From NCBI GenBank assembly GCA_902787555.1, contig CADAGO010000017.1, positions 1 to 50,746 on the forward strand: 50,746 nucleotides of DNA, read 5' to 3'. Both the position numbers and the translations under genes were made by a program. Source of the stretch: an uncultured Bacteroidales bacterium. GTDB lineage: Bacteria > Bacteroidota > Bacteroidia > Bacteroidales > Bacteroidaceae. Positions within the stretch are counted from its first letter, which is position 1. Every line of letters begins with the position of its first letter. This document shows, in pieces, positions 1 to 50,746 of the stretch. The notes below the pieces were generated by a model, which did not search any database, had not been told where the DNA came from, and saw only the letters and a program-made list of their open reading frames with translations.

Positions 1-45
1 GGACAACTTGAACTCTTCACTGTACCTTTGATAATTTTTACTCAT
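1..45 (-). CDS. partial transposase (IS3 orfA-like), N-terminus only
   Basis: Fifteen codons read leftward off the window edge, starting with ATG (complement of 43-45) and giving MSKNYQRYSEEFKLS. The R-Y-S-x-E-F-K pattern is typical of the start of IS3-type orfA transposases, which open with a helix-turn-helix. Only the first residues are visible, so the family call is tentative. The inverted TGTCCGCTAAA repeats about 210-280 bp upstream would fit the outer end of the same element. The -7-like string TACCTTTG at 23-30 on the plus strand lies inside this reading frame and is probably fortuitous. Confidence 0.5.
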   Translation of the reverse strand, partial: MSKNYQRYSEEFKLS

Positions 46-254
46 AATAGATAAACTTTATTGGGTATTAATTGTGTCTATCTATATCAGTATAAGTCAG
101 TTCGTTTTCCCGATTGAGTCGGCTGCTTTTACCTTTTGAATTAGCTGCCCGTCCTTTGCCATTCAGACAATGGACTTCTAACAACTAAAGTCTTAACTCA
201 TAGCTGTCTTCACCCCTTTGGGGGTCTCTCTAAACTATAAACTATTATGTTGAC

Positions 255-325
255 TGTCCGCTAAAGAAGAAGGATATGACGTATGGAGGGGGCTTACTTT
301 ATCGACTTTTAACTTTTAGCGGACA
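255..325 (-). repeat. inverted repeat, possible IS terminus
   Basis: The 11-mer TGTCCGCTAAA appears at 255-265 and its reverse complement TTTAGCGGACA at 315-325, about 49 bp apart. Read leftward from 325, the sequence starts with TG, as IS3-family ends do, and leads toward the partial orfA at 1-45. The interval 46-348 otherwise shows no convincing gene. There is only a short G/C hairpin (CACCCC-TTT-GGGGGT) near 211-225. The role as an IS end is inferred. Confidence 0.4.
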
Positions 326-348
326 CCAAATATTGTATAATAGTATTG

Positions 349-1173
349 TTATTCTTGTAGGAATTGTTCCAAATACTTCATCTCCAGCTTCAATTCATCG
401 GGTTTGAAACCATGACCTGCACCAGGGATGATGTGAAGAAGTGTACCTGTGCTGTAGAGCAGCTGGGCACGACGTGAGTCGTCCATCGATACCACGCGGT
501 CAGCATCACCCTGCACGATTATCACAGGACCACGATATTGGCCTATGAGGTCGAGGGGACGCATATCATGAATCTCCTCGAAGAATCGACGCCCCATCTT
601 CACTCCCCACAGTTCGGTAACGTCCTGAATGTCCTCCAAGCGTGGATAGCGCTGTCGCCAGTTGTCTGCGATGCACAGGGCAGGATAGACCAACACAAGC
701 TGACTTACTTTTTCCTTCATATCTGCCGCGGTAAGGGCAGATACGAGTCCACCTTGACTCTCGCCAATGAGAACGATGTGCTGATGTCCTTGCTTGCGGA
801 AGTAATTGACAATTGCCTTCAAGTCGCTTACCTCGTCGAGGATTGACATGTTCAGCGTATTGTTGTCGCTACGGCTGCGTACTGAGCCACATGGGAAGTC
901 GAAGGTGTAGCACCGATAGCCCAAGCGGTCCATCACATCGTAGTAGTTGCGTCCGTAATCGAATGTACCATTGAATCCGTGGGCGATAATCGCTATGGGA
1001 CCGTTCTTCTTAGCATTTTGCGGGGTGAACAGCTCACCATAAATACGGCGGCTGCCATTCTCAATCCACAGTTCTTGGGTATTTGTTTTCGTTGCTGCGG
1101 ATTGCTGCTCCGTCTGAGCCACCGCTATCAGTGTCATCAGGAGCAGTAGCGTTGTAGATACAAGCTGTTTCAT
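349..1173 (-). CDS. secreted alpha/beta hydrolase (serine esterase/peptidase type)
   Basis: A 274-residue alpha/beta-hydrolase. The chosen start gives a clean signal peptide (MKQLVSTTLLLLMTLIAVAQ); a longer in-frame start at 1254 would overlap the upstream gene. Visible motifs are the HGF oxyanion strand at about residues 65-67, the nucleophile elbow G-E-S-Q-G at 137-141 (Ser139), the acid in V-Q-G-D-A-D, and the catalytic His in G-A-G-H-G-F near the C-terminus. Hydrolases of this kind cleave esters or small acyl groups; the substrate is not readable. It follows the carboxylesterase gene by 20 bp on the same strand, so the two are probably co-transcribed and act together in the periplasm, perhaps removing ester decorations from plant glycans. 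Confidence 0.85.
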   Translation of the reverse strand: MKQLVSTTLLLLMTLIAVAQTEQQSAATKTNTQELWIENGSRRIYGELFTPQNAKKNGPIAIIAHGFNGTFDYGRNYYDVMDRLGYRCYTFDFPCGSVRSRSDNNTLNMSILDEVSDLKAIVNYFRKQGHQHIVLIGESQGGLVSALTAADMKEKVSQLVLVYPALCIADNWRQRYPRLEDIQDVTELWGVKMGRRFFEEIHDMRPLDLIGQYRGPVIIVQGDADRVVSMDDSRRAQLLYSTGTLLHIIPGAGHGFKPDELKLEMKYLEQFLQE

Positions 1174-1193
1174 TGACTTTGTTATTATAATCA

Positions 1194-2753
1194 TTACCAG
1201 ATGCTGCGACTCATCTGCATGAGTTCTCGATCGTGGTGCTGACGGGGTTCGCACTTATTGTCAAGAATCATCGTGACTCCTGTTTCTGCATTATAGGGTT
1301 CCCACTTGGGCAGACCTTTCGTGTTCGGGTTGCCGGTCTTGATGAATGCAAGCCAAATGCTGCTGATGAGCTGCTCGAACTTATAGGCTTTCTCAGAGGC
1401 TCCGGTCATCTCGCGCTGCAGGCTTACGTTGTGGAGCATGAAGGGCAGCTCCATGCCGTGTGAGGCTCCGAGTGCATTGCTTTCGGGTTTCCAGGTAAAC
1501 AGATAGAGGTATGCAGGTGCGCCACCTTGTGCTGCTTTGGCAGCAGCCTGACGGACGGCTCCTGCACGGAAACCGGTATCGACGTAGGTCATCTCTCTCG
1601 GCTCGGCATTGGGATAGGCTTTCTTGAAGGCTGCAATATACTGGTCGGCACGTTCACCCTGACGTTGACGCACAGCTGCTTCTGCTTCTGCCCATGTCAT
1701 ATCGCGACCTATATCGAAGGTGAACTCATTGAAGTCGGTACCGATGAGCATTGGTACATCTTTCGAAAGGGGCGAAGCCGGCTCGAAAGGATGCTGCGGC
1801 AGGATGGTACCGTCGACCACAGGTGAGAAACCGCTGCGGATGCCACGCTGACCCATACGGCTGACAGCACGGTTCAATTCTTCGTAGCTGAACTTAGAGA
1901 AATCTGCCTGATCGGTTGCCGGTTGTCCCAGTTCTTGTGCAAGTGCAGGTCCGAAGGGACGCGTCTGCTCGGGCAGGGATTGACGCAGTGTGGAGCCGCT
2001 CTGCACGATAGCTCGCTTGAACAGACCTTTCGCTGAAGGCATAGCTAACAATGTAGACACCTTTCCACCTCCGCCCGACTGTCCGCCGATAGTCACTTCG
2101 TTGGGATTGCCGCCAAAGCGGGTGATGTTGTCGCGTATCCACTCCAGAGCCTTCACAATGTCCTGCATACCTAGATTCACGCTCTGAGCATATTTACCGC
2201 CAAGACCTGTCAGGTCGGCATATCCAAGAATGTTCAGGCGATGATTCAGACTCACAACAACGATGTCGCCTGCCTCAGCAAGAGCGCGACCTTCATAGCA
2301 GGGCAGGTCGTGAGCAGAACCGCCTGTGTAACCGCCTCCATGAATCCACACGAAGACGGGGCGACGCTTCTGGTCTTTGATGCTAGGTGTCCACACATTC
2401 AAGACCAAACAAGCCCTTTCGTCCATAGGCTCTGTCACAAACTGGTTACCGAAGCCGTAGTCGGTCTGGCTGTTACGGTCGTTCCAACGCAAAGACTCGT
2501 CTTGTGGAGCCTGAGGGCCATAGACCTTACATTGTCTGATACCTGCGAATTTATCGGGTGCCTGCGGTGGCATAAACCGATCTGCCTTGGCATACTGGAT
2601 GCCCTTGAAAGTGAAAATACTACCATCCTGATAACCCTCGATGGTGCCATAGATGGTCTCAACACGGGTGTGCTGTCCTGCCGTGATTGGCTGTGCAACT
2701 GCGTATGTCGCCATAACGACAATAGTTGCGAATACTGTCAGTCGTTTTTTCAT
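1194..2753 (-). CDS. type B carboxylesterase, secreted
   Basis: A 519-residue carboxylesterase of the COesterase family. The start at 2753 gives the signal peptide MKKRLTVFATIVVMATYAVA; the open frame extends upstream to 2912 but those residues overlap the promoter. Motifs seen: oxyanion-hole WIHGGGY at about 136-142, nucleophile elbow G-G-Q-S-G-G (Ser226; the usual G-E-S-A-G is altered), a Glu in the G-T-D-F-N-E stretch, and the His in G-A-S-H-G. The family hydrolyses carboxylic esters. First gene of a two-gene operon with the hydrolase downstream. Its promoter lies in a 72-bp element shared with the galactanase gene, which suggests a role in deacylating a galactan- or arabinogalactan-type substrate. 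That role is inference. Confidence 0.88.
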   Translation of the reverse strand: MKKRLTVFATIVVMATYAVAQPITAGQHTRVETIYGTIEGYQDGSIFTFKGIQYAKADRFMPPQAPDKFAGIRQCKVYGPQAPQDESLRWNDRNSQTDYGFGNQFVTEPMDERACLVLNVWTPSIKDQKRRPVFVWIHGGGYTGGSAHDLPCYEGRALAEAGDIVVVSLNHRLNILGYADLTGLGGKYAQSVNLGMQDIVKALEWIRDNITRFGGNPNEVTIGGQSGGGGKVSTLLAMPSAKGLFKRAIVQSGSTLRQSLPEQTRPFGPALAQELGQPATDQADFSKFSYEELNRAVSRMGQRGIRSGFSPVVDGTILPQHPFEPASPLSKDVPMLIGTDFNEFTFDIGRDMTWAEAEAAVRQRQGERADQYIAAFKKAYPNAEPREMTYVDTGFRAGAVRQAAAKAAQGGAPAYLYLFTWKPESNALGASHGMELPFMLHNVSLQREMTGASEKAYKFEQLISSIWLAFIKTGNPNTKGLPKWEPYNAETGVTMILDNKCEPRQHHDRELMQMSRSIW

Positions 2754-2804
2754 ATTTGTTATGATTAGTTTGATTTTACATCTGATATTTATTTGATAAT
2801 TTTT

Positions 2805-2876
2805 TGCAAAGATACTGCATTTGTTCAAAAAACAGTTGCACAGATGTAACTTCTCGATGAAATTATGTATCTTTGA
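2805..2876. promoter_or_regulatory. 72-bp regulatory element, copy A (before esterase operon)
   Basis: Ungapped match to 5887-5958 with about 10 mismatches in 72 positions; the last 36 or so bases differ at only one position. It is bounded by inverted CAAAGATAC and GTATCTTTG. On the minus strand TATCTTTG (2814-2807) is a good -7 box about 54 bp before the esterase start, with no TTTG -33 box at the usual 19-21 bp spacing, as expected for an activator-dependent promoter. The likely activator is the AraC protein encoded immediately to the right (inference). Confidence 0.65.
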
Positions 2877-2918
2877 CTTGAATCGAAGGGGTTTTCGCTT
2901 GTAAAAGGTCATTAATTA

Positions 2919-2950
2919 TTTGTTTATTCGCCTGCTTATTTGTACCTTTG
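2919..2950 (+). promoter_or_regulatory. Bacteroidota-type promoter for the AraC regulator
   Basis: TTTG at 2919-2922, a 20-bp spacer, then TACCTTTG at 2943-2950: an excellent match to the Bacteroidota primary sigma factor consensus. It lies 17 bp before the ATG at 2968 and so excludes the longer upstream start at 2920. Confidence 0.75.
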
Positions 2951-2967
2951 CAGCGTTTTTTCACAAG

Positions 2968-4707
2968 ATGATGCAAAAAGTAAGCTATATAATCTGGTTT
3001 TATTTCGTGCTGTTGCCTGTCGTCAGTTGGGCACAGGACCGACAGCGACTCTCGCTACCGCGCCAAGAGCAGCTCTCATCGCAACATGTGCTGCAGGTGA
3101 TACAAGATTCGGAGGGTTTCCTTTGGTATGCCACCGAGGGTGGAGGAGTGTGTCGTGATGACGGCCGGCAAATTATCGTGTTCCGCAGCGATGCAGAGCA
3201 TCCCGACCTCTTATGCAGCAATGATGTGGCAAGCCTGGCAGAGGCTGCCGAACGCTATATAATAATAGGTACGTTTCATGGGGCAAATGTGCTCGATAAG
3301 AGTGACTACAGCATTCGCAGGTTAGAGGAAGTGGACGACAAACGGGTGGATGACATCGTCGTGAGTCACGACGGCCATTGGTGGCTGACGGCCAACAAAA
3401 AGCTATTTGAATATTCGGCTGACGGAGTGCTGCTGAATGTGTATCCTGGAGGCGATAAATATATCTTCCGGCTACATGAAGACCAGAAAGGAAGTATATG
3501 GTGCATAGAATGGGAAGGCGGAATACTTTGGCTGGAGGACGGACGGCTTGTTCAAGTCACCTCTGAGTGGCCCGACAGCATCAACTTCAATCGTGAGATG
3601 ACCGACCGCCAAGGTCGTCGGCTTGTAACCGATATGTTTGGTAACACCTATGCATCGAGCACCAATGAACAGGAACCCTGGTTTAGCGGTGCTACGTTGA
3701 CAAGACCTATTGCCGACTCAATTCGCATGTCTCGCGGACTATCTGCCCGCCCCACGGCTTTAGCCATTCCTCCTCACACTATGGGAAGAGGGACAGAGGA
3801 TGCTGACGAACTGTGGTTCAGTACAGGCAAGGACATCCGCGTAATGAAGCAAGGCAAGGAAGAGGTGGTACTGTCTGATACAAAAGACGTATCGGCCATG
3901 ATCTTCACAAACGACAGTACTCTGTGGCTCGCCACCATCTTCGGCTCCTTGATGACCTACAAGAACGGACAGCTCACTACCGACGAATATGCCTCAAACG
4001 AATATGGCGATGCTGTGATTCATCTCGATATCGACAGTCAAGGACGCCTGCTGCTGGTCAGCGAGCGCTACGTACGTCTGTACGACCCTGTACGCCAAAC
4101 ACTTCGGCAGCAAAACATCGAGGATGAAGGCGTCTATCGCATCGAACTACAGGAAACACAGCCTGGCAAACGATGGAGCCAACCCGAAGAAGAAGTTGTG
4201 GAACGTATGCCCGGGTGGGTGTGGTGGATGCTGGCAGTACTTATCCTGACTCTCTCTGCCCTGATAGGTTATATCTGGCAACTGAAGCGACAGCGTGAAC
4301 GATTCCTTGCTGCCATCAAAAAAGAAGTGAAAGTGAAAGCCCAAGAACCACAAACCGAAGACCAGCCTGCCGAAGAGCAGCCTGTCATGACGGACGAATG
4401 GCTGCAAAAGGCCATCGCTGTGGTAGAACAGCATATCCCGGACGACAGCTACAGCGTGGAACAACTGGCAAGCGATATGTGTATGAGCCGTATGACCTTC
4501 TATCGCAAGATACAGTCGGCTACAGGACAGAAGCCCACCGAATTCATCCGCACCATTCGTCTGCGTCGTGCTGCCGAACTGCTGCGCGAAGGTCGCCTGA
4601 GCATCACCGAAATCACTTACGACACGGGATTCTCATCTGTCAGCTATTTCAGTCGCTGTTTCCGTGCCATGTACGGCGTGTCGCCTACACAGTGGGGGAA
4701 GGGCTAA
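2968..4707 (+). CDS. membrane-spanning AraC-family regulator with propeller-like sensor
   Basis: About 579 residues. Order: signal/anchor segment (SYIIWFYFVLLPVVSWA), a periplasmic region with two-component-regulator-propeller-like repeats (for example D-S-E-G-F-L-W-Y-A-T, D-Q-K-G-S-I-W), a transmembrane helix at about 415-436 (WVWWMLAVLILTLSALIGY), a charged linker, and a C-terminal AraC-type DNA-binding domain at about 476-579 with both helix-turn-helix units and the typical D-T-G-F-S-S-V-S-Y-F-S-R-C-F ending. Unlike Bacteroidota hybrid two-component systems there is no histidine kinase or receiver domain, so the sensor connects straight to DNA binding. It sits between two transcription units that share a 72-bp upstream element and is the obvious candidate to bind it. 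The ligand is unknown; a galacto- or arabino-oligosaccharide would fit. Confidence 0.85.
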   Translation: MMQKVSYIIWFYFVLLPVVSWAQDRQRLSLPRQEQLSSQHVLQVIQDSEGFLWYATEGGGVCRDDGRQIIVFRSDAEHPDLLCSNDVASLAEAAERYIIIGTFHGANVLDKSDYSIRRLEEVDDKRVDDIVVSHDGHWWLTANKKLFEYSADGVLLNVYPGGDKYIFRLHEDQKGSIWCIEWEGGILWLEDGRLVQVTSEWPDSINFNREMTDRQGRRLVTDMFGNTYASSTNEQEPWFSGATLTRPIADSIRMSRGLSARPTALAIPPHTMGRGTEDADELWFSTGKDIRVMKQGKEEVVLSDTKDVSAMIFTNDSTLWLATIFGSLMTYKNGQLTTDEYASNEYGDAVIHLDIDSQGRLLLVSERYVRLYDPVRQTLRQQNIEDEGVYRIELQETQPGKRWSQPEEEVVERMPGWVWWMLAVLILTLSALIGYIWQLKRQRERFLAAIKKEVKVKAQEPQTEDQPAEEQPVMTDEWLQKAIAVVEQHIPDDSYSVEQLASDMCMSRMTFYRKIQSATGQKPTEFIRTIRLRRAAELLREGRLSITEITYDTGFSSVSYFSRCFRAMYGVSPTQWGKG

Positions 4708-4792
4708 AGAAAAATGTAAAATGTAAAATTTTAAAATAAAAAATTGAAGCTATCACCAGCACACTATTTTTCTTAATTCGTTAATTCTTACT

Positions 4793-5830
4793 TCATTCGA
4801 CAAACCCCTCCATAATCGCAGTTGGAGCAGCCTTGCTGTCGAAGGCACCAAGCTTATAGCCTCCAGGCAGACATTGAGGTTCCCAATAGAAGACACCACG
4901 GCAACGTCCGTTCGTCTCGTTTCGTGCCTCACGTATCACGCGGGTGAGCTGACGTCGGCCTTCTTCCATCTTCTCCGGGTGACGTTCGTCTACTTCGTAG
5001 CCCGTTTCCACAATCATAACGTCACACTTGTATTTCGTGCTGACATGTCTGATGTTCGCGATGCAGTCGGTAATGATGTCGTCCGCATTCAGTTCGGGAT
5101 GTCCGTCCATCGCCCAATAGGGATAGAGCGACATGCCCACCATGTCCCACTTGCCGCCATACTTCTTCACGATGTCGAGGTTCCAGTCATAGAGGCTCTG
5201 CTTATGTCCTCTGTCGAGGTGTATGATGACGATACTCTTGGGAAACACCTTCTTCACGGCATCATAGCCTGCTCGGATGAACCCTGCATACTGCTTCGGA
5301 TTCTGCTCGATATGCCCCATAGGCCAGAGCAGTCCGTTGGCTGTCTCATTGCCCACCTGCACCCATCGAGGCTCGATACCGTTGTCTTTCAACAGTGTCA
5401 GCACATCGATTGTATGTTCCTGCAGGTCTTTGCGCATCTGTTTGTAGTCGTGACTCTGCCATGCCTTCGGAATGGGTTGCTTGGCTGGGTCGGCCCACGA
5501 GTCGCTGTAGTGGAAGTCAACCATGAGGTCCATCCCCAAAGCCTTTACCCGCTTGCCCATCGCAAGCAGGGCATACTTATCGCAGTCGCCCCCTCGTGGA
5601 TTCACCCACACACGCATACGGATGGCCGACATCTGGTAGTCGTTCTTCAGCAGTTCCAGACATTCACGTTCCTTGCCGTTCCGGTCGTGAAACACCACAC
5701 CTCGCCGCTCCTGCCCTGTGAGGAATCCTACATCGGCACCCTTCACAAAGTCCTTGTTAGCGTTCTTTTGCGCCATCAGTGTGCCTGTCATCATCAGGCA
5801 TCCGGCAAATATCAGAAACAGTCGTCTCAT
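4793..5830 (-). CDS. arabinogalactan endo-beta-1,4-galactanase (GH53)
   Basis: 345 residues with signal peptide MRRLFLIFAGCLMMTGTLMA. The GH53 pattern is clear: K-G-A-D-V-G-F at about 30-36, R-M-R-V-W-V-N-P (71-78), D-F-H-Y-S-D-S-W-A-D-P (105-115), acid/base Glu162 in Q-V-G-N-E, and nucleophile Glu275 in M-I-V-E-T-G-Y. The family cleaves internal beta-1,4-galactosidic bonds in type I arabinogalactan and pectic galactan. The length is normal for a single-domain enzyme. It converges on the AraC regulator gene, and its promoter contains copy B of the shared 72-bp element, so it is likely switched on together with the esterase operon. Confidence 0.92.
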   Translation of the reverse strand: MRRLFLIFAGCLMMTGTLMAQKNANKDFVKGADVGFLTGQERRGVVFHDRNGKERECLELLKNDYQMSAIRMRVWVNPRGGDCDKYALLAMGKRVKALGMDLMVDFHYSDSWADPAKQPIPKAWQSHDYKQMRKDLQEHTIDVLTLLKDNGIEPRWVQVGNETANGLLWPMGHIEQNPKQYAGFIRAGYDAVKKVFPKSIVIIHLDRGHKQSLYDWNLDIVKKYGGKWDMVGMSLYPYWAMDGHPELNADDIITDCIANIRHVSTKYKCDVMIVETGYEVDERHPEKMEEGRRQLTRVIREARNETNGRCRGVFYWEPQCLPGGYKLGAFDSKAAPTAIMEGFVE

Positions 5831-5886
5831 ATCAGCATTGCTTTAGTCGTTCTAACTTGTTATTGGCTTGTCGTATAAATTTTCGG

Positions 5887-5958
5887 TGCAAAGATACGAA
5901 AAAAGTTCAAACAGCAGTTTCACAGGTGTAACTTCTCGATGAAATTATGTATCTTTGA
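5887..5958. promoter_or_regulatory. 72-bp regulatory element, copy B (before GH53 gene)
   Basis: Same length and register as 2805-2876. TATCTTTG on the minus strand (5896-5889) lies about 59 bp before the galactanase start, close to the spacing in copy A. On the plus side the matching TATCTTTG (5951-5957) faces the transposon and no gene, so the conserved function is probably leftward activation. The bases 5959-6051 after it hold nothing recognisable. Confidence 0.65.
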
Positions 5959-6148
5959 CACAAATCTATGTTTTTTTGCTCGAATCATAAAACAATCATA
6001 AGGTTACAATATGCTTAACCCAAAATAAGAAGAGCCTGTTCCCACTGATAGATGACAAATGACAGATGACAGTTTTAATAAAAGGGGGGTATAGTCAGGT
6101 ATAGGGAGAAATATATAAAATAAATATACTTATATAATAGTAATATAA

Positions 6149-6178
6149 ATAGGGAACTATATACCTGTTGGCCCCGAT
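6149..6178 (+). repeat. inner terminal inverted repeat, left
   Basis: Thirty bases that are the exact reverse complement of 8833-8862. AT-rich at the outer side (ATAGGGAACTAT) and GC-rich at the inner side (TTGGCCCCGAT). Probably a transposase recognition end. Confidence 0.75.
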
Positions 6179-6186
6179 AGCCATCA

Positions 6187-6228
6187 CTAGCTTTATTTAA
6201 CAAATATCTAGCTTTAATTAACTCAAAT
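6187..6228 (+). repeat. two tandem 21-bp direct repeats inside the left end
   Basis: 6187-6207 and 6208-6228 both begin CTAGCTTTA and continue with a TTAAC-type core, ending in AAAT or AATAT. The abutting copies lie between the left inverted repeat and the transposase promoter, so they may be transposase-binding or regulatory iterons. No matching pair was seen at the right end. Confidence 0.5.
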
Positions 6229-6236
6229 AATTCCCG

Positions 6237-6306
6237 TATGTCTGAATTATTTTGTACCTTTGTACTACATTAATAAGGTAAATAAAATCCAAACAATTCA
6301 GACATA
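6237..6306 (+). promoter_or_regulatory. transposase promoter bracketed by a 12-bp inverted repeat
   Basis: TACCTTTG at 6255-6262 is the -7 box. TATGTCTGAATT at 6237-6248 and its perfect reverse complement AATTCAGACATA at 6295-6306 flank it, the right half ending at the A of the ATG start codon. This layout suggests an operator for autorepression or an mRNA hairpin hiding the start (inference). Confidence 0.5.
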
Positions 6307-7307
6307 TGTTAGACTTCAGTAAGTTCAAATCCATTAAATCGCTTATCAACTACTTCCACGATGAGGAAACATGCAAACAAGCACTTGCAGAGGCACGTTG
6401 GGGTGATGACGTAATCTGTCCACGTTGTGGAAAGCACCACTGTACGAAACGTACTGACGGACGTTTCCGGTGCAATGAATGCAAATATAACTTCTCATGT
6501 ACCATAGGTACTATATTCTATCGCAGTAAACTGCCTCTTCAGGTGTGGTTTATTGCCATGTACCTTATCTCATCACATAAGAAAAGCGTATCCTCCTTGC
6601 AGATAATGCGTGACTGTGAGGTAACACAGAAAACAGCGTGGTTTATGGAGAATAAAATACGCAGCCTCTATGAACAGACTGATGCCGTTGCCCTTAGCGG
6701 TAAGGTTGAGATGGATGAAATGTACCTTGGTGGTCGTGAGACCAATAAACACAAAAGTAAACGTACTGAAGGTACTCAGGGACGTAGTACTAAGACCAAA
6801 ACTCCTATATTCGGCATGGTACAGCGTGACGGCAAGACTGTTGCAATGAAGGTGGAAGATACCAAGGGTGCAACCCTTATGCCTATCGTATCACAGTTCG
6901 TTGAGGAAGGCAGCACTACATATACTGACGAGGTGAATATTTACTGCAAGCTTACCGAGAATGGTTATGACCATTTATTCGTTAACCACGGCAAGCGTGA
7001 GTATGTACGTGCCAATGATATCCATACCAATAGTATCGAAGGTTTTTGGGCGCATTTCAAACGTGTGATATTCAGTACATACCACTCTGTAAGCAAGGAT
7101 TATCTTCAGAGGTATATTGATGAGCAGTTATACCGTTGGAATACACGTGAGCAGGATGCATCATGGCGTTTTGAGGATATGCTTAAGAGGTGCTTAAAGC
7201 CTTGTGACTATGCTGATGTGTTGTCACTGTCAAGCGTGGTTAACGTTGTTGAGTGGAAGCGTGTAAAGGCTGAGAAATACCGTATTTATGCACAAAGGGT
7301 GGCATAA
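6306..7307 (+). CDS. IS1595-family (ISXO2-like) transposase
   Basis: 333 residues. An N-terminal zinc ribbon is visible as C38-x2-C41 and C56-x2-C59, followed by a helical region and an ISXO2-like catalytic domain: Asp137 in E-M-D-E-M-Y-L-G-G, Asp208 in Y-T-D-E, and the N-S-I-E-G-F-W-A-H-F-K-R block around Glu245. This order is the IS1595 signature. The gene is complete and ends before a strong terminator, so the enzyme is probably active. IS1595 members are known to carry passenger genes, which fits the three genes to its right. The start at 6306 directly follows the palindromic promoter region. Confidence 0.92.
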   Translation: MLDFSKFKSIKSLINYFHDEETCKQALAEARWGDDVICPRCGKHHCTKRTDGRFRCNECKYNFSCTIGTIFYRSKLPLQVWFIAMYLISSHKKSVSSLQIMRDCEVTQKTAWFMENKIRSLYEQTDAVALSGKVEMDEMYLGGRETNKHKSKRTEGTQGRSTKTKTPIFGMVQRDGKTVAMKVEDTKGATLMPIVSQFVEEGSTTYTDEVNIYCKLTENGYDHLFVNHGKREYVRANDIHTNSIEGFWAHFKRVIFSTYHSVSKDYLQRYIDEQLYRWNTREQDASWRFEDMLKRCLKPCDYADVLSLSSVVNVVEWKRVKAEKYRIYAQRVA

Positions 7308-7311
7308 AAAA

Positions 7312-7356
7312 GAGCAACCACTGTTATGATTGCTCCTAATATTTGTTTTTTTTTTT
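7312..7356 (+). terminator. intrinsic terminator after the transposase gene
   Basis: GAGCAA (7312-7317) pairs with TTGCTC (7330-7335) and is followed within 11 bases by a run of 13 T. It isolates transposase transcription from the passenger genes. Confidence 0.7.
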
Positions 7357-7362
7357 TGCTGC

Positions 7363-8037
7363 TTAAATAGCATAATCATTTACTTTACCAGTAACGTAAC
7401 CTGCTTTTTTTCTTGCTATAGCAGTTGTTCTTCTGTCGCTATTTGAAATAGTATAAACATCTTGTGGTTCGCCAAAAATGTCACCGTTTTCAGTTTGATA
7501 TTCTCCAGCGTATACAGTAACCATAACAACACTACCATAATCAATCAAATATTGTGCAAACTCAGTAGCAGATGCAATAGCATCGTCAATGTTATAGTAT
7601 GTTTGTCCGCAATATCGCATATCACTAACATCTTCCTCGTTTTCTATGTTGAATGCAGATATTGTAAATACCTCCTTCCTATTAGATTCTCTCAAAATCC
7701 TATTCACAGACTCCCTAACTGAGTCTTCAAACCATTTGTTTGGATTAGTCTTGAGTTTGTGAACAAAATTTCCTCTTTCATTTTCTCTACGAGCCATATC
7801 ACGGAACTTAGTATCACCTTTCACCTTTTTCTCGCTACGATGAGTATTGTGCCAAGATTTTCTCCATTCGTTTGCTTTATCTAAATCTGGTTCGCCACTC
7901 CATTTTATATTACTTGCAAATTCACTATCTCGTTTGCTTGGGTCTAAACCTTTTGACTCCATTAATATCCTGTTAACTGACTCTTTCACAATCCTATGTA
8001 GGTCACTTTCGGTTAATCTTATAAGTTTCTTATTCAT
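7363..8037 (-). CDS. passenger protein with duplicated LTESDLHRIVKESV-type motif
   Basis: 224 residues, no signal peptide, function unknown. It opens with IRLTESDLHRIVKESVNRIL at about 5-25; a shorter second copy, D-S-V-R-E-S-V-N-R-I-L-R-E-S, lies around 105-118. Between them is a charged, Asn/Lys/Arg-rich linker. The C-terminal 100 residues form a mixed alpha/beta-looking segment (VFTISAFNIENEEDVSDM onward). From memory, the leading motif recurs at the N-termini of assorted hypothetical proteins from Bacteroidota phages and mobile elements, where it may be a targeting or interaction tag; this was not searched here. The gene is visibly more AT-rich than the chromosome around it and divergent from the next two genes. 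Confidence 0.6.
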   Translation of the reverse strand: MNKKLIRLTESDLHRIVKESVNRILMESKGLDPSKRDSEFASNIKWSGEPDLDKANEWRKSWHNTHRSEKKVKGDTKFRDMARRENERGNFVHKLKTNPNKWFEDSVRESVNRILRESNRKEVFTISAFNIENEEDVSDMRYCGQTYYNIDDAIASATEFAQYLIDYGSVVMVTVYAGEYQTENGDIFGEPQDVYTISNSDRRTTAIARKKAGYVTGKVNDYAI

Positions 8038-8040
8038 AAT

Positions 8041-8054
8041 AAAATACGTATTTT
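8041..8054. repeat. 14-bp perfect palindrome at the passenger gene start
   Basis: AAAATACGTATTTT is its own reverse complement and lies 3 bp before the ATG of the minus-strand passenger gene, where a repressor or ribosome would bind. It could be an operator for the divergent passenger genes (inference). Confidence 0.4.
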
Positions 8055-8098
8055 TTAAATAAATAGTATAATAATTTCATTAATTCAAAAAATAGGCG

Positions 8099-8106
8099 TA
8101 TATTTG
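8099..8106 (+). promoter_or_regulatory. -7 box for the plus-strand passenger genes
   Basis: TATATTTG about 44 bp before the ATG at 8150, with TTTC at the -33 position (20-bp spacer). A plausible Bacteroidota promoter. Confidence 0.5.
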
Positions 8107-8149
8107 CACTTGAATTGATAATTATTGTAGAATTAAAGAAAATTTGGTT

Positions 8150-8347
8150 ATGGGAAAAAGAATGTGTGACATCTCCTTAGAGGATATAAACAATGCATTT
8201 ACTCATCATATGATTAATGAGGGAAACAATAGCGATGTAATCTATATTGAAGGTATACCATTTAAGAATGTTCATGTATCTTTAGATGACTATGCGAGAA
8301 GCGTTGGTGCAATTCCTTACAACGACACTAAAATAAGTAAGTTCTAA
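8150..8347 (+). CDS. small passenger protein, unknown
   Basis: 65 residues from the ATG at 8150; an in-frame TTG 6 bp upstream is less likely. Acidic/neutral, with an N-terminal helix-like stretch (M-C-D-I-S-L-E-D-I-N-N-A-F) and a C-terminal segment V-H-V-S-L-D-D-Y-A-R-S-V-G. It ends 10 bp before the next gene, so the pair is probably one operon. A small protein followed by a larger partner could be an antitoxin/toxin or an immunity arrangement, but no family motif supports this. Confidence 0.5.
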   Translation: MGKRMCDISLEDINNAFTHHMINEGNNSDVIYIEGIPFKNVHVSLDDYARSVGAIPYNDTKISKF

Positions 8348-8357
8348 AACACTTGAA

Positions 8358-8792
8358 ATGACTGATAAAGCAATTGAAATTACAGACTTCTCTACACAAA
8401 CGATTAAATTATATTTGCAAAATGATGTTGTTAGTGAATTGAATCACAAAATAGAGAAGAATTTTTCTTCAAGTAACACAGAACAAAAGGAAAGGGCGGA
8501 AGTTTTATTTAGGCATCTGAATAGAGGGCTATACAACATTGCCAACGGACTATTTGATAGCAATAACGTAACCCCTGATGGTGAATTGTTTTATGATATA
8601 TTTGAAGATATCGGTACAATTATATTTGTTCCTATCATAACAGACCAAAAAGAAATTGGTATGATTATCACAAGAATTGTATGGAAGTATTATTCTAATG
8701 ATTGGTGGAGTATTGTTGAAAACAAGAGGGTTGACCATATCATCAAAGAGACAATCAATAACTATTTAAGAAGAAATCTACTAATAGAATGA
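8358..8792 (+). CDS. passenger protein, unknown, 144 residues
   Basis: A soluble, mixed-charge protein with no signal peptide or membrane segment. Features: an N-terminal half with predicted helices (LNHKIEKNF, KERAEVLFRHLNRGLYNIA), a central hydrophobic strand pair (T-I-I-F-V-P-I-I-T, G-M-I-I-T-R-I-V-W-K-Y-Y) and a basic helical tail (I-K-E-T-I-N-N-Y-L-R-R-N-L). Not recognised. It is the last gene before the right arm. An AGCAG...CTGCT hairpin follows the stop at 8792-8808 but has no T run. Confidence 0.55.
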   Translation: MTDKAIEITDFSTQTIKLYLQNDVVSELNHKIEKNFSSSNTEQKERAEVLFRHLNRGLYNIANGLFDSNNVTPDGELFYDIFEDIGTIIFVPIITDQKEIGMIITRIVWKYYSNDWWSIVENKRVDHIIKETINNYLRRNLLIE

Positions 8793-8832
8793 GCAGCTGC
8801 CGACTGCTTAAGAAATATTAACAGAAATAATA

Positions 8833-8862
8833 ATCGGGGCCAACAGGTATATAGTTCCCTAT
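8833..8862 (-). repeat. inner terminal inverted repeat, right
   Basis: Exact reverse complement of 6149-6178. Beyond it, 8863-8956 is AT-rich with no gene, then the 25-bp outer repeat at 8957-8981. From 8982 to 9175 nothing recognisable is seen. Confidence 0.75.
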
Positions 8863-9175
8863 AAATATATATACTAATAATATAAATAATAATATAATGT
8901 TATATATATAATTATTAACAAAAAACCAAGTCAATACCCATGCACCCCTTCCCTACAAAACTGTCATCTGTCATTTGTCATGCTCAAATAAATACCGATA
9001 GTTTATAACTTTTGCAACTAAAATAGTGAGGAAAAGACATGGCGTAGGAAGGGCGAAACATCGGTGTGGAAAGTGCCTTACAACGGCATAGAAAGGACAC
9101 GGGGCACCGTAGTCCTAAGAACAGATAAACCGATAGTTGGCAAAATAGAAGTCTCCACTCCTGAAGAGTCTCGCT

Positions 9176-9829
9176 TCACTTGATTGGTTTTCTGCCTTCT
9201 GCCTTGATTTGCGCGCGGGTCTTGAGGTTGAAATGCCACCATTCGGTTTTCAGGACCTTGAACCCTCCTGCCGACATCACTTCGCGTAGCAGGCGGCGAT
9301 TGTTGACTGCTTCCTGGGCGATGACTCCCTTGCGCACCATCTCGTCCTCGAACTCGGGATGGGCTGCACGGCCCATATAGTCTATTTTGGTACCCATCGG
9401 GATGCTGTCGCCTTGCTCGTTGCAGATGGTGATATCGACTGCGAACCCGTAGTTGTGGAGTCCGCCTCCGTTGGCTGGATTGCTGACGTAGATGTTTTTC
9501 GAGGTGCCTTTGACGACATCCCACATCTTCTGCTGTACAGACATGGGGCGGGCTGCATCATAGATGATGAGACTGAGGTCGGGGCGCATCTGCTTGAGGC
9601 GTTGCTGGCATTTCTTCAGCGCCTGTGCTGCATCGGGATGCAGATAGGCATCTTTCAGGTCGGTATAGAGCACACGGCCTGTGAAGTTGTCGGGACGGGT
9701 GTACATGAGACTGACACGTATCGTGGGATCTACATCCTTGATGTTGACGTAGCCTTGTTCTTTCATTGATTGTGCCCCGCTGCTGATGCTTACGAGCATC
9801 ATGACAAGGATGACTGACAGTTGTTTCAT
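9176..9829 (-). CDS. D-Ala-D-Ala dipeptidase, VanX/DdpX type (peptidase M15D)
   Basis: 217 residues with signal peptide MKQLSVILVMMLVSISSGAQ. M15D motifs: substrate-binding Arg94 in D-A-A-R-P, zinc ligands His125 (L-H-N-Y-G-F) and Asp132 (A-V-D), catalytic Glu196 and zinc ligand His199 in E-W-W-H-F. The family hydrolyses free D-alanyl-D-alanine. Exported, unlike the cytoplasmic VanX of resistance operons, so it more likely recycles peptidoglycan-derived dipeptide than confers glycopeptide resistance. No vanH or vanA neighbours. It starts 27 bp after the DUF3943 gene and is probably in the same transcript. Confidence 0.88.
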   Translation of the reverse strand: MKQLSVILVMMLVSISSGAQSMKEQGYVNIKDVDPTIRVSLMYTRPDNFTGRVLYTDLKDAYLHPDAAQALKKCQQRLKQMRPDLSLIIYDAARPMSVQQKMWDVVKGTSKNIYVSNPANGGGLHNYGFAVDITICNEQGDSIPMGTKIDYMGRAAHPEFEDEMVRKGVIAQEAVNNRRLLREVMSAGGFKVLKTEWWHFNLKTRAQIKAEGRKPIK

Positions 9830-9856
9830 ATTGCTTCTACGGATTGATTATAATGG

Positions 9857-11416
9857 CTATATAGAATGGATGACTCCTATCTTCCACTCATGACTCTTGG
9901 CGTGAACGTTTGGGTAATGAGCATAGCGCGAACTGCGATAATAGATCTGATAGTCGAAACTCAGGCGCAGCGACTTGAAGATGTTGTATTGGATGAAAAA
10001 GTTGTTTGTGATGATGGTGTGTACTCCCTGGTCGCCTGTACAGTTCAACTCTTCCTGTCGGCTCAATCGCTCTTGAAGTTCCTGGGCATCGTAGCCGTGG
10101 GTGCTGAACAGGCGTGCGAAGTAGAACTTATGGCCTGCTAACGCTTTCTGGTTGATATAGTAGCGTGTGTTGTCGCGGATGCTGGCTCCATTGGTAAAGT
10201 TATAGCGACGCATAGGGAAGTAGTCGGCTGGCGAACCTCCGAGGACGATGCCGCTCAGCATGAAACTGTGCTGTATGCTCATCCACTTGGTGGTGCGCTC
10301 AGCGTGCACCTGGCATCCGAAACTGACTGCCTCAGAGATGAGCGAGAAGTTATGGGGCGCCTGCTCGTGCTTGGAATAATGGTCCACGTATTTCAGGTTC
10401 TGATAGAAACCAATGTCGAGTTGAAAGTGTTTCTTCAGGTCAATTTGCTTGCTGGCGAGACGACCCGATATTTCGAAGTTGCCAACGGTGGGATGGTCGT
10501 CAGAGAGATTGAGCAGAAGGGAGAGGGAGAAGAGGTCGAACGGACGGCTCTTTTTCTTTTCGTTGAAGCGCTGACCATAGTGCAGTTCGAACTCCATATA
10601 GGGCGAATGCAGGAAGTCGCGGTTGCCCTTCAGCTCCTGCATACTGCGATAACCTGTTCCGAATTCAAACGAGAAGGGCTGTGGCTCGACACGCTTGCCT
10701 CGCGCATGACTGACCCGCCAGGCTTCACCCGTGAGAATGCGGTGGACGGCACGGACAGGATTGAGCAACGAGCCTATCACTTCGCGTGTCACACGGTCGA
10801 GGCCGATGCTGGAGTTGTCGAAGAAGAGGTCGGACGTGCGATGTGCTACCTCGCCCAGCACAGCTCCTCCTACACCTGTGGATAAAAGGTCGTTGACCGA
10901 TGGGGGATTGGTTTCGCACATCCACTCCCAAGTTGCACTTCCCAAAATGGGGTACAACAGCGACACTCCATAGCTCAACCCCTCATAGCGAGCCGTGTTG
11001 TAGAACATCGAACCATGATAGGGATGTGAGAATTGGTTGCCTGAGAAGCTGTCGTTATCGAAGACGGGTAAGTGGGAGAAATGGTCTTTGAGTACATGTC
11101 GCGAGATACGGGCATAATCTCTGTTTTGCACGAAATAGTCCCATGACAGTATCGACGCATTGATTGACAGGTCTTTCGCCAAAGCTCTCAAGGCATTCGG
11201 ACGCATTTGCACCAACGTGTCCAAACCACCAAGACGCTGCAGGTGTATCTGCCTGCCCGTCACCTTATCGTGCCAGATGCTGTCGGGCAATGTCGGCGAT
11301 TCTCCTACTGCTTCCACAGCTTCCACTCCTTCAAAGCCCCACATAACAGTCGCTACTCCCATCGCCATCATCAGCAATAGGGTCCGCATCAGTATGATAT
11401 ATCTTTCGACTCTCAT
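9857..11416 (-). CDS. DUF3943-type outer-membrane protein
   Basis: 519 residues (510 if translation begins at the internal ATG at 11389, which gives a more standard signal peptide MRTLLLMMAMGVATVMWG). The central stretch H-P-Y-H-G-S-M-F-Y-N-T-A-R through the L-N-P-V-R-A region matches what I know of DUF3943. The C-terminal half alternates polar and hydrophobic residues, as in a beta-barrel. Function unknown; predicted in the outer membrane. A TAGGTTTG box on the minus strand (11434-11427) just before the first ATG would make the transcript nearly leaderless and favours the internal start. Confidence 0.65.
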   Translation of the reverse strand: MRVERYIILMRTLLLMMAMGVATVMWGFEGVEAVEAVGESPTLPDSIWHDKVTGRQIHLQRLGGLDTLVQMRPNALRALAKDLSINASILSWDYFVQNRDYARISRHVLKDHFSHLPVFDNDSFSGNQFSHPYHGSMFYNTARYEGLSYGVSLLYPILGSATWEWMCETNPPSVNDLLSTGVGGAVLGEVAHRTSDLFFDNSSIGLDRVTREVIGSLLNPVRAVHRILTGEAWRVSHARGKRVEPQPFSFEFGTGYRSMQELKGNRDFLHSPYMEFELHYGQRFNEKKKSRPFDLFSLSLLLNLSDDHPTVGNFEISGRLASKQIDLKKHFQLDIGFYQNLKYVDHYSKHEQAPHNFSLISEAVSFGCQVHAERTTKWMSIQHSFMLSGIVLGGSPADYFPMRRYNFTNGASIRDNTRYYINQKALAGHKFYFARLFSTHGYDAQELQERLSRQEELNCTGDQGVHTIITNNFFIQYNIFKSLRLSFDYQIYYRSSRYAHYPNVHAKSHEWKIGVIHSI

Positions 11417-11449
11417 CCTTGAATTCCAAACCTATAACCGTTAACCTCT

Positions 11450-11622
11450 TAAGCTACTAAGCTATTAAGCTACTAAGCTATTAAGCTACTAAGCTATTAA
11501 GCTACTAAGCTACTAAGCTATTAAGCTACTAAGCTATTAAGCTACTAAGCTATTAAGCTACTATGCTATTAAGCTACTATGCCATTAAGCTACTAAGCTA
11601 TTAAGCTACTAAGCCATTAAGC
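11450..11622. repeat. tandem array of an 8-bp repeat (TAAGCTAY), about 21-22 copies
   Basis: 173 bp made almost entirely of TAAGCTAC and TAAGCTAT units, mostly alternating, with single-base variants (TATGCTAT, TATGCCAT, TAAGCCAT) toward the right end. It fills the gap between pdxB and the DUF3943 gene, which point the same way. A short degenerate run of the same octamer family (ATTAAGCC, ACTAAGCA) lies before ftsZ at about 46399-46431. Confidence 0.9.
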
Positions 11623-11630
11623 AAAAAAAC

Positions 11631-12608
11631 TTACTCTCTCCTCACCGGGTAGTTGCCTCGCAACTCCTCGAACCCTTCGGGCCATCGCTTCAACCGTTCG
11701 GAGTCGTCTCTCAAGGTCTCGACGGTCAGTTTAGGAGCATCGGGCAATATGATTTGGGGAGTGAAGTCGCGCCCTAAGAACTGGGCTACTGCCACGAGCG
11801 ACATACGGGTTGCATTAGCTTTCCCGTCGGCTGAATAGCCGGCTATATGGGGGGTAGCAATCGCCACTTGTTGCAACAGCTCACGGTTGATGGTGGGCTC
11901 GCCTTCCCAGGTATCAATCACCGCATCAGCCACCCGACCGTCGTGCAATGCCTGCAACAGGGCTTCGTTATCGACCACCCCACCTCGTGAGGCATTGATG
12001 ATGAGTGGGCGATGGGATAAATGGCAGAAGAAGTGCTCGTCGGCCATATGATAGGTAGCATAAGGACCTTCCTTGGTCAGAGGGGTATGAAACGTGATGA
12101 TATCGGCCTCCTGCTGGATGGTGGAAAGCGCCACAAAAGGATGTCCTTCCACATCATCGTGAGCATCATCACGCGGAGGGTCACACCTCAGCACCTTCAT
12201 GCCACATGCCTCAAGGTCGGCAGCTACCAACGAGCCTACATGTCCTACACCAACGACACCAACCGTCAGCTCCGGATTCAATCGCCCTGTCGCTTCTAAC
12301 GCATGGTGTACATACCGACAGACGGAATTGGCATTGCATCCCGGGCAGTTGGTCCAACGAATACCTGCCGACTCACAATAGTCGGTATCAATATGGTCAT
12401 AGCCGATGGTAGCAGTCACAATCAGCTTCACCTTCGAGCCTTCCAGCAAGGAGCGGTCGCAACGTGTACGGGTACGCACAATCAGCACATCGGCGTCACG
12501 CACATCCTCGCGGCTGATGGCGCTCCCTGTGAGGTACACCACCTCATCGGCCAACTGCTCTATCTGCCCACGGATATAGGGTATCTTATCGTCGACGATA
12601 ACTTTCAT
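11631..12608 (-). CDS. pdxB: erythronate-4-phosphate dehydrogenase
   Basis: 325 residues of the D-2-hydroxyacid dehydrogenase superfamily. It oxidises 4-phosphoerythronate in the DXP-dependent route to pyridoxal phosphate. Seen: G-V-V-G-V-G-H-V-G at 117-125 (NAD-binding G-x-G-x-x-G), Asp143 after the second strand (R-C-D-P-P-R), catalytic Arg208 (N-A-S-R-G-G), Glu237 region (W-E-G-E-P) and His254 (T-P-H-I-A-G). The PdxB-type C-P-G-C-N-A-N-S motif at 88-95 separates it from other family members. It is shorter than the E. coli enzyme (378 residues), lacking much of the C-terminal dimerisation domain. Its start overlaps the preceding gene by 23 bp, so it is translated from the epimerase operon. 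Confidence 0.88.
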   Translation of the reverse strand: MKVIVDDKIPYIRGQIEQLADEVVYLTGSAISREDVRDADVLIVRTRTRCDRSLLEGSKVKLIVTATIGYDHIDTDYCESAGIRWTNCPGCNANSVCRYVHHALEATGRLNPELTVGVVGVGHVGSLVAADLEACGMKVLRCDPPRDDAHDDVEGHPFVALSTIQQEADIITFHTPLTKEGPYATYHMADEHFFCHLSHRPLIINASRGGVVDNEALLQALHDGRVADAVIDTWEGEPTINRELLQQVAIATPHIAGYSADGKANATRMSLVAVAQFLGRDFTPQIILPDAPKLTVETLRDDSERLKRWPEGFEELRGNYPVRRE

Positions 12609-13527
12609 AGACCTTATTCGTTAGATAGAAGAAAAAGGCGGCGAAAAACAAGCCTGAGATGGAGTCGATGAGGTAGTGAGCCTTGATATATACCGTTCCG
12701 CAAAATAGCAGCACATAGAACGGAACGAGTACACCCACAAGCCACTTATTGCCTGTGCGCCACGCTAACAACATGCACACCGTACTCATGCCCACATGAC
12801 TGCTGGGATAGGCTGCTGCAGGACGTTCACCGATTTCCTGTGCCCCGATGACCAACTGACCAAACAGCCCCTTCACTTCAGGAACAATCATGTCAAAATG
12901 GTCTTTGAAGTAATCGCCCAACGCAGGGAAACTGTCGCCCCACCCTGCATCACCATAGATGTTACGTAACGCACAGAAATAATACTGCGGGCCAGCTACG
13001 GGAAGGAAGTCATAGAAGAGGTAGAACAAGAAGAACGAACCCAGGAATACGAACACAGCCTTGTCGTACTCGTCTGTGCGGCAAATCAGATAGAACACCA
13101 CTACTGCAAACATGAGATAGTAGTAGGCATAATAGCCCATATTGAACAGCTCGCTCCACAGGGCCGAACTGAAATGCTGGTCGAACTCAAGTGCCGGCTG
13201 GCAGCCGAACAACGTCTGGTCGATGGCTGCAAACACATGATCCTGATAGGGATAGAGCGAGCAGAAGTGATGAATCTCGGGGTACCACCATATAAGCAGG
13301 ACAAACAACGGGAGACAGCGCCAAAACATCGCTACTCGCCGAGGCATGAAGCGGTAGGTGAGTTGGGTGATCGCTATCGCAAGCAGCGCCACACCACGCA
13401 GCCCCAACATTGCCCAGGGGTCGCTCAGTCGTGTCCAAAACACGAGAATCATCACCGTCGTGATGGCCATATAGACTAATGTCGTCAGTTCTGCACTGTT
13501 CAAATCCAACCGTTTTCCTTGTACCAT
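12586..13527 (-). CDS. PAP2-superfamily membrane protein, inositolphosphorylceramide-synthase-like
   Basis: 313 residues from the ATG at 13527; the open frame runs further upstream but only inside the epimerase gene. It has several transmembrane helices, then the PAP2 signatures: R-P-A-A-A-Y-P-S-S-H-V-G (catalytic-triad His) and K-A-H-Y-L-I-D (His and Asp). The Y-P-S-x-H and H-x3-D layout resembles the AUR1/IPC-synthase branch more than simple phosphatases. Bacteroidota make sphingolipids and inositol lipids, so a head-group transfer role is plausible; a lipid phosphatase is the alternative. It overlaps the epimerase by 28 bp and pdxB by 23 bp. Confidence 0.75.
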   Translation of the reverse strand: MVQGKRLDLNSAELTTLVYMAITTVMILVFWTRLSDPWAMLGLRGVALLAIAITQLTYRFMPRRVAMFWRCLPLFVLLIWWYPEIHHFCSLYPYQDHVFAAIDQTLFGCQPALEFDQHFSSALWSELFNMGYYAYYYLMFAVVVFYLICRTDEYDKAVFVFLGSFFLFYLFYDFLPVAGPQYYFCALRNIYGDAGWGDSFPALGDYFKDHFDMIVPEVKGLFGQLVIGAQEIGERPAAAYPSSHVGMSTVCMLLAWRTGNKWLVGVLVPFYVLLFCGTVYIKAHYLIDSISGLFFAAFFFYLTNKVYESYRRR

Positions 13528-14456
13528 GCTATCGTCTCTTTTACTCCTCGTGCCAGGTCCCACTGAGGGTGGTAACCTATCACGTCGGTCATTCCACTGA
13601 TGTCGCAACGCCAGTCGCGCTGCGCCATCATCTTATATTTATCTCGGTTGAGCGTACTGGGGCGGCCAGTCAGCTTACCCGTTTCTTCCGCTACCACCGA
13701 TACCGCCTTCAGCACCCATAGCGGAGCTGTGATATGCACCACATGCTGCACACCCATCTCCTGCTGAATCAAGTCGCTGAAAGCACGGCTTGGGTATTCT
13801 CCGCCATCCGTCACATTAAACGTGCCTTCCGTCACACCTCGCTCTATGGCTGCCATTACGGCACCCACCAAGTCCTTCACATACACGAACGTCAGCACCT
13901 GAGGTTCAAACCCTACGGCGAAGTCCACATGACGGTCTATCGATTGTGCCATCATGAAATAGTCCTTCTCACGGGGTCCATACACACCTGTAGGACGAAA
14001 CACCACCAGTCCAGTTTCACTGCCGTCGAGCGTCTCGTGCAACCATTGCTCCGCCTTCAACTTACTGTTGCCATAAGCCGACCCATACGTAGCACTCAGA
14101 CTGCTCAGGTATATAAACTGCTGCGGCATCTTACCGGCTGCCTGCAATGCCTCCACCAGATGACGCGTACAATCGCAGTTGTGGAAGTCGAACTCTTCCT
14201 GTTTCACACATTTCGTTGCTCCTGCAGCATGAATCACCACATCCCATCGCGCCTCACTGCCTTTCAGCATCTGCGTCAGCCGCGACACATCAGTCAGGTC
14301 CAGTTCCACAAACTGCAACCCTTCGTACTGCAACCAACGTCGGCTCGATGTGGCACGCAAGGCAGCCCATGTGTCCCAGCCTCGCTGCAAGGAGGCTTCA
14401 CACAGGAAACTGCCGATGAATCCGCTGGCACCTGTTATCAATACGCGCTTCTTCAT
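13500..14456 (-). CDS. NAD-dependent epimerase/dehydratase (extended SDR)
   Basis: 318 residues. Rossmann motif T-G-A-S-G-F-I-G at 8-15, an H-A-A-G motif at 76-79, catalytic Y128-x3-K132 (A-Y-G-N-S-K) with the preceding Ser run (L-S-S-L-S). Similar to dihydroflavonol-4-reductase-like and nucleoside-diphosphate-sugar epimerases of unknown substrate. First gene of an operon with the PAP2 protein and pdxB, with both junctions overlapping. The association with a lipid head-group enzyme may point to a sugar- or polyol-containing lipid, but nothing in the sequence fixes the substrate. Confidence 0.85.
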   Translation of the reverse strand: MKKRVLITGASGFIGSFLCEASLQRGWDTWAALRATSSRRWLQYEGLQFVELDLTDVSRLTQMLKGSEARWDVVIHAAGATKCVKQEEFDFHNCDCTRHLVEALQAAGKMPQQFIYLSSLSATYGSAYGNSKLKAEQWLHETLDGSETGLVVFRPTGVYGPREKDYFMMAQSIDRHVDFAVGFEPQVLTFVYVKDLVGAVMAAIERGVTEGTFNVTDGGEYPSRAFSDLIQQEMGVQHVVHITAPLWVLKAVSVVAEETGKLTGRPSTLNRDKYKMMAQRDWRCDISGMTDVIGYHPQWDLARGVKETIAWYKENGWI

Positions 14457-14481
14457 TCTATCTAATGTCTAAAGGGCGCTG

Positions 14482-14512
14482 CAAAATTACAAAAAAACAT
14501 CGAAAGCACAAA
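14482..14512 (-). promoter_or_regulatory. promoter of the epimerase operon, inside the upstream terminator
   Basis: On the minus strand TTTG (14512-14509), a 19-bp spacer and TAATTTTG (14489-14482) make a strong Bacteroidota promoter 26 bp before the start codon. The -33 box is in the loop of the terminator of the preceding gene. Confidence 0.7.
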
Positions 14513-14530
14513 ACTATCGATGTTTTTATT
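14490..14530 (-). terminator. intrinsic terminator of the Gly-rich beta-helix gene
   Basis: On the minus strand AAAACATCGA and TCGATGTTTT form a stem with about 11 loop bases, followed by further T residues. A matching A run on the other side makes it potentially bidirectional. Confidence 0.65.
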
Positions 14531-14602
14531 AAAGAATTAATAGACTAAAGTCTAAAATCTAAGCCTTTCTTCCCCCTTGAAGGGGGATAAGAGGGGGGCT
14601 GC

Positions 14603-16498
14603 TTAAAAACTGAACTCCTTCACCACCACATCGGGCTCTTTTATCTTTACCTTATAGGTCTTTCCTTTCTCAAACTGAGGGAGCGACAAGATGCTACTGC
14701 TGCTTTGCATCGTGAAAGGGATGACAAACGAATAAAGCACCTTACCCTTATCATCTACACATTGCAGCGTCTTGCCTACCGGACAAGGCAGTCCGTTGAG
14801 CGATACAGTCAGCTGGGTATCAGACGACTCTTTGGGCATCGGAGCCTCGCCCATCATCGAGCCACCCATTCCAAACACGGTTCCGCCTGTGAGGGTCATC
14901 TGCGTAAAGTCGCTGTCAAACGGTTCCTCAGGAGAACCTACCTGTGAGCAGGCAGTAATTTTCCCTCCGGTGATGATAAGAGATTCTCGACTGTTTGAAT
15001 TTGAATCGATAGCATCGTTGCCCACACTCCACACGAACACATCGCCACCGTGGAACTGAATCGGGCCGTTCGAACTGATACCGTCGTCCATCGCCTTCAC
15101 ATACACCGTTCCGCCATTCACAGTCACACCCTTCTTGCCTTCCATTCCCTCGGCACCATCGGAAGCTGTCTTCACCTTGACGTCCCCGCCATTAATCGTG
15201 ATGGTTCCCACCACTTTGATAGCCTTTGCACTACCATTATATTTACGCTTTGCGAACCCCATTCCTCGCTCCTCGCGCTCATCTCCAAAGAGAATCTGAC
15301 GAAGGGAGTCACTTATCTGGATACGGTCGCCTCGGTTTCCACCCCCGAAGCCGCCAAAGCCGCCAAATCCTCCAAAATCACCCATTTCACCGAAGTCGGG
15401 CATTCCACCCCCGAAGCCTGGCATTCCACCCCCGAAACCTCCTCCACCTCCGAAGTCAGGCATTCCGCCTCCCTGTCTTTCGCCACCTGGTCTTCCACCA
15501 CCAGCCCTTTCACCACCCGGTCTTCCGCCACCTGGTCTATCACCACCAGCCCTTTCACCATCTGGTCTTTCGCCACCAGGTCTTCCACCCCCAAAGTCTG
15601 GGAAGCCACCTCCAGGGAACCCAGGAAAACCTCCACCTCCGAAATCAGGCATTCCGCCACCAAAATCGGGCATGTCGCCACCGAAACCTCCGAAACCACC
15701 AAAGCCAAACTGACGTTCGCTGACATAACTACCCGATGTCTCGATATCGAGCGAACCACCGTTCATCACCATGTTGCCATCACATTTCACTCCCTTTCCT
15801 CCATCACCCGTCAACACAGCCTTCAGGACACCACCATTGATGGTCAAGGTAGAATCGCATTTCAATGCTTTCTTGTCCACGCTCGAGAGATTGATATCAA
15901 TAGTTCCTCCATCAATCGTAAGGTCGGTCCCGCTACTGATACCGTTACCCGTTGCTGAAGAAATGGCTATCTTGCCAGTAGACGGTTTGATTTCCACATA
16001 TTCCTTGGCTGCAATCGCATTCTTTGAATTCGCTGTAACGGTCAGCTGTCCGCCGCCACCTATCTCCAAATGACCTTTAGTATAGATACATGCCTTGTGA
16101 AGCGTATCCACACCATCCTCAAGCATGTTATTCGAACCATTCTTGAGCGTCAGCTTCATCCGTTTTCCACACTTCAGGTTGATTGCAGGACCTTCCGGAG
16201 TCTTCATCGTCAACCCGTCGAGCGTCACCGTAGCCTTGTAGCTGCCGTTCAGTTCGAAGCTGCCATTACCCGTCCGACCCTTCAGCACATACTCCACCTC
16301 CTCATCTGTCACCTGACTGTCCACTACCACCTTCGCACCCGTATGCGTCACATTAATCTTTTTGCTGTTCTTCGGCTGATCCACTTTCACAGTACCCTCA
16401 TTATAAGTGATTGTTATCTTCACACCATCAGCAGCCCATCCTGCTATGTGGCCAAAAGCCATCAGGCACATCAGCCACATAAAATGTCTCAATTTCAT
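14603..16498 (-). CDS. beta-helix carbohydrate-binding-domain protein with Gly-rich insert
   Basis: 631 residues, signal peptide ending near residue 22 (G-W-A-A-D). The flanking parts carry repeated strands such as L-T-I-D-G-G-T-I-D-I, L-T-I-N-G-G-V-L, V-T-V-N-G-G-T-V-Y-V and A-I-D-S-N-S, typical of the Cthe_2159/DUF4353 family of right-handed beta-helix proteins that bind polysaccharide and calcium. Between about residues 262 and 388 there is a low-complexity insert of G-G-F, M-P-D-F-G-G-G, R-P-G-G and G-E-R-A-G-G units. Probably surface-associated or secreted. The insert could be a flexible or phase-like linker; its DNA is repetitive and may vary in length between strains. Confidence 0.75.
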   Translation of the reverse strand: MKLRHFMWLMCLMAFGHIAGWAADGVKITITYNEGTVKVDQPKNSKKINVTHTGAKVVVDSQVTDEEVEYVLKGRTGNGSFELNGSYKATVTLDGLTMKTPEGPAINLKCGKRMKLTLKNGSNNMLEDGVDTLHKACIYTKGHLEIGGGGQLTVTANSKNAIAAKEYVEIKPSTGKIAISSATGNGISSGTDLTIDGGTIDINLSSVDKKALKCDSTLTINGGVLKAVLTGDGGKGVKCDGNMVMNGGSLDIETSGSYVSERQFGFGGFGGFGGDMPDFGGGMPDFGGGGFPGFPGGGFPDFGGGRPGGERPDGERAGGDRPGGGRPGGERAGGGRPGGERQGGGMPDFGGGGGFGGGMPGFGGGMPDFGEMGDFGGFGGFGGFGGGNRGDRIQISDSLRQILFGDEREERGMGFAKRKYNGSAKAIKVVGTITINGGDVKVKTASDGAEGMEGKKGVTVNGGTVYVKAMDDGISSNGPIQFHGGDVFVWSVGNDAIDSNSNSRESLIITGGKITACSQVGSPEEPFDSDFTQMTLTGGTVFGMGGSMMGEAPMPKESSDTQLTVSLNGLPCPVGKTLQCVDDKGKVLYSFVIPFTMQSSSSILSLPQFEKGKTYKVKIKEPDVVVKEFSF

Positions 16499-16706
16499 TT
16501 GTTTTATGAATTATGTATAAAACTTAATATTCAATTAAAAAGCTATCAACTACCAACTATGATACATTTCTCACTCGAAGGTTTAAGCCAATCGGTCATT
16601 ACAACATTTATTAACCAATTCGGTCAATTGGGTCTTTGGCAGATTTGGGATTATACGCAGGAGCAATCGTATAGTATTACTTCTAGCACATTCCACCACA
16701 TACACC

Positions 16707-16750
16707 AAGCGACGCCACTCACTATCGAGAGGCGCCGCTTGTTTGTTTTT
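16707..16750 (+). terminator. intrinsic terminator with no obvious upstream gene
   Basis: AAGCGACGCC and GGCGCCGCTT form a 10-bp stem with one mismatch and a 14-base loop, followed by GTTTGTTTTT on the plus strand. The only plus-strand candidate upstream is a short frame from 16558 that runs straight through the hairpin. No recognised gene lies between 16499 and here, so it may end a small RNA (a CCAATT...AATTGG hairpin occurs at about 16614-16631). Confidence 0.5.
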
Positions 16751-16826
16751 GGGGAGGGGAATAGTTTTTTTTCTATTATTCTGCAACTTTATTAACTTTT
16801 TATTATGTCGTTTCGGGGAAAAGTCG

Positions 16827-16834
16827 TATCTTTG
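16827..16834 (+). promoter_or_regulatory. -7 box of the structured RNA or leader
   Basis: TATCTTTG, predicting a transcript start near 16841, just at the base of a GTTC-TTCG-GAAC hairpin. No convincing -33 box. Confidence 0.55.
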
Positions 16835-16840
16835 CGCCGT

Positions 16841-17008
16841 GTTCTTCGGAACATGACATATTTGCTCAATGGCTGCACAATCACCACCGCATAGTCGACG
16901 AGCTAACAAATGTAATTGGAGCTGCCCCTATTCGGGCGCAGACTTCCCGTATACATTTGTGGTTTGTGGTGAACCGTGCAGCATATGGCGAATGTCTGCG
17001 CTTTTTAA
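16841..17008 (+). ncRNA. rod-shaped structured RNA (6S-like sRNA or attenuator leader)
   Basis: After a UUCG-capped hairpin (16841-16852), nested complementary segments form one long rod: GACA/TGTC plus TTTGC/GCGAA (16855-16865 with 16988-16996), GCTGCAC/GTGCAGC (16872-16878 with 16976-16982), TCACCAC/GTGGTGA (16881-16887 with 16966-16972), ACAAATGTA/TACATTTGT (16906-16914 with 16952-16960) and GCCC/GGGC (16924-16937). An 18-base versus 5-base internal bubble separates the lower from the upper stems. A competing perfect pairing GCGCAGAC (16936-16943) with GTCTGCGC (16994-17001), followed by TTTTT, resembles a terminator. It ends about 55 bp before the next lipoprotein start. It may be a separate RNA or a 5' leader; no known Rfam motif was recognised with certainty. 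Confidence 0.55.
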
Positions 17009-17062
17009 ATTGACAAGATAGAGCCGATGGGTAATGGCATATAAGATCCCAAAGATGTGTTT

Positions 17063-18352
17063 ATGAAACAGAAAATGTTTTTCTTAATGATGGTTGCGAC
17101 GGTGCTGACGGTGCTGTCATGCCGCGACGATGATGATAACTCGAGCGACGATATTCCTGTCGGTTTTCAGGACTTAACATCGGACTATATTGACCTTTCA
17201 CGCATATCTGCCGCCTTAGTACCCGACGCAACATTGACGCTTACCGATGGCGTGACACTGACAGGGGCACTCTCTCCGAAAGAAAAGATAAAGATTCAGG
17301 TGGCTGACGGGGCGACGGTGACTTTGAGCGGTGTAACGATTGCTGATAAGAGGGATGAATATAGTCCATGGGCAGGCATCACATGCCTCGGCAATGCTCA
17401 CTTCATCCTTGCCAATGGCACAACGACCACCATAAAGGCTTTCAATATTAATTATCCCGCTATACTCGCTGCTCATAATGCCTCTGGCAGAGGCAATGAA
17501 TATACGCTGACCATCAGCGGCGAAGGTACACTCATTGCCGATAATTCAGATTGTGGCGGCGCGGCTATCGGTGGTGGATGGGGAATCCCCTGCGGCAATA
17601 TTAGTATCAAGGGTGGCAAAATCACCGCCCTCGGCGGCAGCATGGCTGCAGCTATTGGCGGAGGATGGTTAAGTACTTGCGGTACCATAGCCATCAGTGG
17701 AGGTGACATTACAGCCAAAGGAGCAGATTTTGGAGCAGGTATCGGCAGTGGCTGTTCAGAGTATGGAAACAGCTCTTGTGGTAACATCACTATTAGCGGC
17801 GGTATTGTCAATGCAACAGGAGGCAATGGCTCAGCAGGTATCGGCAGTAGCGGTAAAGGATATGAAGCGACTAACACCTGTGGTGACATCATCATCAGCG
17901 GTGGCAAAGTGATGGCTAATGGCGGTGATGGTGGAGCAGGCATCGGCAGTGGACATTGGAGTAGCTGCGGTGCTATTACCATCACGGGTGGAAACATGAC
18001 TGCAACAGGAGGTAAAAAAGCTGCAGGTATCGGTTGTGGCGAAGGCAATCCTGATAAACTCAAGAGCTCATGTGGTGACATACGCATCGAGAACGGCAAA
18101 GGATTCGAGCATGTCATCGCCTATAAAGGCATCGGCGCCAGCCGCCCCATCGGTATGAGCGGAGGTGAAAACAACAACGAAATTGGTAACATTAGGTTCG
18201 GAGATATTCATATCAACAAAGATCGCTATAATTATAACATCGAGGAAGACGGCTATTGCGGCAGTTTCCACGTGACTAAGACGACAACGAAACTCGGCAA
18301 TGCAGATGAGAGTCAATATATTGACAATACATGGACACTGTCTGTTGAATAA
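17063..18352 (+). CDS. lipoprotein with tandem C-G-x-I-x-I-x-G-G repeats
   Basis: 429 residues from the ATG at 17063 (an in-frame GTG lies 6 bp earlier). Signal peptidase II lipobox L-S-C after MKQKMFFLMMVATVLTVL, followed by an acidic Asp run, a common Bacteroidota lipoprotein export pattern. From about residue 170 to 360 come six or so repeats of roughly 30 residues with the pattern G-A-G-I-G-x-G, a short loop, C-G-x-I-x-I-x-G-G-x-x-x-A-x-G-G. The repeated Cys-Gly and Gly-Gly turns suggest a right-handed beta-helix with stacked cysteines. Function unknown; surface adhesion or glycan binding is possible. It lies just downstream of the structured RNA, which may be its leader. Confidence 0.75.
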   Translation: MKQKMFFLMMVATVLTVLSCRDDDDNSSDDIPVGFQDLTSDYIDLSRISAALVPDATLTLTDGVTLTGALSPKEKIKIQVADGATVTLSGVTIADKRDEYSPWAGITCLGNAHFILANGTTTTIKAFNINYPAILAAHNASGRGNEYTLTISGEGTLIADNSDCGGAAIGGGWGIPCGNISIKGGKITALGGSMAAAIGGGWLSTCGTIAISGGDITAKGADFGAGIGSGCSEYGNSSCGNITISGGIVNATGGNGSAGIGSSGKGYEATNTCGDIIISGGKVMANGGDGGAGIGSGHWSSCGAITITGGNMTATGGKKAAGIGCGEGNPDKLKSSCGDIRIENGKGFEHVIAYKGIGASRPIGMSGGENNNEIGNIRFGDIHINKDRYNYNIEEDGYCGSFHVTKTTTKLGNADESQYIDNTWTLSVE

Positions 18353-18487
18353 TATCTTAAAGACCAACTGTTTGAGACATAACCTACTGTGGCGAGAGAA
18401 TTATATAGCTCCCGCCACTTTTTTGTGTATTTTCGGGAGATGATGAAAAAAGTCGTGAAAATATTTGGAAAACGAAAAGAAATGTTG

Positions 18488-18495
18488 TACCTTTG
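18488..18495 (+). promoter_or_regulatory. orphan -7 box
   Basis: TACCTTTG followed by CATTTGG. No plus-strand gene starts within the next 400 bp, so its transcript is unknown. Confidence 0.35.
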
Positions 18496-18500
18496 CATTT

Positions 18501-18853
18501 GGAAATGCGAAAGTAGGCGGCGCCTCAGCATAAGAACACGTTCTTCTTCATCGGTAGTCTCACTATGTTTTTTCACAAGCTGATCACGCTGACGAAGCAA
18601 TTTCTTGTATTCAAGCATTTCTTCCATAACTACCGCTTGACCGTGGTGCGTAGGGCTATATCAGTAACGAAAAATGTGCAGGCCATTTCTACGCACTTCC
18701 TGCTCACCACAAGCCACTCCAATCGTCGAAACGCCTACGCACTATGCGCCGACGCTCTTTCTTGAGTTTGGCTCTCTTGTCCGAGGTGGTGAATGGAAGT
18801 GTAGAGTCTACTATGTCTTGCACTCTTTGCAGAATGCTGGGGCAAAATTTCAA
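18501..18853 (-). pseudogene. coding-like minus-strand fragments, unrecognised
   Basis: Three short frames follow one another on the minus strand. 18853-18704 is 49 residues, TTG start, basic, containing T-S-D-K-R-A-K-L-K-K-E-R-R-R-I-V. 18686-18630 is 18 residues, ATG start. The frame from the ATG at 18627 begins M-E-E-M-L-E-Y-K-K-L-L-R-Q-R-D-Q and looks helical for about 40 residues before running into non-coding-looking sequence. They may be remnants of one decayed gene or tiny ORFs of a small operon; no family is recognised. The rest of 18353-18959 shows no other gene. Confidence 0.3.
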
Positions 18854-18924
18854 AAAAGTTTAGATTGGCAAAGGGGTTTGCAAAAGAAAAGCATGAAAAG
18901 TAATGTGTATTAATAAATAATGTG

Positions 18925-18932
18925 TATATTTG
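18925..18932 (+). promoter_or_regulatory. -7 box for the chimeric GH51 ORF
   Basis: TATATTTG, 28 bp before the ATG at 18960. No good -33 box at 19-21 bp. Confidence 0.5.
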
Positions 18933-18959
18933 CAGGTGAAAAGAAAAAAGAGAGTTAAT

Positions 18960-21332
18960 ATGGGTATTAAAAGAAGTGAAGTGGCAGAGCCTCAGTGGAC
19001 TAAATGGGATTATGCTGAGCTAATCAAGCACGATCTGTTCTCTTCCGAACTCTGGAAGAGGACAATGGATTGGAACACTATCCTGAAACACGTCAAGAAA
19101 ATGGAAATCGCCTGCCTGCTGATAGATAAAAATTGCCCCTCGCGTCTGTTCAGTGCATACGCTGATTTGCTGGAGGCTAATCTCTATATTCTTGATGACC
19201 TCTTTTATTTCTTTACAGGCATCAGGATTGGCTGTGGTGAAGGATTAGGCATAATAACTGCCTATTCTCGCTTGAGATTCTGGAATATGGTGTTCTATAA
19301 GGAGATGAAAGCAATAGCTGTGGGGCTAAACAGAATAGAACAGCACTTTCTGTCATGCCTTCCATCTAGTTCTGGATCTGTAGAAGATCGTGCCTATGCC
19401 TATGCGTATGCTGCTTATGAGGAAGGGGAGGAAGATAAAGAACAGGTCAAGAATATATTAGGTTTCTTACAGAACTATAGAACTCTCACTTACTGTTTTG
19501 ATAAGACCGGTACTGTGCTCATAGACTATGTGTCGCTCTTCCCGCAAGCTACGTTCAAAGGTCGTAAGAACGGTCAGCGTGCTGACGTGGCACAGATGTT
19601 GGTAGGCCTGCATCCGAAGTTCATGCGCTGGCCAGGCGGCTGTATCGTCGAGGGTGCCACGTATGAGAACCGTGTGAAGTGGAAGGAGACACTTGGCGAT
19701 CCCATGACCCGTCGTGGCGAATGGGACGTATGGGGCTACCGTGCTACGTGGGGTATGGGCTATCATGAGTTCTTGCAGTTCTGTGAGGACCTCGGGATGG
19801 ATGCCATGTTCGTGAATAATGCCGGTATGTCATGCTCCGTGCGAAATGGTGACTTCGTGAGCAGTGAGGCCGACATGGAGGCTGTCGTTCAGAACTTCCG
19901 TGATGCTATTGACTATGCACTGGCTGATCCTGCCAAGAACCGTTGGGCAAAGATGCGTGCTGATGCTGGACATCCTAAGCCCTTTCCGCTGAAATATGTG
20001 GAGATTGGCAACGAGAACGTAGGTCCTGAGTATGTCACTCACTTCAACTTTATTTTCACAAAACTGAAAGCTGAGTATCCGCAGATAACGTTTATCAATA
20101 CCCTCGGCCACACAGATCGGCTGCTGGCGCAAATTCCCGGAGACTACATGGTCGATCCACACTGGTATCGCGACCCCAACTTCTTCTTTGCCAACAACCA
20201 TCTCTTCGATGACGCACCACGTACGCATGACATCTACGTAGGCGAGTATGCCTGCAATGGCGGGGTGGGAGCAGGCAATCTCCTGGCAGCCATCAGCGAA
20301 GCTGCATTTATCATGGGTATGGAGCGCAATAGTGATGTAGTGAAGATGACTTCTTATGCACCGCTTTTCGAGAACGAAAATCGTCGTGACTGGCCTTGCA
20401 ATCTCATACATATCAACAGCTCTCAAGTATATGGACGTGCCTCATATTACGTGCAGCAGATGGCTGCAGAAAACCGTCCTACGTATAATGTGTATGTCAG
20501 TGAGACCACTTCATCGGGTCAGCCACAACCCTTCGCAGCTGGTACTATTGGACTGGGCAGCTATGCCACGCAGTGTGAATATAAGGACATCAGTGTGACT
20601 ACTACCGATGGGAGGGTACAAAACATCAATGTAAACCAATTCATAAGCCGTAGGGGAGAATGGAAAGTGGAAGGTGACATCATCCGCCAGACATCAAACG
20701 AACAACTTACGATGACCCTGCTGCCATCGTTCAGTAGCGACAATTATACTCTCCAACTGAAAGCACGCAAACTGAGTGGTGCTGAAGGTTTCTTCATCTA
20801 CTACGGCATGGACGGACGTGGCCAGAACGGATTTGCGGCTAATGTGGCTGGTTGGGACAACCGCACTACGGCAATTCAACCTATTCTGCGTGGTCGCACT
20901 AATGATGTGTTAGGTCGTCGTGCCAATCAGACGATTGATACCGGCAAATGGTATGATATTAAGATTGTTGTTACTCCATTGAGCGCAACACTCTTTGTTG
21001 ACGGTCGGGAGATGACTGTTGCACGTCCGACTACCGATATACGTCATTTCTGCCAGACTGGTTTCGACGAGTCTACCTCTGAACTCGTTATCAAGGTAGT
21101 AAACGGTACAGAACAACCCTACCATCGTACTTTCAGCATCGATGGTACCAAGAATGTTATGCCATCGGGCAAGGTTATCACTCTCAGTGGTAACGCAACA
21201 GACGAGAATACATTCGAACAGCCCACAAAACTTTCTCCACAGACCACACGCTATGGTAAGTTTGGCAAGCAGTTCGACTATGAGTTTGCCCCTATGTCGT
21301 TCACGATTATGCGGGTGAAAGTGGAAAAATAA
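18960..21332 (+). CDS. chimeric ORF: unknown N-terminus joined to GH51 alpha-L-arabinofuranosidase
   Basis: 790 residues from the ATG at 18960 (MGIKRSEV). Residues 1 to about 183 have no signal peptide, look helical (K-K-M-E-I-A-C-L-L-I, F-S-A-Y-A-D-L-L-E-A-N) and match no family I know. From about residue 184 (T-G-T-V-L-I-D-Y-V-S-L-F-P) the sequence is a clear GH51: M-R-W-P-G-G-C-I-V-E-G, acid/base Glu in V-E-I-G-N-E-N, nucleophile Glu in Y-V-G-E-Y-A-C, and a C-terminal beta domain. The family removes L-arabinofuranose side chains. Bacteroidota GH51 enzymes normally begin with a signal peptide, the first barrel strand and a carbohydrate-binding insert, all absent here. So this is probably a recombination product, cytoplasmic and perhaps inactive, though it stays in frame. 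Confidence 0.75.
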   Translation: MGIKRSEVAEPQWTKWDYAELIKHDLFSSELWKRTMDWNTILKHVKKMEIACLLIDKNCPSRLFSAYADLLEANLYILDDLFYFFTGIRIGCGEGLGIITAYSRLRFWNMVFYKEMKAIAVGLNRIEQHFLSCLPSSSGSVEDRAYAYAYAAYEEGEEDKEQVKNILGFLQNYRTLTYCFDKTGTVLIDYVSLFPQATFKGRKNGQRADVAQMLVGLHPKFMRWPGGCIVEGATYENRVKWKETLGDPMTRRGEWDVWGYRATWGMGYHEFLQFCEDLGMDAMFVNNAGMSCSVRNGDFVSSEADMEAVVQNFRDAIDYALADPAKNRWAKMRADAGHPKPFPLKYVEIGNENVGPEYVTHFNFIFTKLKAEYPQITFINTLGHTDRLLAQIPGDYMVDPHWYRDPNFFFANNHLFDDAPRTHDIYVGEYACNGGVGAGNLLAAISEAAFIMGMERNSDVVKMTSYAPLFENENRRDWPCNLIHINSSQVYGRASYYVQQMAAENRPTYNVYVSETTSSGQPQPFAAGTIGLGSYATQCEYKDISVTTTDGRVQNINVNQFISRRGEWKVEGDIIRQTSNEQLTMTLLPSFSSDNYTLQLKARKLSGAEGFFIYYGMDGRGQNGFAANVAGWDNRTTAIQPILRGRTNDVLGRRANQTIDTGKWYDIKIVVTPLSATLFVDGREMTVARPTTDIRHFCQTGFDESTSELVIKVVNGTEQPYHRTFSIDGTKNVMPSGKVITLSGNATDENTFEQPTKLSPQTTRYGKFGKQFDYEFAPMSFTIMRVKVEK

Positions 21333-21369
21333 TCAATTCGGTAAACTCACGTTAAGTTATAATCAGCCC

Positions 21370-22791
21370 TTACTTCGTACCACCTCCCAATGCAATATAC
21401 AGTGCTATCACCGCCTGTGCTCCCTTATACATGTTGGCGGCCTCACTGAGTTGAGAGTTGAGCAGGCTCTCCTGAGCGGTGAGGACTTCAAGATAATTGG
21501 CTTTGCCGTTGTCCATCAGTTCGTGTGTGCCGGTATAGGCGTCATAGAGCACCTGCACCTGACGGTGATAGTACTGATGTTTCTCACGAGCAGTTTCACA
21601 GTCAGCCATCGCTTCATTCACCTGGTTTCCGGCATCGATGACGGTCTGCACATACTTCTTCTGGAGGTCTTCCTGCGTCAGTTGGTTGATTTTCAGGTTG
21701 GCTTTCAGTTTGCCTCGTGCAAAGATGGGTTGTGTGAGTTGTCCGACTGCTGAGAGCAGCAATTTGCCTGGGTCGATAACCATGCTACCTGCCGAGTTGG
21801 TCCAGCCTGCTGTACCATTGAGTGTGATAGTAGGGAAGAAGGCTGCTCGGGCAGCTTGCGTGTTGTAGAAGGCTTCTTCCATAGCGTGGTTAGCCATGCG
21901 GATATCGGGACGTAGCTCAAGCAACGTAGCCGGCACACCTATTTTCAGAAATTGGGTATCGAACATACGCTGTCCTGTTTCGTATTCTGGATGGTTAGGA
22001 TTAGCGGAGTAGCCCCAGTTCTTACGCTCGATATGCTGAGGCGATGTAGCCAACAGGCGGCAGATGGCATTCTCTGTAGCACGGATATTGCGACGGGTAT
22101 CGACTATCTGGGTCTTGATGTTGAGGTAGGACGACTCCATCTGGTTGACAGCTGTTGAGTACGACTTACCATTCTCCCACAATGTTTTCTGTGTTTCTAG
22201 CGAGGCGTTCCACAAACTGTCTGTCATAGTCAGGATTGCCAACTGGCGGTCGAGCAGTTGCAGCATGTAGTATTGCTGGGCTGTGGTGGAGATGAGGTTC
22301 GCACGAATGGCTTCCTCGCGTATCTGTGCCTGTAGGAGCACAGCCTGCGAAGCACGTTTCTTGTTGGTGATGGAGCCAAACACATCGACATCCACCGACA
22401 ATTGAAGCGGCAAGCTGTAGGTTTTAGACCATGGGTTGTCGTCGAACTTAGCGACTGTTCCCTGTGGGGAGAAATAAAGAGACGGCAGATAGGCCATCTT
22501 TGCCATTTTCAGTGAAGCCTCGCTCTTCTCCACAGCGATACGCGCGGAGTTCAAATCGGTGTTGTTGGCCAGCACCTGTTCGATGAGCTGCTGTAACAGC
22601 GGATCGGTGAAGAACTCGCGCCACGACAGTTGACCTAACGAGGTGTCGCTCTTAGTAACAGAACTACCAAGTGTACTACCAAAGACATCAGTGGGGGCAT
22701 CCGTCTTCTGCTCGTATTTATCATATAAGCCACAGCCTGTGAGCAATAAGCTCACGGCTGCAGCGGTTGCAATTTTTTTAATATGTGTCAT
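21370..22791 (-). CDS. RND efflux outer-membrane factor (TolC/OprM-NodT family lipoprotein)
   Basis: 473 residues from the ATG at 22791, giving a classic lipoprotein signal (MTHIKKIATAAAVSLLLTGC). An ATG at 22827 that overlaps the pump stop codon (ATGA) is an alternative by translational coupling. It shows the OMF duplicated helical pattern with L-R-P-D-I-R-M-A-N-H in the second half and the A-A-R-A-A-F-F-P-T-I motif. It forms the trimeric exit duct across the outer membrane for the pump encoded just upstream. Third gene of the operon. Confidence 0.88.
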   Translation of the reverse strand: MTHIKKIATAAAVSLLLTGCGLYDKYEQKTDAPTDVFGSTLGSSVTKSDTSLGQLSWREFFTDPLLQQLIEQVLANNTDLNSARIAVEKSEASLKMAKMAYLPSLYFSPQGTVAKFDDNPWSKTYSLPLQLSVDVDVFGSITNKKRASQAVLLQAQIREEAIRANLISTTAQQYYMLQLLDRQLAILTMTDSLWNASLETQKTLWENGKSYSTAVNQMESSYLNIKTQIVDTRRNIRATENAICRLLATSPQHIERKNWGYSANPNHPEYETGQRMFDTQFLKIGVPATLLELRPDIRMANHAMEEAFYNTQAARAAFFPTITLNGTAGWTNSAGSMVIDPGKLLLSAVGQLTQPIFARGKLKANLKINQLTQEDLQKKYVQTVIDAGNQVNEAMADCETAREKHQYYHRQVQVLYDAYTGTHELMDNGKANYLEVLTAQESLLNSQLSEAANMYKGAQAVIALYIALGGGTK

Positions 22792-22823
22792 TATTAGCGT
22801 TATACATCGATTTATTAATACAT

Positions 22824-25800
22824 TCATTTCGTGTCACTATCGAAAGAAATACCTTCTTGCCGTTCAACAGCTACCTCGTTCATCTCAGAATTACCCTGAA
22901 ATCGCTCGTGCAACTTCTGGAACACGATGAAGAATACAGGAACAACAAAAAGTAGGGCCAGTGTGCCGACTGCCATGCCTGCAGTAACACCGAGGGCAAG
23001 CACACGGTTACCATTAGCACCGGCTCCTCCGGCAATGATGAGCGGAATCATACCTGCAATCATTGTGACGACTGTCATCAGGATAGGTCGCAGACGTTCT
23101 TCACATGCTGCGAAGGCAGCATCGCGAATGCTCAGACCTTGCGCACGACGTTCGGAGGCGAACTCGGTAATGAGGATGGCTGTTTTGGCTAAGAGACCTA
23201 TGAGCATGATAACACCTGTCTGCAAATAGATGTTGTTTTCCATGCCTGGCAGGTGGAGCAATGAGGCGAGCCATGTGACTCCAAACGACCCCATAAGTCC
23301 GAAAGGTACGCTGAGTAGCACTGCCCATGGAGTGAACCATGAATTATAGAGCGAGGCCAAAATAAGGTAAATAAGGATGACACAGATGACATAGATGAGG
23401 GCTGTGGCATTCGAACCTGATGTTTCTTCCACTTCACGCGACATGCCACCATACTCGTAGCTATAACCAGCAGGCATTTCTTCCTTAAATACTTCTGCAA
23501 TAGCCTCATGGGCATCACCTTCTGAGAACCCACTGGCAGTCATCACACCGCATGTGATGCTCTGGAATAGGTTGAAGTGGTCGACTGATGCTGAACCGAC
23601 AATCTCTTTCAAGGTGACAAACTCTGATATGGGAGCCATCTTTCCCCCACGCACTCGAACAAAGATGTTGTTGAGCGATGAGGGGTCGAGACGGTATGCG
23701 GGTGCTGCATTCGCCATGATGCGATAGACCTTTCCAAACTGATTGAAGTTACCTACATACGAACCTCCGCAATATGCCCCCAACGTACGGAGTACAGTTG
23801 CCGGACTGACACCTGCGCGGTCGCACTGCGGGGCATCGACGCTGACTTGATACTTCGGGAAACGCTCGGAGTAAGTTGACATCGCCATCATGATTTCTGG
23901 ACGTTCGTTCAATTTGGTCAGGAACTTGGTAGCATCGGCATTGAACTCAGACATCGGACGGTCCTGCATGTCCTGAAGGACGAGATTCACGCTACTATTG
24001 GAACCATAGCCAGGCACCTGCGGCATTTGGAATGGAATGACCTTTGCGTTCTTGATGTCCTTGCAGTCGTATGCAAAACGACCATAAATCAACATGATGT
24101 TATGATTCATTCCAGGACGGTCATCCCAGTTTTTCAAACGAATGATGAGGGTGGCATAGCAACTACCCGAGCGGCCAGCCATCATACCATAACCTGCAAC
24201 AACAGCATAGCTTTCAAGTTCTGGAATCTTCTTTACCTTTTCCTCGACACGCTTCACAATCTCCTGTGTCTCATGCAGGGTACAGCCTTCAGGTGCACGT
24301 ACCTCTGCGAAGAAAACACCTTGGTCTTCCTGTGGTACAAGTCCGCTTGGTAGCCCACGCATGAATATGACGAGTAGCACTGCTGTAACAACTAACAGGG
24401 CTCCCGAAATCCATGGATGTTTGATGAAGCTGCTCACGCTCTTTTTGTATTTGCCCAAAATGGCATTGTAGCTAACAGTATATGCTTTGGTCACGTAGTA
24501 ATTCAAATTCTTCTTTTCCTTCTCTCCCTCAGAGTAGCGCATCATGATAGCGCAGAGAGCCGGACAAAGCGTCAGGGCGCAGATGCACGACAGACCGACA
24601 GCGGAAGCCAGCGTAACTCCAAACTGCGTGAAGAATGAACCAGACGTGCCAGGCATGAAGGCTACAGGAATGAACACGGCCATGAAGACCAATGTACATG
24701 AGATGACAGCTACGGATACGTCGCTCATAGCCTGACGGGTGGCTTCATGGGCATTGCTGATACCACTCTCCATTTTCGCCATTACGGCTTCGACTACCAC
24801 GATGGCGTCATCGACCACTGTACCAATAGCCAATACAAGGGCGAAGAGGGTAAGGATATTCAGCGAGAAGCCTGCGAGTGACACGATGGCGAAGGTTCCC
24901 AATAACGAAACAATGATTGAGAGCGATGGGATGACTGTAGCCTTAAAACTCTGCAGGAAGAAGTAAACGACAAGAATTACAAGGATGATAGCAATGACGA
25001 GCGTTTCGACCACATTATGAATAGCCGCGAAGAGAAAATCGTCGGAGGTCTCGAGAATCTCGAACTCTAGTCCTGCAGGCATCGTAGGCTTTAGTTCTTC
25101 ATAGAGTTTGCTGATACGGGCGTTCACTTCTGTTGCGTTAGCTCCTGGAGCTTGGAACACCATATAGATAGCTCCTGGCTTACCATCGATGTTCGACGTG
25201 AAATTGTAACTCACAGCACCAATTTCAACGTCAGCCACATCGCTTAGATGTAGCATGTGACCACCATCGCTCGTACGCAGCACAATGTCATTGAACTCTT
25301 CTACTGTCTTAAGCGTACCCTTGTATTCCATCGAGTATTGGTAGGCATTCTCGCTCTGTTCGCCTAACGAACCTGTAGCAGCCACGAAACTCTGTCCGCC
25401 TATAGCTGCGAATACATCGTTTGGATCCAGACCGTACTGTGCCATCACATCGGGCTTCAACCAAATACGTAGCGCATAAGTGTTTCCGAGAGCCAATACA
25501 TCACCCACACCGGTAATACGCATCAATCGGGGGCGGACATTGATGTCAATATAGTTAGCGATGAAGTCTGCATCGTACTTACCGTCCACACTCTTCAAGG
25601 CTCCAATATGCAGGATGTTGCTTTGTTGCTTCATTACTTGCACACCTACCTTCGTCACCTCTGAGGGCAAGAGGGCTGTAGCACGGCTCACGCGGTTCTG
25701 TACATTCACAGCAGCCAGATCGGGGTCAGTTCCTTGCTCAAAAAACACCTGTATTGACACATCGCCCGACGATGATGCCGAACTGGTGATGTAGGTCATG

Positions 25801-26024
25801 CCAGGCACACCATTGATATTCTCCTCCAATGGTTGAATCACGCTCTTCATGATGGTGTTAGCATCAGCACCCGTATAACTAGTCGACACACGCACCGTTG
25901 GGGGAGCAATGTTGGGATATTGTTCGATGGGCAGAGTCGACATACAGATGAAGCCCACCAATGTGATGACAATTGCAATTGCACATGCCATCACATATCG
26001 ATTGATGAAGATATTGCCTTTCAT
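22824..26024 (-). CDS. RND efflux pump, AcrB/HAE1 type
   Basis: 1066 residues, the usual length. It starts with a single membrane helix (MACAIAIVITLVGFICMSTLPIE), followed by the porter domain, six helices, the second porter half and six more helices. Proton-relay residues are visible: the D-D pair in G-T-V-V-D-D-A-I-V-V-V-E in helix 4 and the Lys in L-L-A-K-T-A-I-L-I-T-E-F in helix 10. Pumps of this class extrude hydrophobic drugs, bile salts and detergents using the proton gradient. The start is 3 bp after the membrane-fusion-protein stop; the end overlaps the alternative outer-membrane-factor start. No dedicated TetR-type repressor gene is adjacent. Confidence 0.93.
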   Translation of the reverse strand: MKGNIFINRYVMACAIAIVITLVGFICMSTLPIEQYPNIAPPTVRVSTSYTGADANTIMKSVIQPLEENINGVPGMTYITSSASSSGDVSIQVFFEQGTDPDLAAVNVQNRVSRATALLPSEVTKVGVQVMKQQSNILHIGALKSVDGKYDADFIANYIDINVRPRLMRITGVGDVLALGNTYALRIWLKPDVMAQYGLDPNDVFAAIGGQSFVAATGSLGEQSENAYQYSMEYKGTLKTVEEFNDIVLRTSDGGHMLHLSDVADVEIGAVSYNFTSNIDGKPGAIYMVFQAPGANATEVNARISKLYEELKPTMPAGLEFEILETSDDFLFAAIHNVVETLVIAIILVILVVYFFLQSFKATVIPSLSIIVSLLGTFAIVSLAGFSLNILTLFALVLAIGTVVDDAIVVVEAVMAKMESGISNAHEATRQAMSDVSVAVISCTLVFMAVFIPVAFMPGTSGSFFTQFGVTLASAVGLSCICALTLCPALCAIMMRYSEGEKEKKNLNYYVTKAYTVSYNAILGKYKKSVSSFIKHPWISGALLVVTAVLLVIFMRGLPSGLVPQEDQGVFFAEVRAPEGCTLHETQEIVKRVEEKVKKIPELESYAVVAGYGMMAGRSGSCYATLIIRLKNWDDRPGMNHNIMLIYGRFAYDCKDIKNAKVIPFQMPQVPGYGSNSSVNLVLQDMQDRPMSEFNADATKFLTKLNERPEIMMAMSTYSERFPKYQVSVDAPQCDRAGVSPATVLRTLGAYCGGSYVGNFNQFGKVYRIMANAAPAYRLDPSSLNNIFVRVRGGKMAPISEFVTLKEIVGSASVDHFNLFQSITCGVMTASGFSEGDAHEAIAEVFKEEMPAGYSYEYGGMSREVEETSGSNATALIYVICVILIYLILASLYNSWFTPWAVLLSVPFGLMGSFGVTWLASLLHLPGMENNIYLQTGVIMLIGLLAKTAILITEFASERRAQGLSIRDAAFAACEERLRPILMTVVTMIAGMIPLIIAGGAGANGNRVLALGVTAGMAVGTLALLFVVPVFFIVFQKLHERFQGNSEMNEVAVERQEGISFDSDTK

Positions 26025-26027
26025 GGT

Positions 26028-27161
26028 TTATTCCTCGTTTTTTGGTGCTTCTGGAAATAGTACCTGCTGTCCTTCCTGTACGTTGTTTGCTCCAACGGTT
26101 ACGATGCGGTCACCCACATTGAGGCCGCTCGTCACGATGAAATCTTTACCGTTGCCGGCATCCGTATATGTCACAGAAACAGCTGTGGCTGTGCTGTCAG
26201 CGTTTACCTTATACACCAGCGACTTGTCCTGCAAGCGTAGCACTGCCATCTGTGGAATCACCATCACATCTTTTTCTTCAAATGGCAGCATGACAGTTCC
26301 CTGAATTCCTGAAAAGAGATGGCCGTCGGGGTTGGGAAACGATGCCTTTGCACCCAATGATCCGGTTGAAGCATCCACAACACCTGTCAAACTGGTGATG
26401 TGCCCCTTGTGCTGATATTCTGTGCCGTTTTTCATGATGAATGTTACATCTGGAAGTTCTGCTAAACGCTGCTCTCTGTCTTCTTTTGTAAGTCCTGCAG
26501 AAACAGAAGCTTCGATAAGTGCTTCAGTCACAGAGAATTCAGCATCCATTTGTTGGTTGCCGCTCACAATAGTCAGATGCGAGGCAGGCGATACCTGATC
26601 ACCCGTCCTGACAGGAATCTCGCCAATCATACCAGTTACAGGAGACGAAATGGTACAGAAGCCTAATGTCACCTTCGCACGGTTCACCTGTGCTCTTGCC
26701 TGTGCCACTGATGCTTGTGCCCGTTTATATGCGTTTTCTGAGTTGTCGAGCATGTAGCGACTTACAATCTGTTTCTCAAACAGGTTCTTGTTTGAGTCAT
26801 ATTCCAGTTTTGCGCTGTTCTCCGAGGCAAGTGCAGCCTGCAGATTAGCTTCGGCAGCCTCTAAGTCGAGTTGAGCATTGCGTGAATCGATGACGAAGAG
26901 TGTCTGGCCTTTTTTGACCATCTGACCTTCGCTTACACATATTTGCATCAGCTGTCCGCTTACCTGAGGAGTGATGGTTACATCCGCCTGTCCTTTCAGC
27001 TTTGCACTGAACTTCAAGGGTACCTCGATGTCTGTCTTCGTCACTGTCATCGTTTCGTACGATGAGGGTACTTCTTTGGGCATATCTAATCCACAGGAGG
27101 TCAGGCTCATGACCACCGTAAAGAATAATAATGCCCCTGTCATTCTGCTTTTTTTGTTCAT
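26028..27161 (-). CDS. RND efflux membrane-fusion protein (AcrA family lipoprotein)
   Basis: 377 residues. Lipobox L-T-S-C near residue 23, then a barrel-sandwich/lipoyl half (V-T-I-T-P-Q-V-S-G-Q-L), an alpha-helical hairpin rich in Ala/Gln (about 90-150), the returning lipoyl half (T-I-S-S-P-V-T-G-M-I-G) and beta-barrel and membrane-proximal domains ending in G-D-R-I-V-T-V-G-A-N-N-V-Q-E-G. It links the pump to the outer-membrane factor in the periplasm. First gene of the three-gene efflux operon. Confidence 0.9.
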   Translation of the reverse strand: MNKKSRMTGALLFFTVVMSLTSCGLDMPKEVPSSYETMTVTKTDIEVPLKFSAKLKGQADVTITPQVSGQLMQICVSEGQMVKKGQTLFVIDSRNAQLDLEAAEANLQAALASENSAKLEYDSNKNLFEKQIVSRYMLDNSENAYKRAQASVAQARAQVNRAKVTLGFCTISSPVTGMIGEIPVRTGDQVSPASHLTIVSGNQQMDAEFSVTEALIEASVSAGLTKEDREQRLAELPDVTFIMKNGTEYQHKGHITSLTGVVDASTGSLGAKASFPNPDGHLFSGIQGTVMLPFEEKDVMVIPQMAVLRLQDKSLVYKVNADSTATAVSVTYTDAGNGKDFIVTSGLNVGDRIVTVGANNVQEGQQVLFPEAPKNEE

Positions 27162-27247
27162 GTTATTATCGGTCGTTTTGAATTAGTATATGATTCACTA
27201 GTAAATAAATGAAAAGATTGTTTTGATTATAGTCACAAACTTTGCTG

Positions 27248-27255
27248 CAAAATTA
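27248..27255 (-). promoter_or_regulatory. -7 box of the efflux operon
   Basis: TAATTTTG on the minus strand, about 87 bp before the membrane-fusion-protein start. No standard -33 box at 19-21 bp. Confidence 0.45.
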
Positions 27256-27371
27256 AATAATTAATTTTATTTAACATACACACAACCATTTTTTCTGCAC
27301 TTTTTCCTCCAAAAAACGTCAAATACACTCTTCTTTTATTTTTTTAGCCTTCGTACATGTGGCAACAGCTC

Positions 27372-29405
27372 CTACATTGGGTCTACGTCGTAGTATATTT
27401 GAACGCCATGGGCAGAGGGTTGCTGGAGCAGACGAGCCTGTATGTCAAATAGAAGTGAACGTACTTTGTTGGCTGATGCCTGTTTCTCTATTTTCAGCAT
27501 AAGTTTGCGAACATACATGGAACGCACACGGGCTACTGCGGGGCGGTCGGGACCGAGTACACGATCTCCAAACGTCTGGCGGAGCAAGTCGCCGAGTTCG
27601 TGGGCAAGTTGCTCAGTGCGGCTATAGTCGTTATGACGCAAGTAGATATTGATGAGGCGGTAGAAGGGAGGGTAGTGAAACTGTCGGCGTTCTTCCATTT
27701 GGGTGCGAAACATAGATTCGTAGTCGTTGTGCACCACATGGGCGATGATGTCAGAATCTGCACTGCGGGTCTGTAGCACTACAAGTCCGCGATGGTTACG
27801 GCGTCCGGCACGTCCTGCTACCTGTGCCAGCACATGATAGGTGCGCTCAGCGCTGCGGAAGTCGGGTAGATGGAGCATCGTGTCGGCATCAAGGATTCCC
27901 ACCACGCTGACATTGTCGAAATCGAGTCCTTTAGTCACCATCTGAGTGCCGATGAGAATGTCGTACTGATGATGTGAGAAATCAGTGATGATTTGTTCAT
28001 AGGCTGCACGTGTATGTGCTGTGTCAATATCCATGCGGACCGTAGTAGCTTCTGGGAAGTGGCGATGGATCTGCTGCTCAACCTTTTCTGTTCCAATACC
28101 CACATCTGACAAACGGGGCTCTCCACATGACGGGCAAGATGGTGGCAACATGTATGCCTGTCCGCAGTAGTGGCATACTAGGCGGTTGGTCTTCTTGTGA
28201 TAGGTGAGACTGACATCGCAATGCGGACACCGAGGCACCCATCCGCAGGTTTGGCACATGAGAAAGTTGGCGTAACCGCGACGATTTAGGAAGAGGATAA
28301 CCTGTTCTCCATGAGTAAGTGCATTGCCGATGGATTCAATCAAAACGGGTGAGAAGATGCCTTTCATCTGTTTCTGGAACTTAAGCCGTTTGATGTCTAC
28401 CACCTCAATCTTTGGTAGCTGACAATCGAGATAACGGGTAGTGAGACTGACGTAACCATAACGACCGGTATGGGCAAGTTGGAATGACTCCAGGCTCGGG
28501 GTTGCGGTACCTAAGAGGGTCTTGGCACCACACTGATGGGCTAGCATGATGGCCGCATTGCGGGCATGGTAGCGTGGTGCTGGGTCTTGTTGCTTGTACG
28601 ACACCTCGTGCTCCTCGTCGACAATAACCAGTCCGAGTTGACGGAAGGGGAGGAACACAGAGGAACGGACGCCCAGTACCAACTGATATGGTTCATCGGA
28701 CAATTGCTTGCGATAGACAGCCACACGTACAGCATCTGAGAACTTGGAGTGAAATACACCCATTTGGTCGCCAAACACACTGCGCAGCCGTTCAGTGATT
28801 TGGGTGGTTAGTGCGATCTCAGGAAGAAGATACAGCACTTGTTTACCCTCGCTCAAAGCCTGACGGATGAGGTGAATATATATTTCTGTCTTGCCACTAG
28901 AGGTGATGCCATGCAGCAGTGTGACATTCTTCGTGATGAAAGACTGACGAATGGCATCGAATGCCTGCTGCTGGGGCTTGTTCAAGGCATGAAAACCGCA
29001 CCCCGTACTCTCTTTGTAAATGTGAGTGTCAAGGTCCGTTGCCACACTGTTTTTCTTTGATGACGGTTTGGCGGGTTTGTCGGCTTTGAGTCGGGCAGGT
29101 AGGGCGGCATTCATGACATCTCCCAAAGGACATGCATAGTATTGAGCTATCCATTGCCAGAATCGGAACTGAGCCTCGGTCACCACTGGGAAGGTGTCGA
29201 GACACTCCTTGATGGCTTTTACCTCATAACCCTGTGGTTCTTTGGTGTGTACGGTGTGGACGATGCCCACATACGACTTACTTTTGCCGAAGGGTACTAA
29301 TACACGACACCCCTTCCGCACGGATGATTCCAATGCAGAAGGGATGCTGTAGGTATAGCTGTCATGGAGCGGAAGTGGAACAATCACATCAGCATATCTC
29401 ATCAT
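27372..29405 (-). CDS. priA: primosomal protein N', replication-restart helicase
   Basis: 677 residues. N-terminal 3'-DNA-binding domain (R-Y-A-D-V-I-V-P-L-P-L), Walker A in H-G-I-T-S-S-G-K-T-E, DEAH-type D-E-E-H in V-I-V-D-E-E-H, a zinc-binding insert with paired cysteines (C-Q-T-C, C-P-H-C, C-H-Y-C, C-P-S-C) and the helicase motif V-A-G-R-A-G-R. PriA recognises abandoned forks and reloads the replicative helicase. Slightly shorter than E. coli PriA (732). It begins 5 bp after the stop of the outer-membrane protein gene, so it is at the end of that operon. Confidence 0.93.
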   Translation of the reverse strand: MMRYADVIVPLPLHDSYTYSIPSALESSVRKGCRVLVPFGKSKSYVGIVHTVHTKEPQGYEVKAIKECLDTFPVVTEAQFRFWQWIAQYYACPLGDVMNAALPARLKADKPAKPSSKKNSVATDLDTHIYKESTGCGFHALNKPQQQAFDAIRQSFITKNVTLLHGITSSGKTEIYIHLIRQALSEGKQVLYLLPEIALTTQITERLRSVFGDQMGVFHSKFSDAVRVAVYRKQLSDEPYQLVLGVRSSVFLPFRQLGLVIVDEEHEVSYKQQDPAPRYHARNAAIMLAHQCGAKTLLGTATPSLESFQLAHTGRYGYVSLTTRYLDCQLPKIEVVDIKRLKFQKQMKGIFSPVLIESIGNALTHGEQVILFLNRRGYANFLMCQTCGWVPRCPHCDVSLTYHKKTNRLVCHYCGQAYMLPPSCPSCGEPRLSDVGIGTEKVEQQIHRHFPEATTVRMDIDTAHTRAAYEQIITDFSHHQYDILIGTQMVTKGLDFDNVSVVGILDADTMLHLPDFRSAERTYHVLAQVAGRAGRRNHRGLVVLQTRSADSDIIAHVVHNDYESMFRTQMEERRQFHYPPFYRLINIYLRHNDYSRTEQLAHELGDLLRQTFGDRVLGPDRPAVARVRSMYVRKLMLKIEKQASANKVRSLLFDIQARLLQQPSAHGVQIYYDVDPM

Positions 29406-29410
29406 ACAAA

Positions 29411-30049
29411 TTAGAAGAAATAGGTGAGCGAAATTTGGTGTGCGTTATCTTTCAGTGTGCCCCTCTCGATATAGCCGCCCACCCGACGGATAGTAAACTC
29501 GTTGGTGTGACCCAACATGATGTTATAGTTGTACCCCAGGCGGATGTGGTTGAAAAGGGTGAAACCTCCTCCTACGTTCCATGAGAGGTCTGACTTGCTG
29601 ATTTCCCATCCTGAGGTCCATGCAGTGAGGAAGCGGTCATCGAGTATCCAGTTTCTGTCACCGATATTGTACGATACCTGTGGTCCTGTCGCCCCATAGA
29701 TATTTAAGAAATCTCCAAATCCGATGGAATAGCGAAGGTTAACGGGGACAACGATATATTCCATTGTCTTATTCACATCCTCATATGACGTAGGAACAGC
29801 AACCACCCGATTGTCGTAAAGTACGGCAAAATCGACTCCTAATCCGACAATGGGAACTGTCACATCAAGTGTGACCCCCGCAAAGAATCCATTGCGGTTG
29901 TCACTTTTGACATTCTCCTTCAGTTGCTTCCATTTCCATGTTACCTTGTTGACGTTCCATCCGGCTTGGATGCCAAAACGGACCTGTGCACGGGATGATA
30001 TGGTAAATAGGGTAGCAAAGAGTGTGATATAGACAATATATTTCTTCAT
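29411..30049 (-). CDS. outer-membrane beta-barrel protein (OmpX/porin-family-like)
   Basis: 212 residues with signal peptide MKKYIVYITLFATLFTISSRA. Alternating strands such as F-G-I-Q-A-G-W-N-V, Y-I-V-V-P-V-N-L-R-Y and I-R-L-G-Y-N-Y-N-I-M-L, and a C-terminal aromatic ending (I-S-L-T-Y-F-F), the usual signal for barrel assembly. About eight strands are expected for this family (OMP_b-brl). No enzymatic role can be read. It lies 45 bp after the aldo/keto reductase gene and 5 bp before priA. Confidence 0.78.
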   Translation of the reverse strand: MKKYIVYITLFATLFTISSRAQVRFGIQAGWNVNKVTWKWKQLKENVKSDNRNGFFAGVTLDVTVPIVGLGVDFAVLYDNRVVAVPTSYEDVNKTMEYIVVPVNLRYSIGFGDFLNIYGATGPQVSYNIGDRNWILDDRFLTAWTSGWEISKSDLSWNVGGGFTLFNHIRLGYNYNIMLGHTNEFTIRRVGGYIERGTLKDNAHQISLTYFF

Positions 30050-30094
30050 CTCGTTAATAGTGAACTGTAAGCGATAAGCTGTCAGCTAACCCTG

Positions 30095-31441
30095 CTATGC
30101 CTTGCGTAATGTCTCCACGATGCGCGCCATCTGATTCGGAATACGAATCTGCTGTGGACACTTCGACAAACACTCTTCGCAGTCCTGACATGCCTCAGCC
30201 CATTTCTTCTTGTCTGGGATAGCCTTCTTGTAAGCATCGGAGAAGGTTTTGTAGGCAGCGGCATAGCCGGCAGAACTTTTGTCAGGAAGAGGTAGGATGT
30301 GTTTGGTTACGGCATCGTTGTATGTTGCAAAGTTGGTTGGTATATCAACGCCAAATGGGCATGGCATACAATACGAGCATGTGGTGCATGGAATGTTGGG
30401 GAATCCTGACATTTGGTCAGCAATCTCGGCAAGAAGGTTGTTTTCTGCATCGGTGCAAGGATCGAGAGGCGAGAACGTCTTGACATTTTCTTCGAGATGA
30501 TCCATGCGGTTCATGCCGCTCAATGTGGTAAGAATATTGGTGTGGGAACCTACCCAGCGGAAGGCCCAGCGAGCCGAACTGTCATCGGGATGTACTGCCT
30601 TCAGCCTGTCGGTAATCTCTTGAGCCATATGGCCGAAAGTGCCGCCACGTAGTGGTTCCATCACTACGCACTGAATACCTAATTTGTCACATTTGTTGTA
30701 TAGATACTCGGCGTCTGCATCGCTCCGACGACCTCCACGCATGGAAGCATGTCGCCAGTCGAGGAAGTTCATCTGAATTTGCACGAAATCCCAGTGATAC
30801 TCTTCCTGATGATCCAACAACCAGTCGAAATCACTCACATCACCATGATAGGAGAATCCAAGGTGTTTGATGCGGCCAGCCTTCCGTTCTTCTAACAGGA
30901 AATCGAGCACTCCATTATCGAGAAAACGTCCCTTTAGGGTGTTCATGCCACCACCGATACCATGTAGCAAGTAATAGTCGATTACATCGACTTTCAGTTT
31001 TTGGCGTGACTGCTCGTACATGCGTTTCGAAGCTTCTAACGACCATTGGTTTTGGCTCATGTTTGACATCTTCGTAGCCACAAAATACTTATTGCGAGGA
31101 TGGCGTGAGAGGGCATTGCCCATCAGCACCTCAGACTGCCCGCCCATATACATTGGGGCGGTATCAAAGTAGTTCACGCCATGTTCGATGGCATAATCTA
31201 CTAACTTATTCACTTCTTCCTGATTGTTTGGCAGACGCATCATGCCGAACCCCAGCAGTGAGATTTGTTCGCCACTACCATGCTGCACACGATAGGTCAT
31301 TCGGTTATCAACAGGTTTGTCGGCTTTTTCTTTCGCAATAACGTTCAGAGGCTCTAACGCCATGATAGCCATAGCAGAACCTGCACCGACTCCCATGCGC
31401 CGCAGAAATTCGCGACGACTCATGTTCTTGTTTTCGTCCAT
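30095..31441 (-). CDS. Tat-exported aldo/keto reductase with C-terminal Fe-S motifs
   Basis: 448 residues from the ATG at 31441. Twin-arginine signal S-R-R-E-F-L-R-R-M-G near residue 8 with an Ala/Gly-rich hydrophobic stretch. Aldo/keto-reductase barrel with Asp and Tyr in V-N-Y-F-D-T-A-P-M-Y, Lys in V-A-T-K and His in Y-L-L-H-G. The C-terminus carries two cysteine clusters, C-T-T-C-S-Y-C-M-P-C-P and C-Q-D-C-E-E-C-L-S-K-C-P, of 4Fe-4S ferredoxin type. Such fused proteins are common in anaerobes. The electron donor is probably a reduced ferredoxin-like partner rather than free NADPH; the substrate is unknown. Tat export of a folded, cofactor-loaded protein fits. Confidence 0.85.
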   Translation of the reverse strand: MDENKNMSRREFLRRMGVGAGSAMAIMALEPLNVIAKEKADKPVDNRMTYRVQHGSGEQISLLGFGMMRLPNNQEEVNKLVDYAIEHGVNYFDTAPMYMGGQSEVLMGNALSRHPRNKYFVATKMSNMSQNQWSLEASKRMYEQSRQKLKVDVIDYYLLHGIGGGMNTLKGRFLDNGVLDFLLEERKAGRIKHLGFSYHGDVSDFDWLLDHQEEYHWDFVQIQMNFLDWRHASMRGGRRSDADAEYLYNKCDKLGIQCVVMEPLRGGTFGHMAQEITDRLKAVHPDDSSARWAFRWVGSHTNILTTLSGMNRMDHLEENVKTFSPLDPCTDAENNLLAEIADQMSGFPNIPCTTCSYCMPCPFGVDIPTNFATYNDAVTKHILPLPDKSSAGYAAAYKTFSDAYKKAIPDKKKWAEACQDCEECLSKCPQQIRIPNQMARIVETLRKA

Positions 31442-31467
31442 AATCGTTCTTTTTGGGTTAGTGGCTA

Positions 31468-31475
31468 CAAAGGTA
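31468..31475 (-). promoter_or_regulatory. -7 box of the aldo/keto reductase operon
   Basis: TACCTTTG on the minus strand, 26 bp before the ATG at 31441. Divergent from the mraZ promoter about 190 bp away. Confidence 0.55.
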
Positions 31476-31633
31476 CGAAAGTTTTTTAGAATATGCACTA
31501 TGTTTTTTACTATTTTTCAACATAGCACTACAATTTGCATCTTCTTCCCCCACCATTTTTATGTTATAAAAAGGTCGTTTTAGTACGTTTTGGGGCCAAA
31601 ATATAAAAAAAATAATTTTTTTTTCAAAAAAAG

Positions 31634-31675
31634 TGGGGAAAAGTGGTGCAATTTGGAGAATTATGTTTATATTTG
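31634..31675 (+). promoter_or_regulatory. dcw promoter with three MraZ boxes
   Basis: TGGGG (31634-31638), TGGTG (31644-31648) and TGGAG (31654-31658) are each separated by exactly 5 bp, the known TGGGN-N5 arrangement of MraZ operators. The -7 box TATATTTG follows at 31668-31675, 26 bp before the mraZ start. MraZ is expected to bind here and damp transcription of the whole cluster. Confidence 0.7.
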
Positions 31676-31701
31676 CAAACAAATTCAAAAAGTAAGGATT
31701 C

Positions 31702-32163
31702 ATGCGTTTTATCGGAGACTATTCAGCGAAAGCAGATGCAAAGGGCAGAGTGTTTCTGCCGGCACCATTCCGGAGGGTTCTCGAGGCAGACAAGGAGATG
31801 CGTCTCGTGCTGCGGACTGACCTCTTCCAGAAGTGCCTTGTGCTGTACCCTGAAGGTCTTTGGAACGAGATGTTGGATATGCTGCGTGCTAGGCTTAATA
31901 GATGGGATGGACGTCATCAGCATCTCCTTCGTCTGTTTTTAGAGGATGCAGAAATTGTGGAGCTGGACAAAAACGGACGTTTTTTGATAAACAAACGCAA
32001 GTTGAAGTTTGCGGGGATAAGCCAAGATGTGCGATTCCTTGCAATTGATGACCACATAGAAGTGTGGGACAAGAGTCGGTTTGAATCTGTACTCAAAGAG
32101 CCATCAAACCTCGGCGAGGATTTACAAGAGATTATGGCAGATTTGCCTTCCAATTTAATCTGA
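31702..32163 (+). CDS. mraZ: MraZ, transcriptional regulator of the division cluster
   Basis: 153 residues containing two AbrB-like SpoVT halves: the first with D-A-K-G-R-V-F-L-P-A-P-F-R, the second with D-K-N-G-R-F-L-I. MraZ forms ring-like oligomers that bind repeated TGGGN boxes and repress the mra/dcw operon. The expected boxes are present immediately upstream. The 115 bp to rsmH contain no gene. Confidence 0.93.
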   Translation: MRFIGDYSAKADAKGRVFLPAPFRRVLEADKEMRLVLRTDLFQKCLVLYPEGLWNEMLDMLRARLNRWDGRHQHLLRLFLEDAEIVELDKNGRFLINKRKLKFAGISQDVRFLAIDDHIEVWDKSRFESVLKEPSNLGEDLQEIMADLPSNLI

Positions 32164-32278
32164 CATAGCGAGAAACCCTATTGACAGGTCCGCTTTAGTT
32201 TTTAGCATCTCGCGCGCGTACATTATTATAAAAGATTGACGCCGCAATGGTATTATTATTCACAATTACACATATCCG

Positions 32279-33196
32279 ATGACAACCGAAGAAATGACAT
32301 ATCACCAGCCTGTGCTACTCCACCAGAGTATCGATGGCTTGAACATTCACAAGGATGGGATTTATGTTGATGTGACGTTCGGAGGCGGAGGGCACAGCCG
32401 AGAGATTTTGAGCCGATTGGAGGGGAAGGCACATTTGTATAGTTTTGACCAGGATGCTGATGCAGAACAGAACATCGTCGACAATCCTCGATTTACGTTT
32501 ATAAGAAGCAATTTCAGATACCTGAAGAACTTTTTGAGATACTACGGAGAGGAAGAGGGTATCGATGGCTTATTAGCCGATTTGGGTGTTTCTTCACACC
32601 ACTTTGATGATGCAGAGCGAGGATTCTCATTTCGATTCGACGCGCCACTCGATATGCGGATGAACCAAAGAGCCTGCCAGACGGCAGCCGATGTAATCAA
32701 CACCTACAGTGAGCAAGCATTGGCTGATATTTTCTACTATTATGGAGAGTTGAAGAACAGCCGCCAGATTGCTGCAGCCATCTTAAAAGAACGTAATAAC
32801 CATCGCATCGAAACAACAGGCGAATTGCAAACGTTGGTACAACCCTTCTTCGGGCGCGACCGTGAGAAGAAAGAACTGGCTAAGGTATTTCAGGCTTTGC
32901 GCATCGAAGTAAACCATGAGATGGATGCCTTGAAAGAGATGCTTACCGCTGCTGCTCAGCTGCTGAAGCCCGGAGGCAGACTTGTGGTCATCACCTATCA
33001 CTCATTAGAAGATCGTATGGTGAAGAACATCATGAAGACGGGAAACACGGAAGGCGATGAAACGAAAGACTTCTTCGGCAATATATCTTCACCCTTCAAG
33101 CTTATCACACGCAAGCCCATCATCCCCGATGACAATGAACAGGCAAAGAATCCACGGTCGAGAAGTGCAAAGCTGAGAGTGGCGTCTAAAAATTGA
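32279..33196 (+). CDS. rsmH: 16S rRNA (cytosine-1402-N4)-methyltransferase
   Basis: 305 residues. Motifs: H-Q-P-V-L-L near the start, the SAM site V-D-V-T-F-G-G-G-G-H-S, D-L-G-V-S-S-H-H-F-D, R-G-F-S-F-R-F-D-A-P-L-D-M-R-M, and V-I-T-Y-H-S-L-E-D-R. It methylates N4 of C1402 in 16S rRNA at the decoding site. Conserved second gene of the dcw cluster; previously called mraW. Confidence 0.95.
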   Translation: MTTEEMTYHQPVLLHQSIDGLNIHKDGIYVDVTFGGGGHSREILSRLEGKAHLYSFDQDADAEQNIVDNPRFTFIRSNFRYLKNFLRYYGEEEGIDGLLADLGVSSHHFDDAERGFSFRFDAPLDMRMNQRACQTAADVINTYSEQALADIFYYYGELKNSRQIAAAILKERNNHRIETTGELQTLVQPFFGRDREKKELAKVFQALRIEVNHEMDALKEMLTAAAQLLKPGGRLVVITYHSLEDRMVKNIMKTGNTEGDETKDFFGNISSPFKLITRKPIIPDDNEQAKNPRSRSAKLRVASKN

Positions 33197-33261
33197 TTGA
33201 AAGTTAATAGTTGAAAAGTTGACATAAACGTACAGAGTTAAGCGTTTAAATTGAGTTAATA

Positions 33262-33741
33262 ATGGAAGAGGACAGTAAAAACATCATTGAGGAACAAGAC
33301 ACGGAACTGACCCAAGACGAAGCAAGGGAATTGGAGGAGCAGAAGCGTGCCATGGAGGCTATCAGGAAGTTTACCGAAGCCGATGAGGACGAGGACGAAG
33401 ATAGTCTGGGAGAAATCACCCTTAAGTCCATCATAGGAGGTGACATTCTGCAAAGTCGTTTCATGCTCCACCAAGTCGTCTTCTTTATGTTTCTAGTTGT
33501 GCTCGCCATTATATACACAGGCAATAGATACTCTAGTCAGCAAGATGCCCTGTTGATCGACAGCTTAAAAATGGAACTGCAGGAAGAGCAATATCGGGTA
33601 CTTACCATTGAGAGTGAATTACTCAATGCCAGCCGACAATCGGAAATAGTCAATCTGTTGAAACACAATGGCGACTCGCTTCTGCTTCACTCCACAACTC
33701 CACCATTCATTATCAAAACCGACGACAATCGTAAACAATAA
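33262..33741 (+). CDS. ftsL: FtsL-like division protein
   Basis: 159 residues: an acidic cytoplasmic N-terminus (E/D-rich, about 1-60), a single transmembrane helix at about 66-86, then a short periplasmic heptad-rich segment (D-S-L-K-M-E-L-Q-E-E-Q-Y). It has the position and topology of FtsL, which pairs with FtsB to activate FtsWI. The sequence is poorly conserved, so the call rests on locus and topology. The N-terminal tail is longer than in E. coli FtsL (121 residues in total). Confidence 0.78.
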   Translation: MEEDSKNIIEEQDTELTQDEARELEEQKRAMEAIRKFTEADEDEDEDSLGEITLKSIIGGDILQSRFMLHQVVFFMFLVVLAIIYTGNRYSSQQDALLIDSLKMELQEEQYRVLTIESELLNASRQSEIVNLLKHNGDSLLLHSTTPPFIIKTDDNRKQ

Positions 33742-33753
33742 AAACGAAAAGCA

Positions 33754-35979
33754 ATGAAATTTGACAAAAAATATATATCAGGTCAGTTCACGCTGGTAAT
33801 CATACTGGCATTGCTTTTCTGTGTCGGTATTATCTTCTTTATGGTGAAGACCATGACGGTCGATAAGAAGAAATGGGAAACAGTAAAGAAAGAGAATTTC
33901 GAGAAAGACAGTCTGATCGTAGAGCCGACCCGAGGTAACATCCTCTCAGCTGATGGGCAGTTAATGGCAAGCGACCTTCCTGACTATAAGATTTATATCG
34001 ATTTCAAATCGGGACTATCGAAGGGTGCTATCAAGAACAACGAGTTCATTCATCAGGATTCTGTTATATATTTCGCGAAAGATTCCCTTTTCCTGGGCAA
34101 GGGTAAGTATGCCCAAACCCTCGATTCCATTTGTGAGGGTCTGAGTCATATTTGTCCCTCAGCTACTGCTGCTGACTATCGTCGTCATTTGACAGAAGGA
34201 TGGAGGTCGCAAAGTCGCTATTACGAAGTGTGTAAGCACAAAACACTTAACTACATTCAGTATAAAGAGTTGATGGCACTCCCGTTCTTCCGTGATTACG
34301 ACAAACATAAATACTTCGTTGGACTGAATATTGTTCCCCGTAATAATCGCAAGAAGCCTTTCGGTTCATTGGCCCGTCGTACACTTGGTGATATGTATGG
34401 CGACAAGGACAATAAAGAGAACAAATCTGCCAAATCAGGTCTTGAACTAGCTTACGACTCCCTGCTGCGTGGAGTACCAGGCATTATGCACCGCCGTAAG
34501 ATACTGAACCGCTATGTCGACCTCATCGATATCAAGCCAATTAACGGTTACGATATCGTTTCCACCATTGATGTCTCTATGCAGGACATTAGCGAGAATG
34601 CACTTCGTGAGGAGTTCCGTGTTATCAAGCAGGCAAGTGGTCTGGCCGATATGGGGGTTGTGGTGCTGATGGAAACAAAGACAGGCGATGTTAAATCAAT
34701 CGTCAACCTATCACTCTATGATGACGGTGAGTACTACGAAGCTCGCAATTTCGCCCTTGCTGCCCTGATGGAACCAGGTTCCACCTTTAAGACCGCATCC
34801 ATCCTTGTAGGTTTGGACGACGGAATGCTCGATGTGAACGAAACCACTAACGGAAACGGCGGTGTGTACAATATGTATGGTTCTTCGATGAAAGACCACA
34901 ACTGGAACCGTGGCGGTTATGGTGAGATGGACGTTGCCCACACGTTGATGTACTCCTCGAATATAGGCGTGAGTCGTCTGATCGACAAACACTATCACGA
35001 CTGCCCTGAGAAATTCGTTGAAGGTCTGCATCGAATAGGTATCGGAACCGACCTGGAACTTCCGTTCGTAGGTGCTGCTACTCCCGTTATCCGTATGCCG
35101 AAAGCTGATCGCAGCAACTGGTCGAAAACCGCATTAGCATGGATGTCTATTGGCTATGAAACACAGATACCACCCATATCAACAGTTACATTCTACAATG
35201 CGATTGCAAACAATGGTACGATGGTACGTCCACGATTCGTCAAGGCTGTACAGCGTGATGGCGAAACGGTTCAGGAGATGCCTGTAGAGGTTATCAAACA
35301 ACAGATAGCACGTCCACAAGCTATCGCACAAATTCGTGAGATGCTCCAACGTGTAGTCAGTGAAGGTGTTGGTAAACGAGCCGGCAGCAAGTACTTTACG
35401 GTAGCAGGTAAGACGGGTACTGCACAAATTGGTGGCAAAGGTGGTTACAAAGGAGGTGGACACCTCGTCAGTTTCTGTGGATACTTCCCTGCCGAAAATC
35501 CTCAGTACACCTGCATCGTAGCCATTCGGTTGGTACACGGTACAGCCTCTGGTGGTGGGCAAGCAGGTCCTGTTTTCAAGAAGATAGCAGAGAGCATCTA
35601 TGCCAATGCTGTGACAAGTGACCTCTCACGTGCAAAAGACTCCTTAGCCGTATTTGTGCCAACAGTCAAGAAAGGATATGTCGGACCAGCCAAGCGAGTG
35701 TTGGAGCAGTTGGGCTTGAAAGCAAGTGCGCAGGGAGTACAAGACGACGAAATCGGAACAGGCACAAGCCAAAGCAAATCAGTAGATTTCAGTGCTTTGG
35801 ACTATGACTTCGATCATGTGCCCGATCTGCATGGAATGGGTGTGCGTGATGCGGTCTACGAAATAGAGCGCAGAGGAATGCGTGCCAAAGTGAAAGGAAT
35901 GGGACGGGTTGTTAAGCAAAGCATTCAGGCGGGAGCAAACAACCAGCCCGGGCAAGTTGTGGAAATAGAGTTTGAATAA
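33754..35979 (+). CDS. ftsI: septal peptidoglycan transpeptidase with PASTA domain
   Basis: 741 residues. One N-terminal membrane helix ([20 protein letters not shown]), a pedestal domain opening with E-P-T-R-G-N-I-L, and a transpeptidase domain with S-T-F-K (nucleophile Ser near 343), S-S-N-I-G and K-T-G-T near 553. A C-terminal PASTA domain lies at about 686-741 (V-P-D-L-H-G-M-G). It cross-links septal peptidoglycan with FtsW as the polymerase. The start lies 12 bp after ftsL, and the gene is followed by murE after 17 bp. Confidence 0.93.
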
Positions 35980-35996
35980 AAAAAAGTAATATTGAG

Positions 35997-37454
35997 ATGC
36001 AATTACAGAGAGTATTAGAACATATCACCATAGAGGAGACGCGGGGTGACCTGAGTCATGATATTTGTGGCGTACAGATTGATTCACGTCAAATAGGGAA
36101 GGGACAGATGTTCGTTGCAGTACGCGGCACTCAGAACGATGGACACCAATATATCAGTAAAGCCATCGAACAGGGAGCTACCGCTATTGTTTGTGAAACG
36201 ATTCCTGAGGTGGCCTACCCTGAAGTAACATATATTCGAGTCACTAATTCGGAACATATTGTCGGCGACATCGCTACTGCTTTCTATGGTTATCCTTCAA
36301 CGAAGTTCAAGTTGGTTGGCGTGACGGGTACAAATGGTAAAACCACAATAGCTACCACACTCTACAACATGTTCCGCCACATGGGGCACAAAGCAGGTTT
36401 GCTGTCCACGGTTGTGAATTACATCGATGGAGAGGCAGTCCCTACGGAACACACCACGCCCGACCCGATTACGTTGAATAGGTTGCTGGCTCAGATGGCA
36501 GACGCAGGTTGTGAGTACGTGTTCATGGAAGTCAGTTCGCACTCCATCGTGCAAAACAGAATTGGCGGTCTCACATTTGCTGGTGGTTTGTTTACAAACA
36601 TTACTCGCGACCATCTTGACTATCACAAGACATTCGAGAACTACATCAAGGCCAAGAAACAGTTCTTCGACCAACTGCCTTCAGAGGCTTTCGCTATCAC
36701 CAATATCGACGACAAAAACGGAATGGTGATGATGCAAAACACGCAAGCAAAGGTCAAGACATATTCCGTGCAGCAATCGGCCGATTTTAAGGCGAAAATT
36801 ATCGAATGTCATTTCGAAGGTATGTACTTGGAAATCAATCATCGCGAGGTAGGGGTACAGTTCATCGGTAAGTTCAATGTATACAACCTCCTGGCGGTCT
36901 ATGCGTGCGCCATCATGTTGGGCAAAGAACCTCAAGAAGTGTTGGTTGCATTAAGCGATATGAAACCTGTAAGTGGACGATTGGAAGCCATTAACGCTCC
37001 CGACGGATTTACCGCTATTGTGGATTATGCGCATACGCCCGATGCTTTGGAAAATGTGTTGAATGCCATACATGGAGTGTTGGAAGGGAAAGGAAGGCTG
37101 ATTACTGTGTGCGGTGCAGGTGGCAATCGCGACAAAGGAAAACGTCCTTTGATGGCTCAGGAGGCAGTACGCCAAAGTGATAAGGTGATTATCACGAGCG
37201 ATAACCCCCGATTTGAGGAACCACAAGACATCATCAACGACATGGTGGCAGGTCTGGACAAAGACCAGATGAAACGCGTACTGACTATTGTTGATCGCCG
37301 TGAAGCCATCCGTACAGCTTGCATGATGGCAGAAAAGGGCGATGTCATCCTTATTGCTGGTAAGGGACATGAAGACTATCAGGAAGTGAAAGGCATAAAA
37401 CATCACTTCGACGACCGAGAAGAAGTGCGCCAATGTGTGGGATTGGCAGGATAG
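35997..37454 (+). CDS. murE: UDP-MurNAc-tripeptide synthetase (meso-DAP adding)
   Basis: 485 residues. The N-terminal UDP-MurNAc-L-Ala-D-Glu binding part has D-S-R-Q-I-G-K-G. The ATP site is [10 protein letters not shown], with the central motif E-V-S-S-H-S. The amino-acid-selecting motif D-N-P-R-F-E-E-P indicates meso-diaminopimelate as substrate rather than lysine. Cytoplasmic; adds the third residue of the stem peptide. Confidence 0.95.
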
Positions 37455-37496
37455 GGATTAATAGATATTGGATTAAAAAGTTAATAGAATAAAACG

Positions 37497-38768
37497 ATGC
37501 TATATTATCTGTCAAATTATTTGGATCAACTCGACATTCCAGGAGCAGGAATGTGGTCATATATTTCCTTCCGTTCGCTGTTGGCTTTGATGCTGTCGCT
37601 CATCATCTCAATGACGGCAGGTAAGTCGTTCATTACTTACATGAAGCGTAAACGCCATATCGAGAGTGCGCGAGATGCAGAGATCGACCCTTATGGCGTA
37701 CAGAAGAAGGGTACACCATCGATGGGAGGAATCATCATCGTAGGAGCCGTTGTTATCCCAGCACTCCTATTGGGTCGGTTGGACAATATCTATATCAACC
37801 TTCTGATTATTACCATTCTGTGGTTCGGACTCTTGGGATTCATTGATGACTACATCAAGCTAAAAGGCAACAAAGACGGATTGAACCCCCGTTTTAAGAT
37901 ATTAGGTCAACTCATATTGGGAACAGTCGTTGGTGTAGTGCTGTGGTTGTCACCTCAGGCAGTAGTTCGCGAAAACGTGACGATGGAAACGGGTGGCCAG
38001 ACAACTGAGGTGTACCACAAGAGTGAGGCTCGTAAATCCACAGTGACCACTGTTCCGTTCTTCAAAAACAACAACCTTGATTATTATGAAGTGTTCGGTT
38101 GGATTAAGGATGGAAAGGTGAAACGTGCGTGTGGATGGATTCTGTTCATTCTTGTCACCACTTTCGTCATCACAGCTGTATCCAACGGAGCGAACCTTAA
38201 CGACGGAATGGACGGTATGTGTGCGGGAAATGCTGCCATCATCGGCACCACGCTTGGCATTTTGGCATACGTATCTGGTCATATTGCTTATGCCAGCTAT
38301 TTGAATGTGATGTACATCCCTGGCTCCGAAGAGATTGTGGTCTATATCTGCGCTTTTGTGGGTGCGCTCATTGGGTTTCTCTGGTACAATGCCTATCCCG
38401 CCAAAGTGTTTATGGGCGATACGGGTAGCCTGTCCATCGGAGGCGTGATAGCTGTCACAGCCGTCATTATTCACAAAGAACTGATGATTCCCATTCTTTG
38501 TGGCATCTTTTTCATGGAAAGTCTCTCTGTCATCATACAGGTGTGGTATGCCAAGCGCGGCAACAAGCGTGGCATCAAGCAACGTGTGTTCAAACGCACT
38601 CCGATTCACGATCATTTCCGAGTACAGCAGAACCAATTGCTGCCCGATTGTAAATACATTTGCAAGTACCCCACAACGGTACTTCATGAGAATATGATTA
38701 CCCTCAGATTCTGGATTATCACCATTCTGTTGGCAGCAATGACTATCATAACATTAAAGATTAGATGA
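37497..38768 (+). CDS. mraY: phospho-MurNAc-pentapeptide translocase (lipid I synthase)
   Basis: 423 residues with about ten transmembrane helices. Signatures are K-K-G-T-P-S-M-G-G near the N-terminus, F-I-D-D-Y-I-K, N-L-N-D-G-M-D-G and the H-H-H-like region P-I-H-D-H-F. It transfers phospho-MurNAc-pentapeptide to undecaprenyl phosphate. About 60 residues longer than E. coli MraY, mostly in one loop around residues 155-205 (E-N-V-T-M-E-T-G-G and K-S-T-V-T-T-V-P-F-F). The stop overlaps the murD start by 4 bp. Confidence 0.95.
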   Translation: MLYYLSNYLDQLDIPGAGMWSYISFRSLLALMLSLIISMTAGKSFITYMKRKRHIESARDAEIDPYGVQKKGTPSMGGIIIVGAVVIPALLLGRLDNIYINLLIITILWFGLLGFIDDYIKLKGNKDGLNPRFKILGQLILGTVVGVVLWLSPQAVVRENVTMETGGQTTEVYHKSEARKSTVTTVPFFKNNNLDYYEVFGWIKDGKVKRACGWILFILVTTFVITAVSNGANLNDGMDGMCAGNAAIIGTTLGILAYVSGHIAYASYLNVMYIPGSEEIVVYICAFVGALIGFLWYNAYPAKVFMGDTGSLSIGGVIAVTAVIIHKELMIPILCGIFFMESLSVIIQVWYAKRGNKRGIKQRVFKRTPIHDHFRVQQNQLLPDCKYICKYPTTVLHENMITLRFWIITILLAAMTIITLKIR

Positions 38769-40099
38769 TGAAACGTATTGTAGTTTTAGGAGCGGCAGAA
38801 AGCGGTGCAGGAGCCGCAGTATTGGCAAAAGTTAAAGGTTTCGATGTGTTTGTTAGTGACATGTCGGCTATCAAGGATAAGTACAAGCAACTGCTCGATA
38901 AGTATCATATCGAGTGGGAGGAAGGAAAGCACACTGAGGCACTTATCCTTAATGCAGATGAAGTCATTAAAAGTCCTGGCATACCAGAGAAAGCACCGAT
39001 GGTACAGCGGCTGAAGGAACGGCAGATTCCTATTATTTCAGAGATAGAGTTTGCCGGCCGGTATACCGATGCCAAGATGATTTGTATCACAGGCTCGAAC
39101 GGAAAGACCACCACTACGTCGCTCATCTACCATATCCTCAAGAGCGCGGGTTATAACGTTGGTTTGGCTGGCAACATCGGAAGTAGTCTGGCGCTTCAAG
39201 TCGCTACTGAGCATTTCGACTACTACGTCATCGAACTGAGTAGCTTCCAGTTAGACAACATGTATGAATTCCGTGCAGATGTTGCAATTCTGATGAACAT
39301 AACTCCCGATCATCTCGACCGCTATGATTTCTGTATGCAGAACTATGTTGATTCTAAGATGCGAATCACTCAGAATCAGACTGATGCTGACGCATTCATT
39401 TTCTGGAACGATGATCCCATCGTTGCCGAGGAAATGAAGAAATACAATTTGAAGGCTCAACTCTTCCCATTCTCCGAATTCAAAGGAAACGGTGCTATCG
39501 CTTATGCTGAAGAGGGTAATTATGTGATAGAGGTCCCGACTCCCTTCAATATGGAACTGGAGGAGTTGGCTCTCAAAGGGAAGCATAATCTCTACAACTC
39601 GCTCGCAGCTGGCATCACAGCCGATATTGCTGGAGTAGATAATCAGACGTTGCGTGAGTGTTTGTCAAACTTCGCAGGAGTAGAACACCGTCTGGAAAAG
39701 GCAGGGCGTGTACGAGGTGTCGATTTCATCAACGACTCTAAAGCGACGAACGTCAACGCTTGCTGGTATGCCCTCGAGAGTATGCGCCAACCTACGGTCT
39801 TGATTCTCGGAGGCATTGACAAGGGTAATGACTACAGCGAGATCTATGACCTTGTTCGTGAGAAATGTGTGGGTCTGGTATTTTTGGGTGTAGATAACAA
39901 GAAACTGCACGACAACTTTGATTCCTTCGGTATCCCCATCGTCGATGTACAGAGCATGAAAGACTGCGTAGCGGCTTGCTATCGCATGGCTCATGATGGC
40001 GATTGTGTGCTTCTCAGTCCATGTTGTGCAAGTTTCGACTTGTTCAAGAATATGGAGGACCGTGGAGAACAGTTTAAACAATATGTAAGAGAATTGTAA
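38765..40099 (+). CDS. murD: UDP-MurNAc-L-alanine:D-glutamate ligase
   Basis: 444 residues. N-terminal Rossmann-like domain (V-L-G-A-A-E-S-G-A-G), ATP site I-T-G-S-N-G-K-T-T-T, E-L-S-S-F-Q-L, and the C-terminal ligase domain with N-D-S-K-A-T-N. It adds D-Glu to UDP-MurNAc-L-Ala in the cytoplasm. Start codons ATGATG; the first overlaps the end of mraY. Confidence 0.95.
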   Translation: MMKRIVVLGAAESGAGAAVLAKVKGFDVFVSDMSAIKDKYKQLLDKYHIEWEEGKHTEALILNADEVIKSPGIPEKAPMVQRLKERQIPIISEIEFAGRYTDAKMICITGSNGKTTTTSLIYHILKSAGYNVGLAGNIGSSLALQVATEHFDYYVIELSSFQLDNMYEFRADVAILMNITPDHLDRYDFCMQNYVDSKMRITQNQTDADAFIFWNDDPIVAEEMKKYNLKAQLFPFSEFKGNGAIAYAEEGNYVIEVPTPFNMELEELALKGKHNLYNSLAAGITADIAGVDNQTLRECLSNFAGVEHRLEKAGRVRGVDFINDSKATNVNACWYALESMRQPTVLILGGIDKGNDYSEIYDLVREKCVGLVFLGVDNKKLHDNFDSFGIPIVDVQSMKDCVAACYRMAHDGDCVLLSPCCASFDLFKNMEDRGEQFKQYVREL

Positions 40100-40112
40100 A
40101 AAAATATATACG

Positions 40113-41420
40113 ATGCTAAGAATTATCAGTAACAACCTTTTCAAGGGCGACAAAGTAATCTGGATGATTTACTTTTTCCTTTGTATGATATCGCTTGTGG
40201 AGATATATAGTGCTTCGAGTTCGTTGACATATACCCACGGCAATCATTTCGACCCCATGATTCGTCAGGCAGGTTTCCTGTTTGTCGGACTTATCATCAT
40301 CCTTGTTGTACACCGTATTCCATGTAAGTACTTCAAGTTGTTTCCGATCTTCCTGCTGCCGGCATCCATATTGCTGTTGCTCTATGTCCTGTTCTTTGGT
40401 GGCACCATCAATGGAGGAAACCGTTGGATTGACTTGGGGTTCCTGTCGTTCCAGCCTTCCGAGGTAGCAAAGGCTGCACTCATCATGTCGTTGGCTGCCA
40501 TCCTTTCTAAGACACAGAATGAAGAATCCGTGATTACCAAGCATGGTCGTAAGACAGTCGTGATGGCCACGAAGGGGGGCTACAACAAACCATTCAAGAT
40601 TTGCAGCATGTTGGTAATTGGCATCTGCGCACTGATTGTGTCTGAGAACTTCTCTACGGCTGCAATCCTCTTCACCGTTGCCATTATCATGATGTATATC
40701 GGTAATATACCACGCAAACTGATGCTGAAAGGACTAATCTGCATCGGATTCATAGGTGCCCTCTTTGTGGGAACGCTGATTGCTATACCAGAATCTGTTG
40801 CAGAAAGCATTGGTGGACGTGTGTTGACATGGAAACATCGTATAGAAAACAAAATAGGTATTGAACGGACAACAGACAAGTTCTTGGCGGAGAATGAAAG
40901 CGACTACGACTTGGCAGAAAACTGGCAGGTAGGTAATTCCAATATTGCTATTGCCAATTCTAACTTGATTGGGTTAGGACCAGGCAACTCCGTTCAGCGC
41001 GACTTCCTTTCACATGCAGAGTCCGATTTCATCTACTCCATCATCATTGAGGAGACAGGTATTGCAGGCGCAGTCTTTGTGATTTTCTTGTATTTCGCTT
41101 TGCTGATTCGGGTAAATAAGATTGCCAAGAAATGCGATAAGTTCTTCCCTGCCTTTTTGGTTACAGGGTTCGGACTGATTCTTGTCCTGCAAGCACTCAT
41201 CAATATGGGAGTGGCTGTAGGGTTGCTGCCTGTAACAGGTCAGCCCCTGCCGCTCATCAGTAAGGGAGGAACATCGATTATCATCACCTGTTTCTATTTC
41301 GGCGTGATTCTTAGCATCAGTCGTTATGCCGAAAAAGTCAGCGAGACTCCAACGGAGCCTGCAGAATCTAGCAGCGCAATTGAAACCAACGAGTATTTCA
41401 GTCGGGCAGGATTAGAATAG
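40113..41420 (+). CDS. ftsW: septal peptidoglycan glycosyltransferase FtsW (SEDS family)
   Basis: 435 residues, about ten transmembrane helices. SEDS motifs: G-G-N-R-W-I-D-L-G-F-L-S-F-Q-P-S-E in the first half, S-D-F-I-Y-S-I-I-I-E-E-T-G near the middle, and L-P-L-I-S-K-G-G-T-S-I at the end. It polymerises lipid II at the septum together with the transpeptidase encoded four genes earlier. The cytoplasmic tail is Ser/Glu-rich and not conserved. Confidence 0.93.
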   Translation: MLRIISNNLFKGDKVIWMIYFFLCMISLVEIYSASSSLTYTHGNHFDPMIRQAGFLFVGLIIILVVHRIPCKYFKLFPIFLLPASILLLLYVLFFGGTINGGNRWIDLGFLSFQPSEVAKAALIMSLAAILSKTQNEESVITKHGRKTVVMATKGGYNKPFKICSMLVIGICALIVSENFSTAAILFTVAIIMMYIGNIPRKLMLKGLICIGFIGALFVGTLIAIPESVAESIGGRVLTWKHRIENKIGIERTTDKFLAENESDYDLAENWQVGNSNIAIANSNLIGLGPGNSVQRDFLSHAESDFIYSIIIEETGIAGAVFVIFLYFALLIRVNKIAKKCDKFFPAFLVTGFGLILVLQALINMGVAVGLLPVTGQPLPLISKGGTSIIITCFYFGVILSISRYAEKVSETPTEPAESSSAIETNEYFSRAGLE

Positions 41421-41476
41421 GTCGAAGTTGTTACTGGTTAGCGGGATTGTCAAGGTTATCGTCAAGATTTAGAGAT

Positions 41477-42601
41477 ATGGAACAGTTGAAAGTCATCATA
41501 AGCGGAGGAGGCACAGGAGGTCATATTTTCCCTGCCGTATCAATTGCAAATGCCATTAAGGGTATTGATCCCGAGGCAGATATTCTGTTTGTTGGAGCAG
41601 AAGGACGTATGGAGATGCAACGTGTACCCGATGCAGGGTATCCTATCATCGGACTGCCTATAGAGGGATTCGACCGTAAGAATCCTTTTAGAAACATTCG
41701 TGTGCTATGGAAAATCATGAAATGCCAACTGAAAGCGCGAAATATTATTCGTGATTTCAAGCCACAAGTCGTTGTAGGTGTAGGTGGGTATGCAAGTGGA
41801 CCGACATTGAAGACTGCTGGACAAATGGGAATACCGACGCTGATTCAAGAGCAAAACTCTTATGCGGGCGTAACCAACAAGCTATTAGCAAAATCCGCAA
41901 GCAAAATCTGTGTGGCGTACGAAGGGATGGAGCGATTCTTTCCTGCCGATAAAATCATCCTGACAGGAAATCCCGTACGCCAGCAATTGCTCAATACCAC
42001 TATTACGCATGAACAAGCCGTCATGCAATTCGGGCTGAATCCCACACTTCCCACCATATTAATAATAGGAGGAAGCTTAGGGGCAAGAACCATCAACGAA
42101 AGTGTGTTGGCTGCGCTTGATGACGTCCGTCAATCTGGAATCCAGATCATTTGGCAGACTGGAAAATTCTACAGTCAGCATATCGCAGAAGAGTTGGCTA
42201 AGCACTCAAAGATTGCCAACTTGTATGTCAGTGATTTCATTTCCAACATGGATGTGGCATACGCAGCTGCCGATCTGGTCATATCCAGAGCCGGAGCAAG
42301 CAGTATCAGCGAGTTGTGTATGCTTGGAAAGCCTTGCATTTTGGTACCATCACCCAATGTTGCAGAAGACCACCAAACCAAGAACGCATTAGCATTGGTA
42401 CATAGAGATGCTGCGTTGATGGTGAAAGATGCAGATGCACCACAACAGCTCATTAAGTTGGCAATGGAGGTGGTGCGAGACACACAGCAACTGACATCAC
42501 TGAGTTCCCATATCAAGGAGATGGCACTACCCGATTCAGCTAATATTATCGCACAAGAAGTAATCAGGCTGGCAACAGAACACACGAATTCAAACCGTTA
42601 A
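41477..42601 (+). CDS. murG: UDP-GlcNAc:lipid I N-acetylglucosaminyltransferase
   Basis: 374 residues from the ATG at 41477; an in-frame ATG at 41447 would add ten poorly fitting residues. GT28 motifs: G-G-G-T-G-G-H-I-F-P-A near the N-terminus, G-V-G-G-Y-A-S-G, Q-E-Q-N-S, and the C-terminal donor site S-R-A-G-A-S-S-I-S-E. It makes lipid II on the inner face of the membrane. Confidence 0.95.
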   Translation: MEQLKVIISGGGTGGHIFPAVSIANAIKGIDPEADILFVGAEGRMEMQRVPDAGYPIIGLPIEGFDRKNPFRNIRVLWKIMKCQLKARNIIRDFKPQVVVGVGGYASGPTLKTAGQMGIPTLIQEQNSYAGVTNKLLAKSASKICVAYEGMERFFPADKIILTGNPVRQQLLNTTITHEQAVMQFGLNPTLPTILIIGGSLGARTINESVLAALDDVRQSGIQIIWQTGKFYSQHIAEELAKHSKIANLYVSDFISNMDVAYAAADLVISRAGASSISELCMLGKPCILVPSPNVAEDHQTKNALALVHRDAALMVKDADAPQQLIKLAMEVVRDTQQLTSLSSHIKEMALPDSANIIAQEVIRLATEHTNSNR

Positions 42602-42621
42602 GGTTAAAAACAAGTAATACA

Positions 42622-43989
42622 ATGCAACAGAATTTGAAATCCATATATTTTATCGGTGCGGGAGGCATTGGAATGAGTGCCTTGGTTCGCTATTTCCTCA
42701 CGAAGGGATATCACGTAGGAGGTTATGACCGTACTCCAAGTGAATTGACGGAGAAACTCATCAGCGAAGGTGCGCAAATCCATTACGAAGAGAATGTAGC
42801 ATCCATCCCTGCCTGCTTCAAGGAGAAAGAAAGCACATTGGTGGTATATACACCCGCCATTCCTGCTGAACACGCAGAACTGGTGTATTTCCGCGAGCGT
42901 GGCTTCGACCTGCAGAAACGTGCACAGGTGCTTGGCTTCCTTACTCAGGCACATAAGGGACTTTGTGTGGCTGGCACACACGGAAAGACCACTACCTCGA
43001 CCATGACTGCCCATCTGTTTCATCAATCCCATATTGACTGCAACGCTTTCCTGGGAGGCATTTCCAAAAACTACGGAACCAATTACATCCTGTCCGATAC
43101 GAGCGATTACGTAGTCATAGAGGCAGATGAGTTCGATCGTTCCTTCCATTGGCTGCGTCCTTATATGTCAGTTATCACAGCGACCGACCCCGACCATTTG
43201 GACATCTATGGCACCAAGGAGGCGTATTTAGACAGCTTCCGCCACTACACCTCTCTGATTCAGCAGGGTGGGGCACTCATCATTCATAAAGGATTGGAAA
43301 TGAAGGCCGACGTACAATCGGGTGTCCGTATATATGAATATGCCCGCACAGAGGGAGATTTCCATGCTGAGAACATCAGGATTGGACATGGAGAAATCGT
43401 GTTCGACTTTGTTACTCCTTCATCCACGATCAAGGATATCCAACTGGGTGTACCTGTCAGTATCAACATAGAGAACGGCATTGCTGCAATGGCACTTGCC
43501 TGGCTGAACGGGATGACCGACGACGAAATCCGAAAGGGAATGAAGTCGTTCAAGGGTGTAGACCGCAGGTTCGATTTCAAGATTAAAAACGACCACATGG
43601 TCTTTCTCAGCGATTATGCCCACCATCCAAACGAAATAGAACAGAGTGTGAAATCAATTCGCGAATTGTATCAGGACAAAAAGATTGCGGCTGTGTTCCA
43701 GCCCCATCTCTACACACGCACGCGCGATTTCTACAAAGAGTTTGCCGATAGCCTCTCGTTGTTAGATAAGGTTTACCTTTGCGATATCTATCCTGCTCGC
43801 GAAGCACCCATACCCGGAGTCACCAGCCAGCTCATCTACGATAATCTCCGACCTGGAATGGAGCGTCAGCTCATCCATAAGGAAGACGTGGTGAAATGTG
43901 TGGAGAACCGCGATTTCGATGTGCTGATACTCTTAGGAGCCGGTGATATTGAAGATTACGTACCACAGATAATTCAAGCCCTGTCATGA
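42622..43989 (+). CDS. murC: UDP-N-acetylmuramate:L-alanine ligase
   Basis: 455 residues. G-A-G-G-I-G-M-S in the N-terminal nucleotide fold, ATP site G-T-H-G-K-T-T-T, E-A-D-E-F-D-R-S-F central motif, and D-Y-A-H-H-P-N-E in the C-terminal domain. It adds the first stem residue, L-Ala. The TGA stop shares bases with the ftsQ ATG (ATGA), suggesting translational coupling. Confidence 0.95.
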   Translation: MQQNLKSIYFIGAGGIGMSALVRYFLTKGYHVGGYDRTPSELTEKLISEGAQIHYEENVASIPACFKEKESTLVVYTPAIPAEHAELVYFRERGFDLQKRAQVLGFLTQAHKGLCVAGTHGKTTTSTMTAHLFHQSHIDCNAFLGGISKNYGTNYILSDTSDYVVIEADEFDRSFHWLRPYMSVITATDPDHLDIYGTKEAYLDSFRHYTSLIQQGGALIIHKGLEMKADVQSGVRIYEYARTEGDFHAENIRIGHGEIVFDFVTPSSTIKDIQLGVPVSINIENGIAAMALAWLNGMTDDEIRKGMKSFKGVDRRFDFKIKNDHMVFLSDYAHHPNEIEQSVKSIRELYQDKKIAAVFQPHLYTRTRDFYKEFADSLSLLDKVYLCDIYPAREAPIPGVTSQLIYDNLRPGMERQLIHKEDVVKCVENRDFDVLILLGAGDIEDYVPQIIQALS

Positions 43990-44744
43990 TGCAACTGAAG
44001 AAAGGCATAACAATACTGATGGCCACAATCCTCTGTCTGGGGGTTGTTGCCTATGTGGTGTATGCCATGTTTGTGGCATCAACGCCATCACCCGAGGACC
44101 GATGCACGAAGATTGAACTGACGATTGAGCAGAACCGCCATGCAGGATTCATCACAAACGAAGTCATTGAGAGTGAGCTGCGCCATGCGGGTGTCTATCC
44201 GAAAGACCGTCTGATGACCGACATACGCACACGTGACATCGAGACAGTATTGGCGAAGAACGAGTTCATAGAAAGTGTGGAGTGCTACAAGACCGCCAAC
44301 AATGCTGTCAGTATCGACATCCGTCAGCGTACGCCTGTGATGTATGTCCTGCCCGATAATAGTAAAGGGTATTACATCGACTCATACGGGAAAGTCATCT
44401 CGAAAGTCAACTATCCCGTCAACCTGCCTGTAGCTACTGGAACGATTCCTCAGGCGTATGCCCAGAAGTATTTGTCGCAGTTTGGAGCGTTCATTGCGAA
44501 CAATGAGTTTTGGAACAGTCAGATTGAACAAATCCATGTCTCGATGAATGCCGATCGCGAACATATCATCGACCTTATTCCACGAGTAGGCGACCAGATC
44601 ATCCATCTGGGTCATGTGACGGGCTTCGAACGGAAACTGCATCGACTTATGGTGTTCTATGAGAGAGCGATGCCCGAAGTGGGGTGGAACAAGTATGCTT
44701 CTATCGATTTGGAATACGACGGTCAAATCATTTGCAAGAAATAA
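43986..44744 (+). CDS. ftsQ: FtsQ/DivIB-like division protein
   Basis: 252 residues: short cytoplasmic tail, one transmembrane helix (I-T-I-L-M-A-T-I-L-C-L-G-V-V-A-Y), then a periplasmic part with a POTRA-like first domain and a beta domain (S-I-D-I-R-Q-R-T-P-V-M-Y-V). FtsQ links the early Z-ring to the FtsLB and FtsWI complex. Called from topology and its place between murC and ftsA; overall identity to proteobacterial FtsQ would be low. Confidence 0.85.
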   Translation: MMQLKKGITILMATILCLGVVAYVVYAMFVASTPSPEDRCTKIELTIEQNRHAGFITNEVIESELRHAGVYPKDRLMTDIRTRDIETVLAKNEFIESVECYKTANNAVSIDIRQRTPVMYVLPDNSKGYYIDSYGKVISKVNYPVNLPVATGTIPQAYAQKYLSQFGAFIANNEFWNSQIEQIHVSMNADREHIIDLIPRVGDQIIHLGHVTGFERKLHRLMVFYERAMPEVGWNKYASIDLEYDGQIICKK

Positions 44745-44763
44745 AACAAAATAAGAACAGAAT

Positions 44764-46377
44764 ATGGGAGAACAAGAAACAATTATCGTAGCCATCGAAC
44801 TGGGTTCATCGAAGATAGCTGGCATCGCTGGAAAGATGAAGGACGGAACCATGCAGATTATGGCTTACGCAGAAGACAAGACTACCGACTGTGTGAAGCG
44901 GGGAGTGGTTTACAACATTGAGAAAACGACCCAAAGCATCAAGACAGTCGTAAGCAAGTTGGAGGCGGCGCTCAAGATGAAGATCACTCGCACCTACATC
45001 GGATTAGGCGGCCAGTCGGTACGGGCGGTGAAAAGCGTGGTACAGAAAAACATGCTGACACCTACGTATATCAACCAGATACACATCGACGACATCACTG
45101 ATGAGAGCCACGCAGTACCCTATGATGATTACGAGCTGATAGGCTACTTTACACAGGAGTTCGTCATCGACACCAATGTGGCAGCCGACCCTGTGGGCAT
45201 CATGGGAACAAACATTGAGGGTAAGTTCCTGAATGTCATTGCTAACAGTCGCTTGCGTCACAACATCAAGACAAGTTTCGAGAATCTGGGACTCGATATT
45301 GCCGACTATCACCTTTCTGCCTTCGTATTGGCAAACAGTGTCCTTACCGATGCTGAGAAACGTTCGGGTACGGCACTCATTGACTTCGGAGCAGGAACCA
45401 CAACGATTACGGTACTGAAAAACAATATCGTACGGCAAATCATCACGCTGCCTATCGGTATTAATAACATCCGTCAGGACTTGTGCGACCTGCAAATCGA
45501 ACCCGCTGAGGCCGATCAGGTGCTGCTCACCTATGCCGATGCAACGGTAGACAAGCGTGCTGCCGATGAAAACGAGCCAGAGCCAACCTACACCACATCC
45601 GACGGACGTTCCATCGAGCTGTCAACCATCCACCAGATAATCGACGCGCGCTTGCAGGAAATACTCATGAATGTGGAAAATCAGCTTCACAATTCCGACT
45701 ATGCCGACAAACTTCTGGGCGGTGTAGTTATCACTGGTGGCGGAGCCAATATTCCTAACATCGACAAGGCATGTATCAACACCTTGAAAGTCGATAAGGT
45801 GAGAGTGGCGAAAAAAGTCATACCACAACTCATCAAGAACAGCGACATCACATCACTTTCGCTCGAGAGTCCTACTACTTGTACTATCGTATCGCTCCTG
45901 CTGGCTGGCAACGAGAACTGTGTGGGCGAGGAATACAACGGACCTGATATCTTTACTGAAAACGAGAAAAGCAAAGAGATATCCGACAAGAAAGAGGCTA
46001 ATGCCAAACAGCAACAGATAGAGGACGATGCACTGGCATATATCGAAAACATCAAGAGTCAGTTGCGTGAAAACATCTTGAAGCTGCAGCAAACCGGCAA
46101 GCAACTCAACGATGACGAGACGAACAAGAAACTGCGTGCGGCTGTCGAAACATTCATCAGCGAAGCACGGAACATCATCACGGAAGACTTCAGCAAAAAC
46201 AAGGATATTCTCGTTGATAAAGACAAGTACCGTCAGTCACTTCGAGAGGCAGAAACACTCATCACTAAGTGCGATGAAGAAGCTGACAACCTCGAAACCC
46301 TACTGAAGGACATCGTGAAGAAAAACAGTATCTTCGGAAAGATGAACCGATGGATAGAAGATATTCTGAAAGAATAG
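44764..46377 (+). CDS. ftsA: FtsA, actin-like Z-ring anchor with long C-terminal extension
   Basis: 537 residues. Actin-like core with phosphate 1 motif (A-I-E-L-G-S-S-K-I), phosphate 2 (I-D-F-G-A-G-T-T-T) and the adenosine motif G-G-V-V-I-T-G-G-G-A-N. The core ends near residue 398. It is followed by about 125 mostly charged, heptad-like residues (K-E-I-S-D-K-K-E-A-N-A-K-Q-Q-Q onward), then an amphipathic last helix (F-G-K-M-N-R-W-I-E-D-I-L-K-E) that should bind the membrane. The E. coli protein is 420 residues, so the coiled-coil-like spacer is the notable feature. FtsA tethers FtsZ and recruits later proteins. Confidence 0.92.
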   Translation: MGEQETIIVAIELGSSKIAGIAGKMKDGTMQIMAYAEDKTTDCVKRGVVYNIEKTTQSIKTVVSKLEAALKMKITRTYIGLGGQSVRAVKSVVQKNMLTPTYINQIHIDDITDESHAVPYDDYELIGYFTQEFVIDTNVAADPVGIMGTNIEGKFLNVIANSRLRHNIKTSFENLGLDIADYHLSAFVLANSVLTDAEKRSGTALIDFGAGTTTITVLKNNIVRQIITLPIGINNIRQDLCDLQIEPAEADQVLLTYADATVDKRAADENEPEPTYTTSDGRSIELSTIHQIIDARLQEILMNVENQLHNSDYADKLLGGVVITGGGANIPNIDKACINTLKVDKVRVAKKVIPQLIKNSDITSLSLESPTTCTIVSLLLAGNENCVGEEYNGPDIFTENEKSKEISDKKEANAKQQQIEDDALAYIENIKSQLRENILKLQQTGKQLNDDETNKKLRAAVETFISEARNIITEDFSKNKDILVDKDKYRQSLREAETLITKCDEEADNLETLLKDIVKKNSIFGKMNRWIEDILKE

Positions 46378-46398
46378 GTTATAGAACAAATTACCAAC

Positions 46399-46431
46399 CT
46401 ATTAAGCCATTAAGCAACTAAGCAATTAAAC
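46399..46431 (+). repeat. short degenerate octamer repeat before ftsZ
   Basis: About four units of the type ATTAAGCC, ATTAAGCA, ACTAAGCA, ATTAAAC, the same family as the 173-bp array at 11450-11622. It lies between ftsA and ftsZ, just before the ftsZ start. Confidence 0.55.
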
Positions 46432-46443
46432 GAACAACGATAT

Positions 46444-47754
46444 ATGATGGATAATGTAGAATTCAGTTTTCCGCAAGGGAAAACCAGTATCATAAAAGTC
46501 ATTGGTGTAGGCGGTGGAGGATGCAATGCAGTCAACAATATGTTCAGCAAAGGCATTCATGATGTGGCATTCGTCGTATGCAACACCGACAACAAAGCTC
46601 TCAACGACTCTCCAGTTCCTGCCAAACTGCAATTGGGCAAGGATGGTCTAGGAGCAGGAAACGACCCTGCAGCAGGTCAGAAAGCTGCAGAGGAAACACT
46701 CGACGAAGTGAAAACGATGCTGAGCGATGGCACGAAGATGGTGTTCATCACAGCTGGTATGGGTGGTGGAACAGGTACGGGTGCAGCACCTGTCATTGCT
46801 AAGACAGCTAAGGATATGGGCATCCTTACCGTGGGTATCGTCACCATTCCCTTCCGATGGGAAGGAGTCAAGAAAATCGATAAGGCACTCGACGGTGTGG
46901 AAGAGATGAGCAAGAATGTCGATGCACTCCTGGTTATTAACAACGAGCGTCTGCGCGACATCTATCCGGAACTTACCGTGCTCGATGCCTTCGCAAAGGC
47001 TGATGAGACACTCTGCAACGCAGCTCGCAGCATAGCAGAAATCATCACCATGCACGGTATCATTAACCTCGACTTCAAGGATGTGAAGACCGTTCTCCAA
47101 GATGGAGGTGTGGCCATCATGAGTACAGGCTACGGAAGTGGCGACGGACGTATCACCAAAGCCATCAACGATGCACTCCACTCACCACTGCTCAACAACA
47201 ACGATATCTACAACTCACAGAAGATACTGCTGCATATCGCCTTCTGTGGCGATGATTCTGAAGGTTCTCCAAGCCTTATGATGGAAGAGATGGGCGAGAT
47301 TCATGAGTTTATGGAAAAGATGCAGACAGCCGATATCGTAGAAACCAAGTGGGGACTCTCTGTCGATGCCTCGCTGAAAGAGAAGGTGAAAGTCACGATT
47401 CTTGCCACAGGTTTTGGCGTGCAGGACATCAATACTAGCGAGATGACCGACCGCATGAACCAGCGGGCAGAGAACGAACGCAAGCGCATGGCGGAGCGCA
47501 CAGAGAAAGACATAGAAAACGAAATACGCCGACGCAACGTCTATGGTGACAATAACAAGGGCGGGTCGATACGCAAGTTCACCTACTGCTATGTCTTCAA
47601 AGATGAAGACCTTGACAACGACGATGTTATCAGTATGGTAGAGACCATTCCTACCTACCGGCGCAAGCGCGAAGACATCCGACTCATCAGCGACCGCTCC
47701 AATACCATCGGGGCATCAGCTCCGGCAGCAGGGTCGGTCATCAGCTTTACCTGA
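46444..47754 (+). CDS. ftsZ: FtsZ, tubulin-like division GTPase
   Basis: 436 residues. G-V-G-G-G-G-C-N-A-V near the N-terminus, the tubulin signature G-G-G-T-G-T-G-A-A-P, and the T7 region N-L-D-F-K-D-V. After the GTPase domain comes an Arg/Glu-rich linker, then E-T-I-P-T-Y-R-R-K-R, which may be the equivalent of the conserved C-terminal peptide (I-P-x-F-L-R) that binds FtsA; it is followed by an unusual 30-residue tail ending S-V-I-S-F-T. FtsZ polymerises into the Z-ring. Last gene of the cluster; its stop is 6 bp from the stop of the convergent methyltransferase gene, leaving no room for a separate terminator. Confidence 0.95.
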   Translation: MMDNVEFSFPQGKTSIIKVIGVGGGGCNAVNNMFSKGIHDVAFVVCNTDNKALNDSPVPAKLQLGKDGLGAGNDPAAGQKAAEETLDEVKTMLSDGTKMVFITAGMGGGTGTGAAPVIAKTAKDMGILTVGIVTIPFRWEGVKKIDKALDGVEEMSKNVDALLVINNERLRDIYPELTVLDAFAKADETLCNAARSIAEIITMHGIINLDFKDVKTVLQDGGVAIMSTGYGSGDGRITKAINDALHSPLLNNNDIYNSQKILLHIAFCGDDSEGSPSLMMEEMGEIHEFMEKMQTADIVETKWGLSVDASLKEKVKVTILATGFGVQDINTSEMTDRMNQRAENERKRMAERTEKDIENEIRRRNVYGDNNKGGSIRKFTYCYVFKDEDLDNDDVISMVETIPTYRRKREDIRLISDRSNTIGASAPAAGSVISFT

Positions 47755-47760
47755 TCGCCC

Positions 47761-49050
47761 TCACACATCACGCTCCATTACCAGCACCACCTTGCGCCCA
47801 TCAGCCAAGGTGGTAGCCACAAGATAGGCAGATCCTCCATCAGCCAGACGGAATCGCCTACGCAGTTCAGCCACTGAGGCAGGGAAGTTTCTCACAGAGA
47901 TATTCGCCTGTTGCAGTTGGCTGATTTGTTTTATGGTCTGTTTATTGACCGGCAGTACATCGTTCACCCTGAACCTGCGCCCGGGAAAGTCTTCAATCCG
48001 GTTTGGTGATGTGTACAGATGGCTGTTGGGATGCAACTTCTCAAGCTGGTAGTGCTGAGCCAGCAGGCGAAACGGGCAGGCTTTCATCAGCGAAGCGTTC
48101 GGCTCGTACAGATACCTGTCCACCTCGTTCGTGTACATACATTGAGCCTCCTGCTCCTGCGCACGGGTGAAACTGAATCGTTGGGTACACCCTGAGCCTG
48201 TCGAATGGGTACATCCTGAGCCTGCCGAAGGAATACCATCACTTGTGATGTTCACACAATGAATGACAGGATCGGTAAACTGTTCTACACCCTGAGCCTG
48301 TCGAATGGGTACACCTACCGCTAATCCCTGTAACACGATAAGAATTTCCTTGCACTCGCCACCCACACTCACCACATGAATCTCCTTCACTCCCTCCAAC
48401 TGCCTCTCTGCTGAGGCGATATCCAGCATTGGCGACAATTTGATCATCACTACGTCAGCTACGGCCAATAACTGTTGGTTGAGGGCACACACATCGGGCG
48501 TGCAGTCATTGATAGCGACAGTTTTCCGGCCGTTCGCATCACGACGGGCAGGATCTATCAACACTAAGTTCTGGTGAGGGAGATGATTCAGCATGTCCGT
48601 GCAATCTGCATGAACCACCTCAAAATCCTTCAGTCCCAGTAGAGGAAAGTTATGTCGTGCCAAGTCACAGAGATCAGCCCGCTGTTCCACATACGTTAGA
48701 TGCTGGAACCAGCGCCCCATCATCACTGCATCGACACCAAAACCGCCTGTCAGGTCGGTCATCGAATGGAGGTGATTGTTTCCGTTATAGTTCGCTCTCA
48801 CCAGCGAAGCCTTGTATTCAGCCGTCAGTTGCGACGAACATTGTTCCAAGGGTAAGTGCTCAGGAAATACGATATCCTCTGTCTGTGCCCATAGAGGCAG
48901 TTTCTTTTCCGCTATCTGCCATCCACGAATCTGCACAAGTGCAGCACGCATATCCATGTCTGGATCATGCGCAGCATGCAACGCCAACTCGTTCACGTCA
49001 TCGTGGCGATGCTCCTTTATCCATTGATTAATATCAAGCACTTTCCTCAT
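47761..49050 (-). CDS. SAM-dependent methyltransferase with THUMP-like domain
   Basis: 429 residues from the ATG at 49050; the open frame continues upstream but across the promoter. An N-terminal helical domain precedes a class I methyltransferase fold: D-L-T-G-G-F-G-V-D (SAM loop), Y-V-E-Q at the next strand, H-A-D-C-T-D and the catalytic-type L-I-D-P-A-R-R. The C-terminal part contains the THUMP-like region around F-P-G-R-R-F-R-V. Probably an RNA methyltransferase; the target is unknown. Around residues 240-290 the coding sequence contains three repeat insertions giving R-Q-A-Q-G-V-E-Q and two S-x-G-S-G-C-T units, which look foreign to the fold. Confidence 0.75.
   Translation of the reverse strand: MRKVLDINQWIKEHRHDDVNELALHAAHDPDMDMRAALVQIRGWQIAEKKLPLWAQTEDIVFPEHLPLEQCSSQLTAEYKASLVRANYNGNNHLHSMTDLTGGFGVDAVMMGRWFQHLTYVEQRADLCDLARHNFPLLGLKDFEVVHADCTDMLNHLPHQNLVLIDPARRDANGRKTVAINDCTPDVCALNQQLLAVADVVMIKLSPMLDIASAERQLEGVKEIHVVSVGGECKEILIVLQGLAVGVPIRQAQGVEQFTDPVIHCVNITSDGIPSAGSGCTHSTGSGCTQRFSFTRAQEQEAQCMYTNEVDRYLYEPNASLMKACPFRLLAQHYQLEKLHPNSHLYTSPNRIEDFPGRRFRVNDVLPVNKQTIKQISQLQQANISVRNFPASVAELRRRFRLADGGSAYLVATTLADGRKVVLVMERDV
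48191..48305. repeat. three CCTGAGCCTGTCGAA repeats inside the methyltransferase gene
   Basis: Copies at 48191-48205, 48215-48230 (one base changed: CCTGAGCCTGCCGAAG) and 48291-48305. On the coding strand these read TTCGACAGGCTCAGG, a short repeat seen across many unrelated bacterial genomes. They are translated in two different frames yet leave the ORF open. Confidence 0.75.
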
Positions 49051-49059
49051 ACGATTTTG

Positions 49060-49067
49060 CAAAGATA
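49060..49067 (-). promoter_or_regulatory. -7 box of the methyltransferase gene
   Basis: TATCTTTG on the minus strand only 9 bp before the ATG at 49050, so the mRNA would be leaderless or nearly so. It also decides against the longer upstream start. Confidence 0.55.
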
Positions 49068-49094
49068 ATGCTTTTTTCTCATTCCACCAAATAA

Positions 49095-49277
49095 TTATAT
49101 AGTTAGAGTTTCGCAAGCTCCACTTATTAGGCTCTGAAGATTTGACCTTTGACTTTCGTCCAAAATGCTCCCGCTCTTATCGGTTTGGAACACAAATTTG
49201 ACACCTCTTTGTGCCTGCTAGGCATGCAGCGATATGCAGGCACTGATGACAAGTGCAATTGTGAATAGTTTCTTCAT
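49095..49277 (-). pseudogene. secreted-protein gene remnant with stop after the signal peptide
   Basis: From ATG at 49277 the frame reads MKKLFTIALVISACISLHA, a good signal peptide, then TAG (49218-49220). It continues in frame as Q-A-Q-R-G-V-K-F-V-F for about 40 residues to a TAA at 49095. Looks like the decayed start of a secreted-protein gene; its family cannot be told. Confidence 0.45.
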
Positions 49278-49299
49278 TGTTTATTCTCTAATGTTTTTA

Positions 49300-49923
49300 T
49301 TATTTGTTCATTTTCTGCTTTCTTGCTTTTGGCTTCCAAGCCCACTTATGTGAAAGAATCCAGTTCTTCGTTAAGAAATCATTAGAGCCAGAATATGGAT
49401 AGAAAGATAGAATACCCCCATCCTTTTGCCTACTTTTAGGTATTCTGGGTGGATCTGTGAAGTCAAGGTAGTTAAGAAAAAAAATCCAATTCTCATAAAC
49501 GCTACTCTCTAAGATATGAAGTCTCTTGTCTTTAGATATTTTATAAGAGTAGTGAAGTATTTTATTCTCACTCATCCATGATCGGTCAACATACTGGGCT
49601 TCTATTGTATCATTTACGATTCTATACAATCCCCAAATTAACTTGTCCTGAAATATTGGCTCATCGAAGTATATTTCTCCCCTAACTATAGCCGGTGCAA
49701 TATTTTGGAGCAGAATACATGATATACCATCTTTGTAAAAAATGACACTCAACGTCGTATCATGAGCGTAATAACCATCAATCCGAATGAGACTTTCAAT
49801 CCCAGACTCTTCTCCATCATAACGCATAGAAAAATGACTCGGTCGGAATGCCTTGTCAAGAAAGCCGCACGATATCAATCCAACAATGATGCAGAGTAGT
49901 AATATGCCATCAATCTTCTTCAT
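49300..49923 (-). CDS. lipoprotein, unknown, paralogue of its upstream neighbour
   Basis: 207 residues with a lipobox L-I-S-C after MKKIDGILLLCIIVGLIS. The front half contains R-I-D-G-Y-Y-A-H-D-T-T-L-S-V-I-F-Y-K-D-G, matching H-G-G-Y-Y-S-N-D and A-I-F-Y-P-D-G in the next gene; both continue with a W-G-x-Y motif, and both end with a W-x-K-rich basic tail. Not recognised as a named family. The start overlaps the end of the upstream paralogue by 14 bp, so they are one operon. Confidence 0.6.
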   Translation of the reverse strand: MKKIDGILLLCIIVGLISCGFLDKAFRPSHFSMRYDGEESGIESLIRIDGYYAHDTTLSVIFYKDGISCILLQNIAPAIVRGEIYFDEPIFQDKLIWGLYRIVNDTIEAQYVDRSWMSENKILHYSYKISKDKRLHILESSVYENWIFFLNYLDFTDPPRIPKSRQKDGGILSFYPYSGSNDFLTKNWILSHKWAWKPKARKQKMNK

Positions 49924-50560
49924 AGCAGAACCTCAGATTTTTGTTCGACTTATATTTCTTCTTAAATGTTTTATAAGCGTTCTTGTCTTTCCAATACCAT
50001 TTTTTCATTTTAAGCCAATAAGCGGGCTTGACCATATTATCTAACCGATGAAATGACAAGACAAGAGAATCGGGATTTTGGTATAGCTCTTTATAATCCA
50101 TCGGCATGAAGAACTTGTCGCCTTCATAATTGTAAACAACCAAGGTGGAATCCGTCTTGACTGCATAATGAGAACGACGTAGTTCATACCACCATCCTAT
50201 ATGATTTACAATCTGTGTCTTTATCTTTTGGCCGTTTATGTGATAGACACCCCAGTTTGCGCTATAATAAATATACTTATCAAATAAATCTGATCTCAAT
50301 GCAGAATCCTTCTCCTCCATGATGTTCATTTCCATCAAAGAACCATCAGGATAAAAAATCGCGACATAACCATAAGCATCATTGCTGTAGTATCCTCCAT
50401 GTTGTATCATACCTGTTTCAGGAGCTGTTCCTTCATAATAATATGAAAAATACTTAGGCTGTCCATAGAAAAGCTCAGTGTTACCTATAACACACGACAA
50501 AAGTGTCATTAAAACAAAAAAGACACATTGAATTGGAATTATTTTAATCTTTCTCACCAT
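49910..50560 (-). CDS. lipoprotein, unknown, tandem paralogue
   Basis: 216 residues with a lipobox L-L-S-C near residue 22 (signal I-Q-C-V-F-F-V-L-M-T-L). Shares Y-x-G, G-G-Y-Y, I-F-Y-x-D-G and W-G-V-Y blocks with the downstream gene. The C-terminus is strongly basic and aromatic (W-L-K-M-K-K-W-Y-W-K-D-K). Function unknown; tandem lipoprotein paralogues of this size in Bacteroidota are often surface or immunity-type proteins, but nothing here shows that. The base composition appears more AT-rich than the dcw cluster. Confidence 0.6.
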   Translation of the reverse strand: MVRKIKIIPIQCVFFVLMTLLSCVIGNTELFYGQPKYFSYYYEGTAPETGMIQHGGYYSNDAYGYVAIFYPDGSLMEMNIMEEKDSALRSDLFDKYIYYSANWGVYHINGQKIKTQIVNHIGWWYELRRSHYAVKTDSTLVVYNYEGDKFFMPMDYKELYQNPDSLVLSFHRLDNMVKPAYWLKMKKWYWKDKNAYKTFKKKYKSNKNLRFCYEED

Positions 50561-50633
50561 TATCGTATATATTATATTAACGTGAGTTCGACGAAACTTT
50601 AGTTCGACGGAGTCAATTATAATTCATTGAAAA

Positions 50634-50665
50634 TTTGGTAATTAGCAATATTTTCAGTACCTTTG
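50634..50665 (+). promoter_or_regulatory. promoter of the right-edge transposase
   Basis: TTTG (50634-50637), 20-bp spacer, TACCTTTG (50658-50665): full Bacteroidota consensus. Upstream, AGTTCGACG occurs twice (50585-50593 and 50601-50609) and may belong to the element end. Confidence 0.6.
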
Positions 50666-50705
50666 CAGTGACGAAACAACAAATGTTCACTAAAAGATAT
50701 CGCTA

Positions 50706-50746
50706 ATGTTTACCGAGGACAAAGTTACAGAAATTTTTTGTATGGC
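50706..50746 (+). CDS. partial transposase (IS982-like), N-terminus only
   Basis: Thirteen codons to the window edge, MFTEDKVTEIFCM. The D-K-V-T-E-I-F-C start is one I associate with Bacteroidota IS982-type transposases, but so little is visible that the family is tentative. It has its own strong promoter 40 bp upstream. Confidence 0.45.
   Translation, partial: MFTEDKVTEIFCM

Follow-up and report, generated by a model that had tools for sequence, protein, structure and literature searches.

An RNA element of about 170 nt, located in the window (the whole stretch of 50,746 nt analysed here, contig CADAGO010000017.1 of an uncultured Bacteroidales bacterium), looks like an RNA maintained by structural selection in front of genes that mostly encode exported proteins, and its conserved rival foldings look switch-like. 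The element is probably a cis-acting transcription attenuator with riboswitch-like anatomy, forming the 5' leader of the downstream gene, which in most cases encodes an exported protein. The sequence features expected of an attenuator are found: a promoter upstream and a same-strand ORF downstream, mutually exclusive conserved pairings, and a U-tract. The element is a dispersed RNA family of Bacteroidales, often present in multiple copies. The positions of all features in the window are given in Table 1.

Table 1. Features of the element, of its surroundings and of the second copy in the window.
Feature	Positions	Strand	Basis
Bacteroidetes -7 box TATCTTTG	16827..16834	+	sequence; conserved TAnnTTTG in members
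Whole element, copy 1	16839..17008	+	R2 match; fold z for 16841-17008
hp1, 5' hairpin GTGTTC-TTCG-GAACAT	16839..16854	+	96.9% paired vs 73.0% shuffled, 68 members
Helix H, 5' strand GCUC (partner GAGC 16900-16903)	16864..16867	+	covariation
Helix B, 5' strand (partner 16976-16982)	16872..16878	+	7/7 pairs with both-side changes
Helix C, 5' strand UCACCAC (partner 16966-16972)	16881..16887	+	both-side changes in 6/7 pairs; one invariant
Helix H, 3' strand GAGC	16900..16903	+	covariation
Helix D, 5' strand (partner 16952-16960)	16906..16914	+	complementary-run test
E5, 5' arm of apical hairpin, antiterminator-like, pairs with X	16922..16928	+	helix E covariation
X GCGCAGAC, pairs with E5 or Y	16936..16943	+	covariation, complementarity counts
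CCGUA, lengthens X:Y via UAUGG 16984-16988	16947..16951	+	co-variation of extension
Helix D, 3' strand	16952..16960	+	complementary-run test
K2, 5' strand GGU (pairs with ACC 16973-16975; 2-nt UU loop)	16961..16963	+	third-pair test
Helix C, 3' strand GUGGUGA, inside K2 loop	16966..16972	+	covariation
K2, 3' strand ACC	16973..16975	+	third-pair test
Helix B, 3' strand GUGCAGC	16976..16982	+	100% paired with 5' strand
Y arm UAUGG ... GUCUGCGC, 3' half of terminator-like stem	16984..17001	+	complementarity, covariation
U-run TTTTT	17002..17006	+	T count after Y
Leader stretch GAGCCGATGGGTAATGGCATATAAGATCCCA between element and start codon	17021..17051	+	pattern search
Downstream gene, 429-aa lipoprotein-like, beta-helix repeats (PF18889)	17063..18352	+	Pfam
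104-aa ORF following copy 2; may be a decayed gene	18313..18627	-	ORF list
Second, divergent copy	18669..18837	-	R2 52.6 bits, E 7e-10; fold z -3.46

Members of the family were collected with two covariance models. R1 derives from four full-length copies (L019, L005, L020 and L004), one of them from the genome hosting the window, and the broader R2 from 49 aligned members; the window copy is outside the training sets of both. Both are built on covarying stems, which biases the alignments toward B, C, E and hp1; H, K2 and X:Y are not part of either model. When 61 genomes were searched at the DNA level, similar pieces turned up in 14, own genome included and hit at three places, several of the matches being short and unrelated on inspection. 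Wider draws of genomes were scanned under stricter filters, at which weak matches are lost. Within the same family, R1 (E up to 0.01) found the element in 105 of the 301 genomes sampled, own included; these host one to seven copies each and are spread over 14 of 30 genera. R2 found it in 27 of 393 genomes drawn from the order, and among 395 drawn from the phylum, a few of which belong to the order, the own genome was the sole R2 match. Five copies are found in the own genome. A pattern scan of named genomes returned 110 stretches, and the 80 listed loci, two of which are clipped by a contig end, are all R1-positive. Phocaeicola vulgatus ATCC 8482, Parabacteroides distasonis, Paraprevotella clara, Barnesiella, Muribaculaceae and Alistipes are among the hosts of these loci; two further ones lie on contigs shorter than 4 kb in bins labelled Clostridia or Lachnospiraceae, and are probably mis-binned. 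Altogether 150 model matches were reduced to 140 distinct sequences, identical element sequences being counted once; these 140 members overlap in origin, several named loci being the same records as other loci. By eye, L016 (G003:C137) and L006 (G010:C41) are broken copies, in which unrelated sequence takes over after the 5' part of the element. As they hold only the 5' part, element copies seem to decay or to be rearranged.

Copy 1 is matched by R2 with 115.3 bits (E 3e-23). The tract 16841-17008 folds into a single long rod of -62 kcal/mol (z -4.31), and none of 200 dinucleotide shuffles is equally stable. The single rod proposed in the original prediction is borne out by this value and by compensatory changes throughout its length. 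The minus strand of copy 1 is equally foldable (-61.1 kcal/mol, z -5.03), and folding alone is therefore uninformative on the strand. When helices hp1, B, C and E are read on the plus strand, 319 G-U pairs are counted versus 25 A-C. Because of this excess, of the promoter and of the U-run, the plus strand is taken as the functional RNA.

Stems vary between copies yet pair, and loops are conserved. Among 49 distinct sequences, pairing holds in 97.0% of the cells of helices B, C, E and H, versus 77.1% when partners are shuffled and 30-47% when they are slid by 1-3 columns. The original prediction was to be checked by looking for compensatory changes in homologues, and these abound: both sides are changed in 287 cells of the four helices, versus 75.0 in shuffles. 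Further pair types are unexceptional, as 69 of 500 shuffles reach the observed number. Helices B and C are 100% paired although most of their letters vary, and helix E (E5:X) is paired in 96.2% of cells versus 78.6% in shuffles. For helix D the mean longest complementary run is 9.1 within sequences and 5.6 across them (132 members). Two candidate helices were discarded: helix F (CUC..GAG beside C) lacks covariation (98.0% paired versus 97.7% shuffled), and K1, drawn around the 5' strand of C, scores less (z 4.2) than its slid version (z 8.8).

Two short helices cross those of the rod. K2 is a three-pair stem (GGN...NCC) formed around the 3' strand of helix C. Of the 137 members whose helix C is complete, 135 were counted: the third pair of K2 is Watson-Crick in all but one of them (134; shuffled mean 69.7, maximum 89), being C-G in 82, U-A in 51 and A-U in one. 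The two members lacking the K2 GG are L015, in which AGC/GCU still pair, and L188 (AGU/ACC). Since helix C is also conserved, K2 and C are predicted to make up a classical pseudoknot, in which one or two U's would span the seven pairs of C, and zero letters would separate C from the 3' strand of K2. Helix H has the consensus UUGCUC:GAGCAA, and pairs in the window copy only in the 4-bp core. Two pairs out from CUC:GAG, 83 members have U-A and 29 have A-U; 117 of 127 usable members (out of 132) are paired at this position, versus 74.4 in shuffles, with a maximum of 91. The outermost, fourth pair is not above shuffles. Since it crosses both B and C, H would form a further pseudoknot or belong to an alternative state.

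An 8-bp pairing incompatible with parts of the rod had also been proposed, and it is present. X (GCGCAGAC) is complementary over 8 bp to GTCTGCGC (16994-17001), which is followed by five T. Because X cannot pair with E5 and Y together, X:Y excludes the apical hairpin, that is, the top of the rod. All seven pairs (7/7) of X:Y are possible in 123 of the 127 members, out of 140, on which they were counted, versus 108.3 with Y dealt out among members. Y is changed in ten members; in nine of them the own X is a better partner for it than for the consensus Y, and in the tenth (L107) a poorer one. The extension of the stem, CCAUA:UAUGG, co-varies. Among 123 classified cases UAUGG occurs with C (CCAU) in 70 and UAUGA with U (UCAU) in 25; the others are G-U (3), without motif (9) or mismatched (16). 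In the 49-sequence alignment X:Y is 96.9% paired versus 94.8% shuffled, a value as high being found in 0 of 500 shuffles, and cells with both sides changed are 11 versus 2.1. Pair types are no higher than in shuffled sets, 275 of 500 of which reach the observed number. The covariation signal of X:Y is real but modest, as Y is nearly invariant; covariation thus backs the antiterminator pairing E5:X strongly, and the terminator pairing X:Y modestly.

The eight bases after Y include on average 6.6 T over the 140 members. For a terminator, X:Y encloses a long loop. In a nested energy model, outside which pseudoknots fall, the X:Y state lies on average 11.2 kcal/mol above the best fold (range 0 to 23.9) in 125 members, all with 7/7 X:Y pairs, and 18.5 kcal/mol above it in the window copy. 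As nested energies favour the rod, X:Y would need kinetics or a partner to form. A local terminator hairpin, T (GUA..UGC), was considered and rejected: it lacks covariation, and its first pair is absent in 24 of 68 members. Because T does not covary, X:Y is taken as the terminator stem. A core with multiple pseudoknots and conserved loop letters may also call to mind a self-cleaving ribozyme hosted in the leader, the pseudoknots being its active core. The conserved U-run and the alternative pairing suggest transcription control instead, no Rfam ribozyme matches the element, and this reading is very unlikely.

The -7 box sits four bases before the first hairpin (16839), and a weak -33-like TATG is found at 16804-16807, 19 bases upstream of it. 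An exact TAnnTTTG occurs within 25 nt upstream in 116 of the 137 members with enough upstream sequence, versus 3 of 137 in a control stretch; 47 of these 116 also have TTTG another 19-20 nt upstream. As anticipated in the original prediction, the box would place the transcript start at the first hairpin, and its position is kept across members.

In 134 of 140 members a same-strand ORF, 80 aa or longer unless it runs off the locus end, starts no more than 350 nt downstream, at a median distance of 66.5 nt. Distances are of 40-130 nt in 102 of the 134, and 120 are within 120 nt; in 19 the first qualifying ATG is found within 40 nt, and some starts may be misassigned. Six of the 140 members have no nearby ORF by these criteria, and for four of the six there are possible other causes. 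Exported-looking proteins, as called by one simple heuristic rather than by SignalP, are 114 of the 134 downstream products, versus 133 of 360 other genes of the 80 named loci (odds ratio 9.7). When the first 450 residues of 132 downstream proteins were compared with Pfam, 60 families were found, with no common pathway. The commonest are LRR_5 (BspA type, 18), LRR_8 (13), Big_2 (10) and Lipocalin_4 (4); single nucleic-acid or defence-type proteins are also in the set. The original prediction also saw in the switchable pairing a possible attenuator or riboswitch that controls the lipoprotein downstream, a role to which promoter, U-run, exclusive conserved pairings and gene position all point.

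The same promoter and U-run, together with the small-RNA size, are features that a stand-alone or leader-derived RNA acting in trans would also have, the downstream gene being a mere neighbour or transcribed by leakage. The six members without a nearby ORF fit such an RNA as well, and so do the several paralogues per genome, which are reminiscent of the FopS sRNAs of B. thetaiotaomicron (PMC11697453). The spacing to same-strand ORFs is in contrast clustered, exported proteins are strongly enriched, and the 19 members with an ATG within 40 nt leave little room for a second promoter; action in trans is rather unlikely. As described in the same source, FopS sRNAs are 65-70 nt long, intergenic, antisense or 3'-derived. 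Like FopS and GibS sRNAs, the element is a paralogous Bacteroidaceae RNA family with the same kind of promoter; unlike them, it is about 170 nt long and is a leader. On the grounds of length (65-70 nt versus 170 nt) and genomic position, identity with FopS/GibS was rejected.

A leader-peptide attenuator was rejected too, as no family-wide frame exists: the median longest ATG frame is 22 aa, versus 20 in letter-shuffled sequences, and ATG frames of at least 35 aa are found in 28 of 140 members, versus 20 in shuffles. In the window, a 50-aa ATG frame runs across the element (16869-17021, plus strand); comparable frames occur in few members and are absent in most.

The pattern of the first 24 bases of the leader stretch GAGCCGATGGGTAATGGCATATAAGATCCCA is found twice in the own genome, after copy 1 and after the copy on contig C39. 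Similar stretches follow the element in L015, L110 and L170, and in L003 one precedes a gene without a recognisable rod. In L104, L126, L092 and others a second hairpin (such as AAGUUAGUGC...GUAUUAACUU) is located between U-run and ATG. The pre-start Z hairpin is found only in part of the members, the mean run being 8.2 within and 6.3 across sequences (n=102); part of the 5' arm of the pre-start hairpin resembles the complement of Y.

The second copy in the window faces copy 1, and points at the gene of the latter. The 5' strand of its helix H is degraded. The 104-aa ORF that follows it has no Pfam or NCBIfam family above its cut-off. On the other side of copy 1, divergent from the element's gene, the minus strand encodes (14603-16498) a protein of 631 aa, whose N-terminus is signal-like and which carries a long Gly-rich repeat tract; no NCBIfam match was found for it at E up to 0.1.

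Being dispersed, present in several copies and not found in many relatives, the element could be viewed as a mobile palindromic DNA repeat of the MITE or REP type, landing near genes by chance. Its stems vary yet pair while loops are conserved, and the G-U over A-C excess is that of an RNA read on one strand. The promoter and the same-strand ORF accompany the element in the large majority of members, as counted above, and blastn searches of plasmid and phage collections returned no match for the window copy. This explanation is highly improbable, and was rejected on the strand-specific covariation. A pattern for one element subtype has a match in one viral contig. The pattern of the conserved 3' part was seen in a single viral contig, the 17-kb L222 (IMGVR_UViG_2936853558_000011).

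The Rfam search by which the original prediction was to be checked was carried out, and matched the element to no family. None of the Rfam 15 families reaches its gathering score in the window; with the threshold relaxed to E 10, the interval 16700-17200 has only three chance-level matches, and ten further members with their surroundings, searched at E up to 1, only two unrelated weak ones. The element was not found described in the open-access literature searched, supplements aside. It is, as far as can be judged from sequence, an attenuator- or riboswitch-like leader with a fold of its own, absent from Rfam 15.

The size and shape of the rod had suggested 6S RNA, a reading which was not supported. 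6S RNA is usually a one-copy free RNA, which binds RNA polymerase and templates product RNA. The element resembles the 6S families (RF00013, RF01685) in having a rod of similar length, and differs from them in being a multi-copy leader; of its five copies in the own genome, those that were examined precede different genes. The 6S-type Rfam models do not match it. RF00013 has no match in the own genome, and RF01685 has none in 21 genomes nor in controls, so that the latter search is uninformative. Bacteroidales-1 RNA (RF01693), which we take to be the 6S RNA of Bacteroidales, is comparable to the element for length (about 180 nt) and host order, but has its one match in the own genome at a separate locus (G000:C32:3969-4149), to which neither R1 nor R2 matches. 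B. thetaiotaomicron, according to PMC7366714, already has an experimentally seen 6S RNA. There is next to no chance that the element is a free RNA of the 6S kind.

Other known leaders are closer in logic. Trp-type attenuators fold into alternative 2:3 and 3:4 hairpins. Similarly, X pairs either upstream (E5) or downstream (Y), with U's after Y; unlike trp-type attenuators, the element has no shared leader peptide, features a pseudoknotted core, and has a much longer terminator loop. GEMM (c-di-GMP) riboswitches are structured leaders before genes that include adhesins (PMC3971182). A structured leader in such a position is the common trait; the element differs in anatomy, has no Rfam match, and, two contigs in doubtful bins aside, comes from Bacteroidales samples only.

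In the attenuator reading, which we favour, the promoter would set the start of the transcript at hp1, and B, C, D and E would form the rod. As long as core and rod keep X in the apical hairpin, Y would stay free and polymerase would continue into the gene. If X:Y forms before polymerase leaves the U-run, transcription would stop, and a leader RNA of about 170 nt would be released. Some signal would act on the core and shift the balance of X, in either direction. Candidate signals are a small molecule binding to the conserved core, an RNA-binding or NusG-type protein, and the state of transcription or translation. The conserved core with its variable stems is reminiscent of an aptamer, and E5, X, Y and the U-run together look like an expression platform. 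Because the gene list is varied, a metabolic feedback riboswitch is disfavoured, and a general signal or a protein is favoured. It is tentatively suggested that the element may be a new riboswitch class, in which the pseudoknotted core (H, B, C/K2) would bind a small signal, possibly a second messenger of the nucleotide type, and via E5:X and X:Y set which surface proteins are transcribed in gut Bacteroidales. Equally tentative, and a special case within the attenuator reading, is a leader bound by a protein, which would choose between termination and read-through; candidates are NusG paralogues (UpxY/LoaP type) and other RNA-binding proteins. The many kinds of exported genes would suit a general regulator better than one metabolite, and LoaP-type antitermination is reportedly a precedent for protein-decided read-through.

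BspA-like leucine-rich-repeat proteins and other exported proteins are numerous in gut Bacteroidales, and to our knowledge it is largely unknown how individual ones are switched on. The element adds a large, strongly supported pseudoknotted RNA family, which occurs in cultured strains such as Phocaeicola vulgatus ATCC 8482, where a copy lies at L120:5920-5747, and is directly testable there. Should the attenuator reading be true, the shared leader would represent a common control point, and its occurrences would provide a list of exported-protein genes that may be co-regulated.
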